Assembly: GCA_016871275.1 (NCBI GenBank)
Contig: VFZG01000033.1
Coordinates: forward strand, 1 to 43,567
DNA length: 43,567 nt
Source: Acidimicrobiia bacterium
GTDB taxonomy: Bacteria > Acidobacteriota > Vicinamibacteria > Vicinamibacterales > UBA2999
Direction: 5' to 3'
Below are positions 1-43,567 of this stretch, piece after piece; position 1 is the stretch's first letter; every line of letters begins with the position of its first letter. The notes beneath the pieces are model-generated. The model saw only the letters and a list, made by a program, of their open reading frames with translations. It had not been told where the DNA came from and made no database searches. The position numbers were made by a program, and so were the translations under genes.

Positions 1-628
1 TCAGGCGGGCGTCGCCTCGAATCCCGAAGGCGAGTGACCGGCCGGAGGCGCCACGCAGCCAGTAGCGGGCGCCCGCGCCGGCAAAGTAGACCTCGCCGGT
101 TTCGACCACAGTGCGGCCTTCATGGAGCTGCCGGAGATAACCGCCTCCCACAATCGCAAACGGCGCAATCCTGCGATGGATGCGCATGGGCACTTGCCAC
201 GTCAACGCCGCTTCGAACTGGTATTGCCCGAGTTGTTCGCCGGGCAGTTCCTGCGCCGGCGCTTCCTGGTCGCCGCTGATCGCCACGGCGACGCGCGGAG
301 ACGACAGGCTGGCGCCGGCTTCGAGCGCGAGCCGGCGCGTGAACGCGAATCCCAGCGTGAACTCAGGGAGCGTCGCCGCCGTGAGCCGCGAACGCGCCTG
401 AAAGAGCGTGAACGGCGGTGGCGACACACCGGGTGCGTTCCCGGTCAGTTGCGCGGTGGCATCGCCAATGTCATACGTGCCTGCCCGCACCACCGCGGCT
501 CCAAGCGTGAAGTGTCCGGGCCGCAGAGCGGGAGCCTGCTGCGCGACGGCGATCGCCGGCCACGCCCACCAGAGCACGGCGGCGAGGACGCAGTGCCGCA
601 GGCGGCCGCCTTGTCGAAGGAAGCTCAT
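1..628 (-). CDS. Outer-membrane beta-barrel-like protein, 3' end beyond window
   Basis: The frame is open from an ATG at 628 down to base 1 without a stop, so 209 codons are visible and the C-terminus is missing. The protein begins MSFLRQGGRLRH, then a hydrophobic stretch ending in a signal-peptidase-like AIAVAQQA around residue 30. After that it shows alternating polar/hydrophobic strands such as HFTLGAAVVRAG, PEFTLGFAFTRRLALEAGASLS and IAPFAIVGGGYL, as expected of a small outer-membrane barrel. Its ATG overlaps the stop of the upstream matrixin-like gene by four bases (ATGA, 625-628), so the two are probably translationally coupled. No specific family was recognised; barrel and outer-membrane location are inferred from the strand pattern and signal peptide. 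Confidence 0.6.
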   Translation of the reverse strand, partial: MSFLRQGGRLRHCVLAAVLWWAWPAIAVAQQAPALRPGHFTLGAAVVRAGTYDIGDATAQLTGNAPGVSPPPFTLFQARSRLTAATLPEFTLGFAFTRRLALEAGASLSSPRVAVAISGDQEAPAQELPGEQLGQYQFEAALTWQVPMRIHRRIAPFAIVGGGYLRQLHEGRTVVETGEVYFAGAGARYWLRGASGRSLAFGIRGDARL

Positions 629-1617
629 CGAGGCAGCACGCGGATCTCGATCGGCGGCGACGCTCCTCCCTTGGGGGCCGCGACCATGCGCGGTGCGTAC
701 GTCACCCGGAAGTCGGTGTCCACCGGGTGCGGGAAATAGTTGCTCGGGTCGGCATCGTCCAGCGGCTCGGCACGCAGGATGTACGCGCCAGGCGGCAGCC
801 GCGCAATGACGAAGTCGCCGGCCGCGCCTTGACTGAATCCGCCAATCAGCACGCCGGTCTCGGGGTTGAAAGCTATCACGTGCGCGCCGCGGACGCCTTG
901 CCCGTTCTTCGTGATGCGTCCAACGATGCCGCCTGTCTCGAACGCGACCGCTCCCGTGGGATACAAATCCGACACCCCGGCAATGTCGTCGGCCTGGAGC
1001 ACGCGCTCGGCAATCGTGCCGGCGCTGAGCGCGATCGGAAACATCACCGCACCGTGACCCGTCACGCGGCGCGTGCCGCCGCCGGTGATCTCGGTCTCGC
1101 CAATGGCCGAATGACCGAGGCCCAGAAAGTGCCCGAGCTCGTGCAGCGCTACCGATTCCAGGTCGACGCGGCCGGGCTGGCCGCCGGGCGCGACCGAGAA
1201 CGCAAAGCTTGTATTGATCACAATGTCGGCTTCGTAAATCGCGCCGGTCGCGCTATCCACCATGACACTCGTCAAGGCCAGCACCCGGTCGAGGTCAGGC
1301 CTTGCCAGAAAGCCGATGGTATTCAAGCCGTCGGCTCCCTCGGCGAGGGCATTCGTCATGCCCTGGAACTGGAGCCGAACGCTCGCCGGCTCGGCCGACG
1401 ACCACGTTGCCGCGGCGCGCTCGACAGCGCCGCGCAGTTCCGCCGCCGTCGCCCCGCTGCCGTCGCGCGTGGAGATGAAAAAGCCGATCGGCTGCTGGTG
1501 CCAGGTCGCGTCAACGACCCGGCCATTCACGATCGCGCCGAGCTTCAGGTAGGCCAGCGAAGACGACCCTCCAGCGGTGAGGCAGAGAGCGGCGGTCGCT
1601 GCGAGGATGCGCCTCAT
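625..1617 (-). CDS. Secreted matrixin-like zinc metalloprotease with C-terminal regulatory-like domain
   Basis: A 330-residue protein starting MRRILAATAALCLTAG, a short signal peptide. The metzincin zinc motif HELGHFLGLGHS lies at about residues 159-170 (HExxHxxGxxH), with the catalytic Glu at 160. A Met-turn candidate (VMFPIAL) follows at about 192, which is the matrixin-type layout. Residues from about 228 (GGIVGRITKNGQGVRGAHVIAFN) look like a carboxypeptidase-regulatory-like beta domain. The open frame extends upstream to 1998, but that part is antisense-like and overlaps the preceding gene. The ATG at 1617 is preferred because it makes an ATGA overlap with that gene's stop and gives a signal peptide. 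It is the middle gene of a coupled three-gene cassette (secreted small protein, protease, barrel). The substrate is unknown. Confidence 0.8.
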   Translation of the reverse strand: MRRILAATAALCLTAGGSSSLAYLKLGAIVNGRVVDATWHQQPIGFFISTRDGSGATAAELRGAVERAAATWSSAEPASVRLQFQGMTNALAEGADGLNTIGFLARPDLDRVLALTSVMVDSATGAIYEADIVINTSFAFSVAPGGQPGRVDLESVALHELGHFLGLGHSAIGETEITGGGTRRVTGHGAVMFPIALSAGTIAERVLQADDIAGVSDLYPTGAVAFETGGIVGRITKNGQGVRGAHVIAFNPETGVLIGGFSQGAAGDFVIARLPPGAYILRAEPLDDADPSNYFPHPVDTDFRVTYAPRMVAAPKGGASPPIEIRVLPR

Positions 1618-2147
1618 CGCGCCCCCACGATCCCGCGGACGCTCGATTCGAAGACCGCCAGCGGCGCGGGACGACGGCCGGCATCGCCGCGCACGACGCG
1701 GCCCGGCTCGATGACCGGCGGCATCACCAGCATCGCGCCGGAGCGTGCATCGTGCTGCACGCGATAAATGCCTTGCGTGAGTCCGGTCGTGACCGGAAGC
1801 CGCGCCCCACGGCTGCTCAGGAAAAACACCGCAAGATCTCCAGGACTGAACGCCGGAGCGCCGGGGATGACGTTCACGTAACGTCCCACCTGCCCGCCCG
1901 GCACGGTGAACGCCATCGTCTGCCGGGTGGCGCCCTTCAGGCCACGCAGGATCTCGATCGACACCACGCTCTCGATGAAGCGCCGATCGTCGCTCCACTG
2001 CGGGCGCACGTCGGTCACGCGGCCGTAGACCACGGCCGCCGACTCGTTGACGAGCTGTTCGAACGTCAGGGGCACCACGGTGGTGGCGGTCACCACCGAC
2101 GACAGCGCGGCGAGCAGGACAATCAGCGCAACACTACAACGCACCAT
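1614..2147 (-). CDS. Secreted protein of unknown function preceding the matrixin
   Basis: A 177-residue protein from an ATG at 2147 (MVRCSVALIVLLAALSSVVTATTVVPLTF), with a clear N-terminal signal peptide. The mature part has the pattern LTFEQLVNESAAVVYGRVTDVRPQW, then EILRGLKG and GDLAVFFLSSRGARLPV, suggesting a compact beta-rich domain. I do not recognise a named family. An ATG 15 codons upstream in the same frame is less likely because it would bury the signal peptide. The start overlaps the lpxB end by 14 bases and the stop overlaps the protease start by four, so it is read in the same transcript. The pairing suggests a partner, inhibitor or chaperone of the protease, but that is only inference. 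Confidence 0.65.
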   Translation of the reverse strand: MVRCSVALIVLLAALSSVVTATTVVPLTFEQLVNESAAVVYGRVTDVRPQWSDDRRFIESVVSIEILRGLKGATRQTMAFTVPGGQVGRYVNVIPGAPAFSPGDLAVFFLSSRGARLPVTTGLTQGIYRVQHDARSGAMLVMPPVIEPGRVVRGDAGRRPAPLAVFESSVRGIVGAR

Positions 2148-3339
2148 GCCTCGAGTGTACGACATCGAGCACGGCGTCGGCGGCGCGATCACTGGCGCCG
2201 GGACCGCCGAGCTGGCGGCGCACCTCGTCGAGCGCTGCGGTCATCTCATCGCGATACGGACGATCGTGCATGATGCGCACCGCTTCCGCCGAAACGGCTT
2301 CCGGCGTGCACGCCTCCTGGATCAGCTCCACCACCACCCGGCGGCCGGCGATGAGGTTGACCATGGCATACATGTCAACCTGCAGGAACCGGATGCCCAT
2401 GCGATACGACGTCGGCGACAGCTTGTAGAGCACCACCATCGGCTTGCCGTGCATGGCGGTTTGCACCGTCGCCGTCCCCGACGCCGTCACCACGGCATCG
2501 GACGCGTTCAGCACGTCATCGGTCTGCGCATCCACAATTCGCAGGATGATGTTCGCGAGTCCGAACGGCTCGAACAGCCGGTCTTGAAGATTCGGCGCTC
2601 GCGCCACAATGAACTGAACGCCGGGCACTTGGGCGGCAATCGCCGGCAGCGCCTGCGCCATGACCGGCGCCAGCCGCTCGAGCTCGTTGGTGCGGCTGCC
2701 CGGCAGCAAGGCCATCACCCTCCGGGCGGGATCCAGCTTCAACCCCTGCAGGAATGCCTCGCGGGACTGCTTCGGCCGTGCCAGGTCGATCAGCGGATGC
2801 CCCACGAACCGAACGTCGATGCCGTGGCGTTGATACCACGCCGCCTCGAACGGAAAGATCGGCAACACCCGATCGACGTTGCGCTTCATCCCGGCAATCC
2901 GCCTTGGGCGCCACGCCCACAACTGCGGCGTGACGTAATAGATGACCGGAATGCCCAGCCGCTTGATGCGGCGCATCAGGAAGAAGTTGAAGTCGGGATA
3001 GTCGATGAGGACCAGCGCATCCGGCGTGCGCTCCTGTGCCGAACGCACCAGCTTGCGCAAGGTCTTGAGCGAGCGGGGGACGACCTTCAGGGCCTCGACC
3101 AGGCCGGTGACCGAGAGTCCGTGGAAGTCTTCGATCAGCTCTCCGCCGGCGGCGGCGAACTTCGCTCCGCCGAGGCCGAACACCTGGATGTCGGGGTCGC
3201 GGCGGCGCAGCGCCTCGACCAGCGCGCCGGCATACAGGTCACCGGAGGCTTCGCCGCAGGACAGTAATATCTTCAGCCCTCGCGCGCTGGATGTCGCCGC
3301 GTTCCATCTGGACCAGCCTGCGGCTGGGCCGAAGGTCAA
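2134..3339 (-). CDS. lpxB: Lipid-A-disaccharide synthase
   Basis: Catalyses condensation of UDP-2,3-diacylglucosamine with lipid X to lipid A disaccharide at the inner membrane (GT19 family). Recognisable blocks are KILLSCGEASGDLYAGALVEAL near the N-terminus, FGLGGAKFAAAGGE, LIDYPDFNFFLMRRIKRLGIP, YYVTPQLWAWRP, LPIFPFEAAWY, the nucleotide-binding LLPGSRTNELERL and ASGTATVQTAMHGKPMVVLYK. The full frame is 401 residues, slightly above the usual 370-400. The start drawn is a TTG whose last two bases overlap the upstream M16 gene's TGA stop. A CTG just before KILLSCGE (about 3276) would give a more typical N-terminus, so the start is uncertain. It lies in one minus-strand run with lpxD but is separated from it by two M16 peptidase genes. 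Confidence 0.93.
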   Translation of the reverse strand: MTFGPAAGWSRWNAATSSARGLKILLSCGEASGDLYAGALVEALRRRDPDIQVFGLGGAKFAAAGGELIEDFHGLSVTGLVEALKVVPRSLKTLRKLVRSAQERTPDALVLIDYPDFNFFLMRRIKRLGIPVIYYVTPQLWAWRPRRIAGMKRNVDRVLPIFPFEAAWYQRHGIDVRFVGHPLIDLARPKQSREAFLQGLKLDPARRVMALLPGSRTNELERLAPVMAQALPAIAAQVPGVQFIVARAPNLQDRLFEPFGLANIILRIVDAQTDDVLNASDAVVTASGTATVQTAMHGKPMVVLYKLSPTSYRMGIRFLQVDMYAMVNLIAGRRVVVELIQEACTPEAVSAEAVRIMHDRPYRDEMTAALDEVRRQLGGPGASDRAADAVLDVVHSRHGAL

Positions 3340-4871
3340 CGGCCTCCCGAGCGGCGCTTCAGGAAATCGGCTGACAGCAGATCGACCTGTTCGATGGGCA
3401 CCCGTTCGAAGCTGCCGAAACCGACGCCCTTCAGATCGGCGACGAACTTGTCGGCGTCGCCGACCAGCACGATCGACAGTTGTGACGGGCGGATGAACCA
3501 GCGCGCGACCCGCTGGATCTCGTCGGGCGTGACCTTCAGGATCCGCTCGCGAAAGCGCGGCAGTTCCTCAACCGGCAGCTCGTAGAACAACTGGTTGAGC
3601 ACCTGCGTGGCAATCTGATCGGGAACTTCGATCGTCAGCGGGAAGTGCCCCACCATGTAGTCCTGAGCGCCTTCGAGCTCGCCGCCGCTGACGCGCTCGC
3701 GCTGCAGGCGGGTGAATTCGTCCACCACCACTCGCAACGCCTCGGCGGTGTTGGCCGTCTGGGTGTCGGTCTCCGCAATCACCGCGCCCGCCAGCCGGTA
3801 GCTGTCGAGATCCGCCGACGCCCCATAGGTCAGCTGCTTCTGCGATCGCAGCACCTGCTGCAGGCGATTGGCGCCTTCGCCGCCGAGAATCTTGACCGCT
3901 TGATCGATCGCCTCATAATCGGAGTGCTTGCGCGGAATGGCAATGTGGCCGACGCGGATCTCCGTCTGCACCGCATTCGGCTTGTCGACGACGATCACCC
4001 TGCGGGTCGCATCCGGCGGCTCCGTGACGCTGAACCCGGGCACGTCCGCCGGCTGCCACGCACCGAAGTACTTCTCGAGGCCGGCCATCGCCTCGGCGGC
4101 GCCAATGTCGCCCACCACCGCAAGCAAGGCGTTGTTCGGCACGAAATAGCGCCGGTGATAGTCCTGGAAGTCGGCGCGCGTCAGGCCAGCCAGCGATTCC
4201 GGTGTGCCGCCGCCGGGCATGCCGTACGGGTGGAAGCCGTAGATCAGCCGGTCAATGATGCGATCGGCGACCGCTTCCGGATCCTCGGTCGACACCTTCA
4301 GCGCCGACAGCGCCTGGCTCCGCTGGCGCTCAATCTCTTCGGGCGCGAACGTCGGCCGCATCACGATGTCGGACATCAGGCGCAGCGCGATTTCGTAGCC
4401 GTCCTTCATGACCACGGCGTTGACGAAGCTGAGGTCCGTTCCCGCCCCGGTGCCAAGCACGCCGCCGATGAAGTCGATCTCCTCCGCAATCTGCGCGGCG
4501 GTGCGCGTGCCGGCGCCCTGATCGAGCAGCGTCGCGGTCATCATCGCCAGGCCGTGCTTGCCCTTCGGATCGTGCACGGCGCCGGCGCGAATCAGCATGC
4601 GGACGCTGATGGCCGGCTGCTCGTTCTGGCTGACCAGCACGACCTGCATGCCGTTGGCGAGCTTGCGGACGTCGTACGGCGGGAACGTGACCGGACGCGC
4701 CGCCAGCGGGCGCGGCGGATTCTCTCGCGGCCACTCGACTCGCGATTGAACTCCGGTCGAGCCCAGTCGCTCGCTCATCGCCTGCCACGGTGGATCGAGC
4801 CTGGGACTGGCGGCGACCAGCGCGGTCAACGCGCCGAACACGCCAAGGGTCAGGGCCGCCTTGAGCTTCAC
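3336..4871 (-). CDS. M16 peptidase family subunit lacking the zinc motif
   Basis: A 511-residue protein from a GTG start (GTGA overlap with the upstream M16 gene's stop at 4868-4871). It has a signal peptide (MKLKAALTLGVFGALTALVAA). The M16 fold is evident: LANGMQVVLVSQNEQPAISVRMLIRAGAVHD early, the domain 2 signature around RRYFVPNNALLAVVGDI, and a second repeat with AETDTQTANTAEALRVVVDEF. At the place where active members carry HxxEH it reads GKHGLAMMTATLLDQG, so the zinc-binding inverted motif is absent. Known M16B pairs combine one active and one inactive subunit, and this gene directly follows a member that has the motif. The likely product is the non-catalytic partner in a periplasmic heterodimer. 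Confidence 0.85.
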   Translation of the reverse strand: MKLKAALTLGVFGALTALVAASPRLDPPWQAMSERLGSTGVQSRVEWPRENPPRPLAARPVTFPPYDVRKLANGMQVVLVSQNEQPAISVRMLIRAGAVHDPKGKHGLAMMTATLLDQGAGTRTAAQIAEEIDFIGGVLGTGAGTDLSFVNAVVMKDGYEIALRLMSDIVMRPTFAPEEIERQRSQALSALKVSTEDPEAVADRIIDRLIYGFHPYGMPGGGTPESLAGLTRADFQDYHRRYFVPNNALLAVVGDIGAAEAMAGLEKYFGAWQPADVPGFSVTEPPDATRRVIVVDKPNAVQTEIRVGHIAIPRKHSDYEAIDQAVKILGGEGANRLQQVLRSQKQLTYGASADLDSYRLAGAVIAETDTQTANTAEALRVVVDEFTRLQRERVSGGELEGAQDYMVGHFPLTIEVPDQIATQVLNQLFYELPVEELPRFRERILKVTPDEIQRVARWFIRPSQLSIVLVGDADKFVADLKGVGFGSFERVPIEQVDLLSADFLKRRSGGR

Positions 4872-6217
4872 TTCTCCACTCCCCCGCGCGGCATGATGCG
4901 CATCACCATCCGGCCTTCCGGCACGAAATACTGCTGCGCCACCCGCTTGACGTCTTCGAGCGACACCTTCATGAACGTGTCGTACTCACCGTCGGCAGAT
5001 GCCATGTCCTTCTGGATCACTTCGGCGTGTCCCAGTTGCGACGCCTTCTCTTTGATCGACAGGCGGCTGACGATGTAGTCGCGCGAGAACTGGTTTTTGG
5101 CGCGCTGCAACTCCCGTTCGGTGATGCCCTGGGTCTTGAGCTTCTCGAACTCGCCAATCAGCGCCTTCTCGACTGCGTCCGGCGACTGGCCTGGGTTCAC
5201 CAGCGCCACCGCCGAGAAGATCCCCGGCTGTTCGAGGAAGCTGCTGCTGCCAAACGCAGTCAGTGCCAGTCCGGATTGGTAGACAAGTCGTTGGTAGATG
5301 CGCGACGTCTGGCCGTCGGACAGCGTCTTCGACATCACGAACATCGGATACGAGTCGGGGTGGCCGTTGTATGGCACGTGATACGTCACAACCACCGCCG
5401 GCAGCGGCCAGGGCTGCTCGAGCGTCACCCGCTTCTCCTTGGTGTGCTTCGGCTCCTGCGGAATGTCGCGGGGCACGGGATTGGCGGCCTTGGGCACGCG
5501 CGCGAAGTACTGGTGCACCAACTGAGTGACCGTGTCGACCTCGAAGTCACCGACCACCAGCAGCGTGGCGTTCTCCGGCACGTAGAAGGTCTTGTAAAAA
5601 TCACGCACGTCGTCGATCGTGGCGGCGTTGAGATCGGTCATGCTGCCGATCACCGGGTGCTTGTACGGATGCACGTCGAAGGCGTGCGACGTAATCAGCT
5701 CGTTGAGCAGACCGTAGGGCGGATTCTCAATGCGCATCCGCCGCTCTTCCTTCACCACTTCGCGCTCGGCAATGAACGTCTTCTCGTCGATGCGCAGCGA
5801 CGCCATGCGGTCGGCTTCCATCCACAGCACCAGCGGCAGGTACTGCGCCGGGATGGTTTGCCAGAACACGGTGGTGTCTTCGTTGGTGTAGGCGTTGGCC
5901 TGTCCGCCCACCGAGGCGATGATCGACGTGTGCTGCTCCGGCTCGACGTTCCGCGAGCCTTTGAACATCATGTGTTCGAAGAAATGCGCAAAGCCGGTTC
6001 GGCCGGGCCGCTCGTTCTTCGACCCGACGTGGTACCACAACTCGACGTGCGCGATCGGCGTCGACTTGTCCTGGTGGAGAATGACCTTCATCCCGTTCGG
6101 CAGGACCAGGCGCTGATACTGCAGCTTCGGCGGACGGACTGTCGCCTGCAGCGGCACATAGACCACCGCGACGACCGCCGCAACCAACGCCACCACGAGT
6201 GCTGAGAAAGTTCTCAT
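4868..6217 (-). CDS. Catalytic M16 family zinc peptidase
   Basis: A 449-residue protein from an ATG at 6217 (MRTFSALVVALVAAVVAVVYV), a signal peptide or N-terminal anchor. The inverted zinc motif is at about residues 78-82 (HFFEH within GFAHFFEHMMFKGS), and the distal ligand Glu is near 157 in EREVVKEERRMR, the spacing seen in insulinase-family enzymes. The second M16 domain follows, with FYVPENATLLVVGDFEVD. The open frame runs about 49 codons further upstream, but that segment is built from a heptamer repeat ([11 protein letters not shown]) and overlaps the lpxD end, so the later ATG with AGGA upstream is preferred. It is coupled by a four-base overlap to the motif-less partner, and probably degrades peptides in the periplasm. 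Confidence 0.9.
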   Translation of the reverse strand: MRTFSALVVALVAAVVAVVYVPLQATVRPPKLQYQRLVLPNGMKVILHQDKSTPIAHVELWYHVGSKNERPGRTGFAHFFEHMMFKGSRNVEPEQHTSIIASVGGQANAYTNEDTTVFWQTIPAQYLPLVLWMEADRMASLRIDEKTFIAEREVVKEERRMRIENPPYGLLNELITSHAFDVHPYKHPVIGSMTDLNAATIDDVRDFYKTFYVPENATLLVVGDFEVDTVTQLVHQYFARVPKAANPVPRDIPQEPKHTKEKRVTLEQPWPLPAVVVTYHVPYNGHPDSYPMFVMSKTLSDGQTSRIYQRLVYQSGLALTAFGSSSFLEQPGIFSAVALVNPGQSPDAVEKALIGEFEKLKTQGITERELQRAKNQFSRDYIVSRLSIKEKASQLGHAEVIQKDMASADGEYDTFMKVSLEDVKRVAQQYFVPEGRMVMRIMPRGGVEK

Positions 6218-6225
6218 CCGGATTC

Positions 6226-7302
6226 CTAATCGTCCGCGGTCCCTGATCCCTGATCCCTGGTCCCTGAGCCCTGCTCTTCGACCCTCTTCAGCCGCTCTTC
6301 CAGCTCGCGCAGCTGCTTGCGCAGTTCGGGAAGCCGGCGCACCGCGGCTTGCGACTTGCGCCACCCTTCCGTCTCCTGCATCGGATACCCGGACATCTGC
6401 GTGCCGGCGGCGATCGAGCCCGTCACCCCGGTCTTGGCCGCCACCATCACGCGGTCGCCAATCTCGAGGTGGCCGCCCACCCCGGCCTGCCCGCCCATCA
6501 TGACCGACTCGCCGACGATGGTGCTGCCGGCAATGCCCACCTGGGCCGCGAGCAGGGAATTGCGGCCCACGATTACGCCGTGCGCGATCTGCACGAGGTT
6601 GTCGATCTTCGTGCCGGCCTTGATGCGCGTTTCGCCAACCGCCGGCCGATCGATCGTCGTGTTCGCGCCCACCTCGACGTCGTCTTCAAGCACCACCGGC
6701 CCGGTCTGCGGGATCTTTTCGTGCGACCCGTCCGGGCGCTGCGCGAACCCATAGCCGTCGCTGCCGATCACCGCGCCATTCTGCAGGATCACCCGATCGC
6801 CAATCGTGCAGCGCTCACGGATTGAGACGTGTGGATACAGGATGCAGTCGGCGCCAATCATGGCGTCGGCACCAATCACGACGTGGGGATGAACAATGGT
6901 GCGGGCGCCGATTCGCGCGCCGGCGCCAACACAGGCAAACGCACCGATGGTGGCCGACGGGTCCACCTGCGCCTCGCCGGCCACCGACGCCAGCGCGTCA
7001 ATGCCCGCGGCCGGGCGCGTGGGCGGCGACAACACCTGCGCCGCGCGCGCGAACGTCAGATAGGGCGACTGGCTGCGAATCACGGCGCACGGTGCCGCCG
7101 CGCCGGCAGACGCGGTCGGCTCGCCGTTCATGATCACCGCGCTCGCCTTCGTATCGGCCAGCTTCGAGGCGTACTTCGGATTGGCGAGGAAGGTGAGATC
7201 GCCGGGACCGGCGTCCTCGATGGTCGCCACGCGATGGATCTCGATTGCGGCGTCGCCCTCGACAGGGCATTCCAGACGACGCGCCAGTTCGCCGAGCGTC
7301 AC
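6226..7302 (-). CDS. lpxD: UDP-3-O-acylglucosamine N-acyltransferase
   Basis: Transfers the N-linked acyl chain in lipid A synthesis. The 358-residue protein has the N-terminal uridine-binding domain ([23 protein letters not shown]) and then a long left-handed beta-helix of hexapeptide repeats (about 115-300). [20 protein letters not shown] contains the catalytic-type His. A C-terminal helix ([21 protein letters not shown]) follows. The last residues, [16 protein letters not shown], are encoded by a heptamer array and look like an acquired tail. The start is GTG at 7302; a TATTCT box ends 7 bases before it, suggesting a leaderless transcript that begins here. The downstream genes of the run are two M16 peptidases and lpxB. 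Confidence 0.95.
6241..6275 (-). repeat. Heptamer array in the lpxD tail
   Basis: Five consecutive 7-base units (plus strand CCCTGAT twice, then three one- or two-base variants). On the coding strand this is TCAGGGA-like, a G3-N4 rhythm. It encodes the lpxD C-terminal [12 protein letters not shown], and in another frame the spurious N-terminal extension of the M16 gene. The same heptamer word occurs at 15644-15671 and 34520-34554. Confidence 0.85.
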
Positions 7303-7315
7303 GATAGCGAGAATA
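7303..7315 (-). promoter_or_regulatory. Leaderless-type -10 box before lpxD
   Basis: TATTCT (7315 to 7310) is followed by 7 bases and the GTG start. No Shine-Dalgarno fits in that space. The arrangement matches several other first genes in the window. A -35 element is not convincing. Confidence 0.4.
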
Positions 7316-7350
7316 TCACGCAGTTTCGCCCGGCCCGCCCTCCGGCCGCG

Positions 7351-8025
7351 CTACCTCGACGCCGACAGCTGCTCGACGAACCGGGCCATCCTGGGCATGT
7401 GCAGGCGCTTGGCCGCCTCGAGAATGACGCGGTGACGGTCGGCCGGCGCCAGCGAAAACGAGCGGTGGATCTGCGTCAGTGCCGGGTCGGGCGTGAGCGT
7501 CCACCGCACCGTGCTGAGGGCATGCGCGGCACCGCGCCACGACAGGAAATGCCCCACGGCCGTGAAGGTGAACAGGTAGGCCAGCAGGTTCGGACCCGGC
7601 ACAATCGCCACCAGACCCGACGCGATCAGCACCAGCGTGTGCGGGATCATCCGGTTGCGATGGCGATCCGAGTCGCGCTTCATCGAGTCCCGCATGATCG
7701 CTTCGGCGCGCGCCGCAGGAAGATCCGAGGAGATGTGCAGCGTCGCCGCGTCGGCCTTGCGCAGCTGCCAGAGCAGCCGCTGTTCGGCGATCCGCTCGGC
7801 CATCCATCGTAACGATCGTTTATGCACCCGCCCGAGAAAGGTCTTCGGCTCTTCGATTGATCTCTGGTGGCGCGCGCGCTCGGCTTCCTTCAGCTGCTCA
7901 TCGAATCGCGCGCGCAGCCTGGCGAAGAACCCCCGGCCCTCAACCGGCTCGTCCGTGTCGTCGTCGACCGCTTCGTAATAACACTCGAACCGGTCGAGGC
8001 CGACCGGCACCAGGTAGACACGCAT
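7351..8025 (-). CDS. Mitochondrial K+-H+ exchange-related family protein
   Basis: A 224-residue protein starting MRVYLVPVGLDRFECYYEAVDDD. I associate this N-terminus with the family named after a yeast protein implicated in mitochondrial K+/H+ exchange; the assignment is from memory of the motif. The middle is a charged helical stretch (FFARLRARFDEQLKEAERARHQRS). Two probable membrane segments follow around 132-170 (PHTLVLIASGLVAIVPGPNL, LAYLFTFTAVGHFLSW), with a cytoplasmic-looking tail. The open frame extends upstream to 8103, but the ATG at 8025 begins just two bases after the stop of the S1/P1-like gene and starts at the conserved motif. The transport role is unproven. Confidence 0.55.
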   Translation of the reverse strand: MRVYLVPVGLDRFECYYEAVDDDTDEPVEGRGFFARLRARFDEQLKEAERARHQRSIEEPKTFLGRVHKRSLRWMAERIAEQRLLWQLRKADAATLHISSDLPAARAEAIMRDSMKRDSDRHRNRMIPHTLVLIASGLVAIVPGPNLLAYLFTFTAVGHFLSWRGAAHALSTVRWTLTPDPALTQIHRSFSLAPADRHRVILEAAKRLHMPRMARFVEQLSASR

Positions 8026-8027
8026 CG

Positions 8028-8921
8028 CTACTTTGGACGGCGAATCGGACGGGGAGTTCGCGTGACCGACGTCGGCACCGGCGGCTTGCCGGCCTGCACC
8101 CACGCGCCGGTAATCACCGCCGCCACCCCGGCAATGGAGGCATTCAGCCGGCGCTCGAGGGTCGGCAGTGTGCCCTTCGCGAACGCGTCGAAGTAGCCGT
8201 CGTCATAGAACTCGCGCCCGGCCGCGGCGTCCTTGTCGGCGGCGAGCACATTGGCCGCATCCTTGGTGCCGGCAATCAAGGCTTCGAACATGAAGTCGCG
8301 CGGGTTGCTGACCGCCTTCACTGCCGGCGGCGCAATGGTCAGCGTGGCGCGGTTGCGCTCGAACAACTCGGACTCCCACCGCGCATGGACGCCGTGCTGA
8401 AAGGTCAACTGGCCGTCGTAGTTGACCACCGCATGCAACGGCACGTGGCCATCCGAGACGTAGTGCGCGAGAATCGCGGAGAAGAGCGCGATGTTGTCGA
8501 GCGCGTAGCCCGGCGCCGGCTGACGGGTCAGCGATTCGAACTCGCGCTGCAGCCGGCCGTAGAACTCAGCCGTGCGCCACGGCAGCAGGCCCTGCTGCTC
8601 GACGAATTCCCTGCCGAACTTCTGGATCGCTTTGTCGAAGTCACGCGGCAACTCGTTGAACGGGTACGGCCCGAACGCCTGGTGGTCGATGTCCAGGAAG
8701 TGATGGGGCGGCTCCGCGTCCCAGCCGGCGGTGCGCCACAAGTCGGGGTCGATTGAGCGCTCGACAATGAAGGTGCGGCGCTGCTCGAAGAGCGGCCGCA
8801 ACTCGGCCGGCAGCAACGCGATCATGCGATCGGCAATGAACTTGTGAGCTTCGAATCCCCATCCGGCGGCGGTGGACGGAACGAGGATCAGGGCGGCGAC
8901 AATCGCAGTAGCCAGGCGCAT
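8028..8921 (-). CDS. S1/P1 nuclease / zinc phospholipase C-fold secreted protein
   Basis: A 297-residue protein with a signal peptide (MRLATAIVAALILVPSTAAG), so the mature N-terminus would be WGFEAHKFIADRMIALLP. In the S1/P1 nuclease and phospholipase C fold the first Trp of the mature chain and downstream His/Asp residues bind a trinuclear zinc site. The His after WGFEA, HHFLDIDH and LAHYVSDGHVPLHAVVNYDGQL (about 150-170) fit those ligands. The C-terminus is Arg/Pro-rich and low complexity. The start is ATG at 8921; GGAGGT abuts it with no spacer, and TAAGAT lies just before, so either a very tight ribosome site or a leaderless start. Substrate (nucleic acid or phospholipid) cannot be told. 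Confidence 0.7.
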   Translation of the reverse strand: MRLATAIVAALILVPSTAAGWGFEAHKFIADRMIALLPAELRPLFEQRRTFIVERSIDPDLWRTAGWDAEPPHHFLDIDHQAFGPYPFNELPRDFDKAIQKFGREFVEQQGLLPWRTAEFYGRLQREFESLTRQPAPGYALDNIALFSAILAHYVSDGHVPLHAVVNYDGQLTFQHGVHARWESELFERNRATLTIAPPAVKAVSNPRDFMFEALIAGTKDAANVLAADKDAAAGREFYDDGYFDAFAKGTLPTLERRLNASIAGVAAVITGAWVQAGKPPVPTSVTRTPRPIRRPK

Positions 8922-8930
8922 ACCTCCATC

Positions 8931-9854
8931 TTACCGGAGCCTGACGGCAGACCATCCGTACGGGCCGGCGTTGGCGTAGCGATAGTCGTTGATCCAGATG
9001 CTGCGCTCCGCCGGGTTGACTTGTACGAACGGAAAGCGCGACCAGCGCAAAAACGCGCGGGCCAGCGGCAACTGCAGCGCCGGCTGTACCGACGGGTCGT
9101 TCCACCCCTTCTCCATGCCAAATCCAGCCGGGCGAAAGTGCGGCCTCGGATCGAACCACAGGTTCCCCTTCTCATAACGATCGTCCATGTCGATCACGAC
9201 TTCGCGACGGAAGGGATTGACCACCACCGGCGTCACCATGAAGCGGGTGTCGGCCGGACGCCCGCCACGCGCCAGGCCGGCGGCCACCTCGCGGCGTGCG
9301 ACGAAGGTCGACGCCAGCATGACCAGGACGTAGATCGCCGCCACCGTGACGCCAATCCGCGCCGGACGCGGATTCGTGCGGGCGAGAAACCAGCCAAGTC
9401 CCAGCGTCAGGTACAGCCACGGATCGACGATGTAGAGGGCGTCGCCGTAGAACCATCGCTCCGAGAACGGCATCAGCAACCGGACGCCGTAGCTGTTCAT
9501 CAAATCCATGAACACGTGCAGGAGCACGCCGATGTACGACAGCAGCAGGATCTGGCCAGGCCGGACCGGCTGCCCTGATGACCCGATGGCCGGCTGGCCC
9601 GATCGCCTGCTGCGGTAGCGGTCGTAGAGAAGCATCGCGCCGGTCAGCACGAGCGGCAGCGTGGCCAGCGCCAGCACGCCATGCGTCCAGCCGCGCCGGA
9701 ACGACATGGCCAGCGTGTCGGTGGCAAAGACGGCCGCGTCGATGTCTGGCAGGTTGCTGGCGATGACCAGCGTGCTGGTGGCGAGCGCCGTGCGCTTGTT
9801 CAAACCGGCACGGCTGGCGGCCATGCCGATCAACGAGTGACAGAGGTTATCCAC
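8931..9854 (-). CDS. YdjM/LexA-binding-type inner-membrane metal-dependent hydrolase
   Basis: A 307-residue protein from a GTG start. It carries the family's scattered metal-ligand motifs: DNLCHSLIGMAASRAG at the N-terminus, IASNLPDIDAAVF (about 32-44), RRGWTHGVLALATLPLVL (about 54-71), and YIGVLLHVFMDLMNSYGVRLLMPFSERWFYGDALYIVDPWLYL in the middle. Several hydrophobic helices place it in the inner membrane. The second half carries a soluble beta-rich region (FMVTPVVVNPFRREVVIDMDD). It lies 24 bases downstream of fadD; the gap is made almost wholly of a heptamer repeat. The biochemical substrate of this family is not established. Confidence 0.75.
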   Translation of the reverse strand: MDNLCHSLIGMAASRAGLNKRTALATSTLVIASNLPDIDAAVFATDTLAMSFRRGWTHGVLALATLPLVLTGAMLLYDRYRSRRSGQPAIGSSGQPVRPGQILLLSYIGVLLHVFMDLMNSYGVRLLMPFSERWFYGDALYIVDPWLYLTLGLGWFLARTNPRPARIGVTVAAIYVLVMLASTFVARREVAAGLARGGRPADTRFMVTPVVVNPFRREVVIDMDDRYEKGNLWFDPRPHFRPAGFGMEKGWNDPSVQPALQLPLARAFLRWSRFPFVQVNPAERSIWINDYRYANAGPYGWSAVRLR

Positions 9855-9855
9855 C

Positions 9856-9876
9856 GGGCTACGGGCTACGGGCGGA
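9856..9876. repeat. Heptamer array between fadD and the membrane hydrolase
   Basis: GGGCTAC twice, then GGGCGGA: three 7-base units filling most of the 24-base gap between the two genes. The unit resembles the GGCNNAC units at 31553-31622 and the octamers GGGCNNAC at 23532 and 37243. Confidence 0.7.
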
Positions 9877-9878
9877 GT

Positions 9879-11606
9879 CTAGCCGGTCTTCCGCTGCAGG
9901 TACGCCTGTTCGGCTTCGTCCCTGAGGTCCTTGCGCAGCACTTTTCCGACGTTCGTTTTCGGTAAGTCCTGCTTGAACACCACCATGCGCGGCACTTTAT
10001 ATCCGGTCAGTGACCTCTTGCAGTGCTGGCGAATCGCGTCTTCGGTCACGTCTTCCTTCGTCGCGACGAACGCGACGACAATTTCGCCGAACTCATCGTC
10101 TGGCACGCCAACGACGGCGGTGTCGGCCACGGCCGGGTGGGTGGCAATGACCGCTTCCACCTCGTTCGGGTACACGTTGAAGCCGCTGACGAGAATCATG
10201 TCCTTCTTGCGGTCGACGATCTGGATGTAGTGGTCTTCGTCCACGAGGGCGATGTCGCCGGTGGCGAGCCAGCCATCGCGAAGCACCTTGGCGGTTTCGT
10301 CGGGGCGCTGCCAGTAGCCCTGCATGACCTGCGGGCCCTTCACCAACAATTCGCCCGCCTCTCCGGGCGGCACGTCGCGGCCCTGGTCGTCGACCAGGCG
10401 AACGTCGGTGCCCGGCACCGGCACGCCAATGGACTCGCGCTTCGGACGCTGGAACGGATTCAACGTGGCAACGGGGGAGGTTTCGGTGAGCCCGTAGCCC
10501 TGGTAGATCGGCGTCCTGGTCATCGCCTCCCATCGCTCGCCAATCACCGGCACCAGCGCCATGCCGCCCGCCACCGATCCGCGCAACGACCAGTTTGGCT
10601 TCTCCTGGAACCACGGTTCATGCATCAGGCCGGCAAACAGGGTGTTCACACCGGTGAACCACGTGATGGGCTCACCCAGCATCACGGCCTTGAGGTTCGA
10701 GAGCGGGCGCGGGCTCGGCACCAGCACGTTCCGCCCGCCCACGAGATAGAAAATTATCAGGTTCGCCGTGAACGCGAAGATGTGGTACAGCGGCAATGCC
10801 GTCAGCATCACTTCCTGGCCGAAGCGCAGGAACGGCTTCCACATTTCAAGGCCCTGCATCGTGTTGGCCACCAGGTTGCCGTGCGTCAGCGTGGCGCCTT
10901 TCGCCACGCCGGTCGTGCCGCCGGTGTACTGCAGGGCGGCCACGCTGCCGTGCGTGAGCGACCGCGCGTAGACCGTTGGATCCGCTCCGGCAGCGATGCG
11001 ATCCGCGCCGGCCGTCAGCGCCTGTGTCATCGTGGTGTGCGGGAAGGTGATCGGCGGAATCATCTTCTTCACGTACTTCTGGACGGCCTTGATGATGAGC
11101 CGTTTCAGCGGCGGCAGCAGGTCGGAAATGCTGACGACTACCACCGTTCGAATCGACGTCTTGGGAAGGACTTCCGCCACCTTGGTGGCGAACAGATCGA
11201 TCACGATCAGTCCCGTGGCGCCGCTGTCGGTAAACTGATGCACCATTTCCGTGGTCGTATACAGCGGATTCGTATTCGCCATCACGAGCCCGGCCTTCAA
11301 AGTTCCGAACACGGCTATCGGGTAGGCCAGGCAATTCGGCATCTGGATGGCGACACGATCGCCGGGCTTGAAGCCGGCCACTTCGCGCAGGTAGACCGCG
11401 AACTGATCCGACAACCGGTCCGCCTCTTCAAAGGTGATGCTGCCCTGCGAACCGTTGGGCAGCCCGAGCGTGAACGCCGGCTGCTTCGAAAAGGTCGCAG
11501 ATGCACGACGAATCATCGCCGGCAGGTGTGGGTACTCCAGCGGCCCGAGATCGTGGGGAGTCTCCGGCGGGTAGAATTTGGTCCACGGACGAGCCGAGCC
11601 TGTCAT
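9879..11606 (-). CDS. fadD: Long-chain fatty acid-CoA ligase
   Basis: A 575-residue AMP-forming acyl-CoA synthetase that activates fatty acids with ATP and CoA at the cytoplasmic face. Motifs: phosphate loop YTGGTTGVAKGATLTHGN (about 230-247), the A5-type QGYGLTETSPVATLN, hinge-region YWQRPDETAKVLRDGWLATGDIA, and the C-terminal IVDRKKDMILVSGFNVYPNEVEAVIA with the catalytic-type Lys in LPKTNVGKVLRKDLRDE. Overall resemblance is to proteobacterial FadD rather than short-chain ligases. It leads the minus-strand run 1-11606 and is divergent from the SGNH lipoprotein gene. A second, different acyl-CoA ligase is at 27284-28855. Confidence 0.92.
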   Translation of the reverse strand: MTGSARPWTKFYPPETPHDLGPLEYPHLPAMIRRASATFSKQPAFTLGLPNGSQGSITFEEADRLSDQFAVYLREVAGFKPGDRVAIQMPNCLAYPIAVFGTLKAGLVMANTNPLYTTTEMVHQFTDSGATGLIVIDLFATKVAEVLPKTSIRTVVVVSISDLLPPLKRLIIKAVQKYVKKMIPPITFPHTTMTQALTAGADRIAAGADPTVYARSLTHGSVAALQYTGGTTGVAKGATLTHGNLVANTMQGLEMWKPFLRFGQEVMLTALPLYHIFAFTANLIIFYLVGGRNVLVPSPRPLSNLKAVMLGEPITWFTGVNTLFAGLMHEPWFQEKPNWSLRGSVAGGMALVPVIGERWEAMTRTPIYQGYGLTETSPVATLNPFQRPKRESIGVPVPGTDVRLVDDQGRDVPPGEAGELLVKGPQVMQGYWQRPDETAKVLRDGWLATGDIALVDEDHYIQIVDRKKDMILVSGFNVYPNEVEAVIATHPAVADTAVVGVPDDEFGEIVVAFVATKEDVTEDAIRQHCKRSLTGYKVPRMVVFKQDLPKTNVGKVLRKDLRDEAEQAYLQRKTG

Positions 11607-11691
11607 GTCGGTGCCTTTCCGCCTCCTGGGGCGCCGGTGCTGTGTCCGGGGCGTAATTCTTGCACAGATGCGGCGTAAACCCCTTGTCTAT

Positions 11692-12573
11692 ATGAACCGA
11701 CGACTGCCCTTTGCCGTGATCCTCGCCGTGGTTGCCTCAGGTCTCGCCTGCGCCAGATCGGAAGGCCCGACAGCTCCGTCACCTACCGTCTCCAGCGGCC
11801 CCATTTCTTACACAGCCATTGGCGCCAGTGACGGCATCGGGGTTGGCAGTTCTGCCGTGTGCATTCCGCTGGCGCCCGACTGCATCGACGGCAGGGGGTA
11901 TGTGCAGAGCCTGGCGCGAAGCCTCAAGGCGACCGGCCGCGAGTTCAGCTGGCGCAACCTCAGCCTGCCGGGCGCGGTCTTGAGCAGGGCGATCGAGGAC
12001 CTGGCGCGTGACATTGGCACGCCGATCGAATCGCTGGCCGGCAACTTCATCGAGCGGCAGGCGCCGTTTGTCCCGACCAACACGACGCACGTGACGATTT
12101 TCGCCGGCGGTAACGATGCCAATGTCATTGGCCGCGCCGCGCGTACCGGCCGCGGTGGCAGCGACGTGAACGGCTATGTGGACGCGCAGGTGCGTCAATG
12201 GGGCGCCGACCTCGAGGACCTGGTGACGCGCGTCCGCAGCCGCGCACCCAACGCGCGGATCGTCGCGCTCAACATGATCAACCTGGCGGGTGCGCCCTAC
12301 CTGGCGTCGAACCCCATTGTTGAGAAGAGCCTGATGCAGCGGGTAGCGGTCGGCATTTCCGATCGCGTCAACGCGCTCACGAGCCGCAGCGTCCTGGTCG
12401 TGGACCTGATGTGCGACGCCCGGCTCTACCTGACGAGCAGCTACGCCTCCGACGGCTTCCACCCCGGGGACGCAGGCTACGCGGTGCTCGCCGAACTGGC
12501 CTGGCCCGCGCTGAGCAGCGGCACGGCCTCGCCCCCCAACCCCTCCTGTCCCCAGCGCCGCCTTTTCCCCTGA
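11692..12573 (+). CDS. SGNH/GDSL-type hydrolase lipoprotein
   Basis: A 293-residue protein from ATG 11692 (MNRRLPFAVILAVVASGLACARSEG), with a lipobox SGLAC that makes Cys23 a likely lipidated N-terminus. SGNH blocks are visible: YTAIGASDGIGVGSS, where Ser in GASD sits at the usual nucleophile position; THVTIFAGGNDANVIG for block III (GGND); and YASDGFHPGDAGYAVLAELAW for block V (DxxHP, catalytic Asp/His). It therefore probably acts as an esterase or lipase in the periplasm or at the outer membrane. The frame is open to 11578, but the extra N-terminus overlaps fadD and would hide the lipobox. The C-terminal tail (SGTASPPNPSCPQRRLFP) is low complexity and runs into a repeat region. Confidence 0.8.
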   Translation: MNRRLPFAVILAVVASGLACARSEGPTAPSPTVSSGPISYTAIGASDGIGVGSSAVCIPLAPDCIDGRGYVQSLARSLKATGREFSWRNLSLPGAVLSRAIEDLARDIGTPIESLAGNFIERQAPFVPTNTTHVTIFAGGNDANVIGRAARTGRGGSDVNGYVDAQVRQWGADLEDLVTRVRSRAPNARIVALNMINLAGAPYLASNPIVEKSLMQRVAVGISDRVNALTSRSVLVVDLMCDARLYLTSSYASDGFHPGDAGYAVLAELAWPALSSGTASPPNPSCPQRRLFP

Positions 12574-12850
12574 TCGCCGGGGGGCTGGCCCCAAACGTCG
12601 CACCGCCCCGAGGGGGCTGGCGGGGCGATGTGACGTTTGGGGCCAGCCCCTTCGGTACAGAGAGCAGTGCGACGTTTGGGGCCAGCCCCCTCGGGGCGGC
12701 CACCTGGGTGCAGCACCCTGGGTGCGCCAGGAGTCGCGATTTCGGTCAAGTGACCGCTCGAGCCTCGGTGAATTTGTGCTAGATCAGCACGCGCGGAAAG
12801 TCATTTTGCACTTTTAGACGCAGATTTACCTCTTTCATGGGTTAAATATT
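12574..12850. other. Non-coding repeat-rich stretch between SGNH gene and glnA
   Basis: The 354-base gap before glnA holds no convincing gene. Its first half contains three copies of a 19-base repeat and smaller hairpins (GGGTGC-A-GCACCC at 12706-12718, with CCTGGGTGC repeated at 12703 and 12717). The second half (about 12770-12927) turns abruptly A+T-rich and carries the glnA control region. Small frames here merely translate the repeats. Confidence 0.7.
12581..12689. repeat. Three copies of a 19-base repeat, one inverted
   Basis: GACGTTTGGGGCCAGCCCC is present exactly at 12632-12650 and 12671-12689, and in inverse orientation at 12581-12599. Copies one and two form a perfect 19-base inverted repeat around a 32-base loop. 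Each copy contains its own GGGGC-GCCCC-type self-complementarity (GGGGCCAGCCCC). It lies just after the SGNH stop and could act as a transcription terminator, or be a dispersed REP-like element. Confidence 0.85.
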
Positions 12851-12877
12851 GTAAAGTGAAAGCCGATCGTGCATACT
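12849..12877 (+). promoter_or_regulatory. Candidate glnA promoter
   Basis: TTGTAA (12849-12854), a 17-base spacer, then CATACT (12872-12877) give a plausible sigma-70-type promoter in an A+T-rich patch. The predicted transcript start would be about 40 bases before the glnA ATG, leaving room for the ribosome site AAAAGGGG near 12911. The -10 overlaps a perfect palindrome. Confidence 0.4.
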
Positions 12878-12885
12878 TATGCACG
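12868..12885. promoter_or_regulatory. Palindromic operator candidate upstream of glnA
   Basis: CGTGCATA, two bases (CT), then TATGCACG: a perfect 8-base inverted repeat. It overlaps the candidate -10 and sits 42 bases before the glnA ATG. The half-site spacing (TGCA-N6-TGCA) differs from the NtrC site as I know it (TGCACC-N5-GGTGCA), so the regulator is not identified. Confidence 0.55.
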
Positions 12886-12927
12886 CTCTTGGTCTGTAAA
12901 AACACCACATAAAAGGGGCGCGTACAC

Positions 12928-15108
12928 ATGGGATCTGCAGCACTCAGCGAGGCAATCAAGGGCATACGCAGTTGGGCCATGAACGAAGGGCGTCTCACGC
13001 AGACGCCGGCGCAGGTCAAGGACACCTACGGCGTACGGGTGTTCAACGACAAGGTCCAGCAGGCCCGCCTGCCAAAGGACGCGTATAAAGCGCTGCGCGA
13101 CACCATCACCAACGGCACGCCGCTTGACCTGTCGACAGCGGACGCCGTGGCCAATGCGCTGAAGGATTGGGCGGTTGAGAATGGCGCGTCGCACTACACG
13201 CACTGGTTCCAGCCGCTCACCGGCATCACGGCTGAAAAGCACGACGCCTTCTACGCGCCGACGGCGGATGGCCGGTCGATCGCAGAGTTCCGCGGCAAGG
13301 AACTGGTCCGCGGCGAGCCCGATGCCTCGTCGTTCCCGTCGGGCGGCATGCGCAGCACTTTTGAGGCGCGCGGCTATACCGCCTGGGACCCGACCAGCCC
13401 GCCGTGGCTGCTCGTGAGCAACAACAGCGTCACGCTGGTCATTCCGACGGCATTCGTCAGCTGGACGGGCGTGGCGCTCGACAAGAAGACACCACTGCTC
13501 CGCTCCATGGAGGCCCTGTCGGCGCAGGCCGTGCGCGTGCTCAAGCTGTTTGGCTCCAAGGCGACGCGCGTCACCGCCACCTTCGGTCCCGAGCAGGAGT
13601 ACTTCCTGATCGACAGCAATTTCTACTTCAACCGGCCCGACCTCCTGAACGCCGGCCGCACGCTGTTCGGCGCGACGCCGCCGAAAGGCCAGGAGCTCGA
13701 GGATCAGTACTTCGGCTCCATCCCTGAGCGCGTCCTCGCGTTCATGGCCGACGTCGAGGCGGAGCTGTACAAGTGCGGCGTGCCGATCAAGACCCGGCAC
13801 AACGAAGTCGCGCCGTCCCAGTACGAGGTCGCGCCGATCTTCGAGAGCGCCAACGTCGCCACCGATCACCAGATGATGACGATGGAGACGATGAAGCGGG
13901 TGGCGCCGAAGTACGGCCTGGCGTGCCTGATTCATGAGAAGCCGTTCGCCGGCGTCAACGGATCAGGCAAGCACCTGAACTGGAGCATCGGCGACGACCT
14001 GGGCAACAACCTGCTCGGGCCGGGCGACACGCCCCACGACAACCTGCAGTTCCTGTTCTTCTGCACGGCGGTGATTCGTGCCGTGGATGTGTGGCAGGGC
14101 CTGCTGCGCTACTCGATCGCCCACGCCGGCAACGATCATCGCCTCGGCGCCAACGAAGCGCCGCCGGCGATCCTCTCGGTGTTCCTCGGCGACATGCTCA
14201 CCGACATCTTCGAGCAGGTCGAAAAGGCCGGCCAGGCAAAGTCGACCAAGACCGGCGGCACGCTCGACATCGGCGTCGGCGCGCTGCCCAAATTGCCGCG
14301 CGATGCGGGCGACCGCAACCGCACCTCGCCGTTCGCTTTCACTGGCAACAAGTTCGAGTTTCGCGCCGTCGGCTCGACGCAGAACGTCGGCCTGCCCGGC
14401 ACGTGCCTCAACGTCGCGGTCTGCGAGTCGCTCGACACGCTCGGTAGCGCGCTCGAGAGCCGGCTGAAGAAGGGCGAACCGCTCGAAGACGCGGTCAAAG
14501 CGATCCTGAAGACGACGATCAAGAAGCACAAGCGGATCATCTTCAACGGCAACGGCTACTCCGCCGACTGGCAGAGGGAAGCCGCCAAGCGCGGACTGCT
14601 GAACCTGAAGAACACCGTTGATGCGCTGCCGCAGATCGTCACCACGGACGTGGTCCGGGCATTCGAGCAGTACAAGGTCCTGACCGAGGCGGAACTGCAC
14701 GCCCGGTACGAAATCAGCCTCGAGACCTACAACAAGACGATCAACATCGAGGCCCAGTTGATGGTATTGATGGCCAATCGCTACATCCTGCCTGCGGCGC
14801 TGGAGTATCAGACGCAGCTTGGTCAGAGCGTCGCGGCGGCCAGGGCGGGCGGGGTATTGAGCAAGGGCGGCAAGAAGCACCTCGCCAACCTGGTGAAGCT
14901 GATCGACGCCTTCAAGGCGCAGACCGACAAGCTCGATGCGGCGGCCGCACACGGCGGCGGCGCCGCGGACAAGCACGCCAAGTACATGCGCGATACCGTG
15001 GTGCCGGCCATGGTGAAGCTGCGCGCGCTCGGTGACCAGCTCGAGCTGGTCGTGCCCCACGCGCAGTGGCCGCTGCCGACGTATCGAGAGATGCTGTTTG
15101 TGAAGTAA
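12928..15108 (+). CDS. glnN: Glutamine synthetase type III
   Basis: A 726-residue ATP-dependent glutamate-ammonia ligase of the long GSIII class, which is larger than the 450-residue GSI. Diagnostic stretches are [58 protein letters not shown] (glutamate-binding metal ligands), [32 protein letters not shown], and the C-terminal helical domain ending in [11 protein letters not shown]. It assimilates ammonia in the cytoplasm. It stands alone with its own A+T-rich promoter region, a purine-rich ribosome site (AAAAGGGG) and a palindrome over the putative -10, so it is probably regulated by nitrogen or a similar signal. The 3' side has a G-rich array with a hairpin. Confidence 0.96.
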
Positions 15109-15114
15109 GGTCTT

Positions 15115-15186
15115 GGGGGGCTAGGGGCTTAGGGGCTTAGGGACTAGGGGCTTAGGGCTGCCCCTAAGACCTTAGGCCCTTAGGCC
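15115..15186. repeat. Telomere-like G-rich array and inverted copy after glnA
   Basis: From 15117, units of GGGGCTA/GGGGCTTA (7-8 bases) repeat five times to about 15157, followed by complementary CCCCTAAG and CTTAGGCC units to 15186. CTTAGGG (15151-15157) pairs with CCCTAAG (15162-15168), a 7-base stem. The G-tract spacing fits a G-quadruplex. It fills the gap between glnA and the next gene and may end glnA transcription. Confidence 0.8.
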
Positions 15187-15208
15187 ATGCATCTCGGCCC
15201 TCAGGCCC

Positions 15209-17284
15209 ATGGCAGTCGCCGTCATTTTCGTTGTCGCGCTCGCGTTGCGGCTGGTCCATCTCTGGCAGCTGAAGTCCACGCCGTTCTTCGACGTCTTGCT
15301 CGGCGACGCCAACGGCTACGACCAGTGGGCGCAGCGCCTCGCCGCCGGCGATTGGATCGGCACCGAAGTCTTCTACCAGGCGCCCCTCTACCCGTACTTT
15401 CTCGGCGTCGTCTACGCGATCTTCGACCGTGATCTGCTGGTCGTCCGCCTCATCCAGGCGATCATCGGATCGGCGTCGTGCGTGCTGCTTGGCCTTGCCG
15501 CGACGCGTCTGTTCTCGCCACGGGTCGGACTGGCCGCCGGCCTCGGGCTGGCGCTGTGGGCGCCGGCGATCTTCTTCGACAGCCTGCTGCAGAAGTCCGT
15601 GCTCGACATGTTCTTCATGTGCCTGGCGTTGTGGATCGTGGCGGGGATCAGGAACCAGGGATCGGGGATCAGGGGCGGGTTGCCGCTGGGTGCCTCGCTT
15701 GCGGCGTTCGCGCTGTCGCGCGAGAACGGGCTGCTGCTGATCGCCGTCGTGGCGATCTGGCTCGCCCTGCAGCACCGGCGTCAGCTGGTGTTCTTTGCCG
15801 CAGGTTTGACGATGGTGTTCGCCCCGGTAGTGGCGCGCAACTATTCGGTCGACGGCGGCTTCTACCTCACCACCTCGCAGTTCGGGTCGAACTTCTACAT
15901 CGGCAACAACCCCAGCGCCGACGGCACCTACGCCTCGATTCGATTCGGACGCGGCGCGCCGGAATTCGAGCGCATCGATGCCAAAGAAGTCGCGGAAGCA
16001 ACGGTCGGCCGCGCGCTCTCGGCATCCGAGGTGTCCAACTTCTGGTTCGAGCGGTCGATGAACTTCATCACCGCCGAGCCGGTCAAGTGGCTGCGGCTGA
16101 CCGGCCGGAAGTTCGCGCTGCTGTTCAACCGGGCCGAGATGGTCGACACCGAAGCGCAGGAAAGCTACCAGGAGTTCTCGCCGATCTTGAAACTACTCGG
16201 GTCGATTGGGCATTTCGGAATCCTGGTGCCGCTCGCGGTCCTCGGCCTGGTGGTGACCTGGGACGATCGCCGGCGGTTGTGGATCGTCTACGCCCTGGCG
16301 GCGGCCTACGCCGCCAGCGTGGTGATGTTCTTCGTCTTCGCCCGGTATCGCTACCCGCTGGTGCCGTTCCTGCTGGTGTTCGCGGCCGCATCACTACAAC
16401 GGCTGCCGCCGTCGCTCTCCCTACGCCGGCTGTCCGCACGCCAGCTGGCGGTCGCCTCCGGTCTGGCCGCCGTGGTCATCTTCGCAAACTGGCCCATGCT
16501 CGACTCGACGCTCATGCGGTCGATTACCGAGAACAACCTCGGCACCGCGCTACGGGAACAGCAACGCTACGACGAAGCGATCGTGCATCACCAGAAGGCC
16601 ATCGCACTGAAACCCGACTACGCGCCCGCTCACAACAACATGGGCGCCGCCCTGCGCGCGGCCGGACGCCTGGACGAGGCGGTGGCCAGCTATCGCCAGG
16701 CGCTGGCGCTGAAGCCCGACTTTGCCAGCGCCAGCTACAACCTCGCCAACGCCCTGCTCGAACAGGGCAAGACCGGCGACTCGGTGGAGAGCTTCCGCCG
16801 CGCGCTCCGCGACAACCCGAACTCGGTCGAGGCGCACAACAACCTTGGGATCGCGCTGGCGCAGCGCGGCGATCTCGCCGGAGCCATGAATGCATTCCGC
16901 GCGGCGCTGGCAATCGACGCGCGCTCAGTGCACGCCCTCCGCAATCTCGGCAACCTGCTGTACGACGCCGGCCAGCGCGTCGAAGGGCTGGCGCACCTCG
17001 AGCGCGCGGTCGCGATCGCGCCGCAGGAGCCCGAAGCCATCTTCGACATCGGCACCCTCCAGCTGCAGGAACAGAACTTTACGGCGGCGGCAGCACGGTT
17101 CGAATCGGCGCTGAAGGTCCGGCCCGACTGGGCCGAAGCGCACAACAACCTGGGCATTGCGCTGGCCTCGCAGGGCCGCCTGGTCCAGGCCCTGCCCCAC
17201 TTCGAGCGCGCGGTGGAGCTGAACCCGTCCATGCAGGACGCGCGGGCCAATCGCGATCAGGCCAGGGCCGCGCTGAAGAGATAA
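15209..17284 (+). CDS. Membrane glycosyltransferase (PMT/ArnT-like) fused to TPR domain
   Basis: A 691-residue protein. Residues 1-430 contain many hydrophobic helices. An extracytoplasmic loop, FFDVLLGDANGYDQWAQRL, carries acidic residues typical of the lipid-linked-sugar-dependent GT39/GT83 superfamily, followed by FYQAPLYPYFLGVVYAIFDRD. From about 435 to the end there are about seven tetratricopeptide repeats (for example NLGTALREQQRYDEAIVHH, NNMGAALRAAGRLDEAVASY). The likely role is sugar transfer to protein or lipid, with TPRs as a binding platform. Around residue 146 the loop GIRNQGSGIRGG is encoded by a heptamer array found elsewhere in non-coding positions. The start ATG at 15209 follows the glnA 3' array; no clear promoter was seen. 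Confidence 0.75.
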   Translation: MAVAVIFVVALALRLVHLWQLKSTPFFDVLLGDANGYDQWAQRLAAGDWIGTEVFYQAPLYPYFLGVVYAIFDRDLLVVRLIQAIIGSASCVLLGLAATRLFSPRVGLAAGLGLALWAPAIFFDSLLQKSVLDMFFMCLALWIVAGIRNQGSGIRGGLPLGASLAAFALSRENGLLLIAVVAIWLALQHRRQLVFFAAGLTMVFAPVVARNYSVDGGFYLTTSQFGSNFYIGNNPSADGTYASIRFGRGAPEFERIDAKEVAEATVGRALSASEVSNFWFERSMNFITAEPVKWLRLTGRKFALLFNRAEMVDTEAQESYQEFSPILKLLGSIGHFGILVPLAVLGLVVTWDDRRRLWIVYALAAAYAASVVMFFVFARYRYPLVPFLLVFAAASLQRLPPSLSLRRLSARQLAVASGLAAVVIFANWPMLDSTLMRSITENNLGTALREQQRYDEAIVHHQKAIALKPDYAPAHNNMGAALRAAGRLDEAVASYRQALALKPDFASASYNLANALLEQGKTGDSVESFRRALRDNPNSVEAHNNLGIALAQRGDLAGAMNAFRAALAIDARSVHALRNLGNLLYDAGQRVEGLAHLERAVAIAPQEPEAIFDIGTLQLQEQNFTAAAARFESALKVRPDWAEAHNNLGIALASQGRLVQALPHFERAVELNPSMQDARANRDQARAALKR
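15644..15671 (+). repeat. Heptamer array inside the glycosyltransferase gene
   Basis: Four 7-base units with consensus GGGATCA (variants GGAACCA and GGGATCG) lie in frame, coding GIRNQGSGIR between two membrane helices. The same word forms the arrays at 6241 (complement) and 34520 (complement). Flanking coding sequence is normal. Confidence 0.8.
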
Positions 17285-17317
17285 TCCGCCTGCGCGTCGA
17301 GCGGCCGCGAGGCTGCG

Positions 17318-17354
17318 AAAAAAAACGGGGTGAGCTGTCGGCCAGCCCACCCCG
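17318..17354 (-). terminator. Intrinsic terminator of the receptor operon
   Basis: Read on the minus strand: CGGGGTG, one base, GCTG, a 5-base loop, CAGC, one base, CACCCCG, then eight T residues (plus-strand A-run 17318-17325). This is a 12-pair stem with one G-U pair plus U-tract, 33 bases past the receptor stop. On the plus strand there is no T-run, so it acts in one direction. Confidence 0.85.
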
Positions 17355-17387
17355 GTTAGAGGAACGGCGCAGGTTAATGTTGAAGGT

Positions 17388-20303
17388 CTACCAGCGCACC
17401 ACCGCACCAACACCGTACATCCGGCCCTGCATGATGCTGTTCGGCGCCAGGAAAGACGACGACAGCACGTTGGTGGTGATGTAGCTGATGATCGCGTCCG
17501 AGTTGTTCACGTTGAACACTTCGAAGGTCGGCAGTACCTGCCAGCGGCCGAACCGGAAGGTCCGGGCCAGCTTGAAGTCGAGCTGGACGATCCGCTCGAC
17601 GGCGGTTTGGCGCACGGACTTTAGAAAGTAGGTCAAGGTCGGCTGGCCAAAGTCTGCCGTCGGCATGATGATGGCGCCGGCCGGACAGGGCGACGGGCAG
17701 TTGGCGGGATAGCGCGAGCTGCCGCGGCTCACCGTCATCACACGCGAGCTGGTCGGGCTCGAGTTGTTCTGGAACGACATGCTGAGGTTGATCCCCCAGC
17801 CGATTTCTCTGGTGCCCGACATCTTGAACTGCGGACGCCATGGAATATCGAGAACGTAGTCGTCGCACAACGCCTGGCCCAGGCCACCGTAGTTCGGATC
17901 GTCCGGCGCGGTGCAGGACCGTTGACGCTCACGCTCGATGGCCACGCCGGCGTTCAGCTGACCACCGCCGGGAATGCGCCACCGGCTCTCGAAGTTCCAC
18001 GAGTCGTAGGTGTTCTTGCGGTCCGGATCGAAGGTGTCGAGATTACGCACGGGCCGAGCCTGCGCGGCCGCCGAACGGGCGAACACGGTGAACGGCTGGC
18101 CGGTCAACGGGTTGTACCAGGTATGAGGGGAATAGTCGGATAGCGACCAGCTCCGATTGACGGTGCTGGTGAGGTTGTTGAACTGACCGCGCCACCACTG
18201 CGCACCAACCGAGAGGCCGCTGAACAGCTCGTGCTGAATCTCAATGCCGTTCTCGAGATTCCACGGGCGGGGATACTTGCCGTACTCGTTCAGCGCGGCG
18301 ATGCCGTAGTTAGCCGACAGACTGGCAAAGTTGATTTCACAGTCGGGGCTGGCGAAGTTGCAGCGCAGCGTGCCCTGTGCGACATCGTCTCCGTTCTTAT
18401 CCACCCACGGCAGCGTGGCGGTTTGTGACAGCAGTGGATTGTAGGCGGCAGCGACGCCGGTGGTGCGCGACAGGTTGTAGCGGTTCAACGAGTACTTGAT
18501 CGCCGTCCGGCCGTTGCCAAATACGTCGTAGACCAGACCCATGCGCGGGGCCCAGTCGTTCCAGTCGGGGAGATTGACAATCTCGTCGAAGCTGCGCTCC
18601 GGCACGAACCGACCGGCCGGCGAGCGGCCTGCCAGCACCTTGGCATTGATCGTTTCCCAGCGGATGCCGATGTTCGCGGTCAGCCGATTCAGGCGCCACG
18701 TATCCTGCAGGTAGACGCCAAGGTCGCGATTCAGGCGCTCGGCGTAGCGCAGCGGGGAGTTTCTGATCAGGACCGTATCAGGCACCGACCAGCGGCGGCC
18801 GGTGCTGCTGCTGCGGTACTGCTGAATCAAATCGGCGTTGGCGATGCGCGAGTGCTTGAAGGTGCCCTGGCGGTTGTTGGCGCCGAACTTGAAAGTGTGA
18901 TCGCCCTTGACCCAGGTCACCGCCACGTTCCAGTAGAACGCGACCGGACTCTCGGTGATGTTGGTCGGGCCAGCCTGCGTGTAGCCGCCCAGGTCGAGCT
19001 CGTTCTTTGCCGCCGTGCGAAACCACTCATCGCTGAACGCCGGCTTCTCGATGCCTTCCTTGTACTCGTTGGTGTAGTACTCGGTGTTGTTCGAGAAGCC
19101 CGCTTCAAGGAACACCGAGCCCGTCACCGGCGATGTCCACTTGATCGCCGCGGTGTGATACGCCGGCGAGTTCCACACCGTCGCGGCGGTCTCCGGATCG
19201 TAGTTGGCCTGCATGTCATGGCCGCGGTACTTGTCGATCTCGTCGAAGTAGCCGGACAGCTTATTGCGCGGCGTCACCTGCCACGTCAGGCGCGCCATGC
19301 CGCTCTTGATGAACTGATCGTCAATGCCCTGGCTGCCGTCGTCGAAGAACGTGTTGGCGATGAAGTTATTGACCGAGAAATAGCGCGCCGAGGTGAAGAA
19401 CCACAGCTTGTCCTTCTTGATCGGACCGCCGAGCGACGCGGTGTAGTCGATGATGCGATCGATGGCGTTGCCGGCCGACAGGCCGCGGTCACGATGCCGC
19501 TGCGTCAGGTTGCTCGACTGCCAGGCGCCGGGACGGCTGGCGGCCGTGAAGTCGCCGCGAAACTGGTTGCCGCCTTCGCGCGGAATCATGTTGAGGCGCA
19601 CGCCGCCCGACGACGTCTCGGCACCGATCGCGGCGGTCTGGTAACTCATTTCCGAATTCATGGCGTCGTTGTAGTAGCTCTGGATCGCCCCGTCACCCTG
19701 CAGGCCGTTGGTCATCTGGCCGTCCACCAGCACGGTGGTGTTGGAGGTCGACATGCCGTGGGTCGACATGTAGGTCTGCTGCATTGCGCGCGCGCCGCCG
19801 GTATCGGGCAGATTCAGGTTGATGCCGACGACCAGCTGCCCCAGCCCCTGGATGCTGCGGCCGGTAGGAATCAGGTCAATGGCCTCGCGATTCAACACCG
19901 CCGCCTTCGCCGTCGACGTGACGTCCACGACCGGTGAAGCGCCGGTCACGGTGATAGTCTCCTCAAGAGAACCCACGCCGAGTTCCGCGTTGAGGGTGGC
20001 CGTAAACTCCGACCGCAACTCGAAGCCATCGCGCCGGTAGGTCTTGAATCCCGGAAGTGTGAACGTGACGACGTAGGTGCCGGGACGCAGGTCGGAGATG
20101 CGGTAGGAGCCGTCGCCGTCGGTGATGGCCGTCTTGACCTTTTCGATCAGGACGTCGCTCGAGGCTTCCACGGTCACGCCGGGCATGGACGCGCCCGACG
20201 TGTCTTTCACCACGCCGACGATCCCGCTCTGGGCGTAGGCGGCACTCGACAGGAGCGCCGCTCCCGCCAACGCCAACAACGTCCTGGTAGTGCTTCGCGC
20301 CAA
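17388..20303 (-). CDS. TonB-dependent receptor with carboxypeptidase-regulatory-like N-domain
   Basis: A 971-residue outer-membrane receptor of the Oar-like type common in Acidobacteriota. A signal peptide (RTLLALAGAALLSSAAYAQ) is followed by a beta-sandwich domain (SGIVGVVKDTSGASMPGVTVEASS), a plug domain (ETITVTGASPVVDVTSTAKAAVLN, RAMQQTYMSTHGMSTSNTTVLVDG) and a large barrel ending in YGVGAVVRW, whose terminal Trp suits barrel assembly. The start is taken as TTG at 20303. GGAGGAACAG sits five bases ahead, exactly as GGAGGAACAG precedes the ATG of the paralogue, and both read -ARR/-ARS next. The open frame continues to 20366 without support. It is second in a two-receptor operon. The ligand is unknown. 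Confidence 0.85.
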   Translation of the reverse strand: MARSTTRTLLALAGAALLSSAAYAQSGIVGVVKDTSGASMPGVTVEASSDVLIEKVKTAITDGDGSYRISDLRPGTYVVTFTLPGFKTYRRDGFELRSEFTATLNAELGVGSLEETITVTGASPVVDVTSTAKAAVLNREAIDLIPTGRSIQGLGQLVVGINLNLPDTGGARAMQQTYMSTHGMSTSNTTVLVDGQMTNGLQGDGAIQSYYNDAMNSEMSYQTAAIGAETSSGGVRLNMIPREGGNQFRGDFTAASRPGAWQSSNLTQRHRDRGLSAGNAIDRIIDYTASLGGPIKKDKLWFFTSARYFSVNNFIANTFFDDGSQGIDDQFIKSGMARLTWQVTPRNKLSGYFDEIDKYRGHDMQANYDPETAATVWNSPAYHTAAIKWTSPVTGSVFLEAGFSNNTEYYTNEYKEGIEKPAFSDEWFRTAAKNELDLGGYTQAGPTNITESPVAFYWNVAVTWVKGDHTFKFGANNRQGTFKHSRIANADLIQQYRSSSTGRRWSVPDTVLIRNSPLRYAERLNRDLGVYLQDTWRLNRLTANIGIRWETINAKVLAGRSPAGRFVPERSFDEIVNLPDWNDWAPRMGLVYDVFGNGRTAIKYSLNRYNLSRTTGVAAAYNPLLSQTATLPWVDKNGDDVAQGTLRCNFASPDCEINFASLSANYGIAALNEYGKYPRPWNLENGIEIQHELFSGLSVGAQWWRGQFNNLTSTVNRSWSLSDYSPHTWYNPLTGQPFTVFARSAAAQARPVRNLDTFDPDRKNTYDSWNFESRWRIPGGGQLNAGVAIERERQRSCTAPDDPNYGGLGQALCDDYVLDIPWRPQFKMSGTREIGWGINLSMSFQNNSSPTSSRVMTVSRGSSRYPANCPSPCPAGAIIMPTADFGQPTLTYFLKSVRQTAVERIVQLDFKLARTFRFGRWQVLPTFEVFNVNNSDAIISYITTNVLSSSFLAPNSIMQGRMYGVGAVVRW

Positions 20304-20330
20304 ACTGTTCCTCCTCCGAGCAAGCCAATG

Positions 20331-20355
20331 CCCGGCTGGGCGTGGCCCAGCCGGG
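20331..20355. promoter_or_regulatory. Strong hairpin between the two receptor genes
   Basis: CCCGGCTGGGC, a 3-base loop, GCCCAGCCGGG: an 11-base perfect stem in the 70-base gap. No T-run follows on the minus strand, so it is not a standard terminator. It may protect the upstream message end or attenuate readthrough into the second receptor. Confidence 0.65.
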
Positions 20356-20373
20356 TGTTGTTGCAATTGGGTA

Positions 20374-23355
20374 TTACCAGCGCAGTTGAATGGCCATCCT
20401 CAGCATGCGCCCCTGAAGCACGATGGACGGCTGCAGATAGGAGGCTGTGCCGAAGTTGGTCGAGCGGTACGCCTGTGGGTAGCTCTTGTTGAACACGTTG
20501 AAGACATCGGCCTGGGCCTGCACGCGGGCACCGCCGAACTGGAACCACTTGGCGAAGCTCAGGTCGAGTTGATTGAGGCGCGGCAGGAATTCGGTACCCG
20601 GGGCCACCAGCGGCACGGTGACCGATGCCGACGTCAATGTCGGGGCCACCAGCGCCCCGGCCGGGCACGGCGCGGCGCAGTTGGCAGGATAGCGGGTGGT
20701 GCGGGTAATCAGGAAGTTGGTGCCAACCGGGCTGCCGGTGTCGCCATACCCCGGACCACTGATCTTGTTGCCGGCCGTCGTCGTCAACCCGAGTGGCCGG
20801 CCGGCAAGGCTTTGCAGCGAGGCACTCAACGTGACGCCCCAGACCAACGGCATGGTCCCGGCCATCTTCAGGGTCGAGCGGAACGGAATGTCGTTGGTCG
20901 AGTCGTCGCAGAACAGCAACAGGTTCGGGTCGTCCGGCTCGTCGCAAATGTTGCGCAAATTGCGCTCGGTCACGAAGCCGCCGAACAGCGAGCCGCCTCG
21001 CGGCAATCGCGCCGTGACGTTCAGGTCATAGCCGGTATACGTATGCGAGCGGCCGTCGCCGGCATTCTTGTCGAGATTGTCGACGCGGGCCGCCGCCGCG
21101 GGTGACACGTCGAAAATGCGCATCGGCTGCCCGGTCTTCGGATTGAAAATATCGAACGGGAGGTAGTCGGACATGGTCCGCAACATGTTGTCGGTGACCC
21201 GCAGCCGGTGGAAGGTGCGGCGGTAGAAGTTCGCCGCGACCGAGACCCGTGGCAACAGCTCGTGCTGCACGCCCGCCGTGGTCTCGATGTTATAAACGCG
21301 CTTGAAGTTGGGATCGACGCGGTTGAGCTGCGCCCGTCCAAACGTCGCCGGCAGCTGCGCGAAGTTGATCTCGCAGCCCGGCGTCAGGTACGTGCACCCC
21401 AGCTGGCCCTGTGCAATGTCGTCGCCGTTGCCATCGGTCCAGGACAGCGAGGCCCCCTGAATAGCCAGCGGATTGTAGCGGTTGGCGAAGAACGTCGTCC
21501 GCGATTCCATGTAGCGGTTGAGACCGAACTTCAGCGCGGTCTTGGCATTTCCGAACAGGTCGTAGACGGCGCCGAACCGCGGCGCCAGGTCCTTCCAGGT
21601 CGGCATCGGGATGGCGTCGAAGCGACGCGCGCCGATGAACCGCCCGGCGCCCGACTCCTGCTTCGACACTTCGTGGCGCAGGATCTCGTATCGCAGTCCG
21701 GCGTTCAGCGTCAGCCGATTCAACGTCCAGGTGTCCTGGGCGTAGATGCCGAGGTCGCCCAGCAGCGCATCCTTGTAGCGCAGCGGGGTGTTGTAGACGG
21801 TGACCGACACCGGCACGCCGTTCGAATAGACCTGCTGGAGATCGGCATTCGTCTCACGCGTGTTCACGTAGGTGCCCCAGTTGAACTGGAAGCCGACCTT
21901 GGCGGTGTGCGCGCCGCTGACATACGACAGCGACGCCTGAGTATTGAATCGATCGGGATATCGGCCGCCCCAGTTGGCCAACCCGTTGCGCAGCGTCACC
22001 AGCGTCTGGTCGCGACGGCTGGCGCCGCGGAACCACGCGTCCGTGAAGGGTGCCTGGTTGATGCCATCCTGGTTCGTGATGACGTACTCCTCGTAATTGA
22101 AGGAGTAGCCAGCGTCGAACAGCAACTGGCTGCTGATGGTGCTGGTGAACTTGGCCGCCGCATCGTTGTAACGCGGTGACGTCCAGACCTGCGACGCCGT
22201 CAGCGGATCGTCGCCGGCGTTCATGCCGTGCCCGCGGTACTTGTCGACCTCCTCGTAATAGATCGAGAACTTGTTTCGCGGCGACACCTGCCAGGTGAAT
22301 CGCAGCGTCGCGCCGTTGATGTACTGATCGTCAATGCCCTGTTCGCACTGCACGCGGCCGGCCTGGCAGTCGGCGTTGGTCGCCCCCGCCGGGACGTAGA
22401 ACGTATCCGCAATCGGCGCGTCGACACCGCTCAACCGGCCGGCCATGAAGTACCACAGCCGATCACGCTTGATCGGGCCGCCAAGGCCGCTGCTGAACTC
22501 GTAGATCTTCGAAATCCGGTCGACGGCACGCAAACCAGCGCTGCGCAGCGCCGGGGTCATGTTGTTGGACTGCCACGCACCGTCGTTCCACGACCCGAAG
22601 AACGTGCCGCTATGCTGATTGCCGCCGTCCTTCATGACGATGTTGACGCGCACGCCGCCTGGAGACACGTCCGCGCCGGCGCCGGCGGTCGTGTAGGTCA
22701 TTTCCTGAATCATCTGGTTGTTGACGTACTGCTGCACCGCGCCGTCGCCGTCGAGACCGTTGATCATCAACCCGTCGATCTGCACGATGTTGTTGGCCGA
22801 GGTCAGACCGCGCGTCGACATGTAGGTCTGCTGCATGGCGCGCGAGCCGCCGACATCGGGCTGGTTCAGCGCCACTCCGGTCACGAGCTGCGACATCCCG
22901 TAAATGGAACGGCCGGTCGGAACGGCGTCGAGCACGTCTCGCGACAAGACCGTGACCCGGGAAGTGCTCGAGACGTCAACGATCGGCGACTCGCCCGTGA
23001 CGGTAATCGTCTCCGCGAGCGCCCCGACCTTCAGCTCTGCATTGAGCGTCGCAGTGAAATCGGTCGGCAGCTCCAGCCCGTCGCGCCGGAAGGTGCTGAA
23101 TCCCGTCAGGGTGAAGGTGACCGCGTAGGTGCCTGGCCGAAGATCGGTGATGCGGTAGTTTCCGTTACCGTCGCTGGCCGTGGCCTTGACCTTCTCGATC
23201 AGGACCGGGCTGGCGGCCTCGACGGTCACGCCGGGCATCGCGGCGCCCGACACGTCTCGTACCGTGCCGATAATCGAACTCTGGGCCAACGCCGTCGTCG
23301 GCGCCAGCAACGCCACCACCCAGAGACACCAATTCATCAGGATTCTTCGCGCCAT
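20374..23355 (-). CDS. TonB-dependent receptor, first of tandem pair
   Basis: A 993-residue protein from ATG 23355, with GGAGGAACAG immediately upstream. A signal peptide ends in APTTALAQ. The regulatory-like domain (SSIIGTVRDVSGAAMPGVTVEAAS) and plug (ETITVTGESPIVDVSSTSRVTVLS, RAMQQTYMSTRGLTSANNIVQIDG) are followed by a barrel ending RMAIQLRW. Many blocks match the downstream receptor (LVVGINLNLPDTGG versus LVTGVALNQPDVGG; RKNT/NKFSIYYEEVDKYRGHGMN), so the two arose by tandem duplication and have diverged widely. Neither has an adjacent SusD-like or transporter gene that would hint at substrate. The promoter must lie in 23356-23587 but no convincing box was found for this strand. Confidence 0.88.
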   Translation of the reverse strand: MARRILMNWCLWVVALLAPTTALAQSSIIGTVRDVSGAAMPGVTVEAASPVLIEKVKATASDGNGNYRITDLRPGTYAVTFTLTGFSTFRRDGLELPTDFTATLNAELKVGALAETITVTGESPIVDVSSTSRVTVLSRDVLDAVPTGRSIYGMSQLVTGVALNQPDVGGSRAMQQTYMSTRGLTSANNIVQIDGLMINGLDGDGAVQQYVNNQMIQEMTYTTAGAGADVSPGGVRVNIVMKDGGNQHSGTFFGSWNDGAWQSNNMTPALRSAGLRAVDRISKIYEFSSGLGGPIKRDRLWYFMAGRLSGVDAPIADTFYVPAGATNADCQAGRVQCEQGIDDQYINGATLRFTWQVSPRNKFSIYYEEVDKYRGHGMNAGDDPLTASQVWTSPRYNDAAAKFTSTISSQLLFDAGYSFNYEEYVITNQDGINQAPFTDAWFRGASRRDQTLVTLRNGLANWGGRYPDRFNTQASLSYVSGAHTAKVGFQFNWGTYVNTRETNADLQQVYSNGVPVSVTVYNTPLRYKDALLGDLGIYAQDTWTLNRLTLNAGLRYEILRHEVSKQESGAGRFIGARRFDAIPMPTWKDLAPRFGAVYDLFGNAKTALKFGLNRYMESRTTFFANRYNPLAIQGASLSWTDGNGDDIAQGQLGCTYLTPGCEINFAQLPATFGRAQLNRVDPNFKRVYNIETTAGVQHELLPRVSVAANFYRRTFHRLRVTDNMLRTMSDYLPFDIFNPKTGQPMRIFDVSPAAAARVDNLDKNAGDGRSHTYTGYDLNVTARLPRGGSLFGGFVTERNLRNICDEPDDPNLLLFCDDSTNDIPFRSTLKMAGTMPLVWGVTLSASLQSLAGRPLGLTTTAGNKISGPGYGDTGSPVGTNFLITRTTRYPANCAAPCPAGALVAPTLTSASVTVPLVAPGTEFLPRLNQLDLSFAKWFQFGGARVQAQADVFNVFNKSYPQAYRSTNFGTASYLQPSIVLQGRMLRMAIQLRW

Positions 23356-23531
23356 GCTGTTCCTCCAAAGCAACCGGATCCAAACCGTATTCAGCCGCCT
23401 AAAGTGGCCAGAGCCTCGAGCGAGGTGAGGCTAAACCCGAGGCCCCCGTCCAGTCAATGACAAACTGTTGCAAATCCAGGAGAAACAAGACCTTGGTTTG
23501 CTCATGAATACGTGGCGTCAAAGAGATGCAA

Positions 23532-23555
23532 CGGGCCTACGGGCGAACGGGCAAA
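23532..23555. repeat. Octamer array upstream of the FKBP gene
   Basis: Three 8-base units with consensus CGGGCNNA, and a further CGGGCGAA at 23565-23572. It lies between the divergent receptor operon and FKBP gene. The unit matches the complement of the octamers at 37243-37274. Confidence 0.7.
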
Positions 23556-23575
23556 CGAGGCCAGCCGGGCGAAAG

Positions 23576-23587
23576 TAAACTAAGGCG
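23576..23587 (+). promoter_or_regulatory. Leaderless-type -10 box before FKBP gene
   Basis: TAAACT (23576-23581), six bases, then the ATG at 23588. The six bases contain AAGG but are too short for a normal leader. The pattern recurs across the window. Confidence 0.4.
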
Positions 23588-24019
23588 ATGAGACTTGTTT
23601 CACTTGCCGTTGGATTGGCGCTTCTTGTCAGTGCGTGTGGCGGCGGGTCCGCTAGCTTGACGGCTCCTTCGAGCATGCCGGCGGCTGGAAGCGTGCCATT
23701 CTCGACAACCGATCTGAGGGCGGGCAGCGGCGCCACGGCCACCACCGGCCGCAGCATCGCGGTGCGCTACGCCGGCTGGCTGTACAGCACCACGGCGGCC
23801 GAGAACAAAGGCAACCAATTCGACTCGGGAACGTTTTCGTTTGTGGTCGGCACCGGCGTGATCGCCGGGTTCAGCCAGGGTGTGACCGGCATGCAGGTTG
23901 GAGGCATACGGCGAGTCGTGATTCCGCCCAACCTCGGGTATGGATCAGCAGGCAGCCCGCCCCAAATCCCTGGCAACGCGACGCTGATCTTCGAGATCGA
24001 ACTGCTGGCCGTTCAGTAA
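23588..24019 (+). CDS. FKBP-type peptidyl-prolyl isomerase lipoprotein
   Basis: A 143-residue protein with a lipoprotein signal (MRLVSLAVGLALLVSACGGG, lipobox VSAC). It then has a single FKBP domain: GRSIAVRYAGWLYSTTAAENKGNQFDSG, FSFVVGTGVIAGFSQGVTGMQVGGIRRVVIPPNLGYGS and TLIFEIELLAVQ. The Tyr/Phe/Asp and VIxGFxxGVxGMxVGG residues of the active pocket are present, so prolyl isomerase activity is expected in the periplasm. It is divergent from the receptor operon, whose large barrels are the sort of client such a chaperone could help, but that link is inference. It is followed closely by the RNase Z-like gene. Confidence 0.9.
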   Translation: MRLVSLAVGLALLVSACGGGSASLTAPSSMPAAGSVPFSTTDLRAGSGATATTGRSIAVRYAGWLYSTTAAENKGNQFDSGTFSFVVGTGVIAGFSQGVTGMQVGGIRRVVIPPNLGYGSAGSPPQIPGNATLIFEIELLAVQ

Positions 24020-24042
24020 CGACGTCGGAAGCCGGCATCCAG

Positions 24043-24897
24043 ATGCGCGATTCGATGCGGGGTTTCAGCCGCGGCATGTATGCCAACTGGTTGTGGCACA
24101 AGCCGCTGCAATTGTTGGTCGACGCCGGCGAAGGGCTGCAGCTCGCGCTCGGGTCGCAGGTGTTCTCGCCATCGGTGCTGGCCATCACCCATGGGCATTC
24201 AGATCACGTCTTGGGGCTTCCCGGCCTGATCGCCGCGCGCCGCTTCGGCAAAGGCGCTGTCGACAAGCCGCTGACCATCGTCTACCCGGAAGGGTCCCGA
24301 GGCGTCCAGGCCGCCCGCGATCTGCTCGGCACCGCGTACGCCGGCGTGGTGTTCCCATTGACCTGGGTCGCGGCCACGCCCGGCACCGCGGTCCAGCTTG
24401 GGAAAGGGAGGCGCCTTGAAGCGATCCCGGTTCGCCACACCGACAACGAGGCCGCACTCGGATATCGGGTGATCGAAGCGCGCAAACGGCTCAAGCCCGA
24501 ATTCTCGTCGCTCTCGCAAGCAGACATTGAAGCGGCGGCGCGACAGGGCACGCGCGACGCCATGCTCGAAGACGTGGCCCACGTGGTGTTTGCGCATTCC
24601 GGCGACGCCATGCCGATCGATCCGGCGCTGGTCACCCACGCCGACATCCTCGTGCACGACGCGACGTTCCTGCACGAACCGGATCGGCGGGAACCCATTC
24701 ATGCCACGACCGAAGAAGCCCTCGAGGTTGCGCGTCAGGCCGCGGTGAAGACCGTGGTGCTGTATCACCTGTCGATCCGCTACGACCGGGCCACGGCACT
24801 GCCCGCGCTCAGAGCGCAGGTGGCATCCAGCGGATTCACCGGTGACTGCTACCTGCTCGACGAGGCCGACTTCATCGAACTAGCCGTCCGCCCGTAG
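24043..24897 (+). CDS. RNase Z-like metallo-beta-lactamase-fold hydrolase
   Basis: A 284-residue protein with the MBL-fold zinc motif THGHSDHVLGLPGLIAAR (HxHxDH, about residues 49-60). Other ligand regions are PVRHTDNEAALGYRV, VVFAHSGDAMP, LVHDATFLHE and HATTEEALEVARQA, and the C-terminal LYHLSIRYD fits. The order resembles the tRNase Z/ELAC family, which cleaves tRNA 3' trailers, though the N-terminal strand (usually xLGTxxxxP) is not seen and the exosite arm is not obvious. Other phosphodiesterases of this fold remain possible. The start ATG at 24043 is 23 bases after the FKBP stop. The frame is open back to that stop, but no better start is present. Confidence 0.75.
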   Translation: MRDSMRGFSRGMYANWLWHKPLQLLVDAGEGLQLALGSQVFSPSVLAITHGHSDHVLGLPGLIAARRFGKGAVDKPLTIVYPEGSRGVQAARDLLGTAYAGVVFPLTWVAATPGTAVQLGKGRRLEAIPVRHTDNEAALGYRVIEARKRLKPEFSSLSQADIEAAARQGTRDAMLEDVAHVVFAHSGDAMPIDPALVTHADILVHDATFLHEPDRREPIHATTEEALEVARQAAVKTVVLYHLSIRYDRATALPALRAQVASSGFTGDCYLLDEADFIELAVRP

Positions 24898-24917
24898 CCC
24901 GCTGGTCCAGCAACTGC

Positions 24918-24931
24918 TATCCTTCAAGATC
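24918..24931 (+). promoter_or_regulatory. Leaderless-type -10 box before gatC
   Basis: TATCCT (24918-24923), eight bases, then the GTG start at 24932. No Shine-Dalgarno is visible. Confidence 0.3.
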
Positions 24932-25225
24932 GTGTCCCTTCTCAGCCGTCAGGACGTGCAGCGCATTGCCGAGCTCGCGCGGCTCGAGCTTACCAGCGAG
25001 GAGCTCGACCTCTTCACGCGGCAGCTCGGCGACATCCTCACCTACGTCGAGCAGATTCGCGCCCTCGACACAACCGGCGTTGAACCCACGTCACAGGTCC
25101 TGAACCGTCCCGTCGACCGTGACGATGCGCCCGGCGCCACGCTGACGCGTGCCCAGCTGCTGGGCAACGCGCCGGATGCGGCGCCCGAAGCCGGATTGTT
25201 CAAGGTCCCACGGGTGATCGGCTGA
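24932..25225 (+). CDS. gatC: Asp-tRNA(Asn)/Glu-tRNA(Gln) amidotransferase subunit C
   Basis: A 97-residue small subunit that stabilises the GatA-GatB complex in making Gln-tRNA(Gln) or Asn-tRNA(Asn). Typical features: [46 protein letters not shown], then the extended tail LNRPVDRDD and the conserved ending [11 protein letters not shown]. It starts at GTG 24932 and overlaps gatA by one base (TGATG), so the subunits are translationally coupled. gatB is not in the following segment. Confidence 0.95.
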
Positions 25226-26715
25226 TGACCCAGCTTCGCAAGGGCACCCGCCTACGCCACGGCGTCGGCGGGCAAGCCGGTGAGCCGGGCGCGGTCGCTG
25301 CCGTCGAACAGTCGCTGGCACGCCTCACCCAGGTCGAGCCGCAGCTCTCCGCCTTCAACACGGTGATGGCCGAGCGGGCGCTCGATCGCGCCCGGGCGCT
25401 CGATGCCTCCGCGCCAATCGGTCCACTGCACGGCGTGCCGGTCGCGCTGAAAGACAACCTGTGCACCGCCGGCGTGCCGACGACCGCCTCCTCGAAGATT
25501 CTCAGTGGCTTTGTGCCGCCGTACACCGCGACGGCGGTGGAGCGGCTCGAAGCCGCGGGCGCAATCGTCATCGGCAAGACCAACCTCGACGAGTTCGGCA
25601 TGGGTTCATCGACGGAGAACTCCGCGCTCGGCGCCACCAGGAACCCCTGGGACCTCACCCGCACACCTGGCGGGTCGAGCGGCGGCTCCGCCGCGGCGGT
25701 CGCGGCGCGCGTGGTGCCGATTGCGCTCGGTTCGGACACGGGTGGCTCGATCCGCCAGCCCGCGGGACTCTGCGGCATCGTGGGCCTGAAGCCGACCTAC
25801 GGCCGCGTCTCACGCTACGGGCTGCTGGCCTTTGCGTCGTCTCTGGATCACATTGGTCCATTGACCACGACGGTGGCGGATGCGGCAGTGGCCTTCAGCG
25901 TCATCGGCGGATTCGATCCCCGCGACTCGACTTCGTCCTCGGAACCCATGCCGGATCTGCACGCCGCGCTGACCGGCGACGTCAACGGCCTTCGCATTGG
26001 CGTGCCGCGTGCCTTCCTCGGCGAGGGCGTTGACGCGTCCGTACTCGAGGCGTTCGCGTCGGCGCTGAACGTCTTCGCCGCGCGTGGCGCACGCATCGTC
26101 GACATCGACCTGCCCCACGCCGGCCACGGCATTCCCATCTACTACCTGATCTGCACCGCCGAGGCCTCGTCCAATCTGGCCCGATACGATGGCGTGCGCT
26201 ACGGCCATCGCACCAGGCTGCAGAAGGACGACACGCTGCAGCACATGTATGAGCGCACGCGCGACGAGGGTTTCGGCGCCGAGGTGAAGCGCCGCATCAT
26301 GCTCGGCACCTACGTGTTGAGCGCCGGCTACTACGACGCCTACTACCTGAAGGCGCAGCAGGTGCGCACGCTGGTGCGGCGCGATTACGATCGGGCGTTC
26401 GAGACGGTGGACGTGGTAGCCACCCCGACGACGCCGACGCCGGCGTTCAAGCTGGGCGAGAAGACCAGCGACCCGGTGCAGATGTACCTGAACGACATCT
26501 TCACCGTCAGCGCCAATCTCACCGGCCTGCCGTCGATCAGCATTCCGTGCGGGTTCGCGTCGCCGGCACTGCCGCTCGGTTTGCAGCTGACGGGTCGCTT
26601 GTTCGACGAAGCCACGCTGCTGCGCGCGGCCGACGCGTTTCAGCGCGACACCACCTTCCACACCAACGCCCCCTCCCTCGCCGAGGCTACGGAGGGCAAG
26701 CCGCTCGACGCGTAA
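25225..26715 (+). CDS. gatA: Glutamyl-tRNA(Gln) amidotransferase subunit A
   Basis: A 496-residue amidase that releases ammonia from glutamine for transamidation. The Ser-cisSer-Lys catalytic set is visible: [12 protein letters not shown] (Lys, about 77), [19 protein letters not shown] (cis-Ser, about 150) and [34 protein letters not shown] (nucleophile Ser, about 175). The C-terminal part ([64 protein letters not shown]) is full length. It is coupled to gatC. A long antisense open frame through this gene has no support of its own. Confidence 0.97.
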
Positions 26716-27003
26716 TGGCGCCTGTGGCTGGCCCGGTCGCAGGCGAGTGCGGCTGGGTAGAAAGCCGCGCGCCAGTTCGCGGATCTCGTCATAGCCGTGG
26801 AACGCGTGCGACTCGATCACAAAGCGGCCGAGCCGGTGACGGACCGTCAGCCAGCGCCCCAATTGCCACTCTTCGTCTTCGGTGATGGCGTCGATGTCGA
26901 CCCAGCGCATCAGGCGCGCGCGCCCCGCATACTTCACGTAAGTAATGCCCTCCGCGTCGACCACCAACTTGCGTTCGTGATGAATACGCCATCGGCGTCT
27001 CAC
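26716..27003 (-). CDS. Small PH-domain-like protein, 3' end unclear
   Basis: From a GTG at 27003 about 96 codons look like a real compact beta-rich domain: KLVVDAEGITYVKYAGRARLMRWVDIDAITEDEEWQLGRWLTVRHRLGRFVIESHAFHGYDEIRELARGFLP, reminiscent of bacterial PH-like domains. The frame has no stop before gatA begins on the other strand and stays open to 25810, giving Arg/Gln-rich antisense sequence that is not credible protein. The true gene therefore either lost its stop, is frameshifted near its end, or overlaps gatA for a long way. The GTG directly abuts the TAG of the upstream 74-residue membrane gene, so the two are a small operon convergent with gatA. Confidence 0.45.
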
Positions 27004-27228
27004 CTACCAGGCCGCGCCGCCGACGAAGGTCGCCGCCACCCAGACGAACAACGCGCTCTCGCTCAACGGTTCCACGGCGCGGCCGCCCGCGATCATGCCG
27101 GCAATCATCGCCACCACGCTCCCGCCCGTGGCCGGCAGAAACGCGATGCCGATGGTCGGAATCACGCAGGATGCGCGATCGATCACGACTGGACACTCGT
27201 TCGGCGAGTGCCGCTCCGTCTCTGCCAT
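27004..27228 (-). CDS. Small two-helix membrane protein
   Basis: A 74-residue protein from ATG 27228 (MAETERHSPNECPVVIDRASCVIPTIGIAFLPATGGS). Two hydrophobic segments follow (IPTIGIAFLPATGGSVVAMIAGMIAGG and LFVWVAATFVGGAAW), suggesting an inner-membrane hairpin. I do not recognise the family. A longer frame upstream to 27486 is Arg/Ser-rich and overlaps the next gene, so it is rejected. The gene directly abuts the PH-like gene downstream. The gap to the acyl-CoA ligase stop is 55 bases and contains GAGGAAGG, a plausible but rather distant ribosome site. Confidence 0.5.
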   Translation of the reverse strand: MAETERHSPNECPVVIDRASCVIPTIGIAFLPATGGSVVAMIAGMIAGGRAVEPLSESALFVWVAATFVGGAAW

Positions 27229-27283
27229 GGTGTCTAGCAACGACGTCCTTCCTCTTGACGCTCCTCGCGAGGCGGCGCGCTGA

Positions 27284-28855
27284 TTACTGCGCGTTGATGT
27301 TCGCGCGCCCCTTTCGCAGCACGAACTTCTGAATCTTGCCGGTCGCCGTCTTCGGCAACTCCGTGACCGGTGTGAAATCGTGCGGCACCTTGAAGTGCGC
27401 CATGTGCCCACGGCAGAACGTCCGCAGTGCGTCCGCGGTTGCGCTCTGCCCGCTCTTGAACACCACGAACGCGTGCGGCGACTCACCCCATTTCTCGTGC
27501 GGCACGCCGACCACCGCCGCTTCCTGAATCGCCTCGTGGCGCAGCAGCATCGCCTCGACTTCCACCGATGAGATGTTCTCGCCGCCGCTGATGATCACGT
27601 CCTTCAGGCGATCGGTGATCTGCACGTAGCCGTCCGGATGCACCACCGCGGCGTCGCCGGTGTGAAACCAGCCGTCGCCCATGCACTTCTCGGTGGCCTC
27701 GGGATCGTTGTAGTAGCCGGCCATCACCACGTTGCCACGAGCCACGATCTCTCCCGGGGTCTTACCGTCCAGCGGGACATCGTTGCCCTGGTCGTCCACC
27801 ACTCGAAGCTCTCCGGACGTGATCAGCTCCACGCCCTGGCGCGCCTTGATGCGGGCACGGTCGTCTTGCGACAACGTCTGGTGTTCCGGCAACGGCTCGC
27901 AGATGCTGATCGCCGGTGCGGTCTCGGTCAAGCCGTAGATCTGGATCACCGACCAGCCGAGGTCGTCCTCGATGCGCTGGATGGTCACCGCGGCCGGGGG
28001 CGCACCCGCCGTCATCACGGCGACGCCTCTTGGCGCCAGCGCCTTGGCCGCGGCCGGCGAGCTGGCCAGCATGATCAGCACGGTCGGCGCTGCGCACAGT
28101 CGCGTCACGCCCTCCCGGGCCGCCGTCTTGAACACCGTAGGGCCGTCGAACTTCGGCAGGCAGACGTGCCTGGCGCCGGCCGCCGTCACGGTCCACGTGA
28201 ACGTCCAGCCGTTGGCATGAAACATCGGCAACGTCCACAGGTAGGCATCAGCCGGCGTCATCGGCCAGTGTGCGAGCATGCCGACGGTGTTCATCCACGC
28301 GTTGCGATGCGTGATCATCACGCCCTTCGGACGCGAGGTCGTGCCGCTGGTGTAGTTGATCGTCAGCAGATCGCGCTCGCCAATCGCCGGCCTGGTGAAC
28401 GACGCCGAGGCGTCGGTCAGCAACGATTCGTAGTCGAGCCACCCGTCGCGCGGGCCATCCAGGGACACGAAGTGCGCGACGCCCGTGAGGTCGGCGCGAA
28501 TCGACTCGACCGCCGCGAGGTGGTCGGCCCCGGCGCACACGACCGTCGCGCCGCTGTGCTGAATCAGGTAGCGAAAATCATCCGCCACCAGCCGGAAGTT
28601 GATCGGCACCAGGACGGCACCGAGCTGCGGCACCGCATAGAACGACTCGAGCTGGGCGTGGGTATTCGGCGCGATGTAGGCAACGCGGTCACCGTGCTTG
28701 ACGCCCAGGCGCTGCAGCGCCGACGACCACCGATCGCATCGCGCGCCAAATTCGCTGTAGGTCCAGCGCCGATCGCCATCAACCACGCCAATCCGCAAAC
28801 CATGCAACTTGCGCGCACGGCGAAGGAAATCGAGTGGCGTGAGCGGGATCTCCAT
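27284..28855 (-). CDS. Acyl-CoA synthetase (AMP-forming), medium/long-chain type
   Basis: A 523-residue adenylate-forming enzyme. Motifs: INYTSGTTSRPKGVMITHRN (phosphate loop), MFHANGWTFTWTVTAAGARHV (typical of the medium-chain or AlkK-like branch), IQIYGLTETAPAISICE, GWFHTGDAAVVHPDGYVQITDRLKDVIISGGENISSVEVEAMLLRH, and the C-terminal LPKTATGKIQKFVLRKG with the catalytic Lys. The start at 28855 (MEIPLTPLDFLRRA) is favoured because TAGAAT ends seven bases before it; an in-frame ATG nine bases earlier (28864) overlaps that box. It differs clearly from the fadD at 9879, so the organism has at least two acyl-activating enzymes in this window. It is followed by the small PH-like operon. Confidence 0.9.
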   Translation of the reverse strand: MEIPLTPLDFLRRARKLHGLRIGVVDGDRRWTYSEFGARCDRWSSALQRLGVKHGDRVAYIAPNTHAQLESFYAVPQLGAVLVPINFRLVADDFRYLIQHSGATVVCAGADHLAAVESIRADLTGVAHFVSLDGPRDGWLDYESLLTDASASFTRPAIGERDLLTINYTSGTTSRPKGVMITHRNAWMNTVGMLAHWPMTPADAYLWTLPMFHANGWTFTWTVTAAGARHVCLPKFDGPTVFKTAAREGVTRLCAAPTVLIMLASSPAAAKALAPRGVAVMTAGAPPAAVTIQRIEDDLGWSVIQIYGLTETAPAISICEPLPEHQTLSQDDRARIKARQGVELITSGELRVVDDQGNDVPLDGKTPGEIVARGNVVMAGYYNDPEATEKCMGDGWFHTGDAAVVHPDGYVQITDRLKDVIISGGENISSVEVEAMLLRHEAIQEAAVVGVPHEKWGESPHAFVVFKSGQSATADALRTFCRGHMAHFKVPHDFTPVTELPKTATGKIQKFVLRKGRANINAQ

Positions 28856-28868
28856 GCCGCACATTCTA
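28856..28868 (-). promoter_or_regulatory. Leaderless-type -10 box before the acyl-CoA synthetase
   Basis: TAGAAT (28868 to 28863), seven bases, then ATG 28855. This decides between two in-frame ATGs, since the upstream one lies within the box. Confidence 0.4.
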
Positions 28869-28904
28869 GTGAAAAGCAGAATTCAGTCCCAGCCAGAGGT
28901 CCCT

Positions 28905-30392
28905 TCAGGGCTGATGGAACAGCACCCGCCCCGGCCGCTCGGCGCCGGGCGCACCCGTCCATACGAGGCCGCCGTTGACCCATACCTTCACGACGCCGGT
29001 GGAGAGCGCGCGCGGCTGCTCGAACGTGGACTGGTCGGTCACCGTGGCCGGGTCGAACAGCACGAGGTCGGCCTTCATGCCCGGGCGCAGGGTGCCGCGG
29101 TCCCCGATGCCGAGCCGCGCGGCCGGCATCGACGTCATCTTGCGGATGGCCTCGGGCAGCGTCATCCACTGCTGCTCGCGCACGTAGCGCCCCAGCACGC
29201 GCGGGAAGGTGCCGGCGCCGCGCGGGTGGTTGTTGGCAATGCCGCCGTCGCTCGCCACCATCACCCACGGCTGCGCGTAGAACGTCCGCAGGTCGGATTC
29301 GAGCATCGCGTGGCCGATCATGCCCGCACCCTCGTCGGCGGCAAAGCGCACGTAGGCCTCGATGTCGGAGATCCCCTCGACGCGCGCCGCCTCGTCCAGG
29401 CGCTTGCCGACGTGCTGCGGGTAGGCGCTCCAGCGCGTGATCTGGACGTTCTTCGCGCCCCCGATGTCATCGAGGCCGCGCTTCACGCTCACCGGATCGT
29501 CGTATTGCTTGTTGGGCACCAGCACGCGCGGGGTGGATTGCCAGGCGAGGTACGGGTAGGCGTCGGCGGTCACGTCGACGCCGCGCGCGCGGGCGGCCTC
29601 GACAAGCGCCACCACCTCCGCCGCCTTGCCCCACACGTTCACGGTGCCCAGCTTGATGTGCGTGATCTGCACGGGCAGTTTCGCCCGCTCGCCAATGGCG
29701 ATGGCTTCCCGCACGGCCGCCATCGTGAGGTCGGCCTCGTCGCGGATGTGCGAGATATAGAGGCCCCCCTTCGCACCGGCCGCGCGGGCCATCTCGGTCA
29801 CCTCTTCGACGCTGGCGTAGCTGCCTACTTCGTACTCGAGGCCCGACGAGAGCCCGAAGGCGCCCTCGCCCATCGCCTGCTCCACGAGCGTGCGCAGGCG
29901 CGCGTGCTCGGCCGGTCGCGAGGCGCGCTTGTAGTCGTCGCCCATCACGAGCCGACGGAGGGTGGCGTGCCCGGCAAACGTCACCACGTTGACAGCTGGA
30001 GGGCTGCCGCGCAGGCGTTCGACGTAGCCGGACAACGGCCATGGGGAGCTGCCGTCCTGTCCGACGGCTACGGTGGTGATGCCCTGCGACACCTGCGTCA
30101 CGGCGGCCGGCTCGTTGAACAGCCCTTCAGTGGAGTGGTTGTGGATGTCGATGAACCCCGGCGCGAGCACCAGGCCCGTGCCGTCGACGACGGTGTCGCC
30201 CGGCTGTGGCGTGACGGCGCCGACGGCGGTGATCGTGTCGCCTTCCACGCGCAGCGCCCCCGCTCCGAGCGCCGCGCCCGTACCGTCGGCGAGTTGCGCG
30301 CCGGTAATCACGAAGGAACGCGACTGGGATGAGGGAGCAGCCGCCAGGGCCAGCAGCAACAGGAAAACGACGAGTCGGGTGAGACGGCACAT
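28905..30392 (-). CDS. D-aminoacylase / N-acyl-D-amino-acid deacylase-like amidohydrolase
   Basis: A 495-residue secreted amidohydrolase. The signal peptide is MCRLTRLVVFLLLLALAAAPSS. The amidohydrolase layout is clear: FVITGAQLADGTGAALGAGALRVEGDTI, VLAPGFIDIHNHSTEG (HxH metal ligands), the GAFGLSSGLEYEVGSYAS signature of D-aminoacylases, GLYISHIRDEA, VQITHIKLGTVNVWG, VMVASDGGIANNHPRGAGTFPRVLGRYV (catalytic-type Asp), and a C-terminal LGIGDRGTLRPGMKADLVLFDPATVTDQSTFE. It probably removes acyl groups from D-amino acids or acts on related peptidic amides in the periplasm. The start at 30392 lies six bases after TATACT; the frame upstream to 30485 lacks a signal-like start. Confidence 0.85.
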   Translation of the reverse strand: MCRLTRLVVFLLLLALAAAPSSQSRSFVITGAQLADGTGAALGAGALRVEGDTITAVGAVTPQPGDTVVDGTGLVLAPGFIDIHNHSTEGLFNEPAAVTQVSQGITTVAVGQDGSSPWPLSGYVERLRGSPPAVNVVTFAGHATLRRLVMGDDYKRASRPAEHARLRTLVEQAMGEGAFGLSSGLEYEVGSYASVEEVTEMARAAGAKGGLYISHIRDEADLTMAAVREAIAIGERAKLPVQITHIKLGTVNVWGKAAEVVALVEAARARGVDVTADAYPYLAWQSTPRVLVPNKQYDDPVSVKRGLDDIGGAKNVQITRWSAYPQHVGKRLDEAARVEGISDIEAYVRFAADEGAGMIGHAMLESDLRTFYAQPWVMVASDGGIANNHPRGAGTFPRVLGRYVREQQWMTLPEAIRKMTSMPAARLGIGDRGTLRPGMKADLVLFDPATVTDQSTFEQPRALSTGVVKVWVNGGLVWTGAPGAERPGRVLFHQP

Positions 30393-30404
30393 GGGCTGAG
30401 TATA
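30393..30404 (-). promoter_or_regulatory. Leaderless-type -10 box before the amidohydrolase
   Basis: TATACT (30404 to 30399), six bases, then ATG 30392. No ribosome-binding sequence fits. A 13-base repeat lies directly upstream. Confidence 0.45.
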
Positions 30405-30405
30405 A

Positions 30406-30444
30406 CGAGGGTTCTGCGCGAGGATTCTGCACGAGGGTTCATCG
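30406..30444. repeat. Three 13-base tandem repeats
   Basis: CGAGGGTTCTGCG and two variants, head to tail, covering the -15 to -55 region relative to the amidohydrolase start. It could hold regulator sites or be another micro-array. The rest of the gap to 30551 shows no gene. Confidence 0.75.
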
Positions 30445-30551
30445 CAAGCTCCGTACCGCCTGTCCAGGCGTGGCCGGCTGGCCATGCCGGTTCGGTCGAA
30501 GTCGAGGTAGCGTCAGCAACTACCTTCACTCGCTCCCGCGTGGGTCCGCCA

Positions 30552-31062
30552 ATGCCAATCATCGTGTGAAGCCTGGTTATCCTCGTCATCGCCTGTTCCA
30601 CCACTGCTGCCGCGTTCGCACAGGGCAACCCCACCGGCAGTGTCGCCGGCAAGGTCTCCAATCCGGACGGCCTGGCGCTGCCTGGCGTGACCGTCACGGC
30701 ATCGTCAGTCCCGCTTCAGGGGCTGCGCACTACGGTGTCGTCCGAAAACGGCGACTACATCATTCCGTTCCTCCCTCCGGACACACATTCGATCACCTTC
30801 GAGATCGCCGGATGCCAATCCGCGCGGCGCGACGGAGTCGCGGTGGTGATTGCCGAGACGTTGAGGCTGGATACGTCGCTGAAGGTCGCGGCAGTCACCG
30901 AAACAGTGCAGGTGACGGCGTCGGGCGGCTCCGCCGAGATTGCGCCGAACCTGACGGTCGCCAGCACCTATCCGTCAGAGACCATCAAGCTGCTGCCGGT
31001 GGGCCGCACTGTCCGTGCCGCCGTGCTGCTCGCGCCCGGTGTCACCGACAACGGGCCAGTCG
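30552..31062 (+). pseudogene. 5' remnant of a TonB-dependent receptor gene
   Basis: Reading from ATG 30552, MPIIV is followed by an in-frame TGA (30567-30569), and then SLVILVIACSTTAAAFAQG continues as an obvious signal peptide. After it comes a regulatory-like domain (GSVAGKVSNPDGLALPGVTVTASS, NGDYIIPFLPPDTHSITFEIAGCQ) and the beginning of a plug (VTETVQVTASGGSAEIAPNLTVAS, IKLLPVGRTVRAAVLLAPGVTDNGP). At about 31062 the homology stops abruptly: the barrel is missing and the next codons belong to another gene in a different frame. It is thus doubly broken, by a nonsense codon and a 3' truncation. It is not a recent copy of the two receptors at 17388-23355. Confidence 0.75.
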
Positions 31063-31546
31063 ATTCCTGCTCTTCGACATGGGCGTACGCCAACTGGCGG
31101 CGCGCGAAGGCACGCGCCTGCTTCCGGAGGGCAAGGGCGAGCTGTTCGAGCACGTCGTCGGCCTGGAGCTGATTCGCCTGTTGCGGCTCCGCCTGCCGGC
31201 GGCCAGACTTCGTTTCTGGCGCGACCCGGACGGGCCCGAAGTGGACTGGGTGGTCGAGCACCATGGGCGTTTTCCCCCGATTGAGGTGAAGCTGACCGAT
31301 CGCCCGAGCGCGCGTGACACACGGCATCTTGCAGTATGTCTCGATGAGTATCGCGCGGCGTCCGGCCTGGTGATCTGCACGGAGCCGCGGAAAGCCCGGC
31401 TCAGCCGCCGCGAATACGGTCTTTCGTCCTGTGGTACAGTGCCGGCCTTGGCGCGCGTGCGGCACGATTTCGTCGAGCAGGACTACACGGCAGGTGCCCC
31501 TGTCGAGAAGAGCCACGCTTACCTTGCGGAGCTGGGGATGAAGTGA
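31063..31546 (+). pseudogene. 3' remnant of a DUF4143-type ATPase gene
   Basis: About 160 codons starting SRFLLFDMGVRQLAAREGTRL, which matches the C-terminal DUF4143 domain of prokaryotic AAA ATPases. Supporting blocks are GELFEHVVGLELIRLLRLRL, LRFWRDPDGPEVDWVVEHHGRFPPIEVKL (endonuclease-like E-V-D and I-E-V-K motif) and YRAASGLVICTEPRKARLSRR. The ATP-binding half with its P-loop is absent, and the fragment begins at the junction with the receptor remnant. The last residues (EYGLSSCGTVPALARVRHDF) no longer look like family sequence, so a frameshift is possible. No start of its own is evident. It ends four bases before the Rieske GTG. Confidence 0.7.
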
Positions 31547-31550
31547 GCCT

Positions 31551-32171
31551 GTGGCAGACGGTGGACGGCTGACGGCCCACGGCGTACGGTCTACGGCTTG
31601 CGGCTCACAGCCTGCGGCGGACGAAGTCACGTCTCGTCGCGTAGTGCTGAAGAGGGCCGGCGGCCTGGTCCTGGCGTGGCTGACGCCGTTGGACGCCAGT
31701 GCGCAGGGCGATCAGTCGGCGCGTCCCGCCAGGGGGGACGTCCTCGTTCGTGTGGGCGATGCGACCGCCACACCGTTGACCCCGGCCGATGTGACAGGAA
31801 CCGCCGTGGTCATGGCGTGGCCCGCGACGCCGGCAGGCGTGGTGCGCAGCGGTTCACGCCTCAATCGACTGGTATTGGTCCGACTCGATCCGGCGTCGCT
31901 CGCCGAGCGCTCGCGGCCGCACGCCGCCGAAGGCGTGATGGCGTACTCCGCGGTGTGCACGCACACCGGCTGCGAAGTGGGGGCGTTTCTCGCCGACGAG
32001 CAGGTGCTCTACTGCGACTGCCACGAGTCGAAGTTCGATCCGCGGGATCAGGGACGCGTCATCGGCGGGCCGGCACCACGCAACCTGCCGGCGTTGCCGC
32101 TCACCCTCGTCGACGGACGGCTCACGGTGGCCGGCGCGTTCACCGCGCGGCCGGGTTTCGAGCAGGGGTAG
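31551..32171 (+). CDS. Rieske 2Fe-2S protein with Tat-like signal
   Basis: A 206-residue protein. The cluster-binding boxes are complete: CTHTGC (about 138-143) and CDCHESKFD (about 160-168), two Cys and two His as in Rieske proteins. The subsequent GGPAPRNLPALPLTLVDGRL is the usual third loop. Upstream, SRRVVLKRAGGLVLAWLTPLDASAQ resembles a twin-arginine signal, so export in folded form is likely. The only start ahead of SRR is GTG 31551; the first 25 residues (ADGGRLTAHGVRSTACGSQ) are translated from a heptamer array. It is followed, 76 bases later, by a PQQ dehydrogenase, and may pass electrons from it to the respiratory chain (inference). Confidence 0.85.
   Translation: MADGGRLTAHGVRSTACGSQPAADEVTSRRVVLKRAGGLVLAWLTPLDASAQGDQSARPARGDVLVRVGDATATPLTPADVTGTAVVMAWPATPAGVVRSGSRLNRLVLVRLDPASLAERSRPHAAEGVMAYSAVCTHTGCEVGAFLADEQVLYCDCHESKFDPRDQGRVIGGPAPRNLPALPLTLVDGRLTVAGAFTARPGFEQG
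31553..31622. repeat. Ten-unit heptamer array at the Rieske start
   Basis: Ten consecutive 7-base units in perfect register, consensus GGCNNAC: first unit 31553-31559 GGCAGAC, third GGCTGAC, last 31616-31622 GGCGGAC, one deviating unit at 31609 (AGCCTGC). Bases 4 and 5 vary freely while the frame of seven is kept. It begins seven bases after the stop of the ATPase remnant. Confidence 0.9.
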
Positions 32172-32176
32172 CGGGG

Positions 32177-32232
32177 GGAAGCTGGGAGTCGGGAGTCGGG
32201 CTTGTCCGCCGAAGCCTTGGCGACGGCGGAAG
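32177..32232. repeat. Heptamers plus hairpin element between Rieske and PQQ genes
   Basis: GGAAGCT, GGGAGTC twice and GGGCTTG occupy 32177-32204 in a seven-base register. They are joined to a hairpin TCCGCCG (32205-32211) with CGGCGGA (32224-32230). The minus-strand translation of this hairpin element reads RRQGFGGQAR, a string I recall from spurious proteins in many G+C-rich genomes; that recollection is unverified. Confidence 0.65.
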
Positions 32233-32247
32233 TCAGGAGACAGGACG

Positions 32248-34023
32248 ATGGGAGCTGGCCGATTCGTCGCCGCGGTATCGACCGCCCTACTGGTTGCGAG
32301 ACTCCTGCTCGAGGCGACGCCGCAGCAGCCTGCGCCCGCGCCGCCACCGGCGCCGCTGCCGATGCCGATGCCGGCCATCCTGAAGGCCTACCCGGCGGTC
32401 ACGGCAGACCGGCTGCTGCACCCCCGAGACGATGAGTGGCTGATGATCCGGCGGACCTACGATGGGTGGGGCTACAGCCCGCTCGATCAGATCACGCCGG
32501 CGAACGTGGCGCGACTGCGGCCGCTGTGGGTATTCGCCACCGGCGCCGTCAATGGACACGAAGCCCCGCCGCTTGTGAACGGTGGCGTGATGTTCGTCTC
32601 CACGCCTGGCAACCAGGTGATCGCCGTCGAGGTCAAGACCGGCAGGCTGCTCTGGCGCTACCGCCGGCCGCTGCCCGAGGACGCGGTGGTGATGCATCCC
32701 ACCACGCGCGGCGTCGCGTTGTATGGCGACAAGGTGTACCTGCCCGCCAACGAAGGCGTGCTCGTCGCCCTCGACGCGCGCACGGGCAAGGAAGTGTGGA
32801 CGACCAACGTCGGGGAGAACCAGCATGGCTACTACATGACGCTGGCGCCGCTCGTGGCCGAGGGCGTCGTGATGATCGGAGCCTCGGGCGGTGAGTTCGG
32901 CATCCGCGGGTTCGTCGCGGCCTTCGACGCCGAGACGGGCAAGCAGGTATGGAAGACCTACACCGTGCCCGCACCAGGCGAGCCGGGCAGCGACACGTGG
33001 CCGAAGGGCGATCAGTGGAAGACCGGCGGGGCGCCGGTGTGGGTGACCGGCAACTACGATCCCGAGACACGCCTGGCATACTGGGGTACTGGCAACGGCG
33101 GTCCGTGGATGGGCGATCAGCGGCCCGGCGACAATCTCTACACGGCCTCGACGGTGGCGCTTGATGTGAAGACAGGGCAGATCCGCGGGCACTTTCAGTA
33201 CCACCCGAACGATTCGTGGGACTGGGACGAGGTGTCGCCACCGATTCTCGTGGACTACCAGCGTGACGGCCGCACCGTGAAGGGCCTCATCAACGTCGCC
33301 CGCAACGGCTACCTCTGGTTCCTGCAGCGCAGCGGCGGCCCCATTTCGTTCGTGCAGGGCATGCCGTACGTGAAGCAGACCGTGTTTCGCGGGCTCGACC
33401 CGAAGACGGGCCGGCCGGATGTCGATCCCGATAAGAAGCCTGCCACCGGCAAGAAGGCCGAGAACATCTGCCCGTCGCACTGGGGCGGCAAGAACTGGCC
33501 GCCGATCTCGTACAGCCCGAAGACGCGGATGATCTACATCCCCGCCAACGAGAACCTGTGCGACTGGCTGACGGGCATCGAGGTGGACTACGAGCCGGGT
33601 GAGCGATACATGGGCGCGCAGAGTGGACTCTCGCTGGCGGCCGGGGCTGACCATGTCGGGGAAGTGCAGGCGTGGCACGTGGACACGGGTCGCCGGGTCT
33701 GGACCCACAACTACGCCACGTCAATCAACTGGGGCGGCATGCTGGTCACCGCCGGCGGTCTCGTCTTCTCCGGCGGCACCAACGATCGCAAGCTGCACGC
33801 GTTCGACGCCGCCACCGGCAAGCTCCTGTGGGAGTTCCCCACCAACTCGGGCATCCTCGCGCCGCCCTCGTCTTTCACCATAGACGGCACGCAGTACATC
33901 GCCATCCAGTCGGGCTGGGGCATCGACTCACGGCTCGTGCAGGGCCGCCTGAATGCCCTCACAGGCGGCGCGTACCCCGAGGTGCCCGAAGGCGGAGCCA
34001 TCTGGGTGTTCGCGGTGCAGTAG
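32248..34023 (+). CDS. PQQ-dependent alcohol-type dehydrogenase
   Basis: A 591-residue periplasmic quinoprotein with a signal peptide-like N-terminus (RFVAAVSTALLVARLLLEA) and an eight-bladed propeller shown by recurring W-motifs (ALDARTGKEVWTTNVG, AFDAETGKQVWKTY, AFDAATGKLLWEFPTNS). The cofactor site is GASGGEFGIRGFV (Glu216, metal ligand), then NDSWDWDEVSPP, with the catalytic-type Asp325 and a second Asp at 327. The second Asp is the position used in lanthanide-dependent XoxF-like enzymes, where calcium enzymes have a small residue. NICPSHWGGKNWPPISYSP is typical. No haem CxxCH is present, so electrons must leave through a partner, possibly the Rieske protein upstream. The substrate is unknown. 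Confidence 0.9.
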   Translation: MGAGRFVAAVSTALLVARLLLEATPQQPAPAPPPAPLPMPMPAILKAYPAVTADRLLHPRDDEWLMIRRTYDGWGYSPLDQITPANVARLRPLWVFATGAVNGHEAPPLVNGGVMFVSTPGNQVIAVEVKTGRLLWRYRRPLPEDAVVMHPTTRGVALYGDKVYLPANEGVLVALDARTGKEVWTTNVGENQHGYYMTLAPLVAEGVVMIGASGGEFGIRGFVAAFDAETGKQVWKTYTVPAPGEPGSDTWPKGDQWKTGGAPVWVTGNYDPETRLAYWGTGNGGPWMGDQRPGDNLYTASTVALDVKTGQIRGHFQYHPNDSWDWDEVSPPILVDYQRDGRTVKGLINVARNGYLWFLQRSGGPISFVQGMPYVKQTVFRGLDPKTGRPDVDPDKKPATGKKAENICPSHWGGKNWPPISYSPKTRMIYIPANENLCDWLTGIEVDYEPGERYMGAQSGLSLAAGADHVGEVQAWHVDTGRRVWTHNYATSINWGGMLVTAGGLVFSGGTNDRKLHAFDAATGKLLWEFPTNSGILAPPSSFTIDGTQYIAIQSGWGIDSRLVQGRLNALTGGAYPEVPEGGAIWVFAVQ

Positions 34024-34163
34024 GCGGCGGGAGTCGGGACGCAACCACAGGCTGAGACTCCGACTGCCTCCGGGCAATGGCAAAACCGGGGAACCGCCCT
34101 TGAGAGCGGCCGGCCTTCGCCAACATGTATCCGTGAGGTCTGTGCTCTCTGGGATTAGGGTCG
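34024..34163. other. Non-coding gap between convergent genes
   Basis: 140 bases between the PQQ gene and the membrane gene, which converge. It has pairing stretches (GGAGTC with GACTCC; CCGC-CCTTGA-GAGCGG; GGCCGGCC) but no U-run terminator and no riboswitch pattern I can name. It starts with two more heptamer-like units (GGGAGTC, GGGACGC). Confidence 0.5.
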
Positions 34164-34499
34164 TCAGCTGGCGACGGCTGCCGGCCGCCGCATGAAGGCC
34201 CAGACCAGCAGGCCGAGCAGCAGGAACGGAATCGCAGGGGCCAGCAGCGCCGCAAAGGCGCCGATCACCGCCACCGCGAGGCCGACCACCAACAGGATCG
34301 GCAGAATCGACAGCCCGGCGACCAGGCTGAAGGCCCCCGCCAAGAGTCCCACGGGGATCCACAGCAGCTTGAACAGCAGCTTGATGGGGAAAAACACCGC
34401 CCACAGCACGATCTTCAACACCAGTAACACCACGCCGATCACAGACAGCACCGCCAATCCGGCGACGAACAGCCCCGCAAGCGCCATAAGTTCCAGCAT
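34164..34499 (-). CDS. Small hydrophobic membrane protein of unknown function
   Basis: A 111-residue protein, almost entirely hydrophobic: ALAGLFVAGLAVLSVIGVVLLVLKIVLW, then FFPIKLLFKLLWIPVGLLAGAFSLVAGLS, then ILPILLVVGLAVAVIGAFAALLAPAIPFLLLGLLVWAF and a basic tail MRRPAAVAS. Three to four membrane helices are likely. No family was recognised. It is preceded by TATATT seven bases before the ATG and shares the short intergenic region with rpoZ, divergently, with a heptamer array between. Confidence 0.6.
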   Translation of the reverse strand: MLELMALAGLFVAGLAVLSVIGVVLLVLKIVLWAVFFPIKLLFKLLWIPVGLLAGAFSLVAGLSILPILLVVGLAVAVIGAFAALLAPAIPFLLLGLLVWAFMRRPAAVAS

Positions 34500-34512
34500 T
34501 TTTACGAATATA
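34500..34512 (-). promoter_or_regulatory. Leaderless-type -10 box before the membrane protein
   Basis: TATATT (34512 to 34507), seven bases (CGTAAAA), then ATG 34499. No Shine-Dalgarno. Confidence 0.45.
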
Positions 34513-34519
34513 CGAAGGT

Positions 34520-34554
34520 TTCCTGATCCCTGTTTCCTGATCCCCGATCCCTGA
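34520..34554. repeat. Heptamer array between membrane gene and rpoZ
   Basis: Five 7-base units, consensus TCCCTGA (variants TTCCTGA, TCCCTGT, TCCCCGA). The word is the one seen in the lpxD tail and the complement of that inside the glycosyltransferase gene. It lies within a divergent promoter region. Confidence 0.85.
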
Positions 34555-34556
34555 GC

Positions 34557-34570
34557 TATGCTGGGCAGCT
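34557..34570 (+). promoter_or_regulatory. Leaderless-type -10 box before rpoZ
   Basis: TATGCT (34557-34562), eight bases, then ATG 34571. It is weaker than the other boxes. Confidence 0.3.
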
Positions 34571-34870
34571 ATGGCAGAAGCCGAAATCCCGCAGGTCGAT
34601 CCGGCCGTTGAACAGGCGGAGGCGGTGGACGAAACCCCCGTCGAATTGCCAAGGGCCGCGCCGATTGAAAGCCGTTTTCTTTACGTGGACGTGGCGGCCC
34701 TTCGCGCCAAGCAGCTGCGCCGCGGCGCCCGCGCGCGGTTGGACCGGGTCGAAGAGCACGTCGTCGTGTCCAAGGCCGTCAAGGCCGAGCGTGTCGCCAT
34801 GGAAGAGGTGAAGCAGAACCTCGTCCTGTGGGACCTGCCCGAATTCAAGGCCGTCGTCGATATCCGGTAG
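34571..34870 (+). CDS. rpoZ: RNA polymerase omega subunit-like protein
   Basis: A 99-residue protein whose core, ESRFLYVDVAALRAKQLRRGARARL, then KAERVAMEEVKQNLVLWDLPE, follows the omega subunit pattern (xRFxLVxVAAxRARQLxxGAxP, then KxxxVAxxEIxxGxV). Omega helps assemble and stabilise RNA polymerase by latching the beta-prime C-terminus. The N-terminal 30 residues are acidic and Pro-rich (AEAEIPQVDPAVEQAEAVDETPVE), an extension relative to E. coli omega. It stands alone here, between a membrane gene and the heat-shock cluster, not next to gmk or spoT as often seen. Confidence is moderate because short proteins match by chance more easily. Confidence 0.65.
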   Translation: MAEAEIPQVDPAVEQAEAVDETPVELPRAAPIESRFLYVDVAALRAKQLRRGARARLDRVEEHVVVSKAVKAERVAMEEVKQNLVLWDLPEFKAVVDIR

Positions 34871-34932
34871 AGAAGTGAGAAGTGAAAGGTGAGAGCTTCT
34901 CACTTCTCTCTTCCCACTTCTCACTTCCTTTT
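34870..34932. terminator. Inverted heptamer arrays between convergent rpoZ and hsp20
   Basis: Nine consecutive 7-base units: four GAGAAGT-like (34870-34897), then four complementary TCTCACT-like units (34898-34925) and TCCTTTT. GAGAAGTGAGAA at 34870 pairs perfectly over 12 bases with TTCTCACTTCTC at 34897. The hairpin fills the whole gap between two convergent genes and ends in a T-rich run on the plus strand. It probably serves as a transcription stop for rpoZ and perhaps both. Confidence 0.7.
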
Positions 34933-34935
34933 GCT

Positions 34936-35376
34936 CTATGCCGCGACTTCGACATTGATCGTGCGCGGCCGCGACTCTTCGCGGAACGGCAGCGTCACCG
35001 TCAGCACGCCGTTCTTGTAGTCCGCACCAATCTTCGACGCGTCAACCGTGGACGGCAGTGAGAAGCACCGGCTGAACGTGCCATAGGCACGCTCCAGCCG
35101 ATGGAACTGATCCTGCTTGACGCCGTGTTCGGTGGTGACCTGCTCGAAATTGCGCTCGCCCTTCAGCGTCAGCGTGTTGTTCTCGAACACGACCTGAATG
35201 TCCTCGCGCTTCATGTCGGGCAATTCCGCCTTCAGCACGAGCTCCTGCTTGCCGTTCTCGAAAATGTCCACCGCCGGCACCCAGCGGCCACTTCCACCCC
35301 ACGACGCAAAGTCCGCGTCGAGGGGACCCCGGATGGTGAGCAGATCTGCAAATGGATCGAAACGTGTCATCGCCAT
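34936..35376 (-). CDS. Hsp20/alpha-crystallin small heat shock protein
   Basis: A 146-residue holdase. The alpha-crystallin domain runs from about 33 (WVPAVDIFENGKQELVLKAELPDMKREDIQVVFENNTLTLKGERN) to about 135, with the conserved ending YKNGVLTVTLPFREE and a C-terminal tail PRTINVEVAA, close to the I-x-I/V oligomerisation motif. The N-terminus (MAMTRFDPFADLLTIRG) is typical of class A bacterial Hsp20. It starts two bases after the dnaK stop, so it is co-transcribed with the truncated DnaK, and would pass bound unfolded protein to it. A second, more divergent Hsp20 lies on the other side of dnaK. Confidence 0.95.
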   Translation of the reverse strand: MAMTRFDPFADLLTIRGPLDADFASWGGSGRWVPAVDIFENGKQELVLKAELPDMKREDIQVVFENNTLTLKGERNFEQVTTEHGVKQDQFHRLERAYGTFSRCFSLPSTVDASKIGADYKNGVLTVTLPFREESRPRTINVEVAA

Positions 35377-35378
35377 GA

Positions 35379-37106
<1,728 letters not shown>

Positions 37107-37134
37107 GACGCTCGTCCTCCCTCAGGACTGCTTC

Positions 37135-37163
37135 AGTATCTGCATTATATGAGTGTATGTCAA
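37135..37163 (-). promoter_or_regulatory. dnaK-hsp20 promoter
   Basis: Perfect -35 TTGACA (37163 to 37158), a 17-base spacer, then GATACT (37140 to 37135), about 28 bases before the dnaK ATG. A direct repeat related to ATACACT-ATATAATGC overlaps it (37183-37164 and 37158-37142). No CIRCE or HAIR inverted repeat was found. Confidence 0.55.
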
Positions 37164-37183
37164 GCATTATATTTTAGTGTATA
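37142..37183 (-). repeat. Direct repeat overlapping the dnaK promoter
   Basis: ATACACTAAAATATAATGC (37182 to 37164) and ATACACTCATATAATGC (37158 to 37142) are two near-identical A+T-rich units, 24 bases apart start to start, one inside the promoter spacer. The spacing of about two helical turns suits a regulator binding two sites on one face of DNA. Confidence 0.6.
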
Positions 37184-37242
37184 ACGCTAATATTGTACGT
37201 AATTGCCTGCTGGTTTCAAGACCTGAGCTTTAGCAAGGACCT

Positions 37243-37274
37243 GACGGCCCGTAGGCCCGTCAGCCCGATGGCCT
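37243..37274. repeat. Octamer array upstream of the divergent hsp20
   Basis: Four 8-base units (GACGGCCC, GTAGGCCC, GTCAGCCC, then GATGGCCT). The complement follows GGGCNNAC, like the array at 23532. It ends where the TAGAAT box of the hsp20 gene begins. Confidence 0.75.
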
Positions 37275-37285
37275 AGAATGGCGAC
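37274..37285 (+). promoter_or_regulatory. Leaderless-type -10 box before second hsp20
   Basis: TAGAAT (37274-37279), six bases, then ATG 37286. The box partly overlaps the last octamer of the array. Confidence 0.45.
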
Positions 37286-37756
37286 ATGGCGGCTTTCTCG
37301 TCATCAGGGTCACTGGACCAGCCCACCGAGCTTGCGAAGGATGTCCAGCGCCTGCTCGACGACCTTGCCCGCAGCCGCCCCGACCGACGGCAATTGGTGG
37401 CCGGCGAATGCCTGCCGGTGGTCGATGTCTTCGAGACCGACCGATCCGTCGACATCGTGCTCGACCTCCCCGGCATCGAGGCCGACGCGCTTCGCATCCT
37501 GTTCAAGTCCGGCGTGCTGCTGATCGTCGGGGAGAAAGAACGCCCTGATCTCACGCGTCGCGGGCCGGCCAGTTTTCATCTCGTGGAGCGCGACTTCGGC
37601 CGTTTTGCCCGGGCCGTGAGAATCAACGCCGCGGTTGACGGCGCCCAGGCGCGGGCGCGCCTCGTCAACGGCGAGTTGCGCATTGTCCTGCCGCGCATCA
37701 CCGAGCGTCGCGGCGCCGGCCAGCTGGTGCCGATCGACGCCACCGTTCCGCGCTGA
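37286..37756 (+). CDS. Divergent Hsp20/alpha-crystallin protein
   Basis: A 156-residue protein with an alpha-crystallin domain: LPVVDVFETDRSVDIVLDLPGIEADALRILFKSGVLLIVGEKERPD, then FHLVERDFGRFARAVRINAAVDGAQARARLVNGELRIVLPRITERRG. The strand order and the GELRIVLPRI ending fit Hsp20, but it is more divergent than the copy at 34936. It is transcribed away from dnaK from a shared 179-base region, and its stop overlaps ymdB (TGATG), so the housekeeping genes downstream may share its transcript. A holdase function is expected. Confidence 0.85.
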   Translation: MAAFSSSGSLDQPTELAKDVQRLLDDLARSRPDRRQLVAGECLPVVDVFETDRSVDIVLDLPGIEADALRILFKSGVLLIVGEKERPDLTRRGPASFHLVERDFGRFARAVRINAAVDGAQARARLVNGELRIVLPRITERRGAGQLVPIDATVPR

Positions 37757-38583
37757 TGCATCTGCTCTTCCTCGGCGATGTCGTGGGCCGGCCTGGACGC
37801 GACCTGGTCCGGCGCCACCTCCGCGCCCTCGGGGCGCACTACGGCGCGGCGCTGGTGATTGCCAATGGCGAAAACGCCGCGGGCGGCGCCGGCATCACTC
37901 GCGAGAACACGCTCGAAATGCTCGGTGCCGGCGTGGACGTCATTACCACCGGCAACCACGTCTGGGACAAGCGCGAGACGCTGGAATTCATCGGCAACGA
38001 ACCGCGTCTGCTCAGGCCGGCTAACTATCCCGCCGGCACACCCGGGGCCGGCTCCTGCGTGGTGACCGCCCGCAACGGCGTCCGCGTGGGCGTCGTGAAC
38101 GTCATGGGCCGCGTGTTCATGCACGCCACCGACGATCCGTTCCGGGTCGCCGACCGCGAGATCGCGCGCGTCAAGCAGGATGGTGCCGCCGTCGTGTTCG
38201 TCGACATGCACGCCGAAGCCACGTCGGAGAAGATGTCACTCTGCTACTACCTCGACGGCCAGGTGGCCGCGGTGATTGGCACGCACACCCACGTCCAGAC
38301 CGCCGACGAGCGCATCCTGCCGGGCGGCACGGCCTGCCTGACCGACGTCGGCATGACGGGCCCGCACGACGGCGTGATCGGCATCGAAAAGACGGCGATC
38401 ATCGCGCGGTTCACCTCGGGATTGCCCGGACGCTTCGAGACCGCCGCCGGCGATGCGCGCCTGCACGGCGTTCGCATCACGGTCGATCCGGCCACCGGAC
38501 GGGCGACCGCCATCGAGCGCGTCGCGCACACCGAAGCCGACCTCAGGCAGATCACCGATCACGTCACGGTGGCTCACCCATGA
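37756..38583 (+). CDS. ymdB: YmdB-family metallophosphoesterase
   Basis: A 275-residue protein of the TIGR00282/YmdB family, reported as a dinuclear-metal phosphodiesterase acting on cyclic nucleotides. Metal motifs: LFLGDVVGRPGRDLVRRHL (Asp), VIANGENAAGGAGIT (Asn-Glu-Asn), DVITTGNHVWDKRE (GNH), VFVDMHAEATSEK (DxH) and GTHTHVQTADERIL (HTH). Length is normal. It overlaps the hsp20 stop by one base and the xseA start by four (ATGA), so it is within a tightly coupled operon running to nadK. Cytoplasmic. Confidence 0.93.
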   Translation: MHLLFLGDVVGRPGRDLVRRHLRALGAHYGAALVIANGENAAGGAGITRENTLEMLGAGVDVITTGNHVWDKRETLEFIGNEPRLLRPANYPAGTPGAGSCVVTARNGVRVGVVNVMGRVFMHATDDPFRVADREIARVKQDGAAVVFVDMHAEATSEKMSLCYYLDGQVAAVIGTHTHVQTADERILPGGTACLTDVGMTGPHDGVIGIEKTAIIARFTSGLPGRFETAAGDARLHGVRITVDPATGRATAIERVAHTEADLRQITDHVTVAHP

Positions 38584-39971
38584 GCCGGCTGCCGTTTGAC
38601 GAGGAGCCGACACCTGGAACCGGACCACGGGCTCCGAAGGCTCCGACGGTGCTCTCGGTCAGCGAGCTCAACGCCACGATCCGCGACATCCTCGAGAACC
38701 GGCTGACGCAGGTCTGGGTCGAGGGCGAGATTTCGAATGCCCGCGTCTGGAACACCGGGCACATGTACTTCACGCTCAAGGACAGCGCGTCGCAGATCAA
38801 GGCGGTGATGTTCCGCTCGGCGGTGCGCTACCTGAAGTTCACGCCCGAAGACGGCATCAAGGTCGTGGCACGCGGCAAGGTCAGCGTCTACGACCCGAAG
38901 GGCGAGTACCAGATCATCTGCGAACATCTCGAGCCGAAGGGTGTCGGCGCGTTGCAGCAGGCGTTCGAGCAACTGAAGAAACGACTGCAATCCGAGGGCC
39001 TGTTCGACCAGGCACGCAAGCGTCCGCTCCCGGTCCTCCCCCGCCGCATCGGCATTGTCACCTCGCTCGACGGCGCGGCGTTGCGCGACATCGTGCGGGT
39101 GCTGCGCCGGCGGTATCCGAATGCGCATCTCGTGCTGTCGCCGACGCGCGTGCAAGGCGAAGGCGCCGGGCGCGAAGTGGCGCACGCCATCCGCCAGGTC
39201 GCCCGTATTGAAGCCGTCGACGTGGTGATCGTCGCGCGCGGTGGCGGCTCGCTCGAAGATCTCTGGGCCTTCAACGAGGAGGTCCTGGCGCGCGCGATCG
39301 CCGACGCGCCGGTGCCGATTATTTCCGGCGTTGGCCACGAAACCGATTTCACGATCGCCGACTTCGTGGCCGACCTGCGCGCGCCGACCCCGTCGGCCGC
39401 CGCGGAGCTGGTGGTCCGGCGCAAGGACGAGTTCTTCGCACACATCGACCGCATCGGCGAGCGGCTCGACGCCGCCATCCATCACCGGCTGGGCCGCATG
39501 GAGCTGCGGCTGCTCAGCCTCGAGGCGCGGCCGGGCTACGCCGGTTTTGAAGGCCGCATCGCGGTGCGAGGCCGCCACGTGTCGGAGCTGACCGGCGCGC
39601 TGCGCCAGCGCGTGTCGGCGGGCATTGCGCTGCGGGCACGGCGCCACGCACAGCTGCGCCGGTCGCTCGATCAGTTCGACCCGCGTCATCGCCTGGCCGC
39701 CGTCCGGACCCGGCTGGTGTCGCGCGACGCGCAACTGGCCGCCGCCGTCCGCCGGCGAATGACGGCCGCCGCATCGCGGCTTGGCGGCCTGGCCGCGCGG
39801 ATCGAGGGTCTGAGCCCTCTCGCGGTGCTGGGCCGCGGTTATTCGGTCACGTGGGATGCCGCACGAACGCGTATTATTCGAGATGCATCGACACTGACAC
39901 CGGGAGACGCGGTGCGCATCACCCTTGAACGCGGCACCTTCGATGCGACCGTCACGAAAGCCGAGAGCTGA
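38580..39971 (+). CDS. xseA: Exodeoxyribonuclease VII large subunit
   Basis: A 463-residue large subunit. The N-terminal OB fold is VLSVSELNATIRDILENRLTQVWVEGEISNARVWNTGHMYFTLKD. The catalytic core contains PRRIGIVTSLDGAALRDIVRVLRRRYP, VVIVARGGGSLEDLWAFNEE and ISGVGHETDFTIADFVADLRAPTPSAAAE. A long Arg-rich coiled-coil region (about 280-400) and the C-terminal LAVLGRGYSVT segment follow. The enzyme degrades single-stranded DNA in complex with many XseB copies. The start overlaps the ymdB stop by four bases and the end overlaps xseB by one base. Confidence 0.96.
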   Translation: MSRLPFDEEPTPGTGPRAPKAPTVLSVSELNATIRDILENRLTQVWVEGEISNARVWNTGHMYFTLKDSASQIKAVMFRSAVRYLKFTPEDGIKVVARGKVSVYDPKGEYQIICEHLEPKGVGALQQAFEQLKKRLQSEGLFDQARKRPLPVLPRRIGIVTSLDGAALRDIVRVLRRRYPNAHLVLSPTRVQGEGAGREVAHAIRQVARIEAVDVVIVARGGGSLEDLWAFNEEVLARAIADAPVPIISGVGHETDFTIADFVADLRAPTPSAAAELVVRRKDEFFAHIDRIGERLDAAIHHRLGRMELRLLSLEARPGYAGFEGRIAVRGRHVSELTGALRQRVSAGIALRARRHAQLRRSLDQFDPRHRLAAVRTRLVSRDAQLAAAVRRRMTAAASRLGGLAARIEGLSPLAVLGRGYSVTWDAARTRIIRDASTLTPGDAVRITLERGTFDATVTKAES

Positions 39972-40231
39972 TGGCCGAGCGCACAACTGATCCCACCATC
40001 AAAGACTTCGAGGCGGCCATCGCCGAGCTCGAAACCATTGTGAAACAGCTCGAAGAAGGCGACCTCGCTCTCGAGAAGTCGCTCGAGTTGTACGAACGCG
40101 GCGTGCAGCTGTCGCGCTTCTGCCACTGGCGCCTGGAAGCGGCGGAAAGCCGCATCGACGTCATCAACGAGCGCGGTGAGCTGAAGGCCGCTCCGGCGTC
40201 GCTGAATCTTCCAGACGACGAAGAGGAATGA
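39971..40231 (+). CDS. xseB: Exodeoxyribonuclease VII small subunit
   Basis: An 86-residue helical subunit: IKDFEAAIAELETIVKQLEEGDLALEKSLELYERGVQLSRFCHWRLEAAESRIDVI is the standard two-helix XseB pattern (LExIVxxLExGxLxLExSLxxYExGxxL). The tail is acidic (LPDDEEE). It starts at TGATG overlapping xseA and overlaps the following polyprenyl synthase by four bases (ATGA). Confidence 0.96.
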   Translation: MAERTTDPTIKDFEAAIAELETIVKQLEEGDLALEKSLELYERGVQLSRFCHWRLEAAESRIDVINERGELKAAPASLNLPDDEEE

Positions 40232-41181
40232 CGTTCGACCAGTGGCTCGAGGCCCGGCGCGCCGACCTGGAGCGCGCGTTGGAGGCGTTGCTGCCGAAGC
40301 CTCCCGCCCTGCCGGCGGTGATTGACACCGCCATGCGCTACAGCCTGCTCGGCGGCGGCAAGCGCCTCCGCCCGATGCTGGTGATCGCCAGCGCTGAGGG
40401 CGTGGCGCAGGCGACCGGCGCCTCGGAAGCGGCGGCCCGCGACACCGCCATGCCGGCGGCGTGCGCGCTTGAAATGATCCATACCTATTCGCTGATTCAC
40501 GACGACCTGCCGTCGATGGATGACGACAACCTGCGGCGCGGGCGACCGACGTCGCACATCGTCCACGGCGAGGGGATGGCCATTCTGGCGGGCGACGGCC
40601 TGCAGGCCGAAGCCTTCAAGCTGCTGGCACGCGAGCCGCAGGGGCACCACCCGGCACTCATGCAGCGGAAGCTGCGCGTGCTGTCGCTGGTCGCCGATGC
40701 GGCCGGCGCCGCCGGCATGGTCGGCGGACAGGCCGTTGACCTGAGTGCCGTGCAGCCCGCCTCCGCCAGCGCTCCGGGGGGCACGCCACCCGTCACGCTC
40801 ACGCCTGACGAGCTGCGCGACATGCACCTACGCAAGACCGGTGCGCTGATTCGCGCCTCGGTGGCGTCCGGCGCCATCATGGCCGGCGCCGATGCGGCGC
40901 TGTTTGCCGAGCTGGATCAGTACGGTACGGAGATCGGCCTCGCGTTCCAGATCGTGGACGACATCCTCGACGAGGAGGGTTCCGCCGCGACCCTTGGCAA
41001 GACGGCCGGCAAGGACCGCGCCGCCGGCAAGCCGACTTATCCGGTAATCTTCGGCCTCGATCGCTCGAAGCAGATGGCCGACGAGTGCCGCGCCCGCGCC
41101 CACCAGGCGCTCGACAGAGCCGGACTCCTCGATTCCCGCCTTGCCGCCATTGCGAGCTGGATCATTGACCGGAAGACGTAG
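40228..41181 (+). CDS. ispA: Polyprenyl synthetase (farnesyl/geranylgeranyl diphosphate synthase)
   Basis: A 317-residue trans-isoprenyl diphosphate synthase. The first aspartate-rich motif is IHDDLPSMDDDNLRRGRPTSH (DDxxxxD type with the two-residue insert usual in bacterial FPP synthases), and the second is AFQIVDDILDEEG. GGGKRLRPMLVIAS and LRKTGALIRAS are also present. Position four to five before the first motif is TYSLIHDD, so product length is likely C15-C20. It sits directly downstream of xseB, as in many bacteria, but dxs, commonly next, is not here. The C-terminus is Arg/Lys-rich as usual. Confidence 0.9.
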   Translation: MTFDQWLEARRADLERALEALLPKPPALPAVIDTAMRYSLLGGGKRLRPMLVIASAEGVAQATGASEAAARDTAMPAACALEMIHTYSLIHDDLPSMDDDNLRRGRPTSHIVHGEGMAILAGDGLQAEAFKLLAREPQGHHPALMQRKLRVLSLVADAAGAAGMVGGQAVDLSAVQPASASAPGGTPPVTLTPDELRDMHLRKTGALIRASVASGAIMAGADAALFAELDQYGTEIGLAFQIVDDILDEEGSAATLGKTAGKDRAAGKPTYPVIFGLDRSKQMADECRARAHQALDRAGLLDSRLAAIASWIIDRKT

Positions 41182-41199
41182 GGCTACGGCTACGGAACG
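41181..41199. repeat. Short GGCTAC repeats between ispA and tlyA
   Basis: GGGCTAC, GGCTAC and GGAACGG occupy nearly the entire 18-base gap (the first base lies in the ispA stop). They are similar to the heptamers at 9856. Confidence 0.55.
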
Positions 41200-41949
41200 G
41201 TGAAAACGCCACGACGACAACGCCTCGACACCTTGCTGGTCGAGAAGGGCCTGGTCGAGTCGCGCGAGAAGGCGCGCGCGCTGATCCTTGCCGGCCAGGT
41301 GGACGTCGACGGTCATGGCGCGGCCAAGGCGGGCACGATGGTGTCGATCGCTGCAGATATCCGCGTCATTGGGCCGGAGCATCCCTGGGTCAGCCGCGGC
41401 GGCATCAAGCTCGCCGCGGCACTCGACGCCTTCGGCATCGATGCGACCAATCGCGTGGTGCTCGACATCGGCGCCTCCACCGGTGGCTTCACCGATGTCT
41501 GGCTGCAACGCGGCGCCGCCCACGTCATCGCGCTGGATGTCGGGCACAGCCAGCTGCATTGGAAAATCCGCAGCGACCCGCGCGTGACGGTGATTGAACA
41601 CACCAACGCGCGCCACCTCCGGCCGGGCGATCTGCCCGACCGGGGACCCATCACGCGGGTCAGTGTTGACGTCTCGTTCATCTCGCTCGGTCACATATTT
41701 CCGGTGCTGCCCGATCTGCTGACCCGGCCGGCCGACGTCATTGCGCTGGTCAAGCCGCAGTTCGAGGCGGGACGCAAGGATGTGGGGAAAGGTGGCCTGG
41801 TCGGCGACCCGGCGGTGCGCCAGCGCGTGGTCGACGAGGTGACCGCCGCGGCGGCTGAAGTAGGATTGAGGCGTAGCGGTGTGACCGACTCGCCGATCAC
41901 CGGCGCGCACGGAAACAGAGAATTCCTGATGCACCTGCAATGCGAATAG
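41200..41949 (+). CDS. tlyA: TlyA-family rRNA (cytidine-2'-O)-methyltransferase / hemolysin-like
   Basis: A 249-residue protein: N-terminal S4 RNA-binding domain (RRQRLDTLLVEKGLVESREKARALILAGQVDVDG), then a FtsJ/RrmJ-like SAM domain with VVLDIGASTGGFTDVWLQRGAAHVIALDVGHSQL, the catalytic-type Lys in WVSRGGIKLAAALDAF, VDVSFISLGHIFPVL and ALVKPQFEAGRKDVGKGGLV. TlyA of mycobacteria methylates 16S and 23S rRNA. The start is GTG at 41200. The end overlaps nadK by 10 bases, so they are coupled. Historic annotation as hemolysin is likely misleading. Confidence 0.93.
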   Translation: MKTPRRQRLDTLLVEKGLVESREKARALILAGQVDVDGHGAAKAGTMVSIAADIRVIGPEHPWVSRGGIKLAAALDAFGIDATNRVVLDIGASTGGFTDVWLQRGAAHVIALDVGHSQLHWKIRSDPRVTVIEHTNARHLRPGDLPDRGPITRVSVDVSFISLGHIFPVLPDLLTRPADVIALVKPQFEAGRKDVGKGGLVGDPAVRQRVVDEVTAAAAEVGLRRSGVTDSPITGAHGNREFLMHLQCE

Positions 41950-42809
41950 GGGTGGCCGTCAAGCCGGGACTGGCGGCGGCACGCCCCACGCTGGTCGATC
42001 TCGAACTGCGGCTGCGCGAGCGCGGCGTCGATGCCGTCTGGACGCGCGAAGCCGCCGAGTTGATGCCGGCCGGCCCGCGCACCGTCGACGACCGCGCGGA
42101 CATTCCGGCGCAGGTGGACCTCCTCCTGGTGCTGGGCGGTGACGGCTCGCTGCTGAGCGCCGCCAGGGCGATTGCCGACAGCGGGCGCGATGTGCCGATT
42201 CTCGCGGTCAATTTCGGCTCGCTGGGGTTCCTCACCGAGATCACGCGGCCGGAGATTTTCGATTCGCTCGACGCGATACTGAACAATCGCGCCACGCATG
42301 ACGTGCGGATGATGCTGCGGGCGGTGGCCACCCGGCATGGATCTCCATTTGCCAGCCACGTGGCGCTCAACGACGTGGTGTTTTCGCGCACGGCGCTGTC
42401 GAGAATGATCGCCTTGGCGGTCTCGGTGGGCGACCAGTTCGTGACGTCGGTCAAGGCCGATGGCTTGATCGTGGCGACCCCGACCGGATCGACCGCCTAC
42501 AATCTCGCCGCGGGCGGCCCGATCGTCCACCCGGCGATGGAGGCGCTGGTGCTGACGCCAATTGCCCCGCACGCGCTCAGCAACCGCCCCATCGTGATTC
42601 CGACCGAACGCGACGTGCGGGTGATTTCCACGGGCACCAACGCCGGCGACGAGGTCTACGTCACGGTTGATGGGCAGATCGGCTTCGGCCTCCAGCCCGG
42701 TGATGAGATCGCGATTGGGAAAGCCGAGCGGCCACTGCGCCTGATTCGCGCCACGACGCGAAGCTATTTCGAGGTCTTACGACAGAAGCTGAAATGGAAT
42801 GAGGGCTAA
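41940..42809 (+). CDS. nadK: NAD kinase
   Basis: A 289-residue NAD kinase producing NADP. Motifs: VLGGDGSLLSAARAI (GGDG, nucleotide binding), LAVNFGSLGFLTEI, HVALNDVVFSR (NE/ND motif), VKADGLIVATPTGSTAYNLAAGGPIVHPAMEALVLTPIAPH, and the C-terminal VTVDGQIGFGLQPGDEI. Length and order are normal. It is coupled to tlyA by overlap, as in many bacteria where tlyA, nadK and recN are adjacent. The stop is immediately adjacent to the stop of the converging mltG gene, leaving no room for a terminator between them. Confidence 0.96.
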   Translation: MRIGVAVKPGLAAARPTLVDLELRLRERGVDAVWTREAAELMPAGPRTVDDRADIPAQVDLLLVLGGDGSLLSAARAIADSGRDVPILAVNFGSLGFLTEITRPEIFDSLDAILNNRATHDVRMMLRAVATRHGSPFASHVALNDVVFSRTALSRMIALAVSVGDQFVTSVKADGLIVATPTGSTAYNLAAGGPIVHPAMEALVLTPIAPHALSNRPIVIPTERDVRVISTGTNAGDEVYVTVDGQIGFGLQPGDEIAIGKAERPLRLIRATTRSYFEVLRQKLKWNEG

Positions 42810-43567
42810 TTAGCGATTGCGGGGCGGCTGGTTCTCCGAGATGCGCTTGGCGGCCCGCTGCTTCCTGAAGTACTCCACCTGCCAGGTAAAGACGTTCCTG
42901 TTGTGTTCGGCCAGGGTTGAGGCGAACACGTGCGAGCCGTCGTTCCTGCTGACGAAGTAGAGATAGTCCACGACCGCAGGCTGCGCGGCGGCGGCCAGCG
43001 AGGCCGTGCCCGGCGCGGCAATCGGCCCGGGCGGCAGCCCGGGATACATGTAGGTGTTGTAGGGTGAATCGAATTCGCGCAGATGCTCGCGCGTCAGGTT
43101 GCCGGTGTACCGACCGGCCTTCTGCAGCGCGTAGATCACCGTCGGATCGGCCTGCATGGCCATCTTGATCTTCAGCCGATTGCTGTAGACCGCGGCCACG
43201 AGTGGCCGTTCGTCCGGCGTGCCGGTCTCCTTTTCGACCAGCGAGGCCAGCGTCACCAACTGCCGGACGCTCAGCCCCCGAGCCTTTGCCGCCGCCAACA
43301 TGCCCGCGGTCAACGCGTTGCGGAATCCGGCCACCATTTGCTCGACCACGGCGCTGGCGGGCACATTGCGAGCCAATGCATAGGTTTCGGGAAACAAGTA
43401 GCCCTCGAGATCGCGCGCGGCCGTATCGAGATCCGCGACCAGCGTTGCATTCAGTGCCGCCTTGCGAAAGTCCGCCGCGGCGCCGAAGCCGCGTGCCTCG
43501 AAGACCTGCGCCATCTCGGCTATGGTCAGGCCTTCGCGGAAGGTCAGCAGCCGGGTGTAGACGTCAC
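42810..43567 (-). CDS. mltG: Endolytic transglycosylase MltG, 5' end beyond window
   Basis: The C-terminal 252 codons of a YceG/MltG-type lytic transglycosylase, open through base 43567. The visible ATG at 43514 is internal, since the upstream codons continue the family sequence (YTRLLTFREGLTIAEM). Catalytic region: LVTLASLVEKETGTPDERPLVAAVYSNRLKIKMAMQADPTVIYAL, with the catalytic Glu in LVEKE, followed by YNTYMYPGLPPGPIAAPGTASLAAAAQP and the terminal VFASTLAEHNRNV. It cuts nascent glycan strands during peptidoglycan synthesis, anchored to the inner membrane by an N-terminal helix outside the window. It is convergent with nadK with directly adjacent stops. Confidence 0.95.
   Translation of the reverse strand, partial: DVYTRLLTFREGLTIAEMAQVFEARGFGAAADFRKAALNATLVADLDTAARDLEGYLFPETYALARNVPASAVVEQMVAGFRNALTAGMLAAAKARGLSVRQLVTLASLVEKETGTPDERPLVAAVYSNRLKIKMAMQADPTVIYALQKAGRYTGNLTREHLREFDSPYNTYMYPGLPPGPIAAPGTASLAAAAQPAVVDYLYFVSRNDGSHVFASTLAEHNRNVFTWQVEYFRKQRAAKRISENQPPRNR

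Follow-up and report, generated by a model that had tools for sequence, protein, structure and literature searches.

The ten tandem heptamers at positions 31,553-31,622 of the window (the whole stretch of DNA analysed here, 43,567 nucleotides of contig VFZG01000033.1) are one set among many degenerate arrays of 7- and 8-base units dispersed through this genome. The units are built of scaffold positions and free positions, with the same positions free in a distant genome, and the arrays are biased towards gene gaps and towards stop codons. We propose, from sequence comparisons and with a probability of about 0.48, that the window array is a representative of these gap-enriched and often stop-codon-associated arrays whose scaffold would be under constraint and would be read in the 3' end of a transcript or in single-stranded DNA.

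Ten in-register heptamers behind a truncated gene

The units on the forward strand (GGCAGAC, GGTGGAC, GGCTGAC, GGCCCAC, GGCGTAC, GGTCTAC, GGCTTGC, GGCTCAC, AGCCTGC and GGCGGAC) stand in register on a GGCNNAC scaffold with positions 4 and 5 free, and all ten differ from one another. Nine begin with GGC or GGT, eight end in AC and all end in C, and the unit listing and column counts thus bear out the earlier note, which had described ten phased units with constant starts and ends and a variable centre. Departures from the consensus number 1, 0, 2, 7, 6, 2 and 0 at positions 1 to 7, with 13 of the 18 falling at positions 4-5, and the corresponding entropies are 0.47, 0, 0.72, 1.90, 1.52, 0.72 and 0 bits. 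Under an even scatter of mismatches, 13 of 18 would be found in the best adjacent pair of columns with a chance of 5.5e-5, for an array that had been picked by eye beforehand. The heptamer AGCCTGT at 31,546-31,552, six of whose seven bases are identical to unit 9, could by eye be a degraded eleventh unit on the same strand. Its first base is also the last base (A) of the TGA stop codon (31,544-31,546, forward strand) that closes the upstream open reading frame in the ORF list, and the array consequently starts either 6 nt behind this stop or, counting AGCCTGT, on its last base.

The upstream ORF (30,470-31,546, forward strand) encodes in its later part the C-terminal part of a DUF4143 protein (PF13635, residues 193-275, profile positions 74-159 of 160, E 2.7e-10). 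Because the DUF4143 domain is often fused to an ATPase, the earlier description of this ORF as a broken ATPase fragment is a fair one. The ORF is an apparent junction of two gene fragments in different frames, the DUF4143 C-terminus and a carboxypeptidase-regulatory-like domain (PF13620), the latter in ORF 30,687-31,172, which overlaps the earlier part of 30,470-31,546. A 13-base tandem repeat, ACGAGGGTTCTGC, is present in 2.8 copies at 30,405-30,440.

On its other side, the array runs into an ORF of 206 amino acids for a Rieske [2Fe-2S] protein (31,551-32,171, forward strand; PF00355, E 6.9e-9), of which it encodes residues 2-24. The candidate start codon is the GTG at 31,551-31,553 in the ORF list, which is the sole in-frame ATG, GTG or TTG from the preceding in-frame stop to a twin-arginine motif; unit 1 of the array opens with the last G of this codon. 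This motif, SRRVVLK in the translation (31,632-31,652, forward strand), lies close behind the array-encoded leader and is presumably Tat-like, judging by the Tat consensus. Both arginines are kept in all five Rieske homologues read. These were the five closest loci (50-66% identity; a further close copy, G028:C28, was left out), and their alignments start at query residues 28, 13, 29, 20 and 29, so that the array-coded leader is not conserved in those five. Unrelated heptamer arrays lie upstream of the homologue at two of the five loci, one with inverted arms of CAGTNNT (L094, positions 3-94) and one of GGGACTC type (L095). One scan of a genome's contigs returned a single distant Rieske homologue and nothing bearing on the array. 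The link with the Rieske gene looks incidental, in that the array gives just the leader before the Tat-like motif; the earlier claim that it provides the Rieske N-terminus accordingly holds for a predicted leader of residues 2-24 and goes no further.

Heptamer and octamer arrays across the genome

In order to place the array in its genome, we scanned a sample composed of the window and 60 stretches of 20 kb (1,243,567 bases). With a threshold of 21 matches in 28, 42 period-7 and 38 period-8 arrays were detected, as compared to one of each in a Markov-3 control; the window array is below this threshold and thus uncounted, and was detected when 42 bases were scanned at a time. Multiples of both periods, and periods 12 and 18, were raised as well. 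Of the 42 period-7 arrays, 21 were centred in a called gene, nine in gaps between co-directional genes, eight in convergent gaps, three in divergent gaps and one at a stretch edge. Twenty of the 41 that could be placed were therefore centred outside called genes, where only 7.4% of positions lie (random positions being 91.9% coding by the same calls, made with our own hexamer-based caller), and several of the in-gene arrays are just a few bases from the gene end. As these arrays adjoin many genes, the tie that had been drawn between the window array and its neighbours on either side (broken ATPase and Rieske gene) is one of position.

The heptamer classes in this sample include GGGATCR (8 of 12 arrays inside a called gene), GAAGTGA, AGCCCGY, GGMTACT, CAGTTRC and GGRATTA. 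For seven of eight reference heptamers, mismatches were unevenly distributed over the seven positions, with P values of 5e-7 for GGGATCA, 3e-6 for GAAGTGA, 6e-15 for AGCCCGT, 2e-16 for TACTGGC, 8e-10 for CAGTTGC, 5e-32 for GGGATTA and 7e-5 for GGCTGAC, all of them rough since the references partly catch the same arrays and the units within an array are related. For the eighth reference, GGCTCAC (seven arrays), mismatches were even over the positions (P 0.64). Within a single array at L082:4582-4657, the units grade from CAGTATC through CAGCAGC to CCGTAGC and CCGCAGC, which suggests that heptamer classes may change into one another.

The window scaffold itself is rare in this genome, where one GGCNNAC array has at least three perfect units. 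When one scaffold mismatch per unit was allowed over the 1.24 Mb, GGCNNAC gave 58 three-unit arrays plus the window array (eight units by this rule) and five permuted scaffolds gave means of 62.0 three-unit, 4.8 four-unit, 1.0 five-unit and 0.2 six-unit arrays, a comparison that is not a clean null because permuted scaffolds pick up other repeat classes. In a class-agnostic scan of arrays of at least five units, with the phase set by script, P fell below 0.05 for one of 74 own-genome arrays, which is the window array (0.0167); this is no more than expected by chance over 74 tests. Since most of these arrays have only 5-8 units, tests on single arrays are weak and support comes from the pooled classes.

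Among the period-8 arrays we recognized a dispersed family, RGGCNNNY, with three free positions (for example L043:18072-18146, L083:19331-19387 and L081:15976-16020). Over 36 arrays and 167 units, chosen for GGC, the entropies at positions 1 to 8 were 1.39 (mostly A or G), 0.19, 0.18, 0.40, 1.80, 1.61, 1.89 and 0.91 bits. With free positions 5-7 on the consensus GGGCTAGC, 43 arrays were found, compared with 3-19 for the 19 other placements, and the pattern occurs at 193 overlapping places genome-wide as compared to 60 for its reverse. Twenty-one arrays have three units and 14 have four; between co-directional genes, 12 lie in the sense and three in the antisense orientation, whereas the heptamer classes offer 3-5 such cases each, too few for a strand reading. 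The family is present in four of the 43 genomes of the taxonomic family. In build it resembles the window array most, and the window units look like RGGCNNNY octamers deprived of their first base, which is a resemblance and not a test. The spacing of about two thirds of a helical turn, to which the earlier note had pointed, is not special, as 8-base units are used in this genome about as often.

Arrays at stop codons

A facing stop codon is no more than 3 nt from the edge of the array in 11 of 34 cases for 7-base arrays, with 5.6 expected when each array slides in its own gap (P 0.007), and in 11 of 30 cases for 8-base arrays, with 3.4 expected (0 of 20,000 simulations). Facing start codons within 3 nt, counted without a null, were found for 4 of 25 edges of 7-base arrays and 3 of 27 edges of 8-base arrays. 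By another measure, 12 of the 43 RGGCNNNY arrays start between -3 and +2 of a same-strand stop, as compared to 136 of 27,862 RGGC sites taken everywhere and not just in gaps. TAG or TGA occurs inside some of the RGGCNNNY units, and ORFs that run into an array may therefore account for part of the stop-codon effect.

Each family thus retains a short scaffold (GGC..AC or RGGC...Y) while two or three inner positions vary. We suggest that the scaffold would be held by a constraint that acts after the array has formed. The repeated scaffold would most likely be recognised in the transcript 3' end or in single-stranded DNA; duplex DNA is the less likely target, because spacings of 7 and 8 bases are both in use and the 8-base family shows a preference for the sense strand. 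At 31,553-31,622, the array would have grown, or been inserted, downstream of the truncated DUF4143 gene, and it now appears to supply the Rieske ORF with a start codon and with the n-region of the leader.

Positions 4-5 are also free in a distant genome

Of the 162 genomes searched in the order, 29 contain three consecutive GGCNNAC units, as do 13 of 199 genomes sampled over the phylum, eight of these 13 being among the 181 outside the order; the reversed control pattern does not provide a null, GGCANNC being itself repeated in some genomes (138 and 77 places in G159). One of the genomes outside the order, G289, carries the triple motif at 209 places. In 255,072 bases of this genome (40 contigs), 27 GGCNNAC arrays have at least three units, with exactly four in 14 and five in 4, although among those 18 the array at L217:5870-5897 is in fact of a different class, and in some arrays the last unit is a boundary box like GGCAACC. 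The entropies of 76 units, each required to match at least four of the five scaffold letters, were 0.28, 0.28, 0.45, 1.52, 1.69, 0.34 and 0.18 bits at positions 1 to 7. The uniform entropy that the earlier note had named as the result speaking against a scaffold is thus not found in a genome where GGCNNAC is common: positions 4-5 stand at 1.52 and 1.69 bits and the others at 0.18-0.45. When two free positions were set on GGCGTAC in all 21 ways, perfect scaffolds gave ten arrays for GGCNNAC and none or one for each of the others. With one mismatch allowed, GGCNNAC gave 4 arrays with three units, 12 with four and 3 with five, as compared to permuted means of 11.8, 9.6 and 1.2; because permuted scaffolds gather arrays at one mismatch, this looser count is non-discriminating and we relied on the perfect-scaffold comparison.

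In a second class of G289, AGTGACN, whose unit contains no G tract, 22 of the 30 arrays with at least three units have exactly four. In the genome of the window a preference for four units is not clear, and the window array has ten. Composite intergenic elements are found in G289 at L206:4485-4708, L218:556-838 and L201:4531-4738, consisting of four heptamers, an ARCMGCAA-like box (in left arms) and an inverted set of four, with GGCNNAC and AGTGACN sets side by side or nested.

Closer to the window genome, single 20-kb stretches from 20 relatives (376,275 bases) contained at least one period-7 array in ten of the relatives, with 27 entries in all (one being a run of N), and the period-7 habit is sporadic among them. 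The units flanking GGCNNAC in relatives (226 units) point in the same direction, with entropies of 0.90, 0.76, 0.90, 1.58, 1.99, 1.54 and 1.37 bits at positions 1 to 7, and are given little weight since the loci had been fetched by GGCNNAC, some arrays entered twice and units had to match three of five scaffold letters.

Slippage, pairing and other explanations

Such arrays could also have arisen by neutral slippage from a seed, in which case the free positions would be old mutations and the scaffold would have survived as a GC-rich anchor for re-pairing. In most genomes rich in repeats, heptanucleotides are the most frequent class, and polymerase slippage has been proposed for them (Mrazek 2007, as cited in PMC4679880); in addition, many arrays in other genomes, relatives included, consist of blocks in which the units are identical (L126, L138 and L148), as slippage predicts. 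To set against this, we simulated neutral evolution by uniform point mutation and 7- or 14-nt duplication or deletion, in a model that does not include the anchor idea. The column concentration of the window array, which had been picked by eye, was matched by 5 of 5310 simulated arrays of similar divergence, summed over six mutation to duplication ratios (4/1393, 1/1758, 0/1406, 0/600, 0/140 and 0/13). Together with the 13 of 18 mismatches at positions 4-5, this upholds the earlier argument that uniform drift fits the array poorly. The absence of any two identical units in the window array also argues against slippage, as do the ten G289 arrays in which free dinucleotides were compared, which agreed in 4 of 30 pairs of adjacent units and in 7 of 30 pairs of non-adjacent ones: adjacent units are no more alike than distant ones and there is no trace of neighbour-copying. 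No sign of recent slippage, nor of pairing between free letters (see below), is visible in G289. Slippage is nevertheless a serious rival, above all for the identical-block arrays, and we consider it possible, if doubtful, for the window array.

Constraint on a scaffold that is read in single strands could take a more specific form, which we regard as rather unlikely. GGCNNAC, RGGCNNNY, AGTGACN and others would then be putative recognition arrays, bound by a factor on the transcript or on single-stranded DNA directly behind stop codons; the factor would read the letters that stay constant from one unit to the next across several units, independently of G-quadruplexes or stem pairing, and the window array would be an enlarged example of ten units.

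Alternatively, the array might be one half of a hairpin or terminator arm, its scaffold being kept by pairing with an inverted copy. Inverted pairs of arrays do exist. In the window, inverted AAGTGAG/CTTCTCA heptamer arrays lie at 34,864-34,945, between the convergent ORFs 34,571-34,870 and 34,936-35,376, the second of which looks by eye like a small heat-shock protein. In G289, 16 pairs are convergent (six of GGCNNAC and ten of AGTGACN) and one is divergent (AGTGACN; none of GGCNNAC). Inverted convergent pairs are also described in a study on Xanthomonas, with 70 and 75 inverted cases in two genomes (PMC4692102), and heptamers form the P6b stems of the Nostoc trnL intron (PMC4476775). For the window array, however, the nearest inverted match found is 17 nt long, 82% identical and located inside the Rieske gene, and the array RNA folds about like its shuffled versions (z -1.02). 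When the arms of the G289 pairs were aligned from their outer ends, their free letters matched in 15 of 46 and 11 of 37 positions, as compared to 17.4 and 15.3 after shuffling. In the whole window, no Rfam family was matched at its gathering score. Pairing with an inverted copy is thus an improbable reason for the scaffold.

That the array acts as a G-quadruplex element, with at least four GG tracts seven bases apart, is more improbable still. Quadruplexes have been proposed for G-rich heptamers in Xanthomonas and Nostoc, and these repeats share with the arrays described here the unit length and the proximity to stop codons, and show a four-unit preference (PMC4692102). The tracts of the window array are nevertheless GG rather than GGG, and AGTGACN arrays of G289, devoid of G tracts, have four units in 22 of 30 cases. 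Finally, it is hardly credible that the array is plain coding sequence selected as a Rieske leader, for although the frame is open from the GTG at 31,551 to the twin-arginine motif, a period of 7 is not a multiple of 3 and brings the scaffold to all codon positions, and the five homologues align just from residues 13-29, two of them having unrelated heptamer arrays upstream.

Relation to published heptamer repeats

Tandem heptamers are familiar from cyanobacteria as short tandemly repeated repetitive (STRR) sequences, which the window array resembles in being made of tandem heptamers. Rehm et al. 2015 (PMC4692102) described in Xanthomonas GGGNATC and GGGANTN heptamers with positions 1-4 and 6 conserved, 89-93% of which are intergenic; for Xanthomonas and Nostoc heptamers alike they reported conserved and variable positions, a preference for four units, location in gaps and overlap with stop codons, and proposed G-quadruplexes. 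A Calothrix case is mentioned in the same paper. Like these repeats, the window array is made of 7-nt units in tandem in which certain positions are fixed, and it starts at or near a stop codon (0 or 6 nt). It differs from the Xanthomonas heptamers by its GGC scaffold, its two adjacent free positions, the lack of GGG and its ten units, and its genome, unlike theirs, holds several heptamer classes and an 8-base family. As to dispersal, the period-7 arrays of this genome are many and gap-enriched, yet 21 of 42 lie in called genes and GGCNNAC is represented by one array.

In the Nostoc trnL intron, the P6b stem contains the tandem heptanucleotide motifs TDNGATT and NNTGAGT (PMC4476775, PMC3488679). 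These are degenerate tandem heptamers with free positions, as in the window array; they are however part of one intron hairpin, whereas the window array falls outside the Rfam families and lacks a clear partner arm. MacGregor 2015 (PMC4679880) reported intergenic tandem TAACTGA heptamers in Beggiatoaceae and other organisms, with exact units which in the BOGUAY genome lie mostly just upstream of start codons; the window array shares the tandem heptamer arrangement with a different unit, GGCNNAC instead of TAACTGA. Heptameric repeats have also been dealt with in Streptomyces (PMC8780764), and mRNA structure behind stop codons in PMC7518266. Under Acidobacteria or Acidobacteriota, no paper on arrays of this type was among the matches listed by a search that left out most subscription journals. 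The arrays are of a little-studied kind with published relatives, the new elements being the GGC scaffold, the 8-base sister family and the four-unit class of G289 without G tracts.

Short tandem repeats are usually dismissed as slippage noise. Genomes in which dispersed arrays share fixed and free letters at stop codons offer a countable test of selection versus slippage, and AGTGACN of G289 suggests that G-quadruplexes need not be the cause of the four-unit preference described in G-rich heptamers. We also observed that a rotation of TAACTGA, when reverse-complemented, gives CAGTTAT, a heptamer of the L094 array that precedes a Rieske homologue.
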